Shown here one piece after another: positions 1-44,488 of a stretch of DNA of 44,488 nucleotides. The DNA is from Saprospiraceae bacterium (lineage in GTDB: Bacteria; Bacteroidota; Bacteroidia; Chitinophagales; Saprospiraceae): the NCBI GenBank assembly GCA_020436935.1, contig JAGQWX010000042.1, positions 1 to 44,488 on the forward strand, written 5' to 3'. The notes beneath the pieces are model-generated. The model searched no databases and was not told the origin of the DNA. It was given only the letters and a program-made list of their open reading frames with translations. A program made the translations under genes and the position numbers. The stretch's first letter is position 1. Each line of letters begins with the position of its first letter.

Positions 1-74
1 TTTAGCTAATGCTTCCCCTTGTCGGGCGCATAAGGGACTTTAACCCTCAAGTATGTGCGACATGCCGGGCGCAC
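1..74 (-). mobile_element. Group II intron 5' end (class C-like), cut by the window edge
   Basis: Read on the minus strand from 74 downward, the sequence opens with GTGCGCCCGGCATG. This matches the conserved GUGYG start and domain I entry of bacterial group II introns. A GAGGGTTAAAGTCCC hairpin-like block follows at about 47-33, and then GAAGCATTAGC near the left edge, both resembling class C intron domain I. The inferred 5' splice site lies between 75 and 74, a few bases past the U-run of an intrinsic terminator. That is the characteristic target of class C introns. The reverse transcriptase gene and domains V and VI would lie left of the window, so I cannot tell whether the element is complete. 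I considered a tRNA but found no cloverleaf. Confidence 0.72.
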
Positions 75-78
75 CAAT

Positions 79-114
79 AAAAAAAGGGCTGTCAGCAACG
101 ACAACCCTTTTTTT
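79..114 (-). terminator. Intrinsic terminator of the EF-G2-like gene
   Basis: The arms at 86-93 and 100-107 (GGGCTGTC / GACAACCC, one G-U pair) form a stem flanked by A7 on the left and T7 on the right, so it can act in both directions. It lies 15 bases past the stop codon of the minus-strand GTPase gene and directly before the intron junction. Confidence 0.85.
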
Positions 115-121
115 GTTTAAC

Positions 122-2248
122 CTAGGCTTCCGCCAATTCTTCGATGTGTTCCTGTATAAGCCGTGCCTGAATTTCAGGAGGAACAGGAGCAAACTCTACC
201 ACCCTTCTGGTAAACTTGGCCTTGCCCTGAGACAGTGACCGTAAGGTGGAGGAATACTGGTACATTTCTGCCTGCGGCACTTTGGCAGTGATCTTTTGAT
301 AGTGCCCTTCTGCACCCATACCTGTGATGATGGCCCTCCTGGTCTGCAGATCACTCATGATGTCTCCCATCACCTGATCGCTGCACAGCACTTCAAGTTC
401 ATAAATGGGTTCCAACAATTGTGGACCTGCTTGTTTGAATGCATTTTTGAAAGCTGAAGACGACGCGAGCATAAATGCCATATCATTGCTATCCACGCTG
501 TGCATCTTGCCATCGTAGATGCTGACCCTAATGTTTTGTGAATGGGATCCGGTAAGTGGCCCTGCCTCCATCTGGTGTAGAATACCCTTTTTAATGGCTG
601 AGCTGTACTTGGAATCTATTGAACCACCCACTATACACCAGTAAAAAGCCAGTTTACCACCCCAGTCAAGTTCTTCTATTTCTCGGTTTCTTACGGTAAG
701 GCCCGGAGGATCGGGCATGCCTTCGTAATAAGGCTCAATGCGCATGTGCACTTCCGCAAATTGTCCTGCACCACCGGTTTGCTTTTTGTGTCTATAGGCT
801 TCCTCAGCACTCCTTGTGATGGTTTCTGAATACATGATTCGGGGTTTTTCAAACTCCATTTCAATGCCATTGACTTTTTCTATTCTGTATCTGGTGATGT
901 CGAGGTGGAGCTGACCTTGTCCATGGAGCAAAACTTGTTTGAGGGCTGCATTTTGTTCTATTTTGATGGTAGGATCTTCTTCCTGAATCTGATGCAGGGC
1001 TTTCATGAGTTTTTCCATATCGTTCTTGCCCATAGGCCTGACCGCTGTTCTGATTTTTGACTCTGGAAAGTCAATTTTTTTGACCACATTGCCACTTCCC
1101 TTGACTGACAAGGTGTCGTTGGTATGGCTGTCTTTGAGTTTGACAGTAACGCCAAGATCTCCGGCTTTTAAATGATTGACGGCAGTCCTGTTTTTACCTT
1201 CGGAAACATAGAGCTGACTGATCCGTTCATGGTGTTGGTGATCTGCATTTACCAGATCATCCCCGGAGTTGACCGTACCGCTGTATACTTTAAAATAACT
1301 GACCATGCCCACCTGAGGTTCTGTCATGGTCTTATATATGAATATTGTCGTATTTGGGTCGCTTGAATTGCACACAAGGGTCTTTCCGTTTTCCAGCGGG
1401 GCCGGTTTTACATCAGCTGGGGAGGGGCAAATATCATTGATGAATCCCATCAGGCGTCCTGTTCCCATATTTCTGGTAGCAGATACACAAAATACCGGCG
1501 TGATTTGCTGGTGCACCATGGCCAGTCTAAGTCCCTTGGTAAGCTCTTCTTCAGTGAGGGTTCCATTTTCGAAAAAACGTTCCATCAAACCTTCGTCATT
1601 TTCAGCTGCCGCTTCGACGATGGCGTTGTGCAGTTCCATTGCTTTGGTCATCTCATTTTGAGGAATTTCCTGTTTGATGGGTTTTCCTCCACCATCGGGA
1701 AATACATACATGACCATTCTGAGGGCATCGATGATGGCATTGAAGCCCACCCCCTCCTTCACAGGATATTGAAAGGCAATCACCGAATTGCCAAATCTTT
1801 CAACTGCCTGGTCAAGAGTGGCCTGAAAATTGGAATTATCATGGTCACATTGATTGGCAACAATGACAGTCGGGGTATGAAAAGTTCGGGTATATTCCCA
1901 CAAAATTTCGGTGCCTACCTCCACACCATGCGCTGTATTGACCACCAAAAGCCCGGTATCAGCAACTTTCAAAGAACATATCACTTCTCCTACAAAATCG
2001 TCGTAGCCCGGAGTATCGATCATATTGATCTTGTTCCCTCTCCAGACCGCATGCATGAGCGTAGAGAATATAGAATTTCGCCGCTCTTTTTCAAGACTTG
2101 AAAAGTCAGAAACTGTATTACCTTCTTCGACAGAGCCTTTTCTGGTGATGGCTCCTGCCTCAAACAACATGGTTTCGGCAAGACTGGTCTTGCCACTGCC
2201 CGAGTGGCCCATGAATACCACATTTCGGATTTCTGTTGTGTTGTGCAT
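122..2248 (-). CDS. Elongation factor G-like GTPase (EF-G2 family)
   Basis: This is a 708-residue translational GTPase with EF-G domain order. The P-loop GHSGSGKT is at residues 14-21, DTPGY is the G3 motif, and EF-G domains II to V follow. The switch I region (GNTVSDF...KERRNSIFS) is the form seen in the EF-G2 paralogue family rather than the RGITI of canonical EF-G. The G4 motif reads NQCD instead of NKxD, which may weaken guanine recognition. EF-G2-type paralogues bind ribosomes, but their physiological role is poorly settled. I start at the ATG at 2248; a longer frame to 2314 would add 22 residues without family similarity. The gene is monocistronic and has its own terminator. A ribosome-protection (Tet(M)-like) role is less likely from the switch I sequence. 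Confidence 0.88.
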   Translation of the reverse strand: MHNTTEIRNVVFMGHSGSGKTSLAETMLFEAGAITRKGSVEEGNTVSDFSSLEKERRNSIFSTLMHAVWRGNKINMIDTPGYDDFVGEVICSLKVADTGLLVVNTAHGVEVGTEILWEYTRTFHTPTVIVANQCDHDNSNFQATLDQAVERFGNSVIAFQYPVKEGVGFNAIIDALRMVMYVFPDGGGKPIKQEIPQNEMTKAMELHNAIVEAAAENDEGLMERFFENGTLTEEELTKGLRLAMVHQQITPVFCVSATRNMGTGRLMGFINDICPSPADVKPAPLENGKTLVCNSSDPNTTIFIYKTMTEPQVGMVSYFKVYSGTVNSGDDLVNADHQHHERISQLYVSEGKNRTAVNHLKAGDLGVTVKLKDSHTNDTLSVKGSGNVVKKIDFPESKIRTAVRPMGKNDMEKLMKALHQIQEEDPTIKIEQNAALKQVLLHGQGQLHLDITRYRIEKVNGIEMEFEKPRIMYSETITRSAEEAYRHKKQTGGAGQFAEVHMRIEPYYEGMPDPPGLTVRNREIEELDWGGKLAFYWCIVGGSIDSKYSSAIKKGILHQMEAGPLTGSHSQNIRVSIYDGKMHSVDSNDMAFMLASSSAFKNAFKQAGPQLLEPIYELEVLCSDQVMGDIMSDLQTRRAIITGMGAEGHYQKITAKVPQAEMYQYSSTLRSLSQGKAKFTRRVVEFAPVPPEIQARLIQEHIEELAEA

Positions 2249-2510
2249 GATTGTAGCTTTAAACAGGTTAAACAAAGTATTTGCCTTAATAATCAGGCCT
2301 TTAAATTTACACAATCTGGCCCAAAAAGTGGACTGATCAAGATCATTAAATCCGCTGACTTATATATAAAATATTATATCAACTGTATCCTATGGATATA
2401 CAGGTGCTTAGCCATTATTCCAAAAATTAATATGATCAATAAGGTGGTTATTTACCAAATATCAAAACATCAGTTAATACCCTGAATTTTTTAAAATATT
2501 TTATATAGAA

Positions 2511-2542
2511 TTGGAATATAAGCAAAAACATATGTAATTTTG
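2511..2542 (+). promoter_or_regulatory. Bacteroidota-type promoter for the secreted protein gene
   Basis: TAATTTTG at 2535-2542 matches the -7 consensus TAnnTTTG, and TTGG at 2511-2514 lies 20 bases upstream as a -33 candidate. It would start transcription near 2550, giving a leader of roughly 65 bases before the ATG at 2615. The rest of the 366-base divergent gap (2249-2614) is AT-rich and holds nothing else I recognise. Confidence 0.5.
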
Positions 2543-2614
2543 TTTTAATATGTTTTTGATGACCAGGATCATCACTTTCTTCAAAAAATTACTCACCATC
2601 CTAAAAATCGAATT

Positions 2615-4819
2615 ATGAAAAAACTTTTTACAAGAGTTTTATGGTTAAGTATTGTCTTTTGTACCACTAAGGTGTACAGCAATGAGGCGCTTTGGTCGTT
2701 GATCTGCCCCAATGACACTACAGTCGCGTGTAGCGCAGATATTTCCGATCTGTCAAAATTTGGAAACGCCGTATATCACGATCATAATGGTTATCACAGT
2801 GCAGGTACACCGGTTGTTAAAAAATTTCTCAATGGTTGTGGCGGCGGCTACATCACCAGGACTTGGACGGTAGAAGATCCATATTGGAATCTTGAAACAT
2901 GTACTCAAACCATATACATAGGTCTTCCGGGTGGTCTGTTCAAAGAAAAAAATATCCACTGGCCCCCGAAAGAAGTATTTCTTACCGGTTGCGATCCCGA
3001 TACAGACCCATCTGTTACAGGTAAGCCTACCTACGATCAGGTAGGTTGCAGCATGATCGCTGTGGGAAAAACAGATAACCTATATGAAGTAAATGCAAGT
3101 TGTAAAAAGCTGATCAGAAGATGGAAAGTCATGGACTGGTGTCAGGCCAATACTGGTGGGTGGAGTCAGGATGGCATATGGTATTATGACCAGTACATCA
3201 TGATCATCAACAACGATATTCCCGAGGTTAATTGTCCTAATGATACCACTATTGTCGTAGAAGATTGCAATTATGGTGAAGTGGTGCTCCCCGATCTTGA
3301 AGTAGATCCTTCTTCATGTGGTGGCGAATATACCATCACCAACAATTCTCCATATGCCCGGTCAAAAGGACCAAATGCTTCGGGCAGATATCCGGTGGGT
3401 AAAACCAAAGTTGTATACACCATACAATATGGCTGTGGCAGCAAAAAATATTGTGAGTTTTTTGTTACTGTAAAAGGTGGAAAGGCTCCAACACCTATTT
3501 GTATCGCCGAAATGGCAATACCATTGATGGGTAGAGATACTGATGGTGACGGAAGAAATGATGAAGGCATGGTGCAGATCTGGGCAAAAGACCTCAATCT
3601 AAAAAGTGAGCCCGGATGTGGAGGCAGCACGCTGAATTACTCCTTTTCTCCTGATTCTATTGTCATGTCCAAAACCTTTACTTGCGATGACCTTGGACCC
3701 AATCCTGTAAAAATGTACGTAAGCGATAAAACCGGTAATCAATCTTACTGCCTGGTGAACGTCATCATCCAAAACAATAAAGCAAATATTGTAGATTGTG
3801 TTAGGAAGGAAGAAGACAATGGCAATGGTGGTGATCCAAATAATGGAAGTGGCGGTGATCCAAACAACGGCAATCCTCCTGCCAATAGTGCACTAACCCT
3901 CTCAGGCAAACTTACTGATGCTTTTGGAAAACCTGTGGCAGGAGCAAAAATTGGAATTATCGGAGAAAATGTTTGGAAAAAAACAACTACCTATGACACG
4001 ACTACTGTAGCTAAGAGAGATAGTTTTGTTAATGGCTCCGGTATTACCATTCATTTTAATTACACGGACACAGTCCTTATAGCGAAGGTCGATTCGGTAT
4101 TGACCAATGGCGAAGTCTTGAATAAAACCACTGGAGCGGACGGGCTATTTAAGTTCGAAAATATGCTTGAATTGAAGAAAAATTACTTGCTGAAGCCGGA
4201 AGTATCGATCCTCCCGGTGCTTGATATCGAGGATCTGAAAATACTGGTAGATTATGCCTTTGGTTACAAAACCATCAAAACGGATATTGACTTGTACAGA
4301 TCTGATTTGAATGAAGACGGTCTCGTAAACATGGAAGATGTTGACCTCATGATCAAATATCTGAGAGAAGCCAATGCAGATTTTTATGGCCAACACAAGT
4401 TTTGGTTCAACGAAAATCAATTGGGAGCATCCCTGGGATATGCTGAAATAAGTGCTTCAAAAACCTCCGAGAAAATTCAGGTAATTTTCAAGGGTGATCT
4501 TTCGAATGTCAATCCAACCAAGGAAAAATCATCTACCAATAATCTGCAGAGCATCATTACCAACAGGATTGATCAATTCGACATTTTCCCTAACCCGACA
4601 GATGGACAGCTCAATGTCAATTTCAACGGACTCAAAGAAGGTGTGGTTGGATTGAGGTTGTTTGATCAGACAGGAAGATTGGTCAAGACGGAAAACTGGC
4701 AGGCAAACAAAGGTGAGCAAACTTTTAAAACCGATGTATCAACATTGCTGCCCGGCATCTATTTCTATCAGGTCCAGTCAGACTACTCTGCCTATAGCGG
4801 CAAAATCATCAAACAATAA
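2615..4819 (+). CDS. Secreted multidomain protein with dockerin-like repeat and T9SS sorting domain
   Basis: The 734-residue product begins with a signal peptide (about residues 1-22). Cys-rich modules follow, opening with CPNDTTVACSAD and CPNDTTIVVEDC, in the style of the HYR or gliding-associated surface proteins of Bacteroidota. A Gly/Asn/Pro-rich linker is at about 399-424 with a repeated GGDPNNG unit. Next come a carboxypeptidase-regulatory-like beta-sandwich from about 425, and a dockerin-type calcium loop at about 563 (DLNEDGLVNMEDVDLM). The end from about 653 (FPNPTDGQLNV...GIYFYQV) is a type A T9SS sorting domain, so the protein should cross the outer membrane through the type IX system and be anchored or released. 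It is related to the proteins at 22115-24850 and 36860-41341 but lacks their cohesin-like module. The ligand or substrate is unknown. Confidence 0.85.
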   Translation: MKKLFTRVLWLSIVFCTTKVYSNEALWSLICPNDTTVACSADISDLSKFGNAVYHDHNGYHSAGTPVVKKFLNGCGGGYITRTWTVEDPYWNLETCTQTIYIGLPGGLFKEKNIHWPPKEVFLTGCDPDTDPSVTGKPTYDQVGCSMIAVGKTDNLYEVNASCKKLIRRWKVMDWCQANTGGWSQDGIWYYDQYIMIINNDIPEVNCPNDTTIVVEDCNYGEVVLPDLEVDPSSCGGEYTITNNSPYARSKGPNASGRYPVGKTKVVYTIQYGCGSKKYCEFFVTVKGGKAPTPICIAEMAIPLMGRDTDGDGRNDEGMVQIWAKDLNLKSEPGCGGSTLNYSFSPDSIVMSKTFTCDDLGPNPVKMYVSDKTGNQSYCLVNVIIQNNKANIVDCVRKEEDNGNGGDPNNGSGGDPNNGNPPANSALTLSGKLTDAFGKPVAGAKIGIIGENVWKKTTTYDTTTVAKRDSFVNGSGITIHFNYTDTVLIAKVDSVLTNGEVLNKTTGADGLFKFENMLELKKNYLLKPEVSILPVLDIEDLKILVDYAFGYKTIKTDIDLYRSDLNEDGLVNMEDVDLMIKYLREANADFYGQHKFWFNENQLGASLGYAEISASKTSEKIQVIFKGDLSNVNPTKEKSSTNNLQSIITNRIDQFDIFPNPTDGQLNVNFNGLKEGVVGLRLFDQTGRLVKTENWQANKGEQTFKTDVSTLLPGIYFYQVQSDYSAYSGKIIKQ

Positions 4820-4849
4820 GGACTTTTTTTAAATAAATACTATTGGTAA

Positions 4850-4880
4850 GGTCGCCGGTTTTTGCTGGCGGCCTTTTTTT
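4850..4880 (+). terminator. Intrinsic terminator
   Basis: GGTCGCC (4850-4856) pairs with GGCGGCC (4867-4873) across a T-rich loop, with one G-U pair, and T7 follows. It lies 30 bases past the stop of the upstream secreted-protein gene. Confidence 0.85.
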
Positions 4881-5125
4881 ATAGATGTAACCCCTGATAT
4901 GTTTTTGGTTGTTTACGCTGATTTTTAAATATATTCTATTTAGATCAAACGATAGCAACAATAACTGCGTTCTAGTTGGACAGCAGCCTTACTGATTCAT
5001 TTACCATCTTTAAATTCAAATTTTAAGTCTGCATGCCAACCCATCTTTATTTGTACTTCAAAACAAAACCCTTACCAATTTGGTGATTGCAGAAACACAG
5101 GTAGCTAAAACCACAAAAAGATATT

Positions 5126-5626
5126 ATGAATATTACCGAATTGAATGAAAAAATTGCAAAAATCACTTTTGACACAAAAGTAGCGCTGGTCAATTACTTC
5201 AACCACAAAATGGATATGGTCAGCCATCCCCTGGTAACCCATGAGTTTGACAGCAAATTCAGGGTTTGGTTTACCATGGATGCTACAGCATCTTTGGCTA
5301 GAAACATTTGTTTTTCTGACAATGTGATGGTCAATTATTCTGACCATTCTCACAACCGTTTTGTATCACTGACCGGTCTTGCCAGGTTGTGCAAAGATCC
5401 TGAAGAGAAAAACAAACACATCGTGCATACCAATAAAAACAGTATGCTCAAGAGGTTTACAGATCAGGTCTGGCTGATATGTTTCGAACCAGAAAAAATT
5501 GAATTCTGGGATTACAACAATGAGCAGTACGTTCAATATCTAAAGTTCGGGGCAACCACGGTGTTGCATTCAGAAAAAGAATTGAAGACATTACCGAAAT
5601 ACGCCACACCTTCTGATGTAAACTAA
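5126..5626 (+). CDS. Pyridoxamine 5'-phosphate oxidase-like (general stress protein) FMN-binding protein
   Basis: This is a 166-residue soluble protein with no signal peptide. The pattern of short beta strands resembles the FMN-binding split-barrel family often called general stress protein 26: a HPLVTHEF segment, then WFTMDATASLARNICFSDNVMVNYSD, then VSLTGLARLCKDPEEKN. Members of that family bind flavin, and their substrates are largely unknown. It stands alone between two terminators. The assignment rests on fold-like sequence features, not on a diagnostic catalytic motif, so a hypothetical protein remains possible. The gap before it (4881-5125) shows no other gene. Confidence 0.6.
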   Translation: MNITELNEKIAKITFDTKVALVNYFNHKMDMVSHPLVTHEFDSKFRVWFTMDATASLARNICFSDNVMVNYSDHSHNRFVSLTGLARLCKDPEEKNKHIVHTNKNSMLKRFTDQVWLICFEPEKIEFWDYNNEQYVQYLKFGATTVLHSEKELKTLPKYATPSDVN

Positions 5627-5693
5627 GTAATCAATCAGGCAGACAATATATAAGCCGCATAAATTTTTTGAGACTTTTAATTTTCCGATCTAA

Positions 5694-5720
5694 AGAGCTT
5701 CCTTTTGGAGGCTCTTTTTT
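5694..5720 (+). terminator. Intrinsic terminator
   Basis: AGAGCTTCC (5694-5702) pairs with GGAGGCTCT (5707-5715), followed by a run of T to 5720. It closes the preceding flavoprotein-like gene and insulates it from the sigma-54 promoter downstream. Confidence 0.85.
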
Positions 5721-5905
5721 ATTTTGATCATCCAGGTAGCTATCAAAAGTTATCAAACCGACACCATATAGTGTTTGGCCGGGTGTATCAGTAAAATTTC
5801 AAACTGACTTTAATGCTGCAGTGAGGGCTCAAGTTTTTATCCATTGGCAAGATTCACTCTACTTTTTAAATCTTCCATTTTTAGACCCCAATGATGATTG
5901 TTGCT

Positions 5906-5972
5906 TTCTGACATTTCATCAATTCTGATATTTCAGAACATTTCTTCGATTATTCATTTCCTATCTTTCTGA
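5906..5972 (+). promoter_or_regulatory. Candidate upstream activating sites for a sigma-54 activator
   Basis: TTCTGA occurs at 5906-5911, 5923-5928 and 5967-5972. The middle copy forms a perfect dyad with TCAGAA at 5933-5938 around a 4-base spacer. The dyad centre is about 88 bases before the predicted start site of the sigma-54 promoter at 5992-6008, the usual distance for enhancer-binding protein sites. Binding by any particular protein is inferred. Confidence 0.45.
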
Positions 5973-5991
5973 TTTACAACGCTTTATAACT

Positions 5992-6008
5992 CTGGCACGC
6001 CTATTGCC
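5992..6008 (+). promoter_or_regulatory. Sigma-54 (RpoN) -24/-12 promoter
   Basis: The sequence CTGGCACGCCTATTGC fits the RpoN consensus YTGGCACG-N4-TTGC, with the GG at 5994-5995 and the GC at 6006-6007 spaced exactly 12 bases. Transcription would start near 6018, about 25 bases before the ATG at 6043. This is the only near-consensus RpoN site I found in the window. It implies activation by an AAA+ enhancer-binding protein. Confidence 0.8.
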
Positions 6009-6042
6009 TATATATAAGCATCAATCATTAAAATCATTTATT

Positions 6043-6546
6043 ATGAACACTATAGAATTCTCCAACAGATTTGAATCTTTCAGACCTCTTTTCATGGGTT
6101 TCTCCATGAAACTTACAAGAGACGTCAACAATGCTGCTGATTTGCTACAAGAATCTTTTCTTAAAGCGTTTGAGTGCATCGACAGGTTTGAAGAAGGTAC
6201 CAATTTCAAAGCTTGGATGTCTACCATCATCAGAAATACCTTCATCAACAACTATAGAAAAATAAAAGTGAGAATCAACAACGCCGACAAAGTCAAAAGT
6301 CTCTCCCCCGTCGAGACTACCAATGCCGGCTCTTCCAACATCGAAATGGAGCGCATCACTTCTTACATCAACATGTTGCCGGAAGATCAGTCCGTTCCTT
6401 TCATGATGTACTTCGAAGGATACCAGTATGATGAAATCGCTGAGATCGTCAACGTGCCCATCGGTACCATCAAGTCCAGAATTTTCTACGCCAGAAAGTT
6501 TTTGAAAAACATCCTTTCAGGTGAGTTCAACGCCATGCGCGCTTAA
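6043..6546 (+). CDS. ECF-type RNA polymerase sigma factor
   Basis: The 167-residue protein has sigma region 2 (about residues 10-75, including AADLLQESFLKAFE and FKAWMSTIIRNTFINNYRK). It also has region 4 (about 105-160, LPEDQSVPFMMYFEGYQYDEIAEIVNVPIGTIKSRI), the -35-binding helix-turn-helix. Regions 1 and 3 are absent, as in the ECF class. I use the ATG at 6043; an upstream in-frame TTG at 6004 lies inside the promoter. No anti-sigma gene is adjacent. Control may therefore come from the sigma-54 promoter directly upstream, making a two-step sigma cascade. The following lipoprotein and Dps genes are plausible targets (inference). Confidence 0.9.
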   Translation: MNTIEFSNRFESFRPLFMGFSMKLTRDVNNAADLLQESFLKAFECIDRFEEGTNFKAWMSTIIRNTFINNYRKIKVRINNADKVKSLSPVETTNAGSSNIEMERITSYINMLPEDQSVPFMMYFEGYQYDEIAEIVNVPIGTIKSRIFYARKFLKNILSGEFNAMRA

Positions 6547-6744
6547 ACCTCATTTTACTCAACCATTAGCCATAATTGAAAATGAAACTTAGATCTTTCT
6601 CCCCGCTCTTTTTCTCTATTAATTACCATGTTCTTTTGAACAAATTAAAGAGACTATACCTTTTAGAACTTTAATCTCCTGAACATTACCCCTTCCCCTC
6701 AAAACCACTTTTTCTAAATCATTCTAAACTAAATATATATTATC

Positions 6745-7134
6745 ATGAAGAAATTATTTTTATCAACCCTCATACTTGCAGGTCTTTCATTTACAGCTTG
6801 CAACAACGCAAATTCATCTGATGTCAGAGAAGAAACTGCCGAAGCCGTAGATGAAATGCAAGAGTCTTTCGAAACAGAAAGAGCTGAGCTCAAAGCTTCT
6901 ATGGAAGAAATGGGCAGAGACATCGACAACAAAATCGCCGAGATCGACGCCAAAATGGAAGAGGCCGGTGACGATATGAAGGCTGAACTCGAACAGCAAA
7001 AAGCCAAACTCCAGGCCGCCAAAAACGACCTCGACAGAGAAATGGAAGAACTTGGTAACGAAATTGCCGACAACTGGGAGCAATTCAAACAAGACTTCAA
7101 CAATTGGAAAGAAGAGACTTTTGACGAACTATAG
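6745..7134 (+). CDS. Small coiled-coil lipoprotein
   Basis: The 129-residue product starts with a lipoprotein signal peptide ending LSFTAC, with the lipidated cysteine at 19. Nearly all the rest is a charged Glu/Lys/Asp heptad-like helix rich in EEM, EAE and AKL steps, typical of a long coiled coil. It should sit in the periplasm, tethered to a membrane. It resembles the small helical stress lipoproteins found beside sigma factor and Dps genes, but I cannot name a family. A 198-base gap separates it from the sigma gene, so it may have its own promoter. Confidence 0.8.
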   Translation: MKKLFLSTLILAGLSFTACNNANSSDVREETAEAVDEMQESFETERAELKASMEEMGRDIDNKIAEIDAKMEEAGDDMKAELEQQKAKLQAAKNDLDREMEELGNEIADNWEQFKQDFNNWKEETFDEL

Positions 7135-7183
7135 TCTCAACGCTTAGGCTACTTTAGATTTAAACAATAAATTTAAAGGGGAT

Positions 7184-7207
7184 ATCGGGCTGCTGACCCA
7201 GCCCGAT
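7184..7207 (+). other. GC-rich hairpin between the lipoprotein and dps
   Basis: ATCGGGCTG (7184-7192) and CAGCCCGAT (7199-7207) form a perfect 9-bp stem with a 6-base loop. It is followed by CCTTACCCC, not a T-run, so it is not a standard intrinsic terminator. It lies 43 bases before the dps ATG and could stabilise or process an mRNA end. Confidence 0.5.
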
Positions 7208-7249
7208 CCTTACCCCTACTCTTTCCAAAACCCTTTAAAATATGTAATT

Positions 7250-7717
7250 ATGGATTATCTCAATTTAGAGAAAAAATCACTCAACCCGGTGGTTGAGGAA
7301 CTCAATCAACTCCTTGCTGAATATCACATCTACTATCAAAACCTCAGAAGATATCACTGGCATGTGCAGGGCAGCAACTTCTTCGACCTTCATGTAAAGT
7401 TTGAAGAACTCTACACCTCGGCTCAACTCTCCATCGATGAGATCGCAGAACGCATACTCACCGTAAGACAAAAGCCCATTGCCACTTACAAAGAATACCT
7501 CGACATGGCCACCATCAAAGAAGTAAAGTCCGTGGATGACCATAAAATGGTGGAGCACATCCTCCAAAACCATAAAATCATTATTGATCAGATGAGAGTC
7601 GTTCTCGATAAAGCCAGCGAAGCTGAGGACGAAGGTACCACTGACATCATTGCAGGCTTCTTGTCCAGTCTTGAAAAAAGCTCCTGGATGCTCGATGCGT
7701 GGCTTGCAAAGTCTTAG
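7250..7717 (+). CDS. dps: Dps family ferritin-like DNA-protection protein
   Basis: The 155-residue protein is a standard-length Dps monomer that should assemble into a dodecameric shell, oxidise Fe(II) with peroxide and store iron. The inter-subunit ferroxidase residues are visible: H36 in YHWHVQG, H48 in FFDLH, and D63 and E67 in SIDEIAERI. No Lys-rich N-terminal tail is present, so DNA binding by that route is doubtful. It lies downstream of the sigma-54-controlled ECF sigma gene and a stress-type lipoprotein and is closed by its own terminator, which fits a stationary-phase or oxidative-stress role. Confidence 0.93.
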   Translation: MDYLNLEKKSLNPVVEELNQLLAEYHIYYQNLRRYHWHVQGSNFFDLHVKFEELYTSAQLSIDEIAERILTVRQKPIATYKEYLDMATIKEVKSVDDHKMVEHILQNHKIIIDQMRVVLDKASEAEDEGTTDIIAGFLSSLEKSSWMLDAWLAKS

Positions 7718-7787
7718 CATTTTTCAAACCAATTCCCATATTGTACTCATCCGTTCCATACAGAATGTAGATGGGTAAAGAAAAAAA

Positions 7788-7814
7788 GCAGCCTCAAAGG
7801 AGGTTGCTTTTTTT
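7788..7814 (+). terminator. Intrinsic terminator after dps
   Basis: GCAGCCTC (7788-7795) pairs with GAGGTTGC (7800-7807, one G-U pair), preceded by A7 and followed by T7. It can act on both strands. Confidence 0.88.
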
Positions 7815-8399
7815 GTTTATCACAATATGTAATAGTCAGCAATTAATTGATCATATCTCCAACCAAACGTATAATGCAATGTCCATTTTAATAGCGGTAA
7901 ATGGTTGCATGTGATGACTTTCTAAGTAATATGAGCTGAGCATAGGATGTAAGCATTTAGCCCTTTTGAACGCTTGCAATTTTTTAATAATTTCATTTCT
8001 GAGATCCTAAAAGCCTGAATAGAATTGATATTGAATAACCATATGCAAACGTAGAGAAGTCCAGGGTATTAATGCACCTAAAGAATAGAAGGCCCATCCC
8101 GGAAAGGAGTTCTATATAGAAAGGTCCGATTGATATTTTTTAAAGCAAGAGCACCGACATATTTATTCAAGAACTTTGAACTTCATTGAATTCAATAACA
8201 AAAAGAAGTTGTGATATGCACCCTTGAATTTCAGTTAATTCAATATTCCATCGGATATAAATGATTTTTATAGGGGCAGTATTAAATTAAAAAGGGCCCA
8301 AGTATATCCAGCAAACAGCATCTTACTGTTCGATAATGATATACTTCAGCCCGGTTATAATTATTTGAAGGGGATTTATTGGGATATACTTTGAGTATA
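7815..8399. other. Intergenic stretch with no recognised gene
   Basis: These 585 bases are AT-rich with stops in all frames. I see no coding signal, tRNA or strong hairpin except ATATACT-TTG-AGTATAT at 8384-8400, which abuts the stop of the minus-strand membrane protein gene. Confidence 0.5.
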
Positions 8400-8900
8400 T
8401 TACGCTGTTACTTTTCCCAATGCGCTGGATATAGAATTTTCTACATATCCTCTAAAATCAAAGCCTTGTACTGAGTTGTACAGAGCGGCCATGATATTGG
8501 TTGAAGTCCATTTCCCTTCCTTCAGAATCATTTCTAAAATAGATCCCTGAATCTTAAATACAAGATTGGTCACCATGGCAACAGAAAAGATGCTGGTGAT
8601 CATGGCAAGTGGCGGATTCTTTCTGATGAGATTGTCAATGGTGTTTTTAACTATGAAAAACAATCCACTTGAAAAAATGGTACTGGCTACAAGAAGCAAT
8701 TCTTTATTTTCAGTTCTTCCATACAGCGAGAGCAATTCTTTGTTCATTTTATAAGCAACAAACCCAACTGCAGTTGTTGAAACCGCTGCATTAGGAATGA
8801 TAGACATCGCCTGGCCCATTTGAGCATACTTCGAAATGATGTCACTTGAAGTTTGGATTCCTTCACCTGTGGCCAATACCGGATTTAAAATTTCTGACAT
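8400..8900 (-). CDS. Hypothetical membrane protein
   Basis: I do not recognise this 166-residue protein. It has three hydrophobic stretches that could be membrane helices: about residues 38-55 (AAVSTTAVGFVAY), 68-87 (ELLLVASTIFSSGLFFIV) and 97-116 (LAMITSIFSVAMVTNLVF). Its tail is amphipathic and ends SALGKVTA. There is no cleavable signal peptide. It is flanked by about 585 and 451 bases of gene-free DNA and is the only minus-strand gene between 5126 and 12573, so it is an isolated unit. Neighbouring stress and envelope genes hint at a related theme, but this is weak evidence. Confidence 0.7.
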   Translation of the reverse strand: MSEILNPVLATGEGIQTSSDIISKYAQMGQAMSIIPNAAVSTTAVGFVAYKMNKELLSLYGRTENKELLLVASTIFSSGLFFIVKNTIDNLIRKNPPLAMITSIFSVAMVTNLVFKIQGSILEMILKEGKWTSTNIMAALYNSVQGFDFRGYVENSISSALGKVTA

Positions 8901-9351
8901 TGTAATTTGTTTTTATTATTGAATAATGTGAATTTAAAAGATCAATATGTTGGGATTTAATCCATATAAAAGTGGATCATATCCATCACCGAATAGTCGA
9001 TATCAATGCTTTACAAATTCATTAATAAAGCAAGTTCAGACCATAATTTGTTTTATAGGTTTTCTAATAATTAAGGCTCTTTAATTCATCAAGCTGCAAT
9101 AATTCAACCCGAACCATGAACTTTTCTTTTAATTCTAAACCGGCTACTCAATTTTTTCAAAAAAATTCCACTTAAAAAAAACAAACCATAATTCATGAAA
9201 ACCAGCAATAATATAGGCTGGCAAAAAATGTACATCCGGACTTTACTTGTAATTGCAATTATTTTTTAAGAAACAGCTTTAAAACTTCGAACAAATCGAG
9301 ACATCAATACGCTCTAGAGATGTATTTATTAATCATAAAAATTATAATATC
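8901..9351. other. Intergenic stretch with no firm gene
   Basis: The region is AT-rich. The best coding candidate is a 24-codon frame at 9195-9269 on the plus strand with a hydrophobic end, too short to accept. I found no terminator-like hairpin or sigma-54 promoter here, although promoters for the divergent genes on either side must lie in it. Confidence 0.4.
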
Positions 9352-9663
9352 ATGAGTAACAATTTTTGGAAAATAGCTGCGGGACTTGCAGCAGGTGCAG
9401 CAGCTGGTTATTACCTTAATTCAGACAAAGGCAGAAAGCAAAGAAACGAAGTAGCAAACAAAGCCAACGAATATGCTGAGAAGGTGAAAGAAACTTCGAA
9501 GTCATACATGGACACAGCAAAGCAGGGATTTGACAGTGTGGTCAATACTGTGAAAGAAAGAGCTGGTCATGCCGTTGCAACTGCTACATCCGACTTTGAG
9601 AAAGGCGTTGAGGAAGTTAAAAGAACTACCAACAACGCTGTAAACAGCGCAAAGGCAGTTTAA
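9352..9663 (+). CDS. YtxH domain-containing protein
   Basis: The 103-residue protein has an N-terminal Gly/Ala-rich hydrophobic segment (about residues 7-23, AAGLAAGAAAGYYLNSDKGRK). A Lys/Glu-rich amphipathic helix follows to the end. This is the layout of the YtxH family of stress-related membrane-associated proteins, and the YYLNSDKGRK turn is diagnostic. Biochemical function is unknown for the family. It lies 50 bases before the holin-family gene, a common pairing in Bacteroidota, and the two are probably cotranscribed. Confidence 0.85.
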   Translation: MSNNFWKIAAGLAAGAAAGYYLNSDKGRKQRNEVANKANEYAEKVKETSKSYMDTAKQGFDSVVNTVKERAGHAVATATSDFEKGVEEVKRTTNNAVNSAKAV

Positions 9664-9713
9664 TCCTGCCTTACCCAAAAAATATTGAATAGCACCATCA
9701 GCAGCAGAAGAAT

Positions 9714-10319
9714 ATGAGTTGGTTTAAAAAACTTGGAAGCATCTATAAAATGGCAGACCTCTATGTCGAAAATCGTCTGGAGCTTGCCAAAGTAGAAATA
9801 ACCGAAAATTTTGGTAAAGCCATAAATAAAGCCGTAACCTTTGGCTTCATTATGTTTATCGGAGCCATCATTTATGTTCTCCTGCTGCTCATGGCTATTG
9901 TAGCACTGAACAACTATACCAACTCCCCCCTAGTGACGTATAGCATTGTTTTGGCGTTTCATGTGGTGCTGCTGATCATCGGCCTTATACTTCAAAGGTC
10001 GTGGTTCCGAGGATTTCTGGAGAAGTTTCTGTCTGTCGAGTTTACTGATATTGAAGATGTAACCGGAGAGAAAAGAACCATGTCACTTGAGGAATACAGA
10101 GCTAATCTTAAATTGTCCAATAACCAATTACTTTCCGGGTTGAAAGGTGATTTGAAATCAATGTTTTTTATTGATGACTTAATGAACTACAACAAACCAC
10201 ACAATACCATTGTTGAAGGTACTGAGTTTTGGGAAGAAGACGAGCGCAAGGCGTATGAGGACTTCAGGGCAATGTTCAATGAGGAATTTACTCCCGAAGC
10301 CAGTTCAAAAACTTCCTAA
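9714..10319 (+). CDS. Phage holin family (Phage_holin_3_6-like) membrane protein
   Basis: The 201-residue protein starts with an amphipathic helix (ADLYVENRLELAKVEITENF). Two membrane helices follow at about residues 42-68 and 76-97, then a cytoplasmic tail of about 100 residues. The first part matches the cellular holin-like family found next to YtxH genes, which is not part of a phage. No lysis cassette is nearby, so I read it as a host membrane protein of unknown role. The acidic tail (EFWEEDERKAYEDF) is longer than in many relatives. Confidence 0.75.
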   Translation: MSWFKKLGSIYKMADLYVENRLELAKVEITENFGKAINKAVTFGFIMFIGAIIYVLLLLMAIVALNNYTNSPLVTYSIVLAFHVVLLIIGLILQRSWFRGFLEKFLSVEFTDIEDVTGEKRTMSLEEYRANLKLSNNQLLSGLKGDLKSMFFIDDLMNYNKPHNTIVEGTEFWEEDERKAYEDFRAMFNEEFTPEASSKTS

Positions 10320-10380
10320 ATGATATATCTGAATAAATTTTAATAAATTTACTTTTAAATAAGTTCAACAAATACTGCTT

Positions 10381-12156
10381 TTGTCTTTGGCAAAGGAAAT
10401 ATCGATAAGTAAAATATCACAGAATATATTTGGCTTGCTCCAATCCGGTGCAGGCTTTGTTTGTTTGGTAGATACTGAAGGAACAATCCACGCGCTGCAC
10501 CAACAGATTGCTCAAGTTGAGGGTTATCACAATTCTATATTCCACATTTTACCGGAATATTCCTTTCAATTATGGAAAAAAACATGGGCGGAATTAAAAG
10601 AAAACGGGGCTCTGGATATAGAAACCAGCCTTACCCTCAGCGATGATGAATACCATCAAAAGAAAAAGCTGAAACTAATACTGCTTGAAGAAGAACTGGC
10701 CTTGTTTGTTTGTACAGATTTGCTGGCCAATACATCTTCATCTACACCGGTAGTGGACACAGGAAAATCAAGTGCACATACTTTCAATTACGATGATTAT
10801 GCACCGCACCATATTTTTTATGTGAGTGAAGATGGGTTTATAACCTATATGAATCCTCCAATGTATGAGAGTTTTAAAGAGAAAGAAGGTGAAATCCATA
10901 TAGACACACTTTTCCTTGAGACAGATCTTGGACCGCCGTTGCATTCCTGGAAGAAGGCCGACATCGATAAGGAAACTGTATTTGAAATGGTCATGAAGGC
11001 ACCTGAGGGTTTTATGAAAGGATATGCCAGGATCACCAAACATAAAGACAAGCCCCACTTCAAGGGTTGCTACAGGGTTGAGTTTCTGAATCAGAGGGAC
11101 TTGAGGTATTATGGAAACGATGTAGAGGGAATGCGTGAGGAGTTGGACAAAATGACCGAAGATCTCGAATTTCACAAAGAGCTGCTCATTGAAGAGACTG
11201 TAGATGGCTTTGATTTTGAAGACATTGTGACTCAGAGTCCTGTATATAAGGAAATATTGGCAATGATCGCCCAGGTGGCCGATACGAATGCTACGGTTTT
11301 GATTTCCGGTGAGACGGGAACCGGTAAGGAATTGTTGTGCAATTCTATTTTCCGACTCAGTGACCGGTCAGACAAGGTAATGGTCAAAATCAACTGTGGA
11401 TCCATACCTCCGGAGTTGATGGAAAGTGTTTTCTTTGGTCATGAAAAAGGTGCTTTTACGGGTGCAGACAAGATGAAGATTGGGAAATTTGAATTGGCCA
11501 ATGGCGGTACCATATTTTTGGATGAAATTGGAGAATTGCCCTTACACCTTCAACCCAAGCTGCTCAGAGTATTGCAGGAAGGGTAAATAGAAAGAGTCGG
11601 CAATCCCATGCCTATCAAGGTCGATGTGCGCATAATAGCTGCAACAAACAGAGATCTTGAGCAAATGGTCAAGGAAGGAACATTCAGAGCGGACTTGTTT
11701 TACAGGCTGAATGTATTCCCCATTTACAATATCCCACTCAGAGAAAGAAAGGAAGATATCCCACTTTTGGTGAAGCATTTCATCCGTAAATCAAACAAGC
11801 AAACGGGTAGAAACGTCATTAATATATCAAAAAAGGATTATAGTTTTTTGATGAAATATGATTATCCGGGAAATATCAGAGAATTGGAAAACATCATCGA
11901 AAGAGGGGTCATTTTGGCCAAAGGTGATACCATCGATCTGGAATTTCTCAAGAGGAGTAATGCAGCCTCGCCCAAAAGCAAGGTAGTGATGAGTTATGAA
12001 GACATGCAAAAAAAGTATTTTTCTGAATTGCTTACCTTGACGAAAGGAAAAGTTTCCGGCAGTGACAGTGCTTCTGACATAGCCGGAGTAAACAATAAAA
12101 CCCTGACTTCTAAATTGAAGAAGCTGGGAATTGACCCCAAAGCGTTTACAAATTAA
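10381..12156 (+). pseudogene. Sigma-54 enhancer-binding activator interrupted by an in-frame TAA
   Basis: One continuous frame encodes a bacterial enhancer-binding protein of 591 codons if codon 402 (TAA, 11584-11586) is read through. The N-terminus has two PAS-like segments (about residues 15-65 and 130-235). The AAA+ domain has Walker A GETGTGKE at 310-317, the sigma-54-contacting GAFTGA loop at 357-362 and Walker B FLDEIGE near 380. After the stop come AATNRDL, the arginine-finger region FRADLFYRLNVFP, YPGNIRELENI and a Fis-type helix-turn-helix. Relatives read LQEGEIERVG across the stop, so GAA to TAA is the simplest explanation. Nothing else is decayed. The only start options are TTG at 10381 or 10387. 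As it stands, the first 401 residues lack the arginine finger and DNA-binding domain. Confidence 0.85.
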
Positions 12157-12160
12157 TTAC

Positions 12161-12481
12161 ATGGAGAATACTTCTACATATCACAATTCTGTCAATGTAT
12201 CCCAACTCATGCAAGAGGGAAGGGACAAATCCATCGTACTGGTATTCACCGCAGATTGGGTGAGCTCTTCTAGCATCGTTGATGTTGTTTGCAAAAAAAT
12301 TGCAAATGAAAGGAGTGACGTCAAACTGGTAAAAATAAATGTGGACAGTAATAAAGATCTGATTGCAAAATACCGGATCAAAAAAGTCCCTTCGTGCGTA
12401 ATTATACAAAAACAGGAAATCACAGACAGGATAGAAGGCGCCTTTTCAAAAAAAGATGTACTTGATAAAATCTCAACATAA
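12161..12481 (+). CDS. Thioredoxin-fold protein lacking the CxxC active site
   Basis: The 106-residue protein has thioredoxin length and strand order: VLVFTADW, then VKLVKINVDSNKDLIAKYRIKKVPSCVIIQ, then a C-terminal helix. The cis-proline region (KVPS) is kept. The position of the WCGPC motif reads WVSSSS, so both redox cysteines are gone and disulfide exchange is not expected. The two remaining cysteines are elsewhere. There is no signal peptide, so it should be cytosolic. It starts 4 bases after the activator gene ends and is probably cotranslated with it, suggesting an adaptor or binding role with that regulator (inference). I use the ATG at 12161; an upstream TTG-initiated frame overlaps the activator. 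Confidence 0.8.
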   Translation: MENTSTYHNSVNVSQLMQEGRDKSIVLVFTADWVSSSSIVDVVCKKIANERSDVKLVKINVDSNKDLIAKYRIKKVPSCVIIQKQEITDRIEGAFSKKDVLDKIST

Positions 12482-12518
12482 AGAAGGGCCGTCAAAAATT
12501 AATTTGACGGCCCTTCTT
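12481..12518. terminator. Bidirectional intrinsic terminator between convergent genes
   Basis: A perfect 16-bp stem, AAGAAGGGCCGTCAAA (12481-12496) with its complement at 12503-12518, surrounds a 6-base loop. It overlaps the last base of the thioredoxin-fold gene's stop codon and serves both that gene and the minus-strand TonB-domain gene. Confidence 0.9.
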
Positions 12519-12572
12519 TATTCACATACTGATCGAATTATAGAATGCCCTGCTTACATCAAATAAAGCCTG

Positions 12573-13193
12573 TTAAATTTCTTCTATGGCAAATCTGACC
12601 GGCAAGGTCATTTCTACAGCCACATCCTTGCCACCTTTTTGTGCAGGTACCCATTGATGCATTTTACTGAATGCTTTCAAAGCTTCCTGTTCACATGCTT
12701 CACACCGCTCTCCTCTGTGACTGACAAATTTTGTATCTGATATATTACCGGATTTATCAATGACAAATTGGATATAAGAGACTGTTTCAATGCGGTTGTT
12801 TAAGGCAGTTCTTGGATACCTGATCTCATCGGTCATGAAATCGTAGACTTTTTCACTGGAGCAGGCAATTGGCTTTTTATTGGCCAGACATTCAGGTTCA
12901 TAAATAGCAACCCTGTCCACCTCAGAAGCTTTGTAGACCTCTCCCTTGAGTTGATATTTCATAGCCAATTGTTCGGCTTCATCATTATAAGAGACCAGTC
13001 TGGCTTTGGGTTCCACCTGAATGACTTTATCATCACTTATTGTTGCAGCATATACCTCATTGAGTGAATCAATTGTACGATCATCGAGCGAATAGGGCAA
13101 ATCAGCTTGTGATTGATTTTCATTTTTACAAGGGGTAAAAAATGAAAAAAAACCAACAGAAGCAAGCGAGAAAATTAAAATACTTTTTTTCAT
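12573..13193 (-). CDS. TonB C-terminal domain lipoprotein-like protein
   Basis: The 206-residue product has an N-terminal signal with a possible lipobox ending FFTPC (Cys at about 22). A variable middle region follows. The TonB C-terminal fold occupies about residues 125-205, with IRYPRTALNNRIETVSYIQFVIDKSGNISDTKFV and then the PVRFAI strand. TonB proteins pass energy from the inner membrane to outer-membrane receptors. This one lacks the usual membrane anchor plus Pro-rich spacer, so it may be a lipid-anchored relative. An extra CEAC motif inside the domain is unusual. It is a single gene facing a five-gene envelope operon. Confidence 0.8.
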   Translation of the reverse strand: MKKSILIFSLASVGFFSFFTPCKNENQSQADLPYSLDDRTIDSLNEVYAATISDDKVIQVEPKARLVSYNDEAEQLAMKYQLKGEVYKASEVDRVAIYEPECLANKKPIACSSEKVYDFMTDEIRYPRTALNNRIETVSYIQFVIDKSGNISDTKFVSHRGERCEACEQEALKAFSKMHQWVPAQKGGKDVAVEMTLPVRFAIEEI

Positions 13194-13358
13194 AACTATT
13201 TGTATTTAAATAACTTATAAAAACAGATTCCCTAAATATTATTTCTGCTTATAGTGTCAGTAGGTTCTTTTGTTCAATGGGAAAAAAACAAAAAAATATT
13301 CGAAAAAAATTAAAACAAATCAAATCAGGCAGGCTATTTATATGAAAAACATCGAATC

Positions 13359-13556
13359 ATGGAAAAATGGATATTAAGATTACAACTGATGGTTTTGTCA
13401 CTGTTTGGAGCTCTTGCCCTCAAGGCTCAGGATGGTCTGGACATTGACGTAGACCTGGACGGTAATGACTCACCGGCCATCTTCGAACGCGTAGAGTTCT
13501 GGATTGGCGTAGCAGTCGTATTAATTATTATTGCAATCATCGCAAAACGTAAATAA
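13359..13556 (+). CDS. Small secreted or membrane protein of unknown function
   Basis: This 65-residue protein begins with a signal-like segment (QLMVLSLFGALALKAQ). A very acidic middle follows (DGLDIDVDLDGNDS), and then a C-terminal membrane helix (IGVAVVLIIIAIIAKRK). I do not recognise a family. It opens a compact operon with the next four genes (1-base gap to the next). The single helix with a basic end predicts an inner-membrane protein with a short acidic periplasmic region. Confidence 0.75.
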   Translation: MEKWILRLQLMVLSLFGALALKAQDGLDIDVDLDGNDSPAIFERVEFWIGVAVVLIIIAIIAKRK

Positions 13557-13557
13557 A

Positions 13558-13710
13558 ATGAGAGACATCGTATCAATTGTCATTGTATTGCTGATCGTCG
13601 GCTGGTTATTTGGATTTATTGGATTTGGTGCCGTTGTTGGCAATCTGATCCACTTGCTCCTTATTGTTGCAGTCGTTCTGATTATTCTTAAAGTTTTAAA
13701 TAAAATATAG
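13558..13710 (+). CDS. lmo0937-family small membrane protein
   Basis: The 50-residue product is almost entirely two hydrophobic helices around a Gly-rich turn: IVIVLLIVGWLFGF and NLIHLLLIVAVVLIILKVL. This is the signature of the lmo0937 family (DUF5670), whose members are short stress-associated membrane proteins of unknown function. The ATG follows the preceding stop by 1 base and the stop is 3 bases before the next ATG. Translational coupling is therefore likely. Confidence 0.85.
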   Translation: MRDIVSIVIVLLIVGWLFGFIGFGAVVGNLIHLLLIVAVVLIILKVLNKI

Positions 13711-13713
13711 ATC

Positions 13714-14295
13714 ATGAAAAAACTATCGATCATACTCGCCTTCATATGCACCATGGTCCTCGGAAACAAAGCTTATTCACAGGCTACAATAAAGATCGGT
13801 GGAACATATGCAGATGTCAGAACAAGCGGCTTGTTCTATGACATAGAACCTCAAACCAACTTGTTTGCAGGTATTCACTATCAACTTTTCTTTTCTGATG
13901 TCATTGGTATAGAGCCCGGTATTACATATTACAAGCTTAGCTCATTATTTGATACCAATCTTGGAGATGTAAAAGTGACCAGAGATTACGTTGGCATTCC
14001 TCTTCTCGTAAAATTTTTTCCGAACTCAATCGTATCCTTTGGTGGCGGAGTTCAGGCAGGTTTCCTTGCTAAGGACAATCTGGACGAAAACTTCAGGAAC
14101 AAAAATTTTGATTTGACAGCCCAAACCCAGTTGACTTTTACCCCCATAAAGCAGCTTGGAATAGAAGTGGGCTACAATTATGGCCTGACCCCATATTTTG
14201 AATATGATGCTCAATCTGTAGGAGATGTTCAGTTCGCTAATGGTGATGGGTCCAACAAATTCTTCTATGCAACTTTATTAATTAATCTTAGATAA
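13714..14295 (+). CDS. Outer-membrane beta-barrel protein
   Basis: The 193-residue protein has a signal peptide (about residues 1-22, ending KAYSQ). A series of alternating beta strands follows (VSFGGGVQAGFLA, IEVGYNYGLTPYFEY), ending in an aromatic and hydrophobic strand, FFYATLLINLR. This suits an 8-stranded outer-membrane barrel of the porin-like family common in Bacteroidota. The substrate is unknown. It is the third gene of the envelope operon, 9 bases before the OmpA gene. Confidence 0.8.
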   Translation: MKKLSIILAFICTMVLGNKAYSQATIKIGGTYADVRTSGLFYDIEPQTNLFAGIHYQLFFSDVIGIEPGITYYKLSSLFDTNLGDVKVTRDYVGIPLLVKFFPNSIVSFGGGVQAGFLAKDNLDENFRNKNFDLTAQTQLTFTPIKQLGIEVGYNYGLTPYFEYDAQSVGDVQFANGDGSNKFFYATLLINLR

Positions 14296-14304
14296 ATTAT
14301 AATC

Positions 14305-14973
14305 ATGAAAAAGTTATTGATTGCCTTTATGGCAATAAGTCTTATAGCCTCCTCATGCGGCACTTCAAAACAAACACAAGGTGCCATCATAGGTGGAGCA
14401 GCAGGTGCCACAGCAGGTGGACTTCTAACCAAAAATAACCGCGCAGTCGGAATCATACTTGGCGCAGCCATAGGTGGTATAGCTGGTGGTGTTATTGGCA
14501 AATACATGGACAAGGCAGCCAAAGATATTTCTGACGATCTTGGCAACGATGCTACAGTGGTCAGAGTAGGTGAAGGTATAGTGGTAAGTTTTGATTCAGG
14601 TCTTTTGTTTGACTTTGACAAAGACAACCTCAAGCCTGAAACCAAGAAAAACTTAGACAAGCTGGCCGCTTCACTCAACGAGTTCAAAGACACCGAAGTC
14701 AAGATTCTGGGCCATACCGACAATCAGGGTACTTCAGCATATAACCAGGGATTATCAGAAAGAAGAGCTTCTTCTGTGAAAAGCTTCCTTACATCCCAGG
14801 GCGTTGCAGGATCAAGATTGCTGACATTTGGATATGGAGAATCAGATCCTGTATCAACCAATGAAACAGAAAGTGGCAGAAGCCTCAACAGAAGAGTAGA
14901 AATCGTATTGGTGGCAGATGAAGACCTCAAGGTCAAAGCAACCAAAAACGAGATTAGCGCACTAAATAAATAA
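14305..14973 (+). CDS. OmpA-family lipoprotein with glycine-zipper domain
   Basis: The 222-residue product has a lipobox ending IASSC (Cys 18) and then a glycine-zipper segment at about 25-65 (GAIIGGAAGATAGGLL, GAAIGGIAGGVIGKY). An OmpA C-terminal domain follows at about 85-205 with the peptidoglycan-contacting region ILGHTDNQGTSAYNQGLSERRA and the LNRRVEI strand. It should tether the outer membrane to peptidoglycan. It lies between two beta-barrel genes and resembles the YiaD-type lipoproteins. Confidence 0.92.
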   Translation: MKKLLIAFMAISLIASSCGTSKQTQGAIIGGAAGATAGGLLTKNNRAVGIILGAAIGGIAGGVIGKYMDKAAKDISDDLGNDATVVRVGEGIVVSFDSGLLFDFDKDNLKPETKKNLDKLAASLNEFKDTEVKILGHTDNQGTSAYNQGLSERRASSVKSFLTSQGVAGSRLLTFGYGESDPVSTNETESGRSLNRRVEIVLVADEDLKVKATKNEISALNK

Positions 14974-14985
14974 ACAATATCAATC

Positions 14986-15582
14986 ATGAAAAAATTAATG
15001 CTTATCATATTTCTAGCTGGAACATTCACATATCTTTCAGCTCAGAATGACTACGAAATCACCCCCAGAAACTTTTCTATCGGACCCATGGCAGGAGTTA
15101 ACTTTGCCAATTCTGATAATGAATCAACCAGCAATGCTACAGGTCTGATCCTGGGTCTGACAAGTACGTACAGCATCAATGAAACTTCCGGACTTGGAGT
15201 AGATTTACTTTACACCCAACAAGGTTTTGAGTTTGGAGGAATAGATGTTAGAGCAAATTATGTCAAAGTGCCAATCATGTACAAATTGTTCTTCAACGAT
15301 TTGGGAGAAGCATTCAGACCTAAATTGTCGCTTGGTTTATCTCCCGGATTTTTGGTCAATGCCAAGTCTTTGGAGGCTGAAGTAACTCCATCTTTCAACA
15401 AATTTGAAACTGGTATCATCGGTGGTGTTGGGTTCAATTACAGAATCGGTAACAGGGTATGGTTGAATGCAGACGTAAGGGCCGATCTTGGACTTACCAA
15501 ACTATCTGATGGTTATGCCGGATTGGGCGAACTTAAGAATCGTTCGGTAGGCATAGTTCTCGGAGTTGCTTATGGTTTATAA
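14986..15582 (+). CDS. PorT-like outer-membrane beta-barrel protein
   Basis: This is a 198-residue protein with a signal peptide (about 1-19, ending YLSAQ). The barrel has repeated strands of the porin/PorT type (FSIGPMAGVNFANS, GLGVDLLYTQQGFEFGG, VKVPIMYKLFF). It ends GIVLGVAYGL, a beta signal-like strand. PorT itself belongs to T9SS, but this broad family mostly has unknown roles, so I do not assign it to the secretion machine. It is the last gene of the operon, 12 bases after the OmpA gene and before a strong terminator. Confidence 0.8.
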   Translation: MKKLMLIIFLAGTFTYLSAQNDYEITPRNFSIGPMAGVNFANSDNESTSNATGLILGLTSTYSINETSGLGVDLLYTQQGFEFGGIDVRANYVKVPIMYKLFFNDLGEAFRPKLSLGLSPGFLVNAKSLEAEVTPSFNKFETGIIGGVGFNYRIGNRVWLNADVRADLGLTKLSDGYAGLGELKNRSVGIVLGVAYGL

Positions 15583-15636
15583 TAATTGTTGTTTCGTATA
15601 AATATCTGAATACGGGAATTAAATTCCTGTAAACTA

Positions 15637-15675
15637 AAAAGCGGAGTCGGAAGTAAATCTTCCAACTCCGCTTTT
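15637..15675. terminator. Intrinsic terminator closing the envelope operon
   Basis: The stem AAAAGCGGAGTCGGAAG (15637-15653) pairs with 15659-15675 with a single C-A mismatch. T residues on the plus side and A residues on the other let it act for the plus-strand operon and the minus-strand aromatic operon. Confidence 0.85.
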
Positions 15676-15815
15676 AGTTTTATAATGGTATAAATTGGAT
15701 AACTATTCAAATCAGAGATCACCTCAGAAAAAGCAGGCGCAGCATTTCTCAGACGGGAATTTCCAATTCAGAAATCTTTGATGAGGAATCCAATTTTTAA
15801 GTCAACAACGATCTC

Positions 15816-16904
15816 TTAGCCGTTGATGATATCTTCCTGCTGTGAAATAGATTCATCGTGTATGGCCTTGATCACTTTGGTGATAAATTCTTCACTCAAA
15901 TGATTGTTATTGGCTTTTTCAACAAATTTCGCCAATACCTCCATCCATCTGTCACTTTGCAAAATGGTGAGGTTGTGGTCCTTTTTATATTGACCGATCT
16001 CTCTGGCTACTTTCATCCTTGAAGACAGTACGTGGATCAGTTCTTCATCAATAAGGTCAATGTCTTTTCTCAGTTGATCAAGTTTGGTTTTCTCCTCTGC
16101 GGCCAAACCATGTTTTCTGATGTTGAGTCTGGAGATGAGTTCACCATAGACTTCGGGAGTGATTTGCTGTTTTGCGTCACTCCATGCTTCATCAGGGGTG
16201 ATGTGCGATTCGATCATCAACCCGTCAAAATCCAAATCCATGGCTTTTTGAGCCACTGAAGAAAGTAAATCTCTTCTTCCACAAATATGCGATGGGTCAT
16301 TGATCAGGGGAAGTTCCGGCATTGCAGTCTTAAAATCGATGGCCAATTGCCACTGAGGTCGGTTTCTGAAGACTTTTTCACTTGCATTGGAAAAGCCCCT
16401 GTGGATGCCTCCTATTTTATCGATGCCTACTTTTTGGAGTCTCTCAATACCTCCCAACCACAAAGCCAGGTCCGGGTTGATGGGGTTTTTGACCAAAACT
16501 GGTATGTCTACGCCTCTGAGCGCATCAGCCACCTCCTGTACTGAGAAGGGGTTGACGGTAGTTCTGGCGCCTACCCACAAGACATCTACGCCAAATTCCA
16601 AAGCCAGCTCGACATGTGATGCCTTTGCTACCTCAACTGTAATCGGAAGGCCGGTCAATTCTTTTGCCTTCTGCATCCAGGGTAAACCTTTGGCTCCAAT
16701 GCCTTCAAACATACCAGGCCTGGTTCTTGGTTTCCAGATACCTCCTCTCAGGATATCTACTTTACCTGTTGCCTTAAGTCTCACAGCTGTCTGGATCATT
16801 TGTTCTTCTGTCTCCACGCTGCAAGGCCCTGCGATCATCACAGGTCTTCCTTCTTTGTTTAACCAGTTCACCTTGGTGATTCCGGCTGTTTCAACTGCGC
16901 TCAT
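15816..16904 (-). CDS. Bifunctional DAHP synthase / chorismate mutase (type II, C-terminal AroQ)
   Basis: The 362-residue protein fuses a KDO8P-synthase-like DAHP synthase (about residues 15-260) to a C-terminal AroQ chorismate mutase (about 275-355). The first domain has IAGPCSVETEEQM, RGGIWKPRTRPGMFEGIG and NDPSHICGRRDLL. The second has LDQLRKDIDLIDEELIHVLSSR and AREIGQYK. The first step of the shikimate pathway and the branch-point step to prephenate are thus on one chain. In relatives of this fusion the mutase acts as the feedback sensor. It is the last gene of the aromatic operon, 38 bases after tyrA, and ends before a shared terminator. Confidence 0.93.
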   Translation of the reverse strand: MSAVETAGITKVNWLNKEGRPVMIAGPCSVETEEQMIQTAVRLKATGKVDILRGGIWKPRTRPGMFEGIGAKGLPWMQKAKELTGLPITVEVAKASHVELALEFGVDVLWVGARTTVNPFSVQEVADALRGVDIPVLVKNPINPDLALWLGGIERLQKVGIDKIGGIHRGFSNASEKVFRNRPQWQLAIDFKTAMPELPLINDPSHICGRRDLLSSVAQKAMDLDFDGLMIESHITPDEAWSDAKQQITPEVYGELISRLNIRKHGLAAEEKTKLDQLRKDIDLIDEELIHVLSSRMKVAREIGQYKKDHNLTILQSDRWMEVLAKFVEKANNNHLSEEFITKVIKAIHDESISQQEDIING

Positions 16905-16942
16905 TTTATTTGCTTTTTATTAGTGTTATTTATATTGATATT

Positions 16943-17785
16943 TTATTTATCCAAAACTCTTCTGATGTCATTGGCTTCGGTCATGTATTTTTCCATCTGA
17001 GACCGGTCGCCGTCTGCCATCGCTATTTTAAATTTTTCCAGCCAGAGGATGTATTGATCCAGGGCGGGCAATAAGTTCTCCTTATTTCTGTCAAAAATCG
17101 CTGACCAGGTTTTAGGGTTGCTTTTGGCAAGCCTTACTGTAGATGCAAAACCTGTACCAGCCAGATTGAATATTTGTTTTTCATCCTGCTCAATGTCCAG
17201 AACGGTCATTCCAAGCATAAATGAACTTACATGTGACAAATGAGAAACGTAGGCCATGTGCTTATCGTGCTCCTCAGGACTCATGAATATGTTGTGCATA
17301 CCCATACTTTCAAAAATTTTGATGGCTGTTTGCATGGCATCATCATCCGTTTTTTCTCTTTCGCAAATGATGTTCTTTTTGTTCTGAAACAAACCTTTTA
17401 ATGCAGCCTTAGGACCCGAAAATTCTGTTCCTGCCAGAGGATGTGCGGCAACAAACCTCCCACGTTTTGCATGATTCTCAACCGCATTGCAAATCAATTT
17501 TTTTGTTGAGCCAGTATCAATGATGAGTTGGTGGTCACCCATCTTATCCATCAATGACAAGGTAAGATGTTCTAAAGCATCAACGGGTACAGCAGCAATC
17601 AATACATCAGATGTTTCGAGGGCTTGCTCCAGGCTCAAAATGTTTTTGACTAGACCCATCTCCATTGCCTGAAGACAGTGATCAGCATTGTTGTCAACAC
17701 CATATACGTCTACATTGATCTGCGAGCCGAGGTCTTTGGCAAATGACCCTCCAATCAAACCAAGTCCGATGACACTTATTTTCAT
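16943..17785 (-). CDS. tyrA: Prephenate dehydrogenase
   Basis: The 280-residue protein has an N-terminal Rossmann fold with VIGLGLIGGSFAKDLG (NAD(P)-binding glycines) and the substrate loop AAHPLAGTEFSGP. The helical dimer domain carries the conserved SHLSHVSS histidines. It oxidatively decarboxylates prephenate to hydroxyphenylpyruvate for tyrosine. No ACT domain is present, so feedback control must lie elsewhere. The ATG at 17785 overlaps the upstream aminotransferase stop in an ATGA. The longer frame upstream (to 17848) encodes a Cys/Pro-rich stretch from the overlapping gene and is rejected. Confidence 0.93.
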   Translation of the reverse strand: MKISVIGLGLIGGSFAKDLGSQINVDVYGVDNNADHCLQAMEMGLVKNILSLEQALETSDVLIAAVPVDALEHLTLSLMDKMGDHQLIIDTGSTKKLICNAVENHAKRGRFVAAHPLAGTEFSGPKAALKGLFQNKKNIICEREKTDDDAMQTAIKIFESMGMHNIFMSPEEHDKHMAYVSHLSHVSSFMLGMTVLDIEQDEKQIFNLAGTGFASTVRLAKSNPKTWSAIFDRNKENLLPALDQYILWLEKFKIAMADGDRSQMEKYMTEANDIRRVLDK

Positions 17786-18954
17786 GACACCTCGATTTGT
17801 TGGTGAATGCGCTGCAGGGCCTGTTCCAGCTGAGCAACGTCGCTGCATAGGGATATTCTCAAATATCTTGCCCCGTTGGATCCAAAAATGTGACCCGGAG
17901 TAATGAAAACCCTGCTTTGGTATAAAATGTCATCCGCCATCTTTTCTGCAGAAGTCATTGTCTCAGGAATGCGCGCCCAGACAAACATCCCCACACCTCC
18001 TCTCAAAGGCTCACAACCCAGAGATTCCATGATTCGCATGGCTACTTCCTTTCTCTTGCTGTATTCGCCATTGAGATAGTCAAACCATTCAGCACCAAGA
18101 GACAAGGCCTTGACTGCTGCCTGTTGCATAGGCTTGAACATACCTGAATCCATATTGCTTTTGAATTTCAGCAAAGTATCAATGACCGGTTTGTCTGCAA
18201 CAACAGCACCAATTCTCCATCCTGCCATGTTGTAATTTTTACTCAGCGAGGTCAGCTCCAGTGCAGTGGATTTTGCCCCGGGTATTTGCAGGAGTGAAAT
18301 GGGTTCGTCATTGAGAATGAAGGTATAAGGGTTGTCATGACAAATCAAAATGTTGTGCTTTTGGCCAAATGCAATCAGCTCGCCAAAAAAATCTGTCGTT
18401 GCCTTCCCGCCTGTGGGCATATTGGGGTAATTGACCCACATTATTTTCACTTTCGAAAGGTCATGTTCTTCTTCTATTTTCTTCAGATCCGGCAACCAGC
18501 CTAGATTTTCTTCAAGATCAAAGTATAAGGGTTCTCCGCCTGCAAGTCTGGCACACATGGCATATGCAGGATATCCAGGGTTGGGTATCAAAACCTGATC
18601 ACCGTCATTGAGAAAACTCATGCTGATGTGCATGACTCCCTCTTTTGATCCAATCAATGGCAATATTTCCTTTTCAGGAACCAGAGACACATCAAAATGA
18701 TTTTTGTACCAACTGGCGAATGCTTCATTGAGCTCAGGTATGCCCTTGTAAGACTGATAACCGTGGGCATCTGGCCTCGATGCACTTTCAGCAAGAACAT
18801 TGGTTACACTTGCAGGTGGTGGTAAGTCAGGACTGCCTATTCCCAGGTTAAGTACCTTAGTGTCTGATTCTGAATTCATTTCCCTGATTTCAGCCAGTTT
18901 TTTTGCGAAATAGTAGGTCTCCGCTACACCTAGCCTCGATGCTTCCTCAATCAT
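17782..18954 (-). CDS. PLP-dependent aminotransferase (class I/II), probably aromatic or aspartate type
   Basis: The 390-residue protein is a fold-type I aminotransferase. It has LGIGSPDLPPP near the N-terminus, NPGYPAY, the HDNPYTFI cofactor-binding aspartate region, the Schiff-base lysine in SLSKNYNMAGWRIGA, and FVWARIP and RISLCS near the end. Between pheA and tyrA it most likely converts phenylpyruvate and hydroxyphenylpyruvate to Phe and Tyr with glutamate. Substrate cannot be read from sequence alone. Four-base ATGA overlaps join it to both neighbours, implying translational coupling. Confidence 0.9.
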   Translation of the reverse strand: MIEEASRLGVAETYYFAKKLAEIREMNSESDTKVLNLGIGSPDLPPPASVTNVLAESASRPDAHGYQSYKGIPELNEAFASWYKNHFDVSLVPEKEILPLIGSKEGVMHISMSFLNDGDQVLIPNPGYPAYAMCARLAGGEPLYFDLEENLGWLPDLKKIEEEHDLSKVKIMWVNYPNMPTGGKATTDFFGELIAFGQKHNILICHDNPYTFILNDEPISLLQIPGAKSTALELTSLSKNYNMAGWRIGAVVADKPVIDTLLKFKSNMDSGMFKPMQQAAVKALSLGAEWFDYLNGEYSKRKEVAMRIMESLGCEPLRGGVGMFVWARIPETMTSAEKMADDILYQSRVFITPGHIFGSNGARYLRISLCSDVAQLEQALQRIHQQIEVS

Positions 18955-19826
18955 ATATTTTCTGATCTAACTTTATTAAAAATAACATCCCTCAGGTCGG
19001 CCCTTTCATATACACCCAATTCTGTGTACTCGAGGGTAATTTCTGAAAGTTCGTCTTTTACACTTTCATACTGCACCAGATTATCAAACTCTAGATCCAG
19101 GTGGAAAAAGTATTCTCTAAACCTTCCCAACACAGGGAACGACTGAAGTTTGCTCATATTGACGCCATACTTATCCAGACACTGAAGGACTTTGAGCAAC
19201 TGTCCTTTCTTGTCAGGTACTCTAAAGTATATGGAGGCTTTATCACAATCTGTTGTGACCTCGCCCTGTTTTTCTCTGGCAATGACAAAAAATCTGGTAT
19301 AATTGGTTTTGTTGGTTTCTATTGACTTGCCTAAAACCTCCAAACCAGTCAATCTTGCTGCATCCATGCTTGCGATACAGGCGTGTTTGGGGTTGGGATT
19401 TTCAGCGAGCTCAATGGCACTTAAGGCTGTATCTTTTGATTCTATCAACCTTGCTTCCGGCATGGTTCTCAGGAACTCAAGGCATTGGTTCAATGCCATT
19501 GGATGTGAAAATACTTTTCTGATCTGGTCTTTTTTTGTACCCGGATTGACCAGGAGATTGTGCTGGATTCTCAGGTAAACCTCACCCAGGACATGAAAAT
19601 TCCTTTCTCTCAATATGCGGTAGTTCTGGAGGATGGTACCGGCTATGCTGTTCTCAATGGCCATAACTGCAAAATCGACAGCACCTGATTCCAGCTGCTC
19701 ACCCAAAATATCAAAAGTGTCAGCAGGCAATAATTGCAGATTTTTACCTGCAAAAAACTTGCGGGCTGCCTGATCATGGAAAGATCCTGCGTATCCCTGA
19801 ATCGATATTTTTAATTCCTGCTCCAT
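18951..19826 (-). CDS. pheA: Prephenate dehydratase
   Basis: The 291-residue protein has the dehydratase domain (about residues 5-190), with IQGYAGSFHDQAA, AIENSIAGTI and the conserved TRF in NYTRFFVIA. A C-terminal ACT domain (about 200-280, KGQLLKVLQCLDKYGVNMSKLQSFPV) follows, which in relatives binds Phe for feedback inhibition. It makes phenylpyruvate from prephenate. As first gene of the aromatic operon it sits 25 bases downstream of the attenuator terminator. The unfused form fits the separate chorismate mutase encoded at the end of the operon. Confidence 0.94.
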   Translation of the reverse strand: MEQELKISIQGYAGSFHDQAARKFFAGKNLQLLPADTFDILGEQLESGAVDFAVMAIENSIAGTILQNYRILRERNFHVLGEVYLRIQHNLLVNPGTKKDQIRKVFSHPMALNQCLEFLRTMPEARLIESKDTALSAIELAENPNPKHACIASMDAARLTGLEVLGKSIETNKTNYTRFFVIAREKQGEVTTDCDKASIYFRVPDKKGQLLKVLQCLDKYGVNMSKLQSFPVLGRFREYFFHLDLEFDNLVQYESVKDELSEITLEYTELGVYERADLRDVIFNKVRSENI

Positions 19827-19851
19827 TTTTTATTTTATCAATGCCATAAAC

Positions 19852-19924
19852 AAAAAAAGGAGTCTCTCAGTGAGGACTCCTTTTTAGATTTATCTCTTAA
19901 CATTCTAAAATATCTGTCCTCACT
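19852..19924 (-). promoter_or_regulatory. Phe/Tyr transcription attenuator: antiterminator and terminator hairpins
   Basis: On the minus strand, AAAAAGGAGTC (19885-19875), a 10-base loop, GACTCC (19864-19859) and T7 (19858-19852) make an intrinsic terminator inside the leader of pheA, not at a gene end. AGTGAGGAC (19924-19916), directly after the leader-peptide stop, is perfectly complementary to GTCCTCACT (19877-19869). That second segment takes half of the terminator's left arm plus its loop. The two folds exclude each other. A ribosome stalled at Phe or Tyr codons leaves the first segment free, forming the antiterminator. A ribosome at the stop codon covers it and allows termination. Confidence 0.87.
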
Positions 19925-19981
19925 CTACCTAAGGTAAAAGTAAAAAGGAAAGAAGTTAAAGAATGTATATGAACTATTCAC
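19925..19981 (-). CDS. Aromatic leader peptide (attenuator)
   Basis: A GTG-initiated 18-codon frame encodes MNSSYTFFNFFPFYFYLR, ending in TAG at 19927-19925. Six of the residues are Phe and three are Tyr, clustered just ahead of the stop. This composition and the position before a leader terminator identify a translation-sensing leader peptide for the Phe/Tyr operon. The two amino acids are exactly the products of the downstream genes. No ATG is available in frame; a TTG farther upstream could add a few residues. It lies 98 bases before pheA. Confidence 0.85.
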   Translation of the reverse strand: MNSSYTFFNFFPFYFYLR

Positions 19982-20278
19982 AATTAATTTTTTGCGAAAG
20001 TAAATCAAAAAGAGGTTCTGCTGCTAATTTTATTTGATTTTTTTTCAATACTCACATTTCGGCCCATGCTTGTTAAACTATAAACAATTACAAAAGTGCG
20101 TACTTATTTCGACTTTTGAATCAGATGCCATCTGTTCATTCTATCTATGACTGCCATTCGATTTTTTGTTTGGTTAATGTATTGTTAAGCCATAAATTAT
20201 GAGGTAACATAGCCAGGATTTCAATACGTCATATCAAGAAATCAAACACTATTATTCACCCTGTAAATCATAAAGACC

Positions 20279-21463
20279 ATGAGAAACTTATACTTTATAT
20301 TCATGGCTATCACCATGTTTGTTAGCTGTAGATCCATTGAAAAAATGGTGGAGTCTGGCAATTACGACCAGGCATTTGAATTCGCTATTGACAAATTAGC
20401 AGGCAAAAAGAACAAGGAAACCAAGTATGTCAAAGGACTTGAAAAAGCATTTGATGAATTACAGGCCAGAGATGAGTCAAGAATAGATTACTTGTTGCAA
20501 ATACCTCACGATCATCTGTGGAGTGAAATCGCATCCACTTATGAAAGAATGAACAGGAGGCAAAATGTCTTAAGACCAATCTTACCCTTGGTCAGTGAAG
20601 ATGGGTACAAAGCAAGATTTACATTCAATGATTATAGTGCGGATATTGCTGATGCGAAAAACAAGGCTGCAAAATACAACTTTGATACCGCCATGGAAAT
20701 GATTGAAGATGCGGAGGATGGAGACAAGTTTGCCGCCCAGAAGGCTTACGAGCTTTTCGCTGAAGTCATGAAATATGATCCAAATTTTGAAAACGCACGA
20801 GAAATGCGTGCACTTGCCTACGATCTTGGCGTGGAACATTATGGCATTGAATTTTTGGTGAATGCTCCGGGAAGAAGCAGGGCTGCTCTTGATGCAGAAA
20901 TTTCAAGATTCAATATCTCAGCATACAACACTTTCTGGAGAAAGTATCACCGCATTGACGCATTCAATGAAAGCGATTTTGATGGTATCTTTTCTGTCTC
21001 AGTAGATGATATCGATTTTGGTACAGAGCGGGAATTTGTCAATCAATTTGATGTTGAAAAAATCATAACCGAAGGTTTCAGACCCGTTTTGGACAATAAC
21101 GGTGTGGCCATGAAGGACAGCTTGGGCAATGTCATCAAGGAACCACATAAGGTCAAAGTCAAAGCTTTTGTATCAGAAATACGACGTGAAAAGAATGCGG
21201 TTTTGGTGGGTAGCATCAGATACTTTGCTCAGAACATGGATTATGCTGCTTCAACAACTCCCATTCAGGTAAACTTCAACTTCTCAGATAATGCTGCCGA
21301 CTTCCGTGGTGATGTAAGGGCTTTGGATCAAAACCTGGTCAATCTTACCAAAAAGAGACTATTGGCATTCCCCGATTCATATGATGTTACAAGCATTCTT
21401 GGGGATAAGTTTTTTGATGAAGTGAAAAGGAGAATACCCAATATCAGGATTTATCAGGCATAG
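20279..21463 (+). CDS. Lipoprotein with TPR-like repeats
   Basis: The 394-residue product has a lipobox ending MFVSC (Cys 17). The remainder is mostly helical with TPR-like segments at about 20-45 (VESGNYDQAFEFAIDKLAGKK) and 135-185 (AKNKAAKYNFDTAMEMIEDAEDGDKFAAQKAYELFAEVMKY is spread over these). A beta-rich half follows from about 235. I do not recognise a named family. It should be on the periplasmic face of a membrane, perhaps as a scaffold. The divergent aromatic leader lies 297 bases upstream, and no shared operator was found. Confidence 0.8.
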   Translation: MRNLYFIFMAITMFVSCRSIEKMVESGNYDQAFEFAIDKLAGKKNKETKYVKGLEKAFDELQARDESRIDYLLQIPHDHLWSEIASTYERMNRRQNVLRPILPLVSEDGYKARFTFNDYSADIADAKNKAAKYNFDTAMEMIEDAEDGDKFAAQKAYELFAEVMKYDPNFENAREMRALAYDLGVEHYGIEFLVNAPGRSRAALDAEISRFNISAYNTFWRKYHRIDAFNESDFDGIFSVSVDDIDFGTEREFVNQFDVEKIITEGFRPVLDNNGVAMKDSLGNVIKEPHKVKVKAFVSEIRREKNAVLVGSIRYFAQNMDYAASTTPIQVNFNFSDNAADFRGDVRALDQNLVNLTKKRLLAFPDSYDVTSILGDKFFDEVKRRIPNIRIYQA

Positions 21464-21629
21464 TTTACAGGGTTCGACAATCCTCTGACATACAATTGAT
21501 ATTTTTCTAAGGGTTTTCCACAAAATTATTGGCTTGTGGTAACAATATTTTGACGGGAAAAAGGTTATATATCTGAAAAATGACAAAACTATTTTGTTGT
21601 TCCAAATTAATAACCTTTTAAAGATATCT

Positions 21630-21869
21630 ATGGCAGAAATCTACACCGATCAAAAAAACATGTTGGTTAAATTCATCTACGGGGAGTGCGACTTATTTGA
21701 GACGCTCGAAGTAGAACATGCATTGGAGGAAAACAAAGCCTTTAAGGCGGAGTTTTTGAAGCTAAAGAAGTCTTTGGCTTTATTGAAGAATACTGAGTAT
21801 TCTCCTGGTAAAAAAAGTATGAACGTCATCCTGGAATACAGTAGGAATAAAAGCACGGCTTTGAGTTAA
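21630..21869 (+). CDS. Small hypothetical protein (anti-sigma-N-terminus-like)
   Basis: The 79-residue protein is soluble, helical and charged. Its core MLVKFIYGECDLFETLEVEHALEENK fits the pattern of the short cytoplasmic segments that open Bacteroidota anti-sigma factors (LxxYxxGE...EVExxLxxN). It has no zinc-binding His/Cys set and no membrane helix. It ends with the ILEYSRNKS segment. I start at the ATG at 21630; the frame to 21594 begins at a TTG. It is 166 bases after the lipoprotein gene, and its function is unknown. Confidence 0.65.
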   Translation: MAEIYTDQKNMLVKFIYGECDLFETLEVEHALEENKAFKAEFLKLKKSLALLKNTEYSPGKKSMNVILEYSRNKSTALS

Positions 21870-21900
21870 GCCTACAAGTTCAAAAATCGATGACACCAAG

Positions 21901-21933
21901 AAAAAGGCAGAGCAATTGCGCTCTGCCTTTTTT
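21901..21933 (+). terminator. Intrinsic terminator
   Basis: AAAAAGGCAGAGC (21901-21913) pairs with GCTCTGCC plus the T-run (21920-21933) around a 6-base loop. It lies 31 bases past the stop of the preceding small gene. Confidence 0.88.
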
Positions 21934-21999
21934 ATTAATCCCACTACTCAAATATGTTTACAGTAAGAAAGTTCACTGCGTATCGGATTCTGATAGTAC

Positions 22000-22042
22000 T
22001 ATACTTATCGGAAAATGGATGGTTCATTTTCCGATAAGTATA
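22000..22042. repeat. Perfect 18-bp inverted repeat with 7-base loop
   Basis: TATACTTATCGGAAAATG (22000-22017) and its exact complement (22025-22042) flank GATGGTT. It lies between two terminators of convergent genes and has no T-run of its own on the plus side, so it is not needed for termination. It could be a regulatory dyad, the stem of a small RNA or a fragment of a small mobile repeat. I see no second copy in the window. Confidence 0.75.
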
Positions 22043-22046
22043 TAAC

Positions 22047-22079
22047 AAAAAAAAGAGGTGCGGGTTCTAGTCGCACCTC
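22047..22079 (-). terminator. Intrinsic terminator of the 911-residue T9SS protein gene
   Basis: On the minus strand GAGGTGCG (22079-22072) pairs with CGCACCTC (22062-22055) and T8 follows (22054-22047). It lies 36 bases past the stop at 22115. Confidence 0.88.
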
Positions 22080-22114
22080 AAAAATCATTCTCGGATAGGT
22101 ATGGGATAAGATTG

Positions 22115-24850
22115 TTATTTCAATCTTAATAGTTTTCTTATTTCGGAAATCTCGGCTGTCTCAACGTGCATGAACATGACCCCGGTGGCGCCTTTCAATT
22201 GCGTATCATCGAGATAAATCTGGTGCTTTCCTTTTAAATAATTCTTGTAATCATTAAAGAGCAGTTCCCCTGATTGGTCATAAATGGTTATTTCCACAGG
22301 CAGATCACTACCCACTTCAAAATTGACAATGGTATGGTCGCTGAATGGGTTAGGCGCATTTTGTTTTACGTCCAGCACATTTCCGGTACTTTGTTGAATA
22401 TTGAAATGAATAGCATAATCCTTATCGCTTTCATCCACCAGTATAGCTTCCATTTGTTCTTCGGTCAATGCCAATGCTGAGGAAAGTTTCCCATCTTTTA
22501 TTGCTCTAAATCTTACATGGTGCAATGCCCCATCCTGCAACTTCGAAAAGCCTTTTTGATCAAATATCATGAGATTGAGCTGGTTACCGGTCTGGGCATA
22601 AGCATCTTTATCAATATCGCAGTCCATAAACTTCAGGACTGCAGATTCAAAAATAAATTGCATCTGCAATCCTTTAAATCTACTTATATCCGCAATCGTC
22701 AGTGGTATTTCAACAATATCTCCTGCTTTAAAGGCCTTATCTTCAACGGCCATCACCAAAAGATTTATGTCTCTGCCTTTGAGGCTCTTGCTGATGCTAC
22801 CATCAACATCCCCAATCTTGATGGCTTTGAAATCCAGAAATATATTGTTTTCCAGATTTTCATAAAAAGCCATGTCATTGATCGGCCATGGCTGTGTAGA
22901 TGCATTTTTGGTCGTATTGGGAATAAACCTCCAGGAGTGCGTTCCTTGATCTGGGGATTTGATGCCCAAAATTATTTTTCTAAGTTCTGTCAAGTCACGA
23001 AGATCGATTTTTTCGGATCCATCGACATCTGCAGCAATCATCCTAAATCCATTGGGCAATCTGTTGACACCCAGGAGGTGTTTTTGAATGGCCAATAAAT
23101 CCAATACATTGATGCCCGCCTTGAAGTCACCCTCTTTACTAGCGCTCAGTTCGTAATCGCTGTATTTTACCAGATTGCCAATGTCAAATCTTCCATACTC
23201 ATCAGTCTTTACGGTCTTGCTTTGCTCAGCACCTTCAATTTTTACTTCTACTTCAGGAACAAACATTTCTTCTGCTGTCATGATCTGGCCGCTGATATTC
23301 AGAGGCACATTGGCAGGACAATAAGCCTGAAGATCCTGTATTTCTATCGTTACAGAGACTGAATTTTGGTTTCCAGATAAATCGGTCACAAAAACGGTAA
23401 CTGTGTTGATGCCCAATTGGCTACAATTGAAGGTCAATGTATCATCTTCAATATCCTCCGAAAACGAAAATTTCAATTGATCTTTTGGCGTGCAATTGTC
23501 ATAACTGGCCTTATTAAACAATACGGCGGCTATTTTCACATCGCATGCCTGGGGCAAATTGGCAACAATGCCAGGAACCAAAACCGGTGTTGGCTTCTTA
23601 CCTTCCTTTGTTCTCAATTTATAAGTACATTGGCTGACATTGCCGCAACGGTCATCCACTGTCCAAAGGACATCATAGAGGCCCTCTTTAAAGTTGAGAC
23701 TAAATGTGGATGTATTGCCTTCAATGATCAATTCTTGACCTTTTGTCACGCTATAATGATAAACAAGATCTGCGTCGTCGGTGCAGTTGTCTTTTGCATT
23801 CGCTGATAAAGTCACCGGAATGGTACAAGATCCGTCCACATTGATTATTGTGGTGTCTTTGCAAAAATTGGCAAACGTTGGGGCAATGGTATCCATAATA
23901 TATATGTTCTGGACAATCTCCCAATAGCCATTCTCCATGTCAGGAGTATAGGTGCACATGTCCATGATCTTCCAGGTTCGCATCACAAATGGGCAACCAC
24001 TCGTTGGATCGTCAAAAACCATATCACTCTTATTGGCAACCACCATGGCGCACTTATTGAGCAAATTGAATTGAGGCTTACCGCCAAGATCTGCTGGTAA
24101 AAAACCTTTAAAACAGCCCATTACCGTAGTATCTGTGGTAAGGGTAATGTCATCAATGTCAAAAGGATCGTCATTGTAAATATTGATTACCTGTTCTAAA
24201 GTAATGGTGTCAACAGAAGATGTGACGGTGAATACACGAATGAATTTGCCAAATCCGCATTTGGTGGAGTCTTTGACTGTCTCCCGAATGGTGAGGTTGT
24301 TGCAAACCCTTCCTACCAGGCCATCTCTGAATTCGGTCTCGCCGATGTTGTGGCTTTCAACTTCCATTTCATCGTCTACATACGTACCCAACGAAGAATA
24401 ATTACCGTTGAGATTTTTGAACTCATTACAGCTCAATTCCAGATCCGGAAGTGTGGAGAAGACGTTGGTCGGTAGCTTATTTTGTACAGCTACCTGTACC
24501 ATGCAAGCACTGCTCATTCCGTCTTGAGTGGCGATAACTTCAATGTTGAGGATTTTTCCTACGTCTGCACATCCAATGGTGATGCTGTCAGAAGGCAATG
24601 TGTCTGAGGCTACAATGTAGCTGTTGGCCATACGTCTCAGCTGAAGGCTTACTCCAAAGTCTCTGCCGTGGACAAGAGAATCCGGAAAAAGGAAAACCAC
24701 TTCGTCATTGATGGAAATCACATGCTCACCTTTGCAATTGAGGTTGGGGCCTTCAATGGCGTAGGTAAAAGAAGATAAGGCAAGCATCAGGCTCATTACT
24801 GCAAAGAAAGCCATGGCACTCGCAAGTGTCAGATAAATCGGTCGCTTCAT
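22115..24850 (-). CDS. Secreted multidomain protein with dockerin-like and cohesin-like modules and T9SS sorting domain
   Basis: The 911-residue protein has a signal peptide (about 1-31) and HYR-like Cys-containing modules (IAPTFANFCKDTTIINVDGSC and similar). A carboxypeptidase-regulatory-like sandwich begins at about 515. A dockerin-type pair of calcium loops lies at about 590-640 (GINVLDLLAIQKHLLG, DVDGSEKIDLRDLTELRK). A cohesin-like segment spans about 690-800, with KAGDIVEIPLTIAD, FKGLQMQFIFE and HHVRFRA. From about 830 (QNAPNPFSDHTIVNFEV) to the end is a type A T9SS sorting domain. It shares this back half with the 1493-residue protein at 36860. Presence of both partners of a cohesin-dockerin pair on one chain is unusual. 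Expression is from a strong predicted promoter at 24942-24971. Confidence 0.87.
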   Translation of the reverse strand: MKRPIYLTLASAMAFFAVMSLMLALSSFTYAIEGPNLNCKGEHVISINDEVVFLFPDSLVHGRDFGVSLQLRRMANSYIVASDTLPSDSITIGCADVGKILNIEVIATQDGMSSACMVQVAVQNKLPTNVFSTLPDLELSCNEFKNLNGNYSSLGTYVDDEMEVESHNIGETEFRDGLVGRVCNNLTIRETVKDSTKCGFGKFIRVFTVTSSVDTITLEQVINIYNDDPFDIDDITLTTDTTVMGCFKGFLPADLGGKPQFNLLNKCAMVVANKSDMVFDDPTSGCPFVMRTWKIMDMCTYTPDMENGYWEIVQNIYIMDTIAPTFANFCKDTTIINVDGSCTIPVTLSANAKDNCTDDADLVYHYSVTKGQELIIEGNTSTFSLNFKEGLYDVLWTVDDRCGNVSQCTYKLRTKEGKKPTPVLVPGIVANLPQACDVKIAAVLFNKASYDNCTPKDQLKFSFSEDIEDDTLTFNCSQLGINTVTVFVTDLSGNQNSVSVTIEIQDLQAYCPANVPLNISGQIMTAEEMFVPEVEVKIEGAEQSKTVKTDEYGRFDIGNLVKYSDYELSASKEGDFKAGINVLDLLAIQKHLLGVNRLPNGFRMIAADVDGSEKIDLRDLTELRKIILGIKSPDQGTHSWRFIPNTTKNASTQPWPINDMAFYENLENNIFLDFKAIKIGDVDGSISKSLKGRDINLLVMAVEDKAFKAGDIVEIPLTIADISRFKGLQMQFIFESAVLKFMDCDIDKDAYAQTGNQLNLMIFDQKGFSKLQDGALHHVRFRAIKDGKLSSALALTEEQMEAILVDESDKDYAIHFNIQQSTGNVLDVKQNAPNPFSDHTIVNFEVGSDLPVEITIYDQSGELLFNDYKNYLKGKHQIYLDDTQLKGATGVMFMHVETAEISEIRKLLRLK

Positions 24851-24941
24851 GGGATGAAGAATGTTTAAATCGGTTCTACAAAATGCTTACTGTTTTGGGA
24901 TATTCGCTTGCATTATGTACTGAAGGGCTGGCTTAGAAATA

Positions 24942-24971
24942 CAAAGATACTAAAACATTACATATTACAAA
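24942..24971 (-). promoter_or_regulatory. Bacteroidota-type promoter for the 911-residue protein gene
   Basis: On the minus strand TTTG (24971-24968), an 18-base spacer and TATCTTTG (24949-24942) match the -33 and -7 elements exactly. Transcription would start near 24935, giving a leader of roughly 85 bases. The rest of the 345-base gap (24851-25195) holds no other gene I can see. Confidence 0.65.
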
Positions 24972-25195
24972 TACTTTTAATATGTTTTTCATGAAATATT
25001 ATTTTAGACCATTTGTGTCTCCCTTCATTGTCCCTTAAAGATCCTTGATTTTGGCGAATTTGAATGTAGTCGTTTTTGGATAAAAACCTTTGCCATAACA
25101 TATAAAAGCCTAATAGGTCAATGGTCTTTGCGCAATCACCACTTCAATTCTACCTTTGCAATCAATGCTACTATGCCGCCCATACTATCCACGCA

Positions 25196-26083
25196 TCAAT
25201 TCCTCTTATCCAGCCCCCACATCAGTTTCGCTCTGATGGTGTGCATGAAGTCCATATTTTCAAGAATAACAAGATTGATGGGAAATTCGCATTTGCTCAG
25301 TTTGATGCGATCATCATGGGTGATGGTTTCATATCGTGAGTCCAGGGTAGAAAGAAAGTTTTCGCCTCTTCCTTCTACCTGAAAGCTGATCTCTCTGGAA
25401 TCTGATATGACCAATGGTCTCACATTGAGGCTGTGGGGAGCTACAGGTGTTATGACCAGATTGCCTGAACCAGGAAATACAATAGGGCCACCGCAAGACA
25501 TAGAATAGCCTGTTGATCCCGTAGGAGTGGCTACAATGATACCATCTGCCCAATAAGAGTTGAGATATGCTCCGTCCACATAGGTATGGATGGTGATCAT
25601 GGAAGAGGTATCTCTCTTATGAATGGTAAAGTCATTGAGCGCGTAGGGAAAGTCTCCAAATATTGGAGTATCACAATCGATTTTAAGGAGCGTTCTCCGT
25701 TCAAGTTTAAAATTTCGGCGCATGATTTCTTTCAGAGCAAACTCAATTTTCGTTTTTTCAACGCTTGCCAGAAATCCAAGTCGACCGAGATTTATCCCCA
25801 TGATGGGTATGCCTGAATCTCTTATCATGGTAATGGCACTCAGAATGGTGCCATCTCCTCCAAGTGTAATGACCATGTCCGGAGCAAATTGCAGGAGCTC
25901 GCTTGTATTTGAAATAACTTGAATAGACCGGCTATTAATTTGGGTAGATGACGAAGAAAGTGCTTCAGAAAGATTTACTGAAAGTCCGACCACAAAATCA
26001 TACTTCTCTAAAAGGCCAAAGAATTCTGCAATTACATTTTTGTCTTCTTCTTTAATTCTTTGTGCATAAACCAGGACTCTCAT
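25196..26083 (-). CDS. nadK: NAD kinase
   Basis: The 295-residue enzyme phosphorylates NAD to NADP. The signature GGDGT (TLGGDGTILSA) and the substrate-binding region ATPTGSTGYSMSCGGPIV are both present, in the correct order for the family, and the length is usual. I start at the ATG at 26083, five bases after the BamA-like gene's stop. A TTG at 26092 overlapping that stop is possible but adds only three residues. It is the last gene of a four-gene operon. Confidence 0.94.
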   Translation of the reverse strand: MRVLVYAQRIKEEDKNVIAEFFGLLEKYDFVVGLSVNLSEALSSSSTQINSRSIQVISNTSELLQFAPDMVITLGGDGTILSAITMIRDSGIPIMGINLGRLGFLASVEKTKIEFALKEIMRRNFKLERRTLLKIDCDTPIFGDFPYALNDFTIHKRDTSSMITIHTYVDGAYLNSYWADGIIVATPTGSTGYSMSCGGPIVFPGSGNLVITPVAPHSLNVRPLVISDSREISFQVEGRGENFLSTLDSRYETITHDDRIKLSKCEFPINLVILENMDFMHTIRAKLMWGLDKRN

Positions 26084-26088
26084 GTCGC

Positions 26089-27501
26089 TCAAAAGTTAAA
26101 TGATGATTGCAAATATAGCCCTGACTCTCCAATTTGATTGAAATTGTATTCTGCCGAGAACAAATAATTGTTGTAGAGGAGCAGATCAATCGCAGGTCCT
26201 CCCCCTACCACCACCCTGTTGTTCAGGTCATTGGTGGTAAAATACGTCCTTTCGTTGGCATAACCGGATTCCGCTGAAATCCTGAAATTGAGATAGACAG
26301 GCATGTTCTTCATTCTTTTTATGGGCATCCATTTTTTCAAAGGAATAAATCCATCAAAAATTTGATACCTCAACGCAGATTTAGCAATAACAAAATCGGA
26401 ACCATCCATCACATAGAGCTCATATCCCCTAACGGCGTCCTCTCCGTATCCAAGGGCTGAGTTATTGGCATAACCCAATTGATTTCTAATCAGATTGGCC
26501 TTCGCCTTCAATTTGAAACCCGCATAGAGTTTCTTCGCCAGCTTTTTATAAGCTTCGACCCTTCCCGAAATTTCAAAATTATTGTAATCACTGTTTTGGC
26601 TCAGTCCTGATTTTTTTGCATTAAAAAAAAGTAGAAAACCACCCTCGGGATAGGTCGGGAAAGTCCTCTTGTCATATATCACTTCATATTCAAGATATGG
26701 AAACCGGATTTCCTTCCTGCCTTCCAAAAAATAATTGGCATTTAGAAATTCCGGGACGACTTCATTGACCTGGTTGTGGTGCCACTGGAATTTCAATTTC
26801 TGGCTTAGGTAAGCATTGTCTCTTCTGGTCAGGGTGAAGCCGACCCGCATCCTTTCAAGCATGATGCGTTCATCTTCCCATTTCCTGAAAATGATTTTAT
26901 TATTTACAGTGCGAAATCCTAGCTCCCTGTTATTTGAATAAAACAATTGTATACCTCCACCCCACTTACCCAACAGGTAGGGAAAATTGTATTCAAGCTC
27001 GTATTTGTGTGTATAACCTCGTTGAAAAATCAGTTTGAGCTTATCTCCGTGTCCGGTTGTATTGAGATGATCGAGCCTGAGACCATAGTTCACCCGGTTG
27101 AAATCAAAATTCATCTCCTTCCACCAAACGTTAAAACTTCGGTCAGCTAGTTCAAAAATGACTGAAGGAAAAATATACCAATTTTCTTTCACATCAATCT
27201 GAAGTGAAATTCGGTTGGTCTCAATATCCCAATCCTTAATGTTGATGTCGGAAAAGTTGAATAGACCGGTACTTACCAGTCTTTTTCTGTTGATGTCAAT
27301 ACGTTGTGATAAGTCTGAAAGCAAAATGGTGTCACCCGCAACAAAGTCCATTTCCCTGAGGATCACATGGCGTTGGGTGATGTCATTGCCAAAAACCACA
27401 ATGTGGTCTATGACTACATAATCATATCCATTCTGCCCGAAGAGGCTGGTTTGAATAACGAACAGAAGGGCAATTATTTTCCAGCTTTTTACTCCTTCCA
27501 A
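26089..27501 (-). CDS. BamA/TamA-like outer-membrane protein with one POTRA domain
   Basis: The 470-residue product has a signal peptide (about 1-22), one POTRA-like domain (about 28-105, YVVIDHIVVFGNDITQRHVILREM...), and then a 16-stranded-barrel-like Omp85 region. The region ends LFSAEYNFNQIGESGLYLQSSFNF, a terminal aromatic strand. Omp85 proteins insert or secrete proteins. A single POTRA suggests a specialised homologue rather than the main BamA. The only in-frame start is a TTG at 27501, directly after a TGA stop, so it probably initiates at TTG. It lies in an operon with nadK. Confidence 0.83.
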   Translation of the reverse strand: MEGVKSWKIIALLFVIQTSLFGQNGYDYVVIDHIVVFGNDITQRHVILREMDFVAGDTILLSDLSQRIDINRKRLVSTGLFNFSDINIKDWDIETNRISLQIDVKENWYIFPSVIFELADRSFNVWWKEMNFDFNRVNYGLRLDHLNTTGHGDKLKLIFQRGYTHKYELEYNFPYLLGKWGGGIQLFYSNNRELGFRTVNNKIIFRKWEDERIMLERMRVGFTLTRRDNAYLSQKLKFQWHHNQVNEVVPEFLNANYFLEGRKEIRFPYLEYEVIYDKRTFPTYPEGGFLLFFNAKKSGLSQNSDYNNFEISGRVEAYKKLAKKLYAGFKLKAKANLIRNQLGYANNSALGYGEDAVRGYELYVMDGSDFVIAKSALRYQIFDGFIPLKKWMPIKRMKNMPVYLNFRISAESGYANERTYFTTNDLNNRVVVGGGPAIDLLLYNNYLFSAEYNFNQIGESGLYLQSSFNF

Positions 27502-27511
27502 TCATTTCCTG

Positions 27512-28168
27512 TTATACATCGAGATAATTCATCAAAGAGGCATAGCGCTCTTTGTACATTTCATAAGGGCCTTCATCGTTGTAAGATGCCATTACGGTAT
27601 ATCCATATCGCTCAAAAGTTGCCTGAATTCTGCCAGTTTCTGCAATATTGGTCTTTAATGCAAGCTTGATGAAGTTTTCGTCCTTGGCGGGTGAAATGCT
27701 GGCACTGATGACGTTTCCTCCTTCAGACTCTATAATTCTGGCAATGTTAGATAATGCATATTCATGTCTTTGCATTTCCAGCACAAAAATCGAACCTGGT
27801 TGGCTATAGCCATATAAATCAGCAAGTCTGTAGAAAATATCGTTCATGGTGACCGAGCCCAAATAATCACCCTCAACAACGATAGGCAAGATACTCAACT
27901 TGTATGGCGACATTTTAGCGATCAATTCGTAGACATGCTCTTCGGGAAGACAGCTGTTGAAAAAATAGCCGGCTTGCAATTCCTGCAAAAGAACTTCGTC
28001 TCCGCTTGATGTTAGCGACTCTTCAGATACCATTCCCTGAAATTTTCCATCCAAAGCAACGATGAGGTGGTGCACGCCATTAGCATACATCAGTTCAAGC
28101 GCATCAAGAACCGTATCTGTGGGCTGTAGATCAAATAAAGCATCGGTTTTGAGTTCGCTGGCTATCAT
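27512..28168 (-). CDS. CBS-domain protein (AcuB-like)
   Basis: The 218-residue protein has two CBS motifs (about residues 1-60 and 75-125, with ANGVHHLIVALDGKFQGMVSEE and PYKLSILPIVVEGDYLGSVT). A C-terminal ACT-like segment at about 145-205 (NIARIIESEGGNVISASISPAKDENFIKLALKTN) follows. CBS pairs sense adenosyl nucleotides. The CBS-ACT layout matches acetoin-utilisation AcuB-like proteins. It overlaps the TM2 gene by an ATGA and is 10 bases from the BamA-like gene. A nucleotide-sensing role near NAD kinase is plausible but inferred. Confidence 0.85.
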   Translation of the reverse strand: MIASELKTDALFDLQPTDTVLDALELMYANGVHHLIVALDGKFQGMVSEESLTSSGDEVLLQELQAGYFFNSCLPEEHVYELIAKMSPYKLSILPIVVEGDYLGSVTMNDIFYRLADLYGYSQPGSIFVLEMQRHEYALSNIARIIESEGGNVISASISPAKDENFIKLALKTNIAETGRIQATFERYGYTVMASYNDEGPYEMYKERYASLMNYLDV

Positions 28169-28956
28169 TTGATCAGGCGTTGTTTTTCGCGTTTATAATC
28201 CACATCATTGAGCATTCCTCTTTCGTATAAGGATTCTAGCTTTTTCAGCTGTTCCAATTTAAATTCCTCTTCTTCCGCCTTCTCCTCAAAACTTGTGGCT
28301 CTTGGTTCACTCATGATACTTTGAGGAACAATGCGGAATTGACTTTGTTTAAATGCTTCGAACTCTGGCTGTATTCTTACATACGCCAAATCGTCATGAG
28401 TTTGTATTCTTTCGAAGTCAGTAAATCCCAATTGTACTGCTCTGGCCAGATGCTCATAAGCAAGTCTTTTTTTCTCAGTGAGAGAATAAGCACAGGCTAT
28501 ATTAAAATTCAGTGCTATATCATTGGGTTCGATTTTGAGTCCTTCTTTGAAGTCTTCAATGGCGTTCTCAAGGTCAAAGTCCTTGTATTTTGCCATTCCA
28601 CTTGCTTTGAAAGGATTGTTTCTTATTCTCGTAGGTGGCTTTACAAAACCTTTTTGAGTATCTGCTGTTTCAAATCTCCTCAACTGTTCTGCCCTTCTCC
28701 GTTCAATCTGTGGATTGCGTTGTATAAATCCACGGTTGTATTTACGGTCAAATTCCTCATCACTCATTCCCAACATTTTTATACCGTCAAAAAATCCTAA
28801 TATTAGTGTGATCGGAATTAAACTTACCAGACTAAAAAACATCAGAAAAATGTACATGACTGACCCTCCTGAATCACGAAGGTAAAACTTGTGAAGCCCT
28901 ATTGTACCTCCAATAAAAGCGAACAATGCCGCAACCAATCTATTTCTGGGTGCCAT
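28165..28956 (-). CDS. TM2 domain protein with TPR-like and SHOCT segments
   Basis: The 263-residue protein opens with a TM2 domain (about residues 1-68): two membrane helices with the conserved GGTIGLHKFYLRDSGGSVMYI and ILGFFDGIKML. A TPR-like helix pair lies at about 115-175 (DLENAIEDFKEGLKIEPNDIALNFN), followed by a C-terminal SHOCT motif (about 230-262, LKKLESLYERGMLNDVDYKREKQRLI split here). It is the first gene of the operon. Function is unknown; the fusion of all three segments is characteristic of Bacteroidota. Confidence 0.85.
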   Translation of the reverse strand: MAPRNRLVAALFAFIGGTIGLHKFYLRDSGGSVMYIFLMFFSLVSLIPITLILGFFDGIKMLGMSDEEFDRKYNRGFIQRNPQIERRRAEQLRRFETADTQKGFVKPPTRIRNNPFKASGMAKYKDFDLENAIEDFKEGLKIEPNDIALNFNIACAYSLTEKKRLAYEHLARAVQLGFTDFERIQTHDDLAYVRIQPEFEAFKQSQFRIVPQSIMSEPRATSFEEKAEEEEFKLEQLKKLESLYERGMLNDVDYKREKQRLIK

Positions 28957-29137
28957 TAAAAGCTATATTTTGGATAAAGATAATCACTTGTAAAATAAAC
29001 ATTGGCTTAATCTAGACAAAATACAGCTTTAATGCCATACACAACACATTATGTCGGTTCAACAAATACCAAATCTACCGGATTAGACCTTACTACAATT
29101 AAATGTCAATAATGGCGCAGTTTCACGCAAAACCCAT

Positions 29138-29145
29138 TACATTTG
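29138..29145 (+). promoter_or_regulatory. -7 promoter element for the THX gene
   Basis: TACATTTG matches TAnnTTTG exactly and lies 20 bases before the ATG at 29166. I find no convincing -33 tetramer at the usual spacing. Confidence 0.4.
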
Positions 29146-29165
29146 CACTCTAAAATTTAAAGATC

Positions 29166-29270
29166 ATGGGCAGAGGCGACAAACGCACAAAAAGAGGTAA
29201 AATTTCTATCAGCTCTTATGGTAACTCAAGACCGAAAGCAAAAAAAACCTCTAAAAAAAGCGGACAATAA
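29166..29270 (+). CDS. 30S ribosomal protein THX
   Basis: The 34-residue, Lys/Arg-rich peptide begins MGRGDKRTKRGKISISSYG, followed by NSRPKAKK. This is the bTHX family, a small protein that binds the head of the 30S subunit and is widespread in Bacteroidota. The ATG is preceded by an AT-rich leader, and the terminator overlaps the last three codons. Its shortness explains why it is easily missed. Confidence 0.9.
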   Translation: MGRGDKRTKRGKISISSYGNSRPKAKKTSKKSGQ

Positions 29271-29286
29271 TCTTGTCCGCTTTTTT
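29260..29286 (+). terminator. Intrinsic terminator built into the THX coding end
   Basis: GCGGACAA (29260-29267) pairs with TTGTCCGC (29273-29280), the loop holds the TAA stop, and T6 follows. The left arm is part of the Ser-Gly-Gln codons, so coding and termination share bases. Confidence 0.88.
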
Positions 29287-29406
29287 CTTACCAATAAACC
29301 CCAAGTCCAAATCTGGATTTGTAAGCAATAAGTTATGACTTTTCAAATAAAAATTAACCAAAGTGCTGACGGGGTTAATGTTTTTTTAAAGTAAAGAAAT
29401 CCAAAA

Positions 29407-29445
29407 TACATTTGACAGGCTATTGGTTACATTTGTAATCTGTCA
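29407..29445 (+). promoter_or_regulatory. Tandem TACATTTG elements and dyad before the DsbD gene
   Basis: TACATTTG occurs at 29407-29414 and 29428-29435, 21 bases apart (two helical turns), and each fits the -7 consensus. TGACAG (29413-29418) and CTGTCA (29440-29445) form a 6-bp dyad over the second copy. One or both may be start points under a repressor, with the ATG at 29498. Confidence 0.4.
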
Positions 29446-29497
29446 GATTAAGAGGAGATTTTATTAAGAATTCATCTATCCATCTAAGCGAACAATT

Positions 29498-32101
29498 ATG
29501 ATCAAATTTTTGAAGGATACAAAGTCACTGTTTTTGGTATGCCTTACCATATTTTCATTCGGCTCTTTATTCGGTCAAAATCCAGTCACATGGTCATTCT
29601 CCGTTGAGAAAATCTCAGATAAGGAAGCAAATTTGGTTTTTAAAGGTTCCATCAAATCCGGTTGGTATACTTATTCTCAATTTACTGAAGACAATGGGCC
29701 AATCCCAACTGAAATTGCGTATGAGCAACAAGATGGCATCAAGCTGTTGGGAAAGGGAGTAGAGACTGGGGATAAAAAAGAAGGAATGGACCCCATGTTT
29801 GAAGTCAATGTGATTAAATACTCTTCAAAAAAGCCTTTTGTCATCAAACAAAAGGTGCAGATTTCAGATTTTTCCAAACCTGTTACCGGTTACATCAGTT
29901 ATATGACCTGTAATGATGAAACCTGCCTCCCTCCAAAAGATGTAGACTTTAGCTTTGATCTAAGTGGTCTGAAAGGCAAAACTGGTAGCGTAGAACCGGT
30001 CAAAACCAACAGCGCCGATCTGGCAGCTACTGAAAAAAAAAAGATTGAGCCCGCTTCTGAAGAGATAAAGCCAGAAACTCCGGCTGTATCCGTTGTAATT
30101 CCAGTCAACACCTTGAATGTTCCTAAAGGCGAAGCAGACCATCCTGTTAGCTGGGATTTCAAAAGCGAAGTCATCAACGACCGTCAAATCCTCATCACTT
30201 ATACGGGTGCTGTTAAGAAGGGCTGGAATGTCTATTCACAGTTTACTTCTGAGGATGGGCCTATACCCACAGGCATAGTGTATGAGCAGCCTAAGGCGAT
30301 CAAGTTGATAGAGAACAAAGAAAGCGGAGATAAAAAAGAAGGAAATGACCCCATTTTTGGTGTCAATGTCATAAAATTTACTTCACTGTCACCATTTGTA
30401 ATTACCCATTTGCTGGAGGTAGAGGATGCTAAATCGCCAATCAAAGGTTATTTGACCTATATGAGTTGTGATGATAAAATTTGCACCCCGCCAATTGATG
30501 TGGAATTTTCTTTCAATGACAATGGACCAGCTACGGCTGCAGCTGTTGCGCCAGTGACCGATGGAAGCACCATAGACCAAAGGATTCCCGAACTGTATAA
30601 CTCATTCAAAAACAATGACAGTACTTGTGGTACTGAAATCAAATCATCTGAAAATACCGGCCTTCTTTGGACGTTTCTATTCGGCTTTGGTGGCGGTCTT
30701 CTTGCATTGCTGACGCCATGTGTCTTTCCGATGATTCCCATTACAGTTTCCTTTTTTACAAAAGACAACAAAAGAAAAGGATGGGTCAATGGCATGATAT
30801 ACGGTGGATCTATTGTAGGTATATACGTAGCTTTGGGTTTATTGGTGACCATGGTGTTTGGTGCAGAAGCACTCAACAGGCTTTCTACCAATTGGATAGC
30901 CAATACCCTCTTCTTCCTTATCTTTATAGCTTTTGCCTTTTCATTTTTCGGTTTTTATGAACTGACCTTACCAAGTTCATGGACTACAAAGACCGATAAA
31001 ATGGCTGATAAGGGAGGTTTTATAGGCATCTTTTTTATGGCTTTTACCCTGGCACTTGTATCATTTAGTTGTACAGGTCCGATTGTGGGGACAGCATTGG
31101 TGCAGGCTGCAACAAAAGGGGCTGTCATAGGCCCGCTAACCGTAATGCTTGGTTTTTCTCTTGCTCTGGCTTTACCTTTTGGATTATTCGCGGCATTTCC
31201 GACATGGCTAAATTCTTTACCAAAAAGCGGAAGCTGGATGAACAGTGTCAAAGTAGTTCTTGGATTTTTAGAACTGGCCCTGGCATTCAAGTTTCTTTCG
31301 GTAGCAGACATGACTAATCACTGGGGTTTCCTTCGTTATGAAATATTTGTAGGCGTATGGGTAGTTGTTTTTGCGCTTATGACGCTCTATCTCTTTGGAT
31401 TTATAAAATTTCCGCACGATAGCCCGCTGAAAAAACTCACAAAAATGAGGATTGGCTTTGGAATTGTAGCGCTGCTTTCCACGATCTATCTGTTGAGCGG
31501 CTTTATGATCAATAAAGACACCAACAATTACAATGCACTTAAGCTGATGAGTGGACTGGCTCCGCCAGCACATTATAATTTCTTTCTCAAAGATCAACCA
31601 CTCAATGAAGACATAGCGACCAAATATCCATCATATACCAAGTGTGCTCAGGGCATTGACTGCTTTAAGGATTATTATGAAGGTCTGGCCTATGCTAAGG
31701 AAAGCGGGAAGCCCATGCTGCTGGATTTTACAGGCTATGGATGTGTCAATTGTCGTAAAACTGAAGAACACATTTGGGTGGATGACAGGGTGAGAAAAAT
31801 ATTAAAAGACGACGTTGTACTGATTTCATTGTATGGCGACGATGACTTTCCTACGGATGAATCCATGCAAAAATTGAGGTCCAAATATACCGGTCAGCGC
31901 ATGAGAAATGTAGGGAAGGTTTGGGCTGATTTCCAGATGGCAAACTTTGAGACGAGCGCTCAGCCATTGTATATTATGGTAAGTCCTGATCAAAAACTCA
32001 TCACCAACCCCAGGCCATACCAGGAAGGTGTTAAAGACTATTTATCTTTTCTGGAATGTGGTCTTTCAAGTTACAAGCCTGAGGCACTTTCCAATATGTA
32101 A
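29498..32101 (+). CDS. Thiol:disulfide interchange protein DsbD with duplicated N-terminal domain
   Basis: The 867-residue protein carries a signal peptide (about 1-26) and two tandem DsbD-alpha-like sandwiches (about 28-150 and 214-336). Their cysteine pairs lie at C138/C143 and C324/C329. A transmembrane DsbD core (about 385-665) follows, with the buried cysteines in LTPCVFPMIP (about residue 407) and SFSCTGPIVG. The C-terminal thioredoxin domain (about 725-860) has GYGCVNC at about 745-751. It carries electrons from cytosolic thioredoxin to periplasmic partners. Most DsbD proteins have a single alpha domain, so the tandem copy is notable. Function is otherwise confident. Confidence 0.93.
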   Translation: MIKFLKDTKSLFLVCLTIFSFGSLFGQNPVTWSFSVEKISDKEANLVFKGSIKSGWYTYSQFTEDNGPIPTEIAYEQQDGIKLLGKGVETGDKKEGMDPMFEVNVIKYSSKKPFVIKQKVQISDFSKPVTGYISYMTCNDETCLPPKDVDFSFDLSGLKGKTGSVEPVKTNSADLAATEKKKIEPASEEIKPETPAVSVVIPVNTLNVPKGEADHPVSWDFKSEVINDRQILITYTGAVKKGWNVYSQFTSEDGPIPTGIVYEQPKAIKLIENKESGDKKEGNDPIFGVNVIKFTSLSPFVITHLLEVEDAKSPIKGYLTYMSCDDKICTPPIDVEFSFNDNGPATAAAVAPVTDGSTIDQRIPELYNSFKNNDSTCGTEIKSSENTGLLWTFLFGFGGGLLALLTPCVFPMIPITVSFFTKDNKRKGWVNGMIYGGSIVGIYVALGLLVTMVFGAEALNRLSTNWIANTLFFLIFIAFAFSFFGFYELTLPSSWTTKTDKMADKGGFIGIFFMAFTLALVSFSCTGPIVGTALVQAATKGAVIGPLTVMLGFSLALALPFGLFAAFPTWLNSLPKSGSWMNSVKVVLGFLELALAFKFLSVADMTNHWGFLRYEIFVGVWVVVFALMTLYLFGFIKFPHDSPLKKLTKMRIGFGIVALLSTIYLLSGFMINKDTNNYNALKLMSGLAPPAHYNFFLKDQPLNEDIATKYPSYTKCAQGIDCFKDYYEGLAYAKESGKPMLLDFTGYGCVNCRKTEEHIWVDDRVRKILKDDVVLISLYGDDDFPTDESMQKLRSKYTGQRMRNVGKVWADFQMANFETSAQPLYIMVSPDQKLITNPRPYQEGVKDYLSFLECGLSSYKPEALSNM

Positions 32102-32119
32102 TTGGAGTAGGGTCGGCGA

Positions 32120-33520
32120 TCACAGTGTTTTTAAATATTCAATGACCGCCATTCTTTCTGCTTCTGTCAGTTTATCCCCGTAGATATGACCACTGTTGCC
32201 ATAGCCCTTTGTATTGGTATCGAAGGTATAGCCATCGGTTTTACTGGTGACAACCTCATATTTTAATCCTACTTTGCTGTGGTCATAATTGTCTTTCTGA
32301 TTTGACTTTCTCCAGATCTTTGGTCGATCTGAAGATTTAAGGACGTCGTACAAACTTGGAACAGACCCATTGTGGAAATATGGTGCGGACGCCCAAATAC
32401 CATCAAGCGGCGGTGCTATGTAACCATTTCCGGGCACCAGATTTGCCTGATATGGCGCTTTTGCAAACCACGAGCCATTGTACCAGTCAACAAATGAGGT
32501 GTTGTTCTGATAAAAGCTTATGACTGCTTCATCGGTATTTACTTCCTTAATGTCTATCAATAAATTGGGATAAACTCCTGCCGACCCATAAGTACCATGA
32601 CATTTTGAACAATGGTTTTCAAACAATAATTTACCCTGGCTGGCCAATTCATTATTGATTGGCTTTTTATATGGAGGAGGATCAAGGGCATAAATAAATG
32701 CTTTGACATCAGCGAAGTGTTGGTCAACCTCTCTTGCCTTAGTACTATCCCTCAAAGTGAGTAGGCTGGAGGCCATCATCAACCTGGCAAAATCACCCCG
32801 ACCTTCAGCAGTATGGAACATGGCATTTTTTTTCTTTAAGAGCCACCATGCTGGAACATCAACCGGATAAACTTCATTTGGAATTGGAAAATTGGGCTGA
32901 TCAACCCATGAAAGATCATCCTGCTTTCTGTGCGCAGCTAGTACAAGAGCCAACTTATCTGCAGAGTTTGAGCCTATGACGTCAGTTGATAGTTGATCGC
33001 CCAAAACCTTGACTGCCCGTGAGAAGGGCAGGTATGCCTCAACCTCTCTGGAACCAGCTCCATACCTTCCAACAACTACCTGGTCTAAAATTGTAGATAA
33101 TCCAGCCTGACTCATTGTAAAATCAGCGAATGTATTGCCTAATCCCAAAATAAATTGATTGTCAACAAAACCTGCATGGCATTGAAAACAATTTGGCGCT
33201 ACAATATCAGCACCTGAAGGGGTAATAAATCTCGTATATGCAAAATTGAGTCCGGAGTTGATACCTGTTCTATTCAAATTTTGCTCCTTGCCAAGTACTG
33301 CTCCAATGGTGCCGTTGAATAAGTCCGATGGAATTCCACTGTCTACGAAATCTCCGTAATACAAATAGTTTTTACCATCTTCTATATTTCCTGTTCTTTG
33401 TTGTGATGAAGGAATTTCCTCTCTGCAATTCTGGCATTGATCTTCCACTATTGCGTCATCACAGCCTTGTCCCATAAAGAAGACCAACATGTAAAAAACA
33501 AATTCTCTAAATGCAATCAT
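32120..33520 (-). CDS. Di-heme c-type cytochrome lipoprotein (RoxA/MauG-like)
   Basis: The 466-residue protein has a lipobox-like ending MGQGC (Cys 20). It carries two CxxCH heme sites, CFQCH at about residue 112 and CSKCH at about 309. The stretch APYFHNGSVPSLYDVL near the C-terminus is typical of the RoxA and di-heme peroxidase family. An N-terminal NCREEI and DQCQNC pair of cysteines may form a disulfide. It probably acts as a periplasmic or outer-membrane-anchored oxidoreductase. Whether it is a peroxidase or an oxygenase cannot be settled. It converges with DsbD across an 18-base gap. Confidence 0.85.
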   Translation of the reverse strand: MIAFREFVFYMLVFFMGQGCDDAIVEDQCQNCREEIPSSQQRTGNIEDGKNYLYYGDFVDSGIPSDLFNGTIGAVLGKEQNLNRTGINSGLNFAYTRFITPSGADIVAPNCFQCHAGFVDNQFILGLGNTFADFTMSQAGLSTILDQVVVGRYGAGSREVEAYLPFSRAVKVLGDQLSTDVIGSNSADKLALVLAAHRKQDDLSWVDQPNFPIPNEVYPVDVPAWWLLKKKNAMFHTAEGRGDFARLMMASSLLTLRDSTKAREVDQHFADVKAFIYALDPPPYKKPINNELASQGKLLFENHCSKCHGTYGSAGVYPNLLIDIKEVNTDEAVISFYQNNTSFVDWYNGSWFAKAPYQANLVPGNGYIAPPLDGIWASAPYFHNGSVPSLYDVLKSSDRPKIWRKSNQKDNYDHSKVGLKYEVVTSKTDGYTFDTNTKGYGNSGHIYGDKLTEAERMAVIEYLKTL

Positions 33521-33594
33521 CCGAGTCTTTAGTATAAATAACGAACAAAAACGAAGAAGGTTATCCCTTCAAAAAAAGAATAGGCCAGAATTTT

Positions 33595-34821
33595 CTACAA
33601 AATTTTACAAGACAAGACAGCGATATCATCCTCAGCCGGAAGGCCTGAAGAAAAATCAAGAATTTCTTGCTCAAGCGCTACATGGAGTTGCTGAACATCT
33701 TCTTTCATATGCTCTTTAAGAAATGAAATCAATCGGGTTTGCTCAAAATATGAACCTAAAGGGTTTCTCAAATCTGCAAGGCCATCTGTAAAGCAAACCA
33801 AGAGGTCATCCTTTTTTAGATTTAATATCCCCTCTTTGATTTCCGGTAATTTTTCAAAAGCTCCTATCACAGAACATCCGCTGGTAAGCCTCTGCTCTTT
33901 TCCATCACTACCGATAAGTACTGGTGGATAATGTCCAGCATTCACATACTTCAATTGTTTGTTCTTTAAGTCAATTTCACATATGAAAAAAGTAATGAAT
34001 TTATCACTTTTAGTAATTCTATATACTGCCTGGTTCAAAGCAAAAACAAACGTTTCCAGGTCTCTGTATTGAAAAATCAGACTCTGGATCATTGCTTGAA
34101 AGTTTGCCATAAGTATTGCTGCCCCAACACCTTTACCAGAAATATCAGCGATACATAATGCAAATCGATTTTCATCATAACTGATAAAATCTATATAATC
34201 TCCACCTACGTTATAATGTGGTTGGTATATGGTTGCTATCTGATATCTTTTATTAGAAGGAAGGTTGGTCGGTATCAATAGCCCTTGCACATCTTTTGCA
34301 AGTTCCATGTCTCGTTTGAGCCGCTCCTGCTCAATTTGCCTCTTGAACAGCCTCTTATTTTCAATTGCTACTGACACTATATTGGTTATAGTAGTGATGA
34401 ATTGAATTTTGTTATAGAGATCCTCTTTATCTTTTATACCCCCAATCAGAGAGTATGCAATGGCATAATCTTTATGAAATACAGGGATAATGATATTAAA
34501 ACCCTGCAACATTTCATCGTCACCAGGTTTTACAGTATGAAGCCTTTTCATGCCAGCCAAAACTGGTATGATTTCATCAACATTCAATGTATCACAATGA
34601 ATATTACACACGCATTCCCAAACAGGATCACTGAAGATAAGAAGAGCCATCTTTTCAATGCCCATCTCCCAGCTCAAAAAAGACCGATACATATCAAAAA
34701 GACCATCCTGAGATATATTGTCATTGATGGCCTGAGTAATGGTCAGAAGACTACGGATTTGCAATTGCTTAAGACTTAAATCTTTCTCAAGCTTTTCTAT
34801 TATGGCAATTTCTCTATTCAC
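33595..34821 (-). CDS. SpoIIE-type PP2C phosphatase with N-terminal GAF-like sensor
   Basis: The 408-residue protein has a GAF-like segment (about 25-170). A SpoIIE/RsbU phosphatase domain follows (about 185-405), with NVGGDYIDF, ALCIADISGKGVGAAILMA, NAGHYPP and FTDGLADL. Such proteins dephosphorylate anti-sigma-antagonists or act in partner switching, yet no RsbV or RsbW-type gene is visible nearby. I use the GTG at 34821 because the upstream TTG-started extension (to 34857) is short and hydrophobic; both starts lack ATG. It follows the Nudix gene by 69 bases on the same strand. Confidence 0.85.
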   Translation of the reverse strand: MNREIAIIEKLEKDLSLKQLQIRSLLTITQAINDNISQDGLFDMYRSFLSWEMGIEKMALLIFSDPVWECVCNIHCDTLNVDEIIPVLAGMKRLHTVKPGDDEMLQGFNIIIPVFHKDYAIAYSLIGGIKDKEDLYNKIQFITTITNIVSVAIENKRLFKRQIEQERLKRDMELAKDVQGLLIPTNLPSNKRYQIATIYQPHYNVGGDYIDFISYDENRFALCIADISGKGVGAAILMANFQAMIQSLIFQYRDLETFVFALNQAVYRITKSDKFITFFICEIDLKNKQLKYVNAGHYPPVLIGSDGKEQRLTSGCSVIGAFEKLPEIKEGILNLKKDDLLVCFTDGLADLRNPLGSYFEQTRLISFLKEHMKEDVQQLHVALEQEILDFSSGLPAEDDIAVLSCKIL

Positions 34822-34890
34822 TAAACTTATTTGAAAGCAAATGGCTAAGATAATCAAGAAGTGAAAATGATAACGTCAAAATGAATTGTA

Positions 34891-35529
34891 TTATATCAAA
34901 TCCGCTCTCAGCAAAACTTCTTCAAACTCTCTAAGAATCATACCTGTAACACCCCAAATGGTATTCCCATCGAAATCATAATACGGTGTATTCTTCAAGG
35001 TCATTCCAGAAGAAACTTCTATATCCTTTATCTTTTTTAGTTTCGGATTAAGTAAATCCTTAAGCGGCATTTCTATCAAACGCTCCACCTCTGATTTTTG
35101 TGGGCTAAATTCAGGTTCATTAACTGTGAATCCAACAAACGGATAGACGATGTGGTTGCTTGCTTTAGCAAAAACACTGGTTAGTTCGCCTATGATGCCT
35201 ATCTCACTCTGGTCAATACCCAATTCTTCATTGGTCTCTCTCAAAGCACAATCCTGATAAGAATAGTCACTCTCCTCAACTCTGCCACCAGGCAAACCAA
35301 TCTGCCCGGCATGTACATCTGACAAATTATTTCCTGGCCGTTCAAGCAATGCAATATGCCATTCTTTTCCCTTAGGATAAAGCAGGACCAATACGCAGGC
35401 TATTTTACCGTTATCTATTAGATCATCAAATTGAGATAAGTCATATGGGATCATTAACTGCTGAACGCTCCGCCCCGGAAGCTCATCTTCCAAGGCTCGT
35501 TCTAAGTCTTCAATGAAATGTATGTCCAT
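34891..35529 (-). CDS. Nudix hydrolase, probably CoA pyrophosphatase
   Basis: The 212-residue protein has the Nudix box in GLPGGRVEESDYSYQDCALR followed by ETNEELGI (about residues 86-115). The CoA-pyrophosphatase-like upstream segment KEWHIALLERPGNNLSDVHAGQI also appears (shown in part). These enzymes cleave CoA or related nucleotides at the diphosphate. It lies between the TPR gene and the phosphatase gene on the same strand, with gaps of 32 and 69 bases, and may be cotranscribed. Confidence 0.88.
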   Translation of the reverse strand: MDIHFIEDLERALEDELPGRSVQQLMIPYDLSQFDDLIDNGKIACVLVLLYPKGKEWHIALLERPGNNLSDVHAGQIGLPGGRVEESDYSYQDCALRETNEELGIDQSEIGIIGELTSVFAKASNHIVYPFVGFTVNEPEFSPQKSEVERLIEMPLKDLLNPKLKKIKDIEVSSGMTLKNTPYYDFDGNTIWGVTGMILREFEEVLLRADLI

Positions 35530-35561
35530 TAATGTATTGATAAGCTTACAAAGATATAAAA

Positions 35562-36680
35562 TCAGTCACACATTGATTGAATGTGTTCATAAGCTTTAAC
35601 GTAACCTAACTTAGCAGCTTTATATAAATCTTTGCACGCTTTTTTGTTTTCATCCATTCTACTGTAAGCAGAAGCCCTATTGTAATATGCCTCTGCAAGG
35701 TTTGGGTTTAGGGCAATAGCAGTGTTCAAATCTTCTAATGCTTCATCGTATTCTGCAATATTTAAATGTGCAGAACTTCTAACCACGTAGTATTCTGCCT
35801 TCTCCTCTAACCGCAGCAAATTGCTATAAGCTTTAATGATCGCATAATTATCACCTATTTCATTTGCAACAAAAGCCAGGTTCTTGATACTTGCCTCGTG
35901 TTTTGGATTCAACTCTAAAGCACGCTCATAATCACTTAATGCTCCGTTATAATTGTCAAGCATGTGTTTGCAGTAACCTCTATAATAATAATTTATAAAT
36001 TTTCCTGGGTTAAGTGATATAGCCTTAGAATAATCAATAACAGCTTTTGAATAGTCCTTAAGCTGAAGGTAACCTCTTCCCCGCAATTCGAATAGTCTTA
36101 CTTCGTCTGGCTTGTAATTCTCAAGCTGATTTAACACCATTACCAATTGTGCAAAGTTTTGGCTCTCTTCATAACAAACAGCAAGATTCCATAAACTAGT
36201 GGATTGATAAGGTTCTAATATCAGCGCATTTTTAAAAGAATGTATGGCTGAAGTGTAGTCCTTAATTTGCATGTATAGTATCCCTAAATTCGACTGATAA
36301 ACAGGGGATCCCGGTTCAGCCTTGATTAGATACTGATAGTCAGAAATAGCTTTATGAACTTCATTTAATTTACCATATACCAGTGCACGCGAATAATAAG
36401 CTTTAATAAAATCAGGATCCAAATCAACACACATATTAAAATCAGCTAAAGCATCATTGAATAAATTGAGTTTTAAATTCGTGTTTCCCCGATTGTAATA
36501 AGCCTTTACATAATCTGGTTGTAATTGTATTGCCTTTGAATACAAACTCGTAGCTGTAAGGAAATTATTTTTGGAAAATTCCTCTACGCCTTGATTTAAA
36601 AGCTTAACTGCATCAGCGCTTTGGGCACTAAATATTTGAATAAAAGCAACAACAAAAAAAGCAGTTAAAAAAACTTTCAT
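35562..36680 (-). CDS. TPR-repeat protein
   Basis: The 372-residue product has a signal peptide (about 1-19, ending FSAQ). About ten TPR units run across nearly the whole chain, each with the A-x8-Y/F-x3-A-x2-L-P pattern (KAYYNRGNTNLKLN, AYYSRALVYGKLNE, AYYNRASAYSRMDE). It should be a periplasmic helical scaffold that binds partner proteins. The partner is not visible. It opens the cotranscribed cluster toward the Nudix and phosphatase genes. Confidence 0.85.
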   Translation of the reverse strand: MKVFLTAFFVVAFIQIFSAQSADAVKLLNQGVEEFSKNNFLTATSLYSKAIQLQPDYVKAYYNRGNTNLKLNLFNDALADFNMCVDLDPDFIKAYYSRALVYGKLNEVHKAISDYQYLIKAEPGSPVYQSNLGILYMQIKDYTSAIHSFKNALILEPYQSTSLWNLAVCYEESQNFAQLVMVLNQLENYKPDEVRLFELRGRGYLQLKDYSKAVIDYSKAISLNPGKFINYYYRGYCKHMLDNYNGALSDYERALELNPKHEASIKNLAFVANEIGDNYAIIKAYSNLLRLEEKAEYYVVRSSAHLNIAEYDEALEDLNTAIALNPNLAEAYYNRASAYSRMDENKKACKDLYKAAKLGYVKAYEHIQSMCD

Positions 36681-36790
36681 ATAATATCAGCTGAAATGCA
36701 AATATAGGTAGCCACAACAATGTAGACTATAGAGGTTTACACTGATATAAATCAAAAGTCATACCATAATATAACCATTCTCAAAATCAT

Positions 36791-36830
36791 TAAAATTAAA
36801 AAGGCGATGATCCTCATGGATCACCGCCTT
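36791..36830 (-). terminator. Intrinsic terminator of the 1493-residue protein gene
   Basis: AAGGCG-A-TGATCC (36801-36813) pairs with GGATCA-C-CGCCTT (36818-36830) with one A-C mismatch. On the minus strand it is followed by a T-rich stretch to 36791. It lies 30 bases past the stop at 36860. Confidence 0.8.
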
Positions 36831-36859
36831 CCTAATTTTACCTCACTATGTGAGCATCA

Positions 36860-39800
36860 CTACTCTATGATTACCATTTTCTTAGTCGCTGTGAAGTCAC
36901 CTGATTCAATCTGGTAGTAAACAATACCACTAGCGTTGATATCAGACTTTCTCAAAGTGATAGCGTTGTCACCTTTAGCAGCGTTGATGAATCTGTTCAT
37001 CAATACTTTTCCAGTTACATCGTATACTCTGAAGCTTACTTGAGAAGCCTCAGGAACTGAGAATCTTACAACAGTTTCTGCTTTGAATGGGTTTGGTTCG
37101 TTCTGAGCAAGGGCATAACCTTTTGCTTCAGCACCTCTAACATTCAATTTAGCGTCTGTAGTTGCGAAATCAGATCCAACATAAGCTTCTGCTGCAGTTA
37201 CACTTGAAGTCATTGCAATTGCTTGTGACAATTTTGTACTTGCATTAGCTTTAACTTTCAATGTGAACAATACTGCGTCGTTTGATACTGTAGCACCGTT
37301 TACATCAGTCCAGCTCATTGTAAACTGACCACCAAGGTTAGCATACATTGACTCATCTACTGTGATTGCACCTGACTCAACAGCCTCAACTGTCAAACCG
37401 TTCAACTCAGTAGTAAACTGATAACCGAATACTTCATTGAAGTTGTCAGCTGTTACTGCAATTTCAACAACATCACCAGCTTTCACTGATCTTTCGTTGA
37501 TATTGAATGTAACTGCATTACCACTTCTTGTAGTTGTGCTAGAAGTTGCACTTACAGCAGCATTGATATCGATATCACCAACTTTAACTGCTACGAAGTT
37601 TGCTGCTTCACCTGCTTTTGCTACAACAACTTCGCTCAATGGCCAAGGATTGCTGATGTCTGCAAAGTTTTGCTTAGCATCTACAAATCTCCAAGATTGG
37701 TTTCTAGGAAGATCGTTGATTACACCCAAAACAAGTTTTCTCAGGTCAACCAAGTCATTTACGTCGATGTTCTGGTCGTTGTTAGCATCTGCTGCTACAA
37801 ACTTGTATGCATTGTCAAGTTTAGTCATGCTAAGGATGTGTCTCTGAATTCTCAACAAGTCAAGTGTGTTAACACCGTTCTTGTAATCAACATCTTTCTT
37901 AGCTGAAACTTCGTATTCTACACCTGCAGGTACATTGTTGAATGCGAATGAACCTTCAGCACTCACTGCCATGATTGGGAACTCAGGAAGACTTGCGCTC
38001 AATTGTGCTTCTACACCACTTACACCTTCACCAACTGAAGTTGCAACTCTACCAGTTACGTTAGCTGAACCGCTACCGTCGCAAGCTGAATCACCTTGTG
38101 AGTTAGAAAGAACCAATGATGTCTTACAGTAATCAGATACTGAGAAGTCAGGATATCTTGTATCCCAAGCAGTAACGATTACTTCGTTTGTGCCAATCAA
38201 ATCACCAACTGCACAACCAAAGATTTTACCAGAAGTACTACCTTTCAACAATACTTTCTTGATGTCACCATTTGGCCAAGTTGTAGTCTCAACTACCGGC
38301 TTCCACTGTTGAGCGTTACCAGCATCGTATTCTGCTTTAGTTGCAGATTGTCCCTCACCTTTGAAGTAGTGAGTTTCGTAAATTTTTGAAGCAACTGGGT
38401 ACTCATTGTCAAATGTTGTAACGATCAATGCGTCACCACAATTTGTATAAGAACCTTTGTCAAAGTCATTTGCCCACAATTCAACTTTACCGTTCTTCAT
38501 TACAGCAGAGCTCAATGGAATACAGTAAGGAGTTGGATCTTTAGGCCAAACAGAGATGTTACCTACACACTCAGCTACATTACCGCAACCATCAGTTACT
38601 TTAACATAAACTTTGTGCTCACCAGCTGGAAGACCAGTAAAGTCAGCGCTGAATTTAGGACCTCTTGCAGTCTTAGTAACACCATTTACAGTTACAGTCC
38701 AAGTATATCCTGCAATACAACCACCGTCATCAGTAGCGCTTACAGATACAGTTGCAGTACCCAAACAAGTAGCCTGGTCAACTTCAATTGTCAAATCTGG
38801 ACAAGCCTCAATAACTGGAGGAGTTGTGTCTTCGTATTTGTAGATAGTGTTCAAACAATATGACCAGTAAGGATTACACCAGTCGATGTACTCAAATCTA
38901 ACCAACCACTTCTTACAACCTTCACCAACTTCGTATTCATCGATGATGATTTTCTTACCGAACACTCTACAACCTATGTCTTTCCAATCAAGATCAAATT
39001 TTCCACCGTCTACCAATTGAGTAACATATTGATACTCATAAGGGAGACCTGGCTCATGTGGATAAGCTAAATAATCATAATTCCAACACGCATCACCTAA
39101 ATTAGGACTATTGTAACCATCATCATGTACACCCCATTTGTATGGCATTTTGTAAAGAGCTGTCTTCAATGCATTGTTTCTGTCTCTGTAAGTGTAAGCA
39201 GCAGCTTTTGTATTAGCTCTTACATCATCTTCTGTAAGTGTACAGCTGTTCCACAAGTGTAATGGATAAGGAAGATCGTGGTACGGATCTGCTTCAACAT
39301 CAACAATATAGATTGTCTGCTTAGCAGTTCTCTCAACAGCACCATCTTTTCCACCATATACATAGTAAGTTCTTTCGTAAGTACCTGTATTACAAGTAGT
39401 AATGTTTACTTTTCTATCTGTGTAGAACAACTCATAATCGCATGATGCATCAATCCATGGTAGGTAAGCTGGGTCAACTTTACCATTTACAGATACTTTT
39501 GTGCTTGTAAGGTTAAGGTTCAACTTAGCCAAATCTTCATCACACTCGATAGTGATATCTGTTTCTACAACAATGATTGGAACAGTATTGTCTTCAACTT
39601 TTACCATTGCCCAAGTTTCGTTGTAGTTATCACCAGCGTTACCGAAGATACCATCCATTGAAGCATCATCCCATACTCTCAACCACACTTTGTGTGATTT
39701 TCCTGCATCTTCGCAGCAGAATTTAACGAACTGTCCTTTGTCAGTATCTTTTGAATCATCATTCAAGTGTAGAGGGTTAGCTTGATCCAAACCATTAACT

Positions 39801-41341
39801 GTACCATTGTAGGTCAAGTTATTGTTGTAACCATTTGTACCAACGTTCAAACAAGCAGAACCTGCATCTCTTCTGATTTCGAGGTAAACAGGACCACAAT
39901 TGTCATATGAACCATTGTCGATGTGCTCAGGCTTGATTTTAGCAACAGCTTTCTCACCAGTCTCTAAACCACTTCTAGTTAAAGAAACAACGATGAATTC
40001 TTTTGCTGTAGCAACCGGAGCAACTTTATCAACAACTGTAACAGCCACTGAATCAATTACAAAGTTACCGCAGCAGTCAGAAGCTGTAATCCAGAACTTG
40101 TGATCACCTTTAGGTACATCGTAAGCAACCCATCTCTTCAAAGATGCGCTATACTTCACTTCAATTGGTGCATCAGTTGTAACATTTTTCACTGAAGCAT
40201 GCTCATCGCAGTTGTCTGTAACAGTCATTGCAGGAAGTACGATGTCTGTTGAACACTCCCATGCATCTACGCTATAAGATTTCTCAGGAGTACCAACAGT
40301 TACTACAGGTGCCTCGTTATCAACAAATTTGATGATTTGGTTAAGTGTAGTGGTAGTAGCTGTACACCAGTCAAATACTGTCCATGTTCTCAATACTTTA
40401 ATTGAAGCATCACAATCAGGAGCACAAGCGTGAACAACAATATCATTGTATGTTACGCCTATGTTACAGATAGCTTCTGTTTCCAAATAGCTAGTAGTGT
40501 TTCCTTCAACGATGTATGGATATACATCATATTTTTGAACTGTGCCACCACCATTAGCATATGGTTTACCCAATAAAGCTTTTGGAGTCCTGTTAGCCTT
40601 GTAAATACAAGAAACTTCAAGCAAACCTGTAGGTGCTTCTAAGTCCTCAATATCAAGTGCTTCAACAGTAATGTACTGAGTATCAACAGTTGAAATACCT
40701 TTAACATTGATAGCAGTCCAAATCCTCAGGATGTTTTTAACAACTCTGCTTTCTGGATTACAAGCAACATTAGTAGTTTTGTCTACATAATAAATGTTAA
40801 CTTTTGAACAAGATCCTGTTGCAGTAGCAGTATCTACTAGAGTGTTTGCAATTGGTCTTGGGTTGCCATAAGCATTAAAAGGACCATACAAACAAGAAAC
40901 TGTTACATCGTCAGGAATATTCAAAACCGGAGGAAGTTTGTCCTCGATCATAACTGTTCCCCAACAAGTAACACCTGATTGGTCAACAGAAACTTTGTAA
41001 GGACCAACCATTCCTGTGTTGAAAAAAGTAGGAATGTTAGATGCTTCAACTATTAGGGTTGCAGCAGTAACTGTACCTTTAGCAGCATCATAAGCAGCGC
41101 CTGGGAAAACGTTACCTGCAACAGTTGAGTTGTTGGCTAATCCCCAGTCGGATAATTTTACTACAACCGTAGAACCTGCACCAGCAGGGGGCTGTAGGGA
41201 AGAAGGTGTAATGGCAACAGAACATGACGTATCTACCGAAATGTTCACACTCCCAATACACGGAACACCTTGAGCTCTCAAACCGGCCGAAAAGACCAGG
41301 AGCGTCAAGAAGCTGAAAAGAAAATGTAATCTTCTGTTCAT
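36860..41341 (-). CDS. Very large secreted HYR-like protein with dockerin-like and cohesin-like modules and T9SS sorting domain
   Basis: The 1493-residue product has a signal peptide (about 1-25, ending GLRAQ). Roughly six HYR-like modules follow, recognisable by DKLPPVLNIPDDVTVSC, DKVAPVATAKEF, DNTVPIIVVETDITIEC and DTTPPVIEACPDLTIEV openings. Further along are a carboxypeptidase-regulatory-like sandwich (about 1085), a dockerin-type pair (about 1150-1200, NTLDLLRIQRHIL, DANNDQNIDVNDLVDLRK), a cohesin-like segment (about 1280-1400) and a T9SS type A sorting domain over the last 75 residues (QNEPNPFKAETVVRFSV). I start at the ATG at 41341; the frame extends to 41389 without signal-peptide sense. 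Codons look uniform, as in highly expressed genes (impression). It is likely an abundant surface protein. Confidence 0.88.
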   Translation of the reverse strand: MNRRLHFLFSFLTLLVFSAGLRAQGVPCIGSVNISVDTSCSVAITPSSLQPPAGAGSTVVVKLSDWGLANNSTVAGNVFPGAAYDAAKGTVTAATLIVEASNIPTFFNTGMVGPYKVSVDQSGVTCWGTVMIEDKLPPVLNIPDDVTVSCLYGPFNAYGNPRPIANTLVDTATATGSCSKVNIYYVDKTTNVACNPESRVVKNILRIWTAINVKGISTVDTQYITVEALDIEDLEAPTGLLEVSCIYKANRTPKALLGKPYANGGGTVQKYDVYPYIVEGNTTSYLETEAICNIGVTYNDIVVHACAPDCDASIKVLRTWTVFDWCTATTTTLNQIIKFVDNEAPVVTVGTPEKSYSVDAWECSTDIVLPAMTVTDNCDEHASVKNVTTDAPIEVKYSASLKRWVAYDVPKGDHKFWITASDCCGNFVIDSVAVTVVDKVAPVATAKEFIVVSLTRSGLETGEKAVAKIKPEHIDNGSYDNCGPVYLEIRRDAGSACLNVGTNGYNNNLTYNGTVNGLDQANPLHLNDDSKDTDKGQFVKFCCEDAGKSHKVWLRVWDDASMDGIFGNAGDNYNETWAMVKVEDNTVPIIVVETDITIECDEDLAKLNLNLTSTKVSVNGKVDPAYLPWIDASCDYELFYTDRKVNITTCNTGTYERTYYVYGGKDGAVERTAKQTIYIVDVEADPYHDLPYPLHLWNSCTLTEDDVRANTKAAAYTYRDRNNALKTALYKMPYKWGVHDDGYNSPNLGDACWNYDYLAYPHEPGLPYEYQYVTQLVDGGKFDLDWKDIGCRVFGKKIIIDEYEVGEGCKKWLVRFEYIDWCNPYWSYCLNTIYKYEDTTPPVIEACPDLTIEVDQATCLGTATVSVSATDDGGCIAGYTWTVTVNGVTKTARGPKFSADFTGLPAGEHKVYVKVTDGCGNVAECVGNISVWPKDPTPYCIPLSSAVMKNGKVELWANDFDKGSYTNCGDALIVTTFDNEYPVASKIYETHYFKGEGQSATKAEYDAGNAQQWKPVVETTTWPNGDIKKVLLKGSTSGKIFGCAVGDLIGTNEVIVTAWDTRYPDFSVSDYCKTSLVLSNSQGDSACDGSGSANVTGRVATSVGEGVSGVEAQLSASLPEFPIMAVSAEGSFAFNNVPAGVEYEVSAKKDVDYKNGVNTLDLLRIQRHILSMTKLDNAYKFVAADANNDQNIDVNDLVDLRKLVLGVINDLPRNQSWRFVDAKQNFADISNPWPLSEVVVAKAGEAANFVAVKVGDIDINAAVSATSSTTTRSGNAVTFNINERSVKAGDVVEIAVTADNFNEVFGYQFTTELNGLTVEAVESGAITVDESMYANLGGQFTMSWTDVNGATVSNDAVLFTLKVKANASTKLSQAIAMTSSVTAAEAYVGSDFATTDAKLNVRGAEAKGYALAQNEPNPFKAETVVRFSVPEASQVSFRVYDVTGKVLMNRFINAAKGDNAITLRKSDINASGIVYYQIESGDFTATKKMVIIE

Positions 41342-41386
41342 GAGTTTTAGAATTAAATTGAGTAATGAGTTTAATAAATTAGACCA

Positions 41387-41394
41387 CAAATCTA
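41387..41394 (-). promoter_or_regulatory. -7 promoter element for the large T9SS protein gene
   Basis: On the minus strand TAGATTTG matches TAnnTTTG exactly, giving a leader of roughly 40 bases. The -33 position (about 18-22 bases upstream) holds only a weak TTAG-like match. Confidence 0.5.
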
Positions 41395-41524
41395 ATCGAA
41401 AATGTTAATTATCTAAAAATTTAATACAAAATTCTTAAAAAATTTTTCACATATCTTAATACAAAAAACATACCAAAGATTGCAGTCATATAAAGAATAA
41501 ATGAAATACCTGAGTAAATATAAT

Positions 41525-41558
41525 AAAAAAAGGCCCGTGACAATGCCATCGGACCTTT
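41525..41558 (-). terminator. Intrinsic terminator after the L25 gene
   Basis: AAAGG-C-CCG (41529-41537) pairs with CGG-A-CCTTT (41550-41558) with one mismatch. On the minus strand it is followed by T7 (41531-41525). It lies 28 bases past the stop at 41586. Confidence 0.75.
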
Positions 41559-41585
41559 ATTATTTTTAACAGAAAAAGAAAAATA

Positions 41586-42182
41586 TTACTTTTTCTTACC
41601 CCCTGCTTTTGCTTCTGCAGCTGCTGCACTCTTAAGCGCTCTTGGTATTTCAATGTTAGCGATTGGAATGGAAGTATTGGCTAAAACTTCAATATTTTCT
41701 CCAACTTTAACGCTCTTTACCCTCAAAACCTGACCAAGATCAAGGTGAGAAATGTCTACCTTAATTTCATCAATCAAGTTTTCAGGAGTGGTTTTGATTT
41801 TCAACTTTCTCATTTGCTGAATCAATTTACCCCCTAATTTGACACCAGGAGATGTTCCAACAAATCTCACGGGAACTTCAACTTTAACTGGTGTACCTTC
41901 TGTAAGTCTCAAAAAATCGATGTGCAACAATTCGTCAGAGACAGGGTGAAACTGAGTATCTTTAACTATACAGTCTACAACCTGACCACCAAGGTCTACT
42001 TTTGCAATTTTAAAATCAGAAGTGTAAATCAAATTCTTCACTTCTTTAGGAGAAACCAAAACATGGTCTGTAGTTTTTCCTCCGTATATTACTGCAGGAA
42101 TCAAACCCTCTTGTCTGGCAATTTTTGCCACTCTACTTCCTACTTCTTCTCTCTTTTGTGTCGAAACAGCCACTGAATTCAT
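41586..42182 (-). CDS. rplY: 50S ribosomal protein L25 / general stress protein Ctc
   Basis: The 198-residue protein is the long (TL5/Ctc) form. An N-terminal 5S-rRNA-binding domain (about 1-95, REEVGSRVAKIARQEGLIPAVIYGG) is followed by a C-terminal beta domain (about 100-185, VPVRFVGTSPGVKLGGKL). A Lys/Ala-rich tail (AAAAEAKAGGKKK) follows. It binds 5S rRNA on the large subunit. It is monocistronic, with its own promoter and terminator. Confidence 0.94.
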   Translation of the reverse strand: MNSVAVSTQKREEVGSRVAKIARQEGLIPAVIYGGKTTDHVLVSPKEVKNLIYTSDFKIAKVDLGGQVVDCIVKDTQFHPVSDELLHIDFLRLTEGTPVKVEVPVRFVGTSPGVKLGGKLIQQMRKLKIKTTPENLIDEIKVDISHLDLGQVLRVKSVKVGENIEVLANTSIPIANIEIPRALKSAAAAEAKAGGKKK

Positions 42183-42216
42183 CTCGAAATATATTATGCT
42201 ATTTTAAAAAGGACTG

Positions 42217-42246
42217 CAAAGATACTGATTATTATATATTTACAAT
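42217..42246 (-). promoter_or_regulatory. Bacteroidota-type promoter for rplY
   Basis: On the minus strand ATTG (42246-42243), an 18-base spacer and TATCTTTG (42224-42217) make a good -33/-7 pair, the same -7 octamer as at 24942-24949. The start site would be near 42210, about 28 bases before the ATG at 42182. Confidence 0.65.
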
Positions 42247-42270
42247 ATTTTTTTGACATTTTTTTATGTA

Positions 42271-43164
42271 ATGAGCATTCATCCTCTTTTAAATGGTTTT
42301 GTAGCTTTTCTATTATTAGAAAAATCTCTCTCTGCCAACACTATTGCAGCATATAAAGAGGATGTCCAGCTATTGGCCAATTATTGTTCAAGGTATGACT
42401 TGGATGTGCTACAGCTCAACCAGGAACATATTTCATTGTTCCTCAAAGATTTGGTTGAGCTATCTTTTAGTGCACGCAGTCAGGCAAGAATATTGTCAGG
42501 AATAAAAGCATTCTTTAAATATCTGGATCTGGAAGATATGATTGAAGGCAATCCAACAGAATTGATCAGTGGACCTAAGATCAGCAGAAAGTTACCTGTA
42601 TTTTTAAGTATTGAAGAAATCGACGCACTAATCAAAACGATTGATCTGTCAGAGCCAACCGGACACAGAAATAAATCTCTGCTCGAGGTGCTGTATTCCT
42701 GTGGCCTTAGGGTCAGTGAACTTATTGGCCTGAAATGGTCAGATGTATATCATAAGGAACAATACATCAGGGTTGTTGGTAAAAACAACAAAGAACGTTT
42801 GGTACCTATCGCATCAACTGCTTTGCTTGATCTAATACTCCTAAAGGAAAGCTATCTAGATGAGCAAAAGAACTCGAAATATATCTTTACTTCAAAAACA
42901 GGAAAAAATCTTTCCAGAGTGATGGTATTCTACATCATAAAGGATTGCGCCAGAAAAGCCGGTATTGAAAAAGAAATATCACCACATACTTTCAGGCATT
43001 CTTTTGCCACACATCTTGTTGAGCGTGGAGCAGATCTACGTGCCGTTCAGGAAATGCTGGGTCATTCTTCCATCACGACCACAGAAATATATACACATTT
43101 ATCCAATGACTACCTCAGGAATACAATTCTCAGCTTCCATCCCAGAAACAAGCCGATTGTATGA
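42271..43164 (+). CDS. Tyrosine recombinase, XerD/XerC family
   Basis: The 297-residue enzyme has the SAM-like N-terminal core-binding domain (about 5-90). The catalytic domain (about 105-290) carries R in [13 protein letters not shown] (about 147), [18 protein letters not shown] (His-x-x-Arg), HSS in [14 protein letters not shown] and the nucleophile Tyr at about 274. Length and motifs fit the chromosome-dimer-resolving Xer pair. No phage or integron genes are adjacent. I start at the ATG at 42271 because the ORF's upstream TTG adds only six residues. It converges with DUF4407 across 14 bases. Confidence 0.9.
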
Positions 43165-43178
43165 TAACTGTGCAAATG

Positions 43179-44324
43179 CTATGAATTCGATAATATCCTT
43201 CCCTTCTTGAGATAATCTTTTAAACCTCCGGTATTTTGCTTGAGTTGTTCTACTTCAGATTTGATGGCGTGGGTGAATAACTCATTTTCTGCTTCTATCT
43301 CAGCCGCATTCCTGTGCAACTTTGTTTTTGATGCAAATTCTGTCTTAGTTTGTGCTTCCAACTTCCTTAGCATAGTATGTTCTTTGTGGTCCATCTCCAC
43401 TTCATTTTCAATTTTATTCAATACATAGTCATATGGAGATCTGTCAGAGATCAATTTTACAAAGAGAGGAGCCGTTTCTATGGCAATGAAAAGGAGCATG
43501 ATGAATATACTCGCCATAAACACTGCATTTGATTTACTGCTGATCCTGTCCAGTGCTTCGATTCTTGACGCAAAACCATTTAACGCTGCCTTCTCTAAAG
43601 CCAGGAGCTCACTGTCTCTGCTTTCAAGAATGGTCTTTTTTCTGGCTTCTTTCTCTGCTAAGATGGGATCCAATTCTGCCTTACGCAAATTGAATTCGTC
43701 TTCTGATGCCTTAGCTGTTTGCATCTTGGCTTTATAAATGGGTCCCATATTCCTTATTTTTGAGCCGCCGGTGCCATCAGCTTCACCTAAAGCCTGAGCA
43801 TAGAGTATGTCTTTCTGATTTCTCAATCTGCGCAGTTCACCGTTGATATCGTCAATTTCTTCTTCTACTTTTTTCAAATCAGCGTCAAATCTCAACTTCA
43901 ATTTGTCTTCGTGAAGCTTTCTGGTTTCTTGTTGCATGGAAATGAGTTCAGCTTGAATTTCGCTGCTGAAGATTTTGAGTTCCAGTGGTTTTGCAATAAC
44001 GATACTAATTATTACAGCCAATACAATTCTGGGAATTGCCATACCAAAATCCTGAAACCACTTTCCCTTTTTCTTCATGGAAGAGACAATGTATCTGTCT
44101 AAGTTGAATATCATCAACCCCCATACCAGACCAAAGGCAATTGCCGCCCAGACATTATAGAATACTGTATAGAGGGCGTAGCTTGCCGCAATCATGGCAA
44201 AAACACCTGTGAAAAATACAGTTGCTCCAATACCTGCGAACTTATTGTTCTCTGTGCTTGTTTGTTTGAGGATGGATTGTTCTACTCCGGAACAAAATAT
44301 AAAAAACCTGTTCAGTGCACCCAT
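43179..44324 (-). CDS. DUF4407 domain membrane protein
   Basis: The 381-residue protein has four probable membrane helices: about 28-50, 53-72 and 92-112 near the N-terminus (IGATVFFTGVFAMIAASYAL, AAIAFGLVWGLMIF, IVLAVIISIVIAKPLEL), and one at about 268-290 (FMASIFIMLLFIAIETAPLF). A long charged coiled coil (about 120-250) lies between them. This layout and the SSMKKKGKWFQDFG segment fit DUF4407. Its function is unknown. The remaining bases to the window edge (44325-44488) show no gene. Confidence 0.85.
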   Translation of the reverse strand: MGALNRFFIFCSGVEQSILKQTSTENNKFAGIGATVFFTGVFAMIAASYALYTVFYNVWAAIAFGLVWGLMIFNLDRYIVSSMKKKGKWFQDFGMAIPRIVLAVIISIVIAKPLELKIFSSEIQAELISMQQETRKLHEDKLKLRFDADLKKVEEEIDDINGELRRLRNQKDILYAQALGEADGTGGSKIRNMGPIYKAKMQTAKASEDEFNLRKAELDPILAEKEARKKTILESRDSELLALEKAALNGFASRIEALDRISSKSNAVFMASIFIMLLFIAIETAPLFVKLISDRSPYDYVLNKIENEVEMDHKEHTMLRKLEAQTKTEFASKTKLHRNAAEIEAENELFTHAIKSEVEQLKQNTGGLKDYLKKGRILSNS

Positions 44325-44488
44325 TTGTGTATTTGATTGAATTTGAAAAAAGGTAACTTTTCACCTATATCCATTTTGATCAAAAATGGTTCATTTTAAG
44401 TGATACTTCGACAATTTTTTCAGCAATAGCGATGCTATTACTTCAAAAATATGTCTCGTCTGACTTAAAATGCCCTGAATTTTTGATT

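Follow-up and report, generated by a model that had tools for sequence, protein, structure and literature searches.

Leader-peptide attenuation belongs to the textbook biology of enteric bacteria, and the enterobacterial pheA leader (Rfam Phe_leader, RF01859) is a leader-peptide RNA for Phe. A 2010 paper was aware of no leader-peptide system demonstrated beyond Proteobacteria and Actinobacteria, except for the atypical ermC leader (PMC2965389). The Bacteroid-trp RNA (RF01692) is a cis-regulatory RNA of Bacteroidetes (PMC2864571) that has been likened to the Escherichia coli Trp leader (PMC6414381), and leader-peptide candidates, with strong clues for attenuation, were reported upstream of amino-acid biosynthesis operons of Flavobacterium psychrophilum (PMC9723704). 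The same work describes in Flavobacteriaceae a structured 5′ element upstream of pheA that has no Rfam family; it shares its gene and its phylum with the element analysed here, although in that work's section on 5′ cis-regulatory RNAs neither a peptide nor codons nor a mechanism are described for it (PMC9723704). The view, held in the initial annotation of our locus, that such leaders are much less known in Bacteroidota than in enteric bacteria therefore stands only in part, because Bacteroid-trp (PMC2864571) and the F. psychrophilum candidates (PMC9723704) had already been reported. Among the literature matches listed (the best 30 of 103 in one search), no title or abstract described a Phe/Tyr attenuator in Bacteroidota.

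The DNA analysed, hereafter the window, is a stretch of 44,488 nt from a Saprospiraceae bacterium. Its minus strand very probably carries a ribosome-mediated transcription attenuator of an operon comprising pheA and genes for an aminotransferase, TyrA and a DAHP synthase/chorismate mutase, which would sense charged tRNA-Phe and tRNA-Tyr. The region aligns end to end with the Phe_leader model (1-125 of 125), but its score of 22.4 bits (E 0.13; gathering score 55) is that of a chance-level match; unlike the enteric pheA leader, the window mixes Phe and Tyr codons, and its operon makes both amino acids. Bacteroid-trp differs in serving the trp operon and Trp; it did not match the window at its gathering score, nor was it one of the 16 hits to 19780-20060 at an E of 5 or less. 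Indeed, none of 4227 Rfam families matched the window at gathering score, and thus no T-box or riboswitch did, and in 14 relatives the sole match was IRE_II at L094:4499-4529, away from the leader. The features of the site and of the operon, in the order of transcription, are as follows.

20002-19995, minus strand: promoter-like -7 box TACTTTCG, which differs from TAnnTTTG at one base and begins 21 nt ahead of the leader GTG
19981-19925, minus strand: leader ORF with a GTG start, VNSSYTFFNFFPFYFYLR, and the stop codon TAG at 19927-19925
19966-19960, minus strand: segment 1, ACATTCT, 5′ arm of the protector helix, within leader codons 6-8
19924-19916, minus strand: segment 2, AGTGAGGAC, 5′ arm of the antiterminator, directly 3′ of the leader stop
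19910-19904, minus strand: inner antiterminator arm TTTTAGA, whose partner in the fold is TCTAAAA at 19888-19882
19906-19900, minus strand: segment 2b, AGAATGT, 3′ arm of the protector helix, overlapping TTTTAGA at 19910-19904
19885-19852, minus strand: intrinsic terminator AAAAAGGAGTC...GACTCCTTTTTTT, identified by fold and covariation
19877-19869, minus strand: segment 3, GTCCTCACT, 3′ arm of the antiterminator, overlapping the inner part of the terminator left arm and the loop
19826-18951, minus strand: pheA, prephenate dehydratase (Pfam PDT, E 7.9e-56)
18954-17782, minus strand: class I/II aminotransferase (Pfam Aminotran_1_2, E 3.1e-55)
17848-16943, minus strand: tyrA, prephenate dehydrogenase (NCBIfam PRK08507, above its cut-off, match from residue 22)
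16904-15816, minus strand: DAHP synthase fused to chorismate mutase (Pfam DAHP_synth_1, E 3.9e-33; CM_2, E 3.2e-23)

The initial annotation had described a GTG frame of 18 codons with six Phe and three Tyr, whose stop adjoins a 9-base segment, and this is correct to the base in the translation of the minus strand; a near relative (L031) has TTG at the place of the GTG. The complementarity that it had proposed between this segment and the loop and left arm of a terminator located 25 nt before pheA was confirmed with exact coordinates: segment 2 (19924-19916) and segment 3 (19877-19869) are perfectly complementary over 9 bp, and the terminator stem pairs AAAAAGGAGTC (19885-19875) with GACTCCTTTTT (19864-19854), followed by a T run to 19852 and, 25 nt further on, by the pheA ATG (19826). 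Folding both segments also bore out the mutually exclusive antiterminator and terminator, which cannot coexist because they share bases. At -19.2 kcal/mol (z -5.1), the fold of the antiterminator segment was equalled by 0 of 200 shuffles; that of the terminator segment, at -18.0 kcal/mol (z -2.9), was equalled by 2 of 200. The fold of the full leader contains in addition a third helix, absent from the initial annotation, in which 19966-19960 pairs with 19906-19900 and which we call the protector helix.

The four genes downstream of the leader imply an operon that makes both Phe and Tyr. It is plausible that Tyr is sensed because the operon makes it. The match of PheA to an ACT domain is weak (21.5 bits, below the cut-off of 27). 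The best family match of TyrA begins at residue 22, and its true start is therefore probably the ATG at 17788, overlapping the aminotransferase stop, which would place the start of the mechanically called ORF 20 codons too early. Among relatives, an aminotransferase or tyrA match lies downstream of pheA in 62 of the 67 loci with at least 1300 nt available there (flanks of 1.5-2 kb only), which leaves five loci for comparing Tyr codons with the presence of Tyr genes.

We evaluated the distribution of the element in three sets of pheA loci. A PheA match was present in 105 of 150 genomes sampled from the family, which left 103 loci once the short fragments G039 and G005 had been set aside; 80 further loci were the best 80 of 132 from a search of genome contigs; and 60 were hand-picked after a search of the phylum in which 258 of 296 genomes matched (8 from the same order, 32 from the same class and 20 from other classes). 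A strict test, which requires a terminator and a short ORF whose last 16 residues include at least six Phe/Tyr, was applied to the 169 distinct loci among the first 183, and was positive in 115 of them versus 0 of 507 dinucleotide shuffles. Applied to the upstream regions of other ORFs of at least 150 codons, it was positive in 1 of 186, namely the pheA leader of locus L011 itself. Lowering the threshold to five Phe/Tyr yielded 122 of 169 pheA loci, 2 of 507 shuffles and 3 of 186 other ORFs. A laxer test, asking for a stretch of 10 residues with at least five Phe/Tyr in a short ORF up to 700 nt upstream, with neither terminator nor deduplication, was positive in 94 of the 103 family loci (at least two of them, L008 and L144, apparently by chance), 68 of the 80 genome-contig loci, 8 of 8 from the order, 29 of 32 from the class and 5 of 20 from other classes; with a threshold of six, 5 of 243 shuffles were positive. 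Among the positives that were inspected, four (L008, L144, L207 and L228) look like chance. Units of ORF plus terminator were listed for all the loci from the class except L205-L208, and some of these leaders have only four or five Phe/Tyr in their last 16 residues because the leader extends past the cluster.

Nine family loci fell below five in the laxer test. Three of them (L003, L143 and L169) end at a contig edge, with 217, 147 and 68 nt of upstream sequence available, and in three others (L134, L151 and L157) pheA lies behind a DAHP synthase gene; the remaining ones are L153, L173 and L024. The leaders of L153 (MKNSFFVNFIFICIYEPS) and L173 (MKNNFFINFIIICFYKPL) have fewer Phe/Tyr and several Ile codons, with their terminators kept, and perhaps represent a shift in the amino acid that is sensed.

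For the ten loci without a credible leader at pheA we fetched up to 5 kb of upstream sequence, and in seven of them a Phe/Tyr leader with a terminator was found before an upstream gene for DAHP synthase (or DAHP synthase/chorismate mutase). In the stretches for L134, L151 and L157 (L249-L251) pheA starts around 100-150 nt behind the DAHP synthase gene, and in those for L205-L208 (L253-L256) around 2.4 to 2.7 kb behind it; we infer that in the latter pheA lies in the same operon as the leader-bearing gene. The other three (L024, L144 and L008; upstream stretches L252, L257 and L258) have pheA and no credible leader within the fetched sequence, of up to 5 kb. From the seven relocated leaders, the element seems to belong to the head of the operon rather than to pheA as such.

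The antiterminator, the terminator and the protector helix all covary across relatives. Among 23 hand-picked near relatives, 86.5% of the antiterminator cells are paired, with 26 double-changed cells and a covariation score of 0.377, and 97.9% of the terminator cells are paired, with 18 double-changed cells; in both cases none of 500 shuffles was as high, and versions of the antiterminator helix slid along the alignment reached up to 50% pairing. Two finer counts were not significant: five antiterminator pairs have a double change versus 3.9 in shuffles (126 of 500 as high), and the terminator has nine further pair types versus 10.2 (499 of 500 as high). When arms were swapped between 113 loci, the native combination stood out with z 18.0 for the antiterminator and z 11.7 for the protector helix. 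For instance, the counterparts of the protector arms in L031 and L002 differ in their bases and keep their complementarity. The signal of any single locus is weak, with the antiterminator above the 95th percentile of swaps in 32% of loci and the protector helix in only 22%. The initial annotation had proposed relatives as a check, and they do keep both the Phe/Tyr codons and the complementary segments.

The sequence TAnnTTTG, which we take to be the Bacteroidota -7 promoter element, is found in the 45 nt that precede the leader start in 67 of 133 loci. Farther upstream it turns up in 9 of these 133 loci (45-90 nt) and in 21 (90-135 nt), and a single locus has it within 45 nt of pheA; the 21 distal boxes may belong to first units in loci where a second leader was picked (see below). 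This concentration just upstream of the leader suggests, from the position of a motif, that transcripts probably start before it rather than downstream of 19925, a start that the initial annotation had named as counter-evidence.

The Phe/Tyr codons are also in register with the stop. Their share at codons 1 to 12 before the leader stop is 0.01, 0.04, 0.10, 0.53, 0.65, 0.64, 0.77, 0.69, 0.74, 0.78, 0.72 and 0.60, and then drops. These codons thus begin around four codons ahead of the stop, and a ribosome that stalls there would release the antiterminator. When unfinished transcripts are folded under an assumed ribosome footprint, this release sets in around three to four codons before the stop. 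For the window, the model gives the terminator a probability of 0.96 both when the ribosome sits at the stop and when there is none; the masking at the stop is a consequence of the assumed footprint. The probability becomes 0.49, 0.19, 0.31 and 0.65 when the A site is placed over Phe codons 15, 13, 11 and 10, respectively, and 0.95 and 0.79 when it is placed over Tyr codons 16 and 14. Once the whole hairpin is made, the mean equilibrium probability of the terminator over the 113 loci is at least 0.75 wherever the ribosome stalls, and no more than 19% of these loci fall below 0.5. The register thus suits attenuation in the unfinished transcript, and at equilibrium it does not in most relatives; since the terminator is still favoured at equilibrium, antitermination would have to be kinetic.

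The features that mark a ribosome-mediated attenuator, namely a leader ORF rich in codons for the product, an intrinsic terminator before the first gene and a covarying antiterminator exclusive with it, are all found here. The reading of the locus as ribosome-mediated attenuation, already put forward in the initial annotation, is supported by conservation with controls, covariation and codon register, from which we infer the regulation. Transcription would begin just ahead of the leader, and translation at the GTG. With Phe and Tyr plentiful, the ribosome would reach the stop and cover segment 2 (19924-19916), leaving segment 3 free to form the terminator. With either tRNA in short supply, it would stall at a Phe or Tyr codon around four or more codons upstream of the stop; segment 2, then free, would pair with segment 3 before the right arm of the terminator is made, and RNA polymerase would read through. 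In the absence of leader translation, segment 1 would pair with segment 2b, segment 2 would be held and the terminator would form by default. In our models, this default termination through the protector helix is clear in the window, whose untranslated unfinished RNA has 18.5 expected protector pairs versus 1.8 for the antiterminator, and is not general in relatives, at least three antiterminator pairs being predicted in 63% of 113 loci.

The same arrangement might arise without attenuation. The ORF is conserved, and 40% of the residues over 133 leaders (selected for Phe/Tyr) are Phe or Tyr, as would suit a functional aromatic-rich small peptide, perhaps of the membrane, followed by a hairpin acting as a plain terminator or processing site. 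However, what is kept is the aromatic character and the distance to the stop, whereas Phe and Tyr interchange and the length and the other residues drift; moreover, the RNA helices covary and are mutually exclusive, and the leader travels with the head of the operon, all of which makes a functional peptide very improbable. We consider it extremely improbable that the hairpin terminates constitutively or serves another gene, and that the T-rich ORF arises incidentally from the T-richness of the 5′ leader. The region is indeed T-rich, and a consensus terminator scan listed the 19885-19852 hairpin on the plus strand only, but the neighbouring long ORF (20279-21463, plus strand) is divergent and does not, therefore, end at this terminator. 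T-rich composition as the cause was rejected in view of the 0 of 507 dinucleotide shuffles and of the codons of the sensing zone, with 474 Phe (TTY) versus 6 Leu (TTR) codons in frame and 275:93 and 246:234 in the other frames, a comparison that is only partly independent since the leaders had been selected for Phe/Tyr.

Within ribosome-mediated attenuation, the leader might respond to slow translation in general, or to just one of the two amino acids, rather than to Phe and Tyr jointly. Phe exceeds Tyr in the sensing zone (0.58 versus 0.38 of Phe+Tyr+Trp), Tyr is no less frequent in the five loci whose downstream flank lacks an aminotransferase or tyrA match (a share of 0.50 versus 0.42 in the others), and in the window stalls at Tyr codons relieve the terminator less than stalls at Phe codons at equilibrium. 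Against this, all 133 leaders contain Tyr and 128 contain at least two (these leaders having been selected for Phe/Tyr), and the ratio of Phe to Tyr is near that of the long ORFs of the window while Trp is depleted (0.043 versus 0.107). We thus regard a single or unspecific signal as unlikely, and favour joint sensing of Phe and Tyr, in which a shortage of either one would suffice for readthrough. Joint sensing of Trp was also considered; Trp occurs in 40 of 133 leaders, yet its share is below that of the long ORFs of the window, so Trp sensing is not claimed.

Other leaders occur in the same genome. Locus L244 contains a His leader, MNKVHHTHHHHFAAEAVGRH (HHTHHHH), at 1178-1241 with a TTG start and a terminator from 1272 (reverse complement), before hisG, and locus L245 a Trp leader, MNKMIWWWRIDITYNGNQ (WWW), at 1323-1380 with a terminator from 1408 (reverse complement), before trpE. 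Attenuation therefore looks like a general strategy in this genome. The pheS locus and two ilvD loci showed no leader unit with matching codons beyond the level of long coding stretches, and no Rfam family matched any of these own-genome loci (L244-L248, including the trpE locus) at gathering score.

Scanning 800 nt upstream of pheA, or less where the contig or the fetched stretch ends, revealed 38 distinct loci with two units of leader plus terminator in series (39 of 243 before deduplication), including L114, L129, L130, L160 and L172; the window has a single unit. These amount to 34 of 101 distinct loci from the family, 3 of 68 from genome contigs, 0 of 8 from the order, 1 of 29 from the class and 0 of 19 from other classes. 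Among 675 shuffles, two units appeared in none and one unit in three. A promoter-like box lies within 45 nt of unit 1 in 31 of 38 loci and of unit 2 in 0 of 38, and none of the 38 has a box between the terminator of unit 1 and the second leader, which are 8-52 nt apart in 37 loci and 206 nt apart in the remaining one. Both units carry an antiterminator of their own (z 9.3 and 6.9 in the swap test), and pairing within a unit exceeds pairing across units in 33 of 38 loci. The two units have a similar Phe/Tyr make-up, and a division of labour in which one senses Phe and the other Tyr is unsupported, with mean Tyr shares of 0.39 in unit 1 and 0.45 in unit 2.

On a tree of few columns (around 96 PheA residues, 111 rows) the tandem trait is clustered, with 23 changes versus 31.3 in shuffles, at least ten of them forced by supported branches; a doubled clade (L004, L033, L035 and L038) lies near the window, whose nearest rows, L031 and L002, are single. 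In L123, L146 and L148 a lone unit lies 213-246 nt before pheA, where first units are usually located, and a second leader was not found behind it; a loss of unit 2 is possible.

In all, most of the Bacteroidia sampled show the same attenuation logic ahead of their aromatic amino acid genes, with short 5′ leaders that start at GTG, TTG or ATG. We think it likely that these leaders form an old, uncatalogued family of the class Bacteroidia, placed on the head gene of the aromatic operon and doubled in around one third of the family sampled. If so, in the doubled loci the polymerase would pass two ribosome-controlled terminators reading the same code, and both the response and the tightness of repression would be squared.

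Ribosome-mediated attenuation is a known kind of control, and what the relatives add is the arrangement of two leader-plus-terminator units in series. No tandem leader-peptide attenuators reading the same signal appeared among the literature matches listed. The tandem attenuators of Salmonella mgtCBR likewise have two leader ORFs in series on one leader RNA, which answer different signals, ATP and proline (PMC3641672). The two-unit relatives differ from them in repeating the same Phe/Tyr code, each unit with its own intrinsic terminator, and offer a natural test of how stacked identical attenuators sharpen a response.
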